This document shows, one piece after another, positions 1-5,535 of a stretch of DNA of 5,535 nt (its first letter is position 1; every line of letters begins with the position of its first letter). The position numbers were made by a program, and so were the translations under genes. The stretch is taken from positions 1 through 5,535 of the forward strand of contig QMOC01000210.1 in assembly GCA_003648085.1 (NCBI GenBank). The letters run 5' to 3'. The DNA is from Chloroflexota bacterium (GTDB lineage: Bacteria > Chloroflexota > Anaerolineae > B4-G1). The notes beneath the pieces are model-generated. The model did not search any database. It was not told the DNA's origin and saw only the letters and a program-made list of their open reading frames with translations.

Positions 1-496
1 CTTCCGGCCCGTCCACGATCGCTATCTCGTGTACTGGTCGTTCCCAGTGAGCGTGGCCCTGTCGAACCAGGCGCAGTTGGTAATCGGGATACCAGCCTCC
101 CCCCAGGGTGAGGCGACCGAAGATGTAGTTATGGCGGGGCACCCACCAGGCTACCTCCTCGCGGTCTCCCGCTGTCACTGCCTGCACCTCCGCCGCCAAC
201 TCCGGTGTGGCCCGCTCGTCGGCATCTACGAAGAAAACCCAGTCCGCCTCTACTCGCTCCAGGGCGGCGTTGCGCTGCTGAGCGTAGTTCTCGAAGGGAT
301 GCTGGATCACCTCCGCACCGATCTGCCGGGCCAGTTCCACCGTTCTATCGGTGCTGAAACAGTCGAAAACCACGCGCCGGTCTGCCCAGGCCAGGCTCGC
401 CAGGCAGTCCTCGATGTTGTGTTCCTCGTTCAGGGTGAGGATGACGGCGGCAAGAGTTGGCCGATTTGCCGATCTGCCGATTCGCTGATTGGTCAT
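1..496 (-). CDS. Family 2 glycosyltransferase, 3' end beyond the window
   Basis: The frame opens at ATG 496 and stays open to the left edge, giving 165 residues of a longer protein. It looks like the GT-A family 2 enzymes of the WaaE/KdtX-like type, which transfer a sugar from a nucleotide donor to a cell-surface glycan or lipid-linked acceptor on the cytoplasmic side. The visible motifs are AAVILTLNEE near residues 16-25, FDCFSTDRTVE near 44-54, a DAD metal-binding motif at 91-93 in FFVDADE, GGWYPDYQLRL near 133-143 and WERPVHE near 151-157. The ATG overlaps the stop of the upstream glycosyltransferase as ATGA. There is no good Shine-Dalgarno site, so translational coupling is likely. Residues 3-11 (NQRIGRSAN) are encoded by an 8-bp repeat and lie before the conserved fold. 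Donor and acceptor cannot be read from the sequence. Confidence 0.9.
   Translation of the reverse strand, partial: MTNQRIGRSANRPTLAAVILTLNEEHNIEDCLASLAWADRRVVFDCFSTDRTVELARQIGAEVIQHPFENYAQQRNAALERVEADWVFFVDADERATPELAAEVQAVTAGDREEVAWWVPRHNYIFGRLTLGGGWYPDYQLRLVRQGHAHWERPVHEIAIVDGPE
461..492 (-). repeat. Short copy of the 8-bp repeat at the N-terminus of the second glycosyltransferase
   Basis: On the plus strand the units run GATTTGCC, GATCTGCC, GATTCGCT, then a partial GATT, at 463-490. These are the same octamer variants as in the long array at 1171-1290. The repeat lies just inside the start codon of the downstream glycosyltransferase and encodes NQRIGRSAN, read in the same register as the array in the upstream gene. 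Confidence 0.8.
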
Positions 497-1554
497 AGAG
501 TCAACACGGTCTGACAGGCTTCCAGGCGGGCGGCCAGTTCGTCGGCGTTGATCCTGCCCCGGCGATAGGCCGCGTGGGCCTGGCGCATCTGCCAGCGCAT
601 CCCCATCCGCACTAGTGCGTGGGCCAGGCGACGCTTCCACGGTGGGTAATGTTTGTCGTAGAGGCGCAGGCGGCTGCGCCACAGCGCGACGAAGGAGGCG
701 ACGCGCACCTGCCCGCTGCTCCTCCCGGCGTGATGCACCACCTGGGCGGTCGGCACGCAGTAGGCCCGCCAGCCGGCCTTGCGCATGCGCCAGCACCAGT
801 CAATCTCCTCACAGTACATCCAGAAGCCCTCGTCCAACAGTCCCACGTCCACGATGGCCTCCATCCGCACCATCATCGCCGCGCCCAGGGGATGGTCTAT
901 CGGAAAGGGGGCCTCTCCTTCGTAGAGGCGGCTAGGATAGCGACCATTGAGCGGGGTGTCGTAAAGCCGGGGAGGCAGAGGGAGGAACTCGAACAGCAAT
1001 TGTACCAGGCCGGGGAAGCGGAAGGCGCTCTGCTGGAGGGAGCCGTCGGCGTAGAGGAGTTTCGCCCCGGCGACGGCGGCCTGCGGCGTGCGCTCCATAA
1101 AATCCAGCAGTGCCGCCGTCGCCCCTGGCTGTACCTCCGTATCGGGATTCAACAGCCAGACGTACTTTGGGATTCGCCCGTTCGCTGATTCGCTGATTCG
1201 CTGATTCGCTGATTCGCTGATTCGCTGATTCGCTGATTTGCCGATTCGCTGATTCGCTGATTTGCCGATTTGCCGATTCGCCGATTCGCCGATTTCACGC
1301 AGCGCAAGGTTATTGCCTCCGGCGAAACCCAGGTTCTCCCGGCTGGCGATGAGGTGAACAGTGGGGAATGCCTCCGCTACCATCTCCGGCGTGCCGTCGG
1401 TGGAAGCATTGTCCACCACCCAGACCTCGGCCTTCAGCCCCGACCGGTTCAAGTCGGCGAAGAGGGAGCGCAGGCAGGCGGCCAGCAGGTCGCGCACGTT
1501 CCAACTGACAATGATGACAGCCAAGTTGAGACTGGTATCGCTCACAACGCTCAA
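493..1554 (-). CDS. Family 2 glycosyltransferase (rhamnosyltransferase-like) with an octapeptide repeat insert
   Basis: This is a 353-residue GT-A enzyme of the COG1216/WbbL-like kind, probably cytoplasmic or membrane-associated and building a surface polysaccharide. The motifs in order are LAVIIVSWN at residues 11-19, VVDNASTDGT at 46-55, ENLGFAGGNN at 73-82, LLNPDTEV at 134-141 with the DxD-like NPD, DEGFWMYCEEIDWCWRMRKA at 241-260, and VVHHAGRSSGQ at 272-282. Residues about 88-128 are an insert of SANQRI-type octapeptides encoded by an 8-bp microsatellite. It lies between the GGNN helix and the strand leading to NPD, where relatives normally have only a few residues. The start is uncertain: TTG at 1554 is the first candidate, GTG at 1545 is an alternative, neither has a strong ribosome site, and no ATG lies nearby. 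The stop overlaps the next glycosyltransferase by 4 bp. Fold assignment is firm; the sugar transferred is unknown. Confidence 0.92.
   Translation of the reverse strand: MSVVSDTSLNLAVIIVSWNVRDLLAACLRSLFADLNRSGLKAEVWVVDNASTDGTPEMVAEAFPTVHLIASRENLGFAGGNNLALREIGESANRQIGKSANQRIGKSANQRISESANQRISESANGRIPKYVWLLNPDTEVQPGATAALLDFMERTPQAAVAGAKLLYADGSLQQSAFRFPGLVQLLFEFLPLPPRLYDTPLNGRYPSRLYEGEAPFPIDHPLGAAMMVRMEAIVDVGLLDEGFWMYCEEIDWCWRMRKAGWRAYCVPTAQVVHHAGRSSGQVRVASFVALWRSRLRLYDKHYPPWKRRLAHALVRMGMRWQMRQAHAAYRRGRINADELAARLEACQTVLTL
1171..1290 (-). repeat. 8-bp tandem repeat array (consensus GATTYGCY on the plus strand)
   Basis: Fifteen consecutive 8-bp units fill 120 bp. The thirteen at 1187-1290 all fit GATTYGCY, the two at 1171-1186 are imperfect, and six identical GATTCGCT units stand at 1187-1234. 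Three units make 24 bp, so the coding strand reads an eight-residue cycle (SESANQRI, SANQRIGK and variants) that passes through all three frames without a stop. The opposite strand meets TGA within each cycle. The array lies wholly inside the first glycosyltransferase. Confidence 0.97.
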
Positions 1555-1596
1555 GCAGTGATGTGATGCGGCTCTCTCGCCGGATTCGCGCCCTCG

Positions 1597-1764
1597 CTAG
1601 GTGAGTGACTACTCAGACGACCTCAGATGAGCCATTGAAGCACATCCTTTGGGACGCAGACGAACGCCGACAAACGCTGATGTCTGAATTTGATCTGCGA
1701 GAGTCCGCGTTAATCGGCGTCCGATCTCGAATCTGGCGGGGCGGCTGAGTAGTCACTTAGGTGA
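1597..1764. mobile_element. MITE-like palindromic element with terminal inverted repeats and flanking direct repeats
   Basis: AGTGACTACTCAG at 1604-1616 is a perfect inverted match to CTGAGTAGTCACT at 1745-1757. The 7-bp sequence TAGGTGA flanks both ends (1598-1604 and 1758-1764) and extends to CTAGGTGA/TTAGGTGA with one mismatch, as a target duplication would. Nested inside is an imperfect 30-bp inverted repeat. No transposase is encoded in the roughly 152 bp between the direct repeats, so it would have to be a non-autonomous element. One end abuts the phnE stop codon. The repeats are seen directly; mobility is inferred. Confidence 0.6.
1652..1722. repeat. Inner imperfect inverted repeat built from 10-bp units
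   Basis: The arms at 1652-1681 and 1693-1722 match at 22 of 30 positions when one is inverted, around an 11-nt loop. Each arm is itself three 10-bp units: GGACGCAGAC, GAACGCCGAC, AAACGCTGAT on the left, and on the inverted right arm GGACGCCGAT, TAACGCGGAC, TCTCGCAGAT. This resembles the ATCTGCG-type dispersed repeats seen in several bacterial phyla. It could fold in RNA and act as a weak bidirectional terminator, but no T-run follows either arm. Confidence 0.75.
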
Positions 1765-3142
1765 TTTTCTCCCGCGCCTTGGCGCTGGCATAGTCCATGA
1801 TGGCTACCACAATGGCGATAGCCCACACCGCCGCGCCTGCTTCCTCATACATCAACAAACGAATCCACTGCTGCAACAGGTAACCGATGCCGCCACCACC
1901 CACGAAACCAATGATGGTACTCATACGCACGTTGATGTCCCAGCGGTAGATGGTGAAAGCCAGATAGGGTGGTACGATCTGCGGGATGACGGCGTAGACG
2001 ATAGTCTGCAAACGATTAGCGCCGGTGGCGGTGATGGCTTCGATGGGGCCAGGATCAATAGATTCGACCGCCTCGGAGTAAAGTTTGCCCAGCGCGGCGA
2101 TGGAATGCACGGCCAGCGCCAGCACGCCGGCGAAGGGCCCCAATCCTACCCAGACCACGAAGATAATAGCCATAATCAAGGGCTCGATAGAGCGCAGCGT
2201 ATTGAGGATGGTGCGCACAACGTAATAAACCGCCATGCTGATGGGGTTGCCGCCCATCAGATTGCGAGCCGCGAGGAAGCTTATCGGGATGGCGATGATG
2301 ATGGCTATGGTGGTGGCCATCAGGGCCAGGAAAACAGTCTCCACCATCTTCTCCACCACCAGGAAAAAGGTCTCGCTGAGGTGCAGAGGGCCTGTTTCGC
2401 GCCGCATTCGTGCCTGGACGCGATATAACTGAGGTCCCTTGTCCTTGGCCTCGGCGAACGGCTCCTGCACGATGACGGTGGTGGGCGGGATCCTCCCCTC
2501 TTCGTCGGTTTCGAACGTCAGGTAATCGCCCTTATATCGCACTCGAAACTCCATCTCACCGGCGAGATTCGACCACCATATATAACCTCGCGAGTTGGGC
2601 CAGAAGTTGCCGCCTTCGATGGTGAACGTATCACCCGGATCACCGCAGGTCTTATCCACGAGGACGAGGTAGGGCTCGCTCTCAAGGGGGCTCCCCTTTG
2701 CAGGTGGGGAATCAGAACAGGGCGATTCAAACTGAACCTCGCCTACCAGTTCTTCGATGTCACGCTCGAAAACAGCGGGCTGAAAAAGGTCGGAGACCAG
2801 GGGCTTGACGTCCGCTACGTCGGTCAGGAGGCGCCGAAGATTGATCTCGGTGACCCCCCAGCCGATGACGTACAGGACGAGGGCTATGGCAAGAAAGGGC
2901 AAGATAGACGAAAGTCGTCTTCCCTGTGCCAGATTGCAGGCGTCCCACACGTTCCATAGCCAGGCTACCGCGATGCCGGTGTAGAGCAGACTGTTCCCTC
3001 GCCAGCGCACCAGGATCGCGGTGACGGCTATGGCGATGAAGAACGCCGCCCCGCGCGAGGGAGACCCGGCGTACACCTGCCCCAGGCCGGGGACAATCAG
3101 AGATAGGACTGAACTGAGAACAGGCGACTTTTTGCGCTGCAT
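1757..3142 (-). CDS. phnE: Phosphonate-type ABC transporter permease PhnE with N-terminal cap and inserted Ig-like domain
   Basis: This is the inner-membrane channel subunit of the importer, 461 residues against roughly 260-290 for typical PhnE. Residues 1-75 form a multi-helix cap containing LIVPGLGQVYAGSPSRG (15-31) and VAWLWNVWDA (59-68), resembling small TM2/DUF5683-like membrane domains. A further helix spans about 79-97. Residues 101-125 resemble the usual PhnE linker. Residues about 155-262 look like an extracytoplasmic Ig or IPT/TIG-like beta domain, with GDPGDTFTIEGGNFWPNS at 167-184 and ETDEEGRIP at 211-219. The permease core follows from about 264, starting VETVFLALMATTIAIIIA and including FLAARN and the EAA-type ATPase-contact loop EAITATGANRLQTIVYAVIP at 368-387. 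The ATG start has AAGGGGGAG placed 5 nt upstream. It lies 15 bp after phnC and ends at the edge of a palindromic element. Confidence 0.92.
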   Translation of the reverse strand: MQRKKSPVLSSVLSLIVPGLGQVYAGSPSRGAAFFIAIAVTAILVRWRGNSLLYTGIAVAWLWNVWDACNLAQGRRLSSILPFLAIALVLYVIGWGVTEINLRRLLTDVADVKPLVSDLFQPAVFERDIEELVGEVQFESPCSDSPPAKGSPLESEPYLVLVDKTCGDPGDTFTIEGGNFWPNSRGYIWWSNLAGEMEFRVRYKGDYLTFETDEEGRIPPTTVIVQEPFAEAKDKGPQLYRVQARMRRETGPLHLSETFFLVVEKMVETVFLALMATTIAIIIAIPISFLAARNLMGGNPISMAVYYVVRTILNTLRSIEPLIMAIIFVVWVGLGPFAGVLALAVHSIAALGKLYSEAVESIDPGPIEAITATGANRLQTIVYAVIPQIVPPYLAFTIYRWDINVRMSTIIGFVGGGGIGYLLQQWIRLLMYEEAGAAVWAIAIVVAIMDYASAKAREKIT

Positions 3143-3147
3143 GTTGT

Positions 3148-3156
3148 CTCCCCCTT
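3148..3156 (-). promoter_or_regulatory. Ribosome binding site of phnE
   Basis: Read on the minus strand, AAGGGGGAG lies 5 nt before the phnE ATG, inside the 15-bp gap that follows the phnC stop. It supports the chosen start and therefore the reality of the unusual N-terminal extension. Confidence 0.75.
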
Positions 3157-3157
3157 C

Positions 3158-3916
3158 TCACGCGACTGTGATGCGCTCGGCTTCCTCGCCGTAGATTTCT
3201 TTGAAGCGCCGGTCGGTAATCTCGTCGGGAAGCCCCTGGAACACCACCCGCCCGTCTTTCAATCCCACCACGTGCGAGGCATAACGGCGCACCAGATCCA
3301 GGAAGTGTAGGCTACAGATGACCGTTATCCCATCTTCCCGGTTGAGTTGTTCCAGGTATCTCAGGATGGAGTGAGCCAGCACCGGGTCCAGGCTGGCCAC
3401 CGGTTCGTCGGCGAGCATCAAGCGCGGTTCCTGCATCAGAGCACGAGCGATGCCCACTCGTTGCCGTTGCCCGCCGCTTAACTCATCGGCCCGCTTGTGG
3501 GCCAGATCGGCAATGCCCACTCGTTCCAGGTTGCGTAAAGCCCTATCCACTTCCTCTCTAGGAAAATAGTGGAGAAGGCTCAGCCAGGGATTGACGTAGC
3601 CCAGCCGGCCAGAGAGGACGTTGATCAGGACGGAGGTTCGCTCCACCAGGTTAAACTCCTGGAAGATCATACCGATGTGACGGCGAATCTGCCGCAATTC
3701 CTCTCCTGATGAGGCGGTAATATCCGTCCCATCCCAGATGATCCGGCCCTTTGTGGGCTCGATGAGGCGGTTAATGCACCTGAGCAGGGTGGATTTGCCC
3801 GCCCCGCTGAGGCCCAGGATCACCAGGAACTCGCCATCTGGCACCTCGAAACTCACATCGTCCAGGGCAACGGTGCCGTCCCCGTAAATCTTGGTCAGAT
3901 GCTCGATTTGCAGCAA
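3158..3916 (-). CDS. phnC: Phosphonate-type ABC transporter ATPase PhnC
   Basis: This is the cytoplasmic ATPase that powers import through PhnE, at 252 residues, the normal length. It shows Walker [10 protein letters not shown] at 35-43, the Q-loop IFQEFNLV with Q86, the signature LSGGQ at 146-150, Walker B LMLADEP at 166-172, the D-loop SLD at 175-177 and the H-loop residue H204 in CSLHFLD. The stretch [19 protein letters not shown] at 88-106 is characteristic of PhnC rather than of general importer ATPases. The likely start is TTG at 3916, preceded by a very good Shine-Dalgarno stretch; CTG at 3913 is possible but unlikely. It follows phnD after a gap carrying a hairpin and precedes phnE by 15 bp. 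The assignment to the phosphonate/phosphite/phosphate transporter family is firm; the exact substrate is not. Confidence 0.96.
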
Positions 3917-3919
3917 GGG

Positions 3920-3930
3920 CCTCCTCCCTC
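3920..3930 (-). promoter_or_regulatory. Ribosome binding site of phnC, next to a TTG start
   Basis: Read on the minus strand, GAGGGAGGAGG ends 3 nt before the TTG at 3916. The GGAGG core is somewhat close, but the overlapping GAGGGAGG gives better spacing. There is no nearby in-frame ATG, so this site supports the non-ATG start. Confidence 0.7.
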
Positions 3931-3933
3931 TAG

Positions 3934-3973
3934 GGGTAGAGAAGGGGGGGAAAGCGAATCCCCTTCTCTACCC
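3934..3973 (-). promoter_or_regulatory. Intercistronic hairpin between phnD and phnC
   Basis: A perfect 14-bp inverted repeat (GGGTAGAGAAGGGG at 3934-3947 and its complement at 3960-3973) encloses a 12-nt loop. It lies 29 nt after the phnD stop and just upstream of the phnC ribosome site. On the minus strand the sequence after the stem is purine-rich, not a T-run, so it is a poor intrinsic terminator. A role in protecting or processing the upstream phnD message, giving more binding protein than ATPase, is plausible by analogy with other importer operons. Partial termination is the alternative. Confidence 0.85.
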
Positions 3974-4002
3974 TGATCTGCGCTACACGTAGCGTTCCCG
4001 AT

Positions 4003-4908
4003 CTACTTGGCCAGTTCCTCGACGTCAACACCGGAGGCATCGAGGACTGCTCGGAAGGGATCGTAGAAAGAGTCATCCTTCTCGATGACCCCGGCCCACC
4101 CGTAGGCCTTCCCCATAGCCTCTACCCCCTCGTCGGTCTCCATGATCTCCAGGAAAGCCTTGACGATTTTTTCCCTCATCTCAGGCGGGAAGTCCTTGAT
4201 GAACTGGAGCCCGTCGTTGGGGATCTCCGGCGATTCGGCGATGACTATCGTCTTCTCCTTCACGTCCGGATAATTATCCTCGATCTTGTCCCGGGCATCA
4301 ATGTAGGTCGCGCCAGCGTCACAATCCCCTTGGTAGACCGCCAGGGCAACGCCATCGTGGGAGCCGACCTCTATCTGCTGGGCCAGGTCGGTGTCTGGAT
4401 CCAGTCCCGCCGCCTTAAGCATCACCCGGGGGATGATATATCCGGAGGTGGAAGCCGCGTCCACCCAGCACATGGTCTTGCCCTTCAGATCCTCCAGAGT
4501 GGTGATGCCCGTGTCCGCTCCGGCAATGATCTGGCCTCTATAATAAGGGCTTCCGTAGCGGACGGAGACCAGGGCGCAGTCCACGCCGCACTTCTCGTGG
4601 GCTAGGATGTAGGCGAAGGTGGCCAGGGTGCCCATATGCGCTTTACCGGTGCACATAGCCTCGATGACCGCAGAGTAACTGGTCGCCACGTTGCCCTTGA
4701 TGACATACCCCGTCTTCTCCGACAGGAGAGAGGCTATCATATCTGCGCTGGCAATGATGTCCGGCGTGTCACCAGATGGCACGAAGGAGAGGATGATTGG
4801 ATTTTCCTCTGTGCCCAGTTCCGGCTTCTTCGGAGCGCAGGAAGCCAGCAGGCTCGCCGTTAACAGACCCACGACCAGTCCCAGCACCAGCATACGCTTT
4901 GCGTTCAT
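4003..4908 (-). CDS. phnD: Phosphonate-type ABC transporter substrate-binding lipoprotein PhnD
   Basis: This is a 301-residue binding protein that would deliver substrate to PhnE from outside the membrane. A positively charged start and hydrophobic stretch lead to the lipobox LLASC with C24, so it should be a lipid-anchored protein. The phosphonate-binding fold shows ATSYSAVIEAMCTGKAHMGT at 75-94, ITTLEDLKGK at 135-144, WVDAASTSGYIIPRVMLKAA at 148-167 (the STSG at 153-156 is the usual oxyanion-binding segment) and GSHDGVALAVYQGDCDAGAT at 182-201. The frame is open further to ATG 5028, but ATG 4908 is chosen because AGGAGG stands 7 nt before it and it places the signal peptide at the N-terminus. 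Several cysteines beyond the lipobox are present, including a CGVDC pair at 107-111. phosphonate, phosphite and phosphate are all possible ligands. Confidence 0.95.
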   Translation of the reverse strand: MNAKRMLVLGLVVGLLTASLLASCAPKKPELGTEENPIILSFVPSGDTPDIIASADMIASLLSEKTGYVIKGNVATSYSAVIEAMCTGKAHMGTLATFAYILAHEKCGVDCALVSVRYGSPYYRGQIIAGADTGITTLEDLKGKTMCWVDAASTSGYIIPRVMLKAAGLDPDTDLAQQIEVGSHDGVALAVYQGDCDAGATYIDARDKIEDNYPDVKEKTIVIAESPEIPNDGLQFIKDFPPEMREKIVKAFLEIMETDEGVEAMGKAYGWAGVIEKDDSFYDPFRAVLDASGVDVEELAK

Positions 4909-4988
4909 TTTATTTCCTCCTGTTTCGAGACTTGAAATGCCAAATTGCCTAACCGTACTCCCATCTTTAGTGATATATCCGCAATCAT
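4905..4988 (-). other. Possible 27-residue leader ORF overlapping the phnD start
   Basis: ATG at 4988 opens a 27-codon frame starting MIADISLKMGVRL and ending in TGA, which overlaps the phnD ATG as ATGA. AAAGGGGGTGATGAT around the start closely matches the anti-Shine-Dalgarno complement, although the G-run is only 2 nt from the ATG, which is short. The strong phnD ribosome site lies within this small frame. The peptide has no recognisable family and the frame may be chance. Confidence 0.25.
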
Positions 4989-5082
4989 CACCCCCTTTCA
5001 CTGTGTGCCCTAACCCGAGGGCTAGCATATCTCAATTTCCTCCAAATGACTCAGACCGTATGCCGTTGTCCCCGCAAACACC
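4909..5082 (-). promoter_or_regulatory. 174-bp leader region upstream of phnD
   Basis: The gap after the beta-sandwich gene should hold the phnD promoter if phnD is the first gene of its operon. I see no convincing -35/-10 pair; the best -10-like strings are TATATC near 4972-4977 and TATGCT near 5024-5029, each with a poor -35. Two GGAGGAAAT stretches occur on the minus strand, one before ATG 5028 (10-nt spacing, frame continuous with phnD) and one before the preferred ATG 4908. A near-repeat, CGGGTTAGGGCA and CGGTTAGGCA, occurs about 60 bp apart. A small 5-bp hairpin at 5007-5022 has no T-run. No Pho-box-like repeat was found. Confidence 0.4.
4916..4921 (-). promoter_or_regulatory. Ribosome binding site that fixes the phnD start
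   Basis: Read on the minus strand, AGGAGG is followed by a 7-nt A/T spacer (AAATAAA) and then ATG at 4908. This is the strongest translation start in the window and decides between the 301- and 341-residue forms of PhnD. Confidence 0.85.
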
Positions 5083-5535
5083 TTACGGCACCTGAATGCG
5101 CAGAAACACCGGATCCACCCGGAAATTGACCATTGAGATCTCCACGTCCTCGTGGATGAGCGAGGCGTAGCAATACTGGGGGTTGCGAACCCCCATCACG
5201 TTCACGAAGCGGACGCCACCGGTGACGGTTGCCCGCGCGCCGGCCGGCAGATAGAAGTAACTCTTGCCGTTCTTGACCACTTCTACCAGATCGTCCGGCC
5301 CGCCGACCGCCCAGCGCCAGGGGTGATCTATAGGGCTATTCTCACAGTGGATGCCCACCCGAAAGACACCCGATTGGATGTACTCACCCAGCGTGGCGTA
5401 GTTCTGGTCACTATCGTACACCGTGCCCGGCGGAGGGCCACTGGTGCGGATGGGCACCAGGCTATCGTTCTCAACCGTCAGTGTGAAATAAAGGGTGCCG
5501 CCTAGCGGGATGCTCACTTCCGGCCCTCCTCCTCC
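5083..5535 (-). CDS. C-terminal beta-sandwich domain of a protein of unknown function, 5' part beyond the window
   Basis: The frame runs open from the right edge to TAA at 5083, giving 151 visible residues. I do not recognise a named family. The visible part is rich in alternating hydrophobic beta strands, with SIPLGGTLYFTLTVEN near its start, TSGPPPGTVYDSDQNYATLG, GVFRVGIHC, DHPWRWAVG, and a late strand pair leading to VFLRIQVP at the end. This looks like an extracytoplasmic Ig-like sandwich of a sort I associate with Chloroflexota surface proteins. GTG at 5517 could be a start because GGAGGAGGAGGG lies upstream. However, the same bases read GGGGPE in frame, and no signal peptide is present, so I favour a C-terminal domain after a glycine linker in a longer protein. 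It is codirectional with phnD, 174 bp upstream, and may or may not share its transcript. Confidence 0.75.
   Translation of the reverse strand, partial: GGGGPEVSIPLGGTLYFTLTVENDSLVPIRTSGPPPGTVYDSDQNYATLGEYIQSGVFRVGIHCENSPIDHPWRWAVGGPDDLVEVVKNGKSYFYLPAGARATVTGGVRFVNVMGVRNPQYCYASLIHEDVEISMVNFRVDPVFLRIQVP

Follow-up and report, generated by a model that had tools for sequence, protein, structure and literature searches.

A dispersed 8-bp tandem repeat lengthens a predicted surface loop before the NPD motif of a family-2 glycosyltransferase in an uncultured environmental bacterium of the Anaerolineae (Chloroflexota), known from a MAG. The array is probably a tolerated product of slippage that selection has kept in frame, and no dedicated switch. 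Since the same repeat is found in a related bacterium within the coding frames of such basic enzymes as prolyl-tRNA synthetase, a tolerated expansion is likely, rather than an on/off device built for the purpose.

The window, i.e., the whole stretch of DNA analysed, makes up contig C210 (5535 bp) in full, one of 559 contigs in an assembly of 3.05 Mb that is 83% complete. Among the matches listed, the nearest named protein relatives of its glycosyltransferase are from Chloroflexota and Anaerolineae MAGs. The gene occupies positions 493 to 1554 of the minus strand as a stop-free ORF of 353 aa, with matches to PF00535 (E 1.4e-17) and PF13641 (E 8.4e-09). Its start codon is uncertain, being either TTG at 1554 (353 aa) or GTG at 1545 (350 aa), and the 350-aa homolog P0001 points to the latter. 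As judged from the sequence and the ORFs, its stop codon (TGA, 495-493) forms an ATGA overlap (493 to 496, minus strand) with the ATG (496-494) of the next glycosyltransferase gene. This downstream gene, also of family 2 (PF00535, E 3.5e-14), lies at 2 to 496 on the minus strand and is cut by the contig end. An early stop in the first gene would probably disturb translational coupling to the second as well.

The 8-bp array spans positions 1173 to 1292 on the minus strand and comprises a worn unit (1173-1180) and then 14 exact TTYGCYGA units (1181-1292). Seven identical TTCGCTGA units in a row (1181 to 1236, minus strand) make up the stretch likely to be most open to slippage. TRF assigned to the array a period of 8, 14.2 copies, 93% matches, and a score of 172. 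In the window's genome, a three-unit pattern was matched 15 times, on three contigs, and the reversed control 0 times; therefore, the array is no chance product. The first-pass annotation had placed 15 octamers at 1171-1290, and such an array is indeed present: in that phase, GATTYGCY describes 14 of the units, and the unit at 1179-1186 is worn. Its six identical units in a row were likewise recovered as six GATTCGCT units, which become seven in the phase TTYGCYGA. In the coding direction, the array reads as octapeptides of the (SANQRISE)n type, approximately 40 aa in all. It is coding and in frame at the present copy number, as had been stated, lying within the stop-free 353-codon frame of the minus strand. 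The statement that the unit is stop-free in all three coding-strand frames is correct; however, it is a single fact and not three, because all three frames give the same cyclic octapeptide. The expected consequences of a change in copy number were borne out in silico. One additional unit leads to a stop at codon 137 and the loss of one unit to a stop at codon 204, so that a one- or two-unit change would remove the second half of the protein; changes of three units (+3 or -3) preserve the frame.

The same octamer family forms a further, short array of approximately 3.9 units at 460 to 490 (minus strand), as located from the sequence, the ORFs, and TRF. It encodes the residues just past the ATG of the downstream glycosyltransferase (MTNQRIGRSANR...). 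Repeat-like peptides, such as TQYAIRNTHHAS, also open the N-termini of four sister-lineage glycosyltransferases (P0135, P0146, P0245, and P0270), and in the relative G041, a glycosyltransferase frame (L288) has an array at its start. Short repeats therefore seem to accumulate at gene starts as well, 460-490 of the window being one example.

The first conserved motif past the loop in the alignment is NPD (residues 136-138; 1141 to 1149, minus strand), and N136, P137, and D138 were invariant in 58 aligned sequences. The AlphaFold2 model of the glycosyltransferase had a mean pLDDT of 89.6, with residues 108-125 below 50. These residues belong to the array-coded stretch (approximately 88-125) and sit between a helix (76-103) and a strand (131-135) that leads to NPD. 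The low pLDDT between helix and strand suggests that the array fills a predicted disordered loop. This pre-NPD loop comprises 44 aa in the window protein, compared with 5-12 aa in many relatives. Foldseek returned GalNAc transferases, WrtF, AvpGT, GlfT2, and 6p61 among the top 50 matches to the model, which we take together as a GT-A-like fold; a PDB sequence search gave a single weak match, 6p61. The PF00535 match and the glycosyltransferase-like fold of the model point to membership in GT2. With the rhamnosyltransferase-like proteins of that family (PF00535/PF13641), the window protein shares the domain matches, the NPD motif, and a model resembling solved glycosyltransferases. These relatives carry JGI names such as 'N-acetylglucosaminyl-diphospho-decaprenol L-rhamnosyltransferase'. 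Glycosyl transfer by the window enzyme is a predicted activity.

The same loop was then compared among homologs. In the best 120 homologs listed, apart from P0022, P0031, and P0059, which were left out of this reading, loop peptides such as ISNLQSP, QFAIRNS, QHATRNT, HASRIT, NVKRQTS, and SANQRISE read as different repeats. At the DNA level, 120 loci were collected, i.e., 90 best-match places (the window's own among them) and 30 from an N-half search. Paired N-half and C-half profiles were obtained for 118 of them, and L040 and L103, which gave no pair, were excluded. They yielded 107 distinct loops of 15-183 bp (window's included), and all 107 were in frame without a stop. When the 42 loops of at least 48 bp were tested, with p-values calculated per loop and uncorrected for the 42 tests, 14 (the window's included) were periodic (p <= 0.01 against 300 shuffles). 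The period was 7 in 12 of the 14 and 8 in the other two, with many different units. All 14 periodic loops were in frame, compared with one in three expected without selection. Since the DNA-level loci had been chosen as best matches, the N-half alone was also searched against 396 genomes of the class. Matches were found in 46 genomes (own included), and open frames of at least 248 aa were present in 46 of 46; such in-frame counts from assemblies are biased to the ON state if intact copies score best or are the most frequent form. The occurrence of different 7- and 8-bp repeats in one loop, with the frame intact in 107 of 107, thus suggests that short tandem repeats of non-triplet units arise preferentially in this loop, a hot spot where the frame is preserved.

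The octamer is not confined to glycosyltransferases. In the window's genome, arrays of at least three exact units were found on three contigs, each within a long open frame: in the window, in a YfhO-like membrane protein (with a sub-threshold Pfam match), and in a xanthine-dehydrogenase-like protein (L011), where the array is in frame within the MoCoBD_2 domain. The YfhO-like ORF (L009, 1460-2261) holds three arrays, of 8-bp ATCGGCGA, 7-bp ATAAGCG, and 8-bp GCAGGAGA units, in one open frame. Elsewhere in the same genome, an octamer array (L006, 112-158) lies just upstream of another family-2 glycosyltransferase domain match, in a stop-bearing orientation. Arrays of at least four units were present in 21 of 297 genomes (own included), and the reversed control pattern in none. 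Domains were scanned in 20 open frames with arrays, taken from two loci of the own genome and from one or two loci per relative. Four frames clearly had domains on both sides of the array or across it, namely, L011, an AroQ/aminotransferase frame (L058), L065, which we presume to be HemN/HemW-like from its Radical_SAM and HemN_C matches, and an aminotransferase (L066). Seven of the 20 were without a Pfam match, and in the remaining frames, a domain lay to one side of the array or the placement was ambiguous. In the array-rich genome of the relative G231, an array lies in a MutS2-like open frame (L067) upstream of MutS_V, and all domain matches in this frame are downstream of the array.

The relative G041 alone had 30 arrays of at least four exact units. 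Eleven of these, in nine open frames, were flanked on both sides by Pfam domains in one frame. We use ProS, CarA, AroA, and similar short names as labels for the Pfam and PDB matches concerned. Flanked arrays were found in AroA, a P-type ATPase, a polyketide-type protein, PurD, ProS, an FAD oxidoreductase, CarA (two arrays), and CarB. Two further flanked arrays bridge domains of different enzymes, i.e., AroQ/aminotransferase (L058) and PurD/PurM (L266); these look as if the repeat had fused neighbouring genes. Five more arrays lie in long frames of PMT- or TMEM260-like membrane proteins. As for the other 14, seven were scanned and were without domains on both sides, and seven lie in unscanned frames of 44-233 aa. 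Compared with PDB structures, the arrays coincide with approximately 45 extra residues in ProS (5znj), 49 in AroA (3rmt), and 58 at the second array of CarA (1cs0), and with 11 extra residues in HisC (L066, genome G219; 8bj4). The octapeptide of the window is also found in unrelated enzymes.

Loss of mismatch repair was considered as a general cause of the arrays and was rejected. MutS_I (PF01624) was found in 27 of 30 genomes (all but G007, G216, and G219) and PF01119 in 29 of 30 (all but G038); the window's genome has both.

We propose that slippage would lengthen and shorten arrays at a permissive loop. Since the enzyme would be needed, out-of-frame copies would be lost to selection, and in-frame copies would persist as disordered inserts. 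Loops that tolerate any hydrophilic insert would in this way collect arrays. The octamer family may have reached many genes either by the spread of a seed copy or by local birth from a shared sequence bias. By analogy, the window array would thus be part of a lineage-wide habit that resembles the in-frame coding repeats of Rickettsia, but with tandem octamers. A wider version is that 7- and 8-bp repeat families serve as a genome-wide generator of protein loops in Anaerolineae, making both disordered inserts and ON/OFF switches; we put this forward as a tentative idea that is rather doubtful at present. If it is true, arrays would settle in loops of proteins from glycosyltransferases to prolyl-tRNA synthetase and grow there in frame-keeping steps, and dispensable enzymes, such as the window glycosyltransferase, would also keep standing ON/OFF alleles. 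One mutational process would then yield disordered inserts as well as switches.

Two kinds of known repeats come closest. Rickettsia palindromic elements (RPEs) are described, in the portion of the source available, as in-frame inserts in metabolic genes (PMC10969869). RPEs (PMC10969869) and the octamer are alike in being dispersed repeats that lie in frame in many unrelated genes, metabolic ones included, and add a protein insert. For the octamer, this is seen in 11 of the 30 arrays of G041. RPEs are palindromic, approximately 150 bp long, and fall into ten families (PMC10969869), whereas the insert in the present case consists of head-to-tail tandem units of 8 bp (or 7 bp), and its length varies by units. 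The window array is not a palindromic element of approximately 150 bp. Heptamer arrays form the other kind: the available portions of the sources describe TAACTGA of Beggiatoaceae and cyanobacteria, GGGNATC of Xanthomonas and Nostoc, and the (GATAGRA)n family of Chloroflexus aurantiacus, a member of the same phylum as the window's (PMC4679880, PMC4692102, PMC6749651). Like the octamer, they are dispersed arrays of short non-triplet units; however, TAACTGA and GGGNATC are described there as mainly intergenic, and GGGNATC as under-represented in genes, whereas the octamer arrays lie mid-gene and in frame, also in enzymes of central metabolism. The 7-bp STRR/LSSR class has a 7-bp unit, dispersed and mainly intergenic; the window unit is 8 bp and intragenic. 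PMC4692102 refers to work reporting that prokaryotic coding regions suppress simple repeats in their middle parts. By analogy, the window case appears to work like RPEs and looks like heptamer arrays, and it fits neither definition. As regards octanucleotide or Chloroflexota coding repeats, this case was undescribed among the matches listed from the open-licence literature, which is weak evidence of absence.

In host-adapted pathogens, some glycosyltransferase genes are phase-variable through SSRs. The first-pass annotation had suggested a possible switch of this kind. In its fuller form, slippage by one or two units would toggle the glycosyltransferase and, by coupling, the next one, and so vary a surface glycan; we consider this reading unlikely. 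There are points in its favour. As in SSR phase-variable glycosyltransferases (PMC11868660), the window gene has a non-triplet repeat in its ORF, and a unit change leads to frame loss. The array is a non-triplet tandem repeat within the reading frame, slippage could plausibly act on its run of seven pure units, and a one-unit change produces an early stop in silico, at codon 137 (+1) or 204 (-1). Furthermore, the target is a glycosyltransferase with an ATGA overlap to a second one. The window gene differs from the pathogen genes in that no OFF allele was found, in the mid-gene loop position, and in belonging to an uncultured environmental bacterium. Moreover, unlike the repeats of the pathogen genes, the octamer is also found in metabolic and translation enzymes. 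Contingency repeats are concentrated in surface or contingency genes; the carriers here include ProS, CarA, CarB, PurD, AroA, HisC, and a HemN/HemW-like protein, although membrane PMT/TMEM260-like proteins carry the octamer as well. Enzymes such as ProS, CarA, CarB, PurD, and AroA are costly to lose and are poor candidates for on/off switching. The array thus has the sequence properties of a phase-variable locus and lacks the corresponding choice of target genes.

The little material on unit number within the species likewise shows no OFF allele. P0001, the only near-identical homolog listed (98%), stands for a cluster of nine members and is the only other allele of this species compared; it has an array equal in length to that of the window, and its array peptide differs in one residue. 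The second-best match to the whole glycosyltransferase, among the matches listed, is 76% identical. When the N-half with the array was searched with length limits of 68-215 aa, which admit out-of-frame products, no truncated product of the window's species was found among the best 120 of 326 matches, in which the highest identity was 82%. In reference genomes, the gene was intact, in 107 of 107 loops and in 46 of 46 frames. A dedicated surface-glycan switch is therefore not supported: P0001 has the same length, the frame was preserved in all 107 loops, and in related genomes the same octamer is in frame in enzymes of metabolism and translation. Short versions of the window's unit are present in the same loop of P0032 and P0081, and the window loop exceeds theirs by 32 aa, i.e., 96 bp or 12 units.

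The first-pass annotation had also asked for unit numbers in related genomes, and the answer was divided: P0001 was unchanged and none of the 107 reference loops was shifted, but a sister lineage showed shifts that depended on the source. Several truncated homologs from long contigs end just past the loop, with the NPD region looking frame-shifted, and by codon logic their tails (APISSSF and RSRPPSEPR) appear to be out-of-frame readings of the PDLVLLLNP region. Among the best 120 matches listed, 36 proteins had an N-half at least 88% like that of P0135, and seven of them were loop-shifted, apparently in both alternative frames (P0254, 352 aa, was counted as full length). The N-halves of loop-shifted and full-length forms were up to 98.6% identical over 70 residues. 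By source, the shift was found in 6 of 21 'ena' and 1 of 15 'jgi' proteins (Fisher p 0.20); when four shifted proteins from the truncation search were added, which also count in favour of a switch, the 'ena' figure became 10 of 25 (Fisher p 0.03). The long 'ena' contigs are presumably long-read assemblies. Since 5 of the 15 loop-intact 'ena' proteins also end early further down, the sister-lineage truncations, most of which are from 'ena', may plausibly stem from indel errors in long-read assemblies. Nevertheless, the single 'jgi' case (P0270) is on a short contig and the shifts are concentrated at the loop, so that real OFF alleles are possible in the sister lineage. A search of named genomes for close kin of the truncated proteins gave at best 75% identity over residues 1-72 (80 loci kept of 477).

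It is quite improbable that the octapeptide loop was selected for a job of its own, e.g., as a flexible tether or a partner-binding arm, with the repeat being only the route by which it was built. The loop does adjoin the NPD motif, is long in a number of relatives, and has a hydrophilic composition (S, A, N, Q, R, and E). However, at the corresponding position of homologs, unrelated units encode unrelated peptides, the loop is only 5-12 residues long in many of them, and the same peptide is present in unrelated enzymes. That the unit number or the array itself arose by misassembly is hardly credible: assembly tends to collapse 8-bp arrays and the MAG is fragmented into 559 contigs, but the exact array (112 bp) is shorter than a common short read, the frame is intact across it, and the separate, 98%-identical P0001 has an equal length and the same array peptide but for one residue.

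Here, non-triplet repeats lie mid-gene and in frame in enzymes that the cell can hardly lose. Repeats with a non-triplet unit are usually interpreted as switches. The window case cautions annotators that phase variation does not follow from the mere presence of an 8-bp array in a glycosyltransferase, and that truncated metagenome proteins may reflect indel errors at such arrays. If upheld, the favoured reading of tolerated, frame-selected slippage would offer a natural, countable experiment on the gain of disordered loops and on how strongly the frame is guarded against slippage, and would also show when a repeat turns into a switch.

As for the rest of the window, a plasmid origin was considered and was without a match in PLSDB. 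Genes of a phosphonate-type ABC transporter lie at 1757-5028 (minus strand), encoding a permease (PF00528, residues 285-449 of 461), an ATPase (PF00005), and a substrate-binding protein (PF12974). Just upstream of the glycosyltransferase, at 1604-1757, is a dispersed, MITE-like element of approximately 150 bp with 19-bp inverted ends that are 89% complementary. A 176-bp query around it had 38 matches in the window's genome, self included, and the best other copy was 97% identical.
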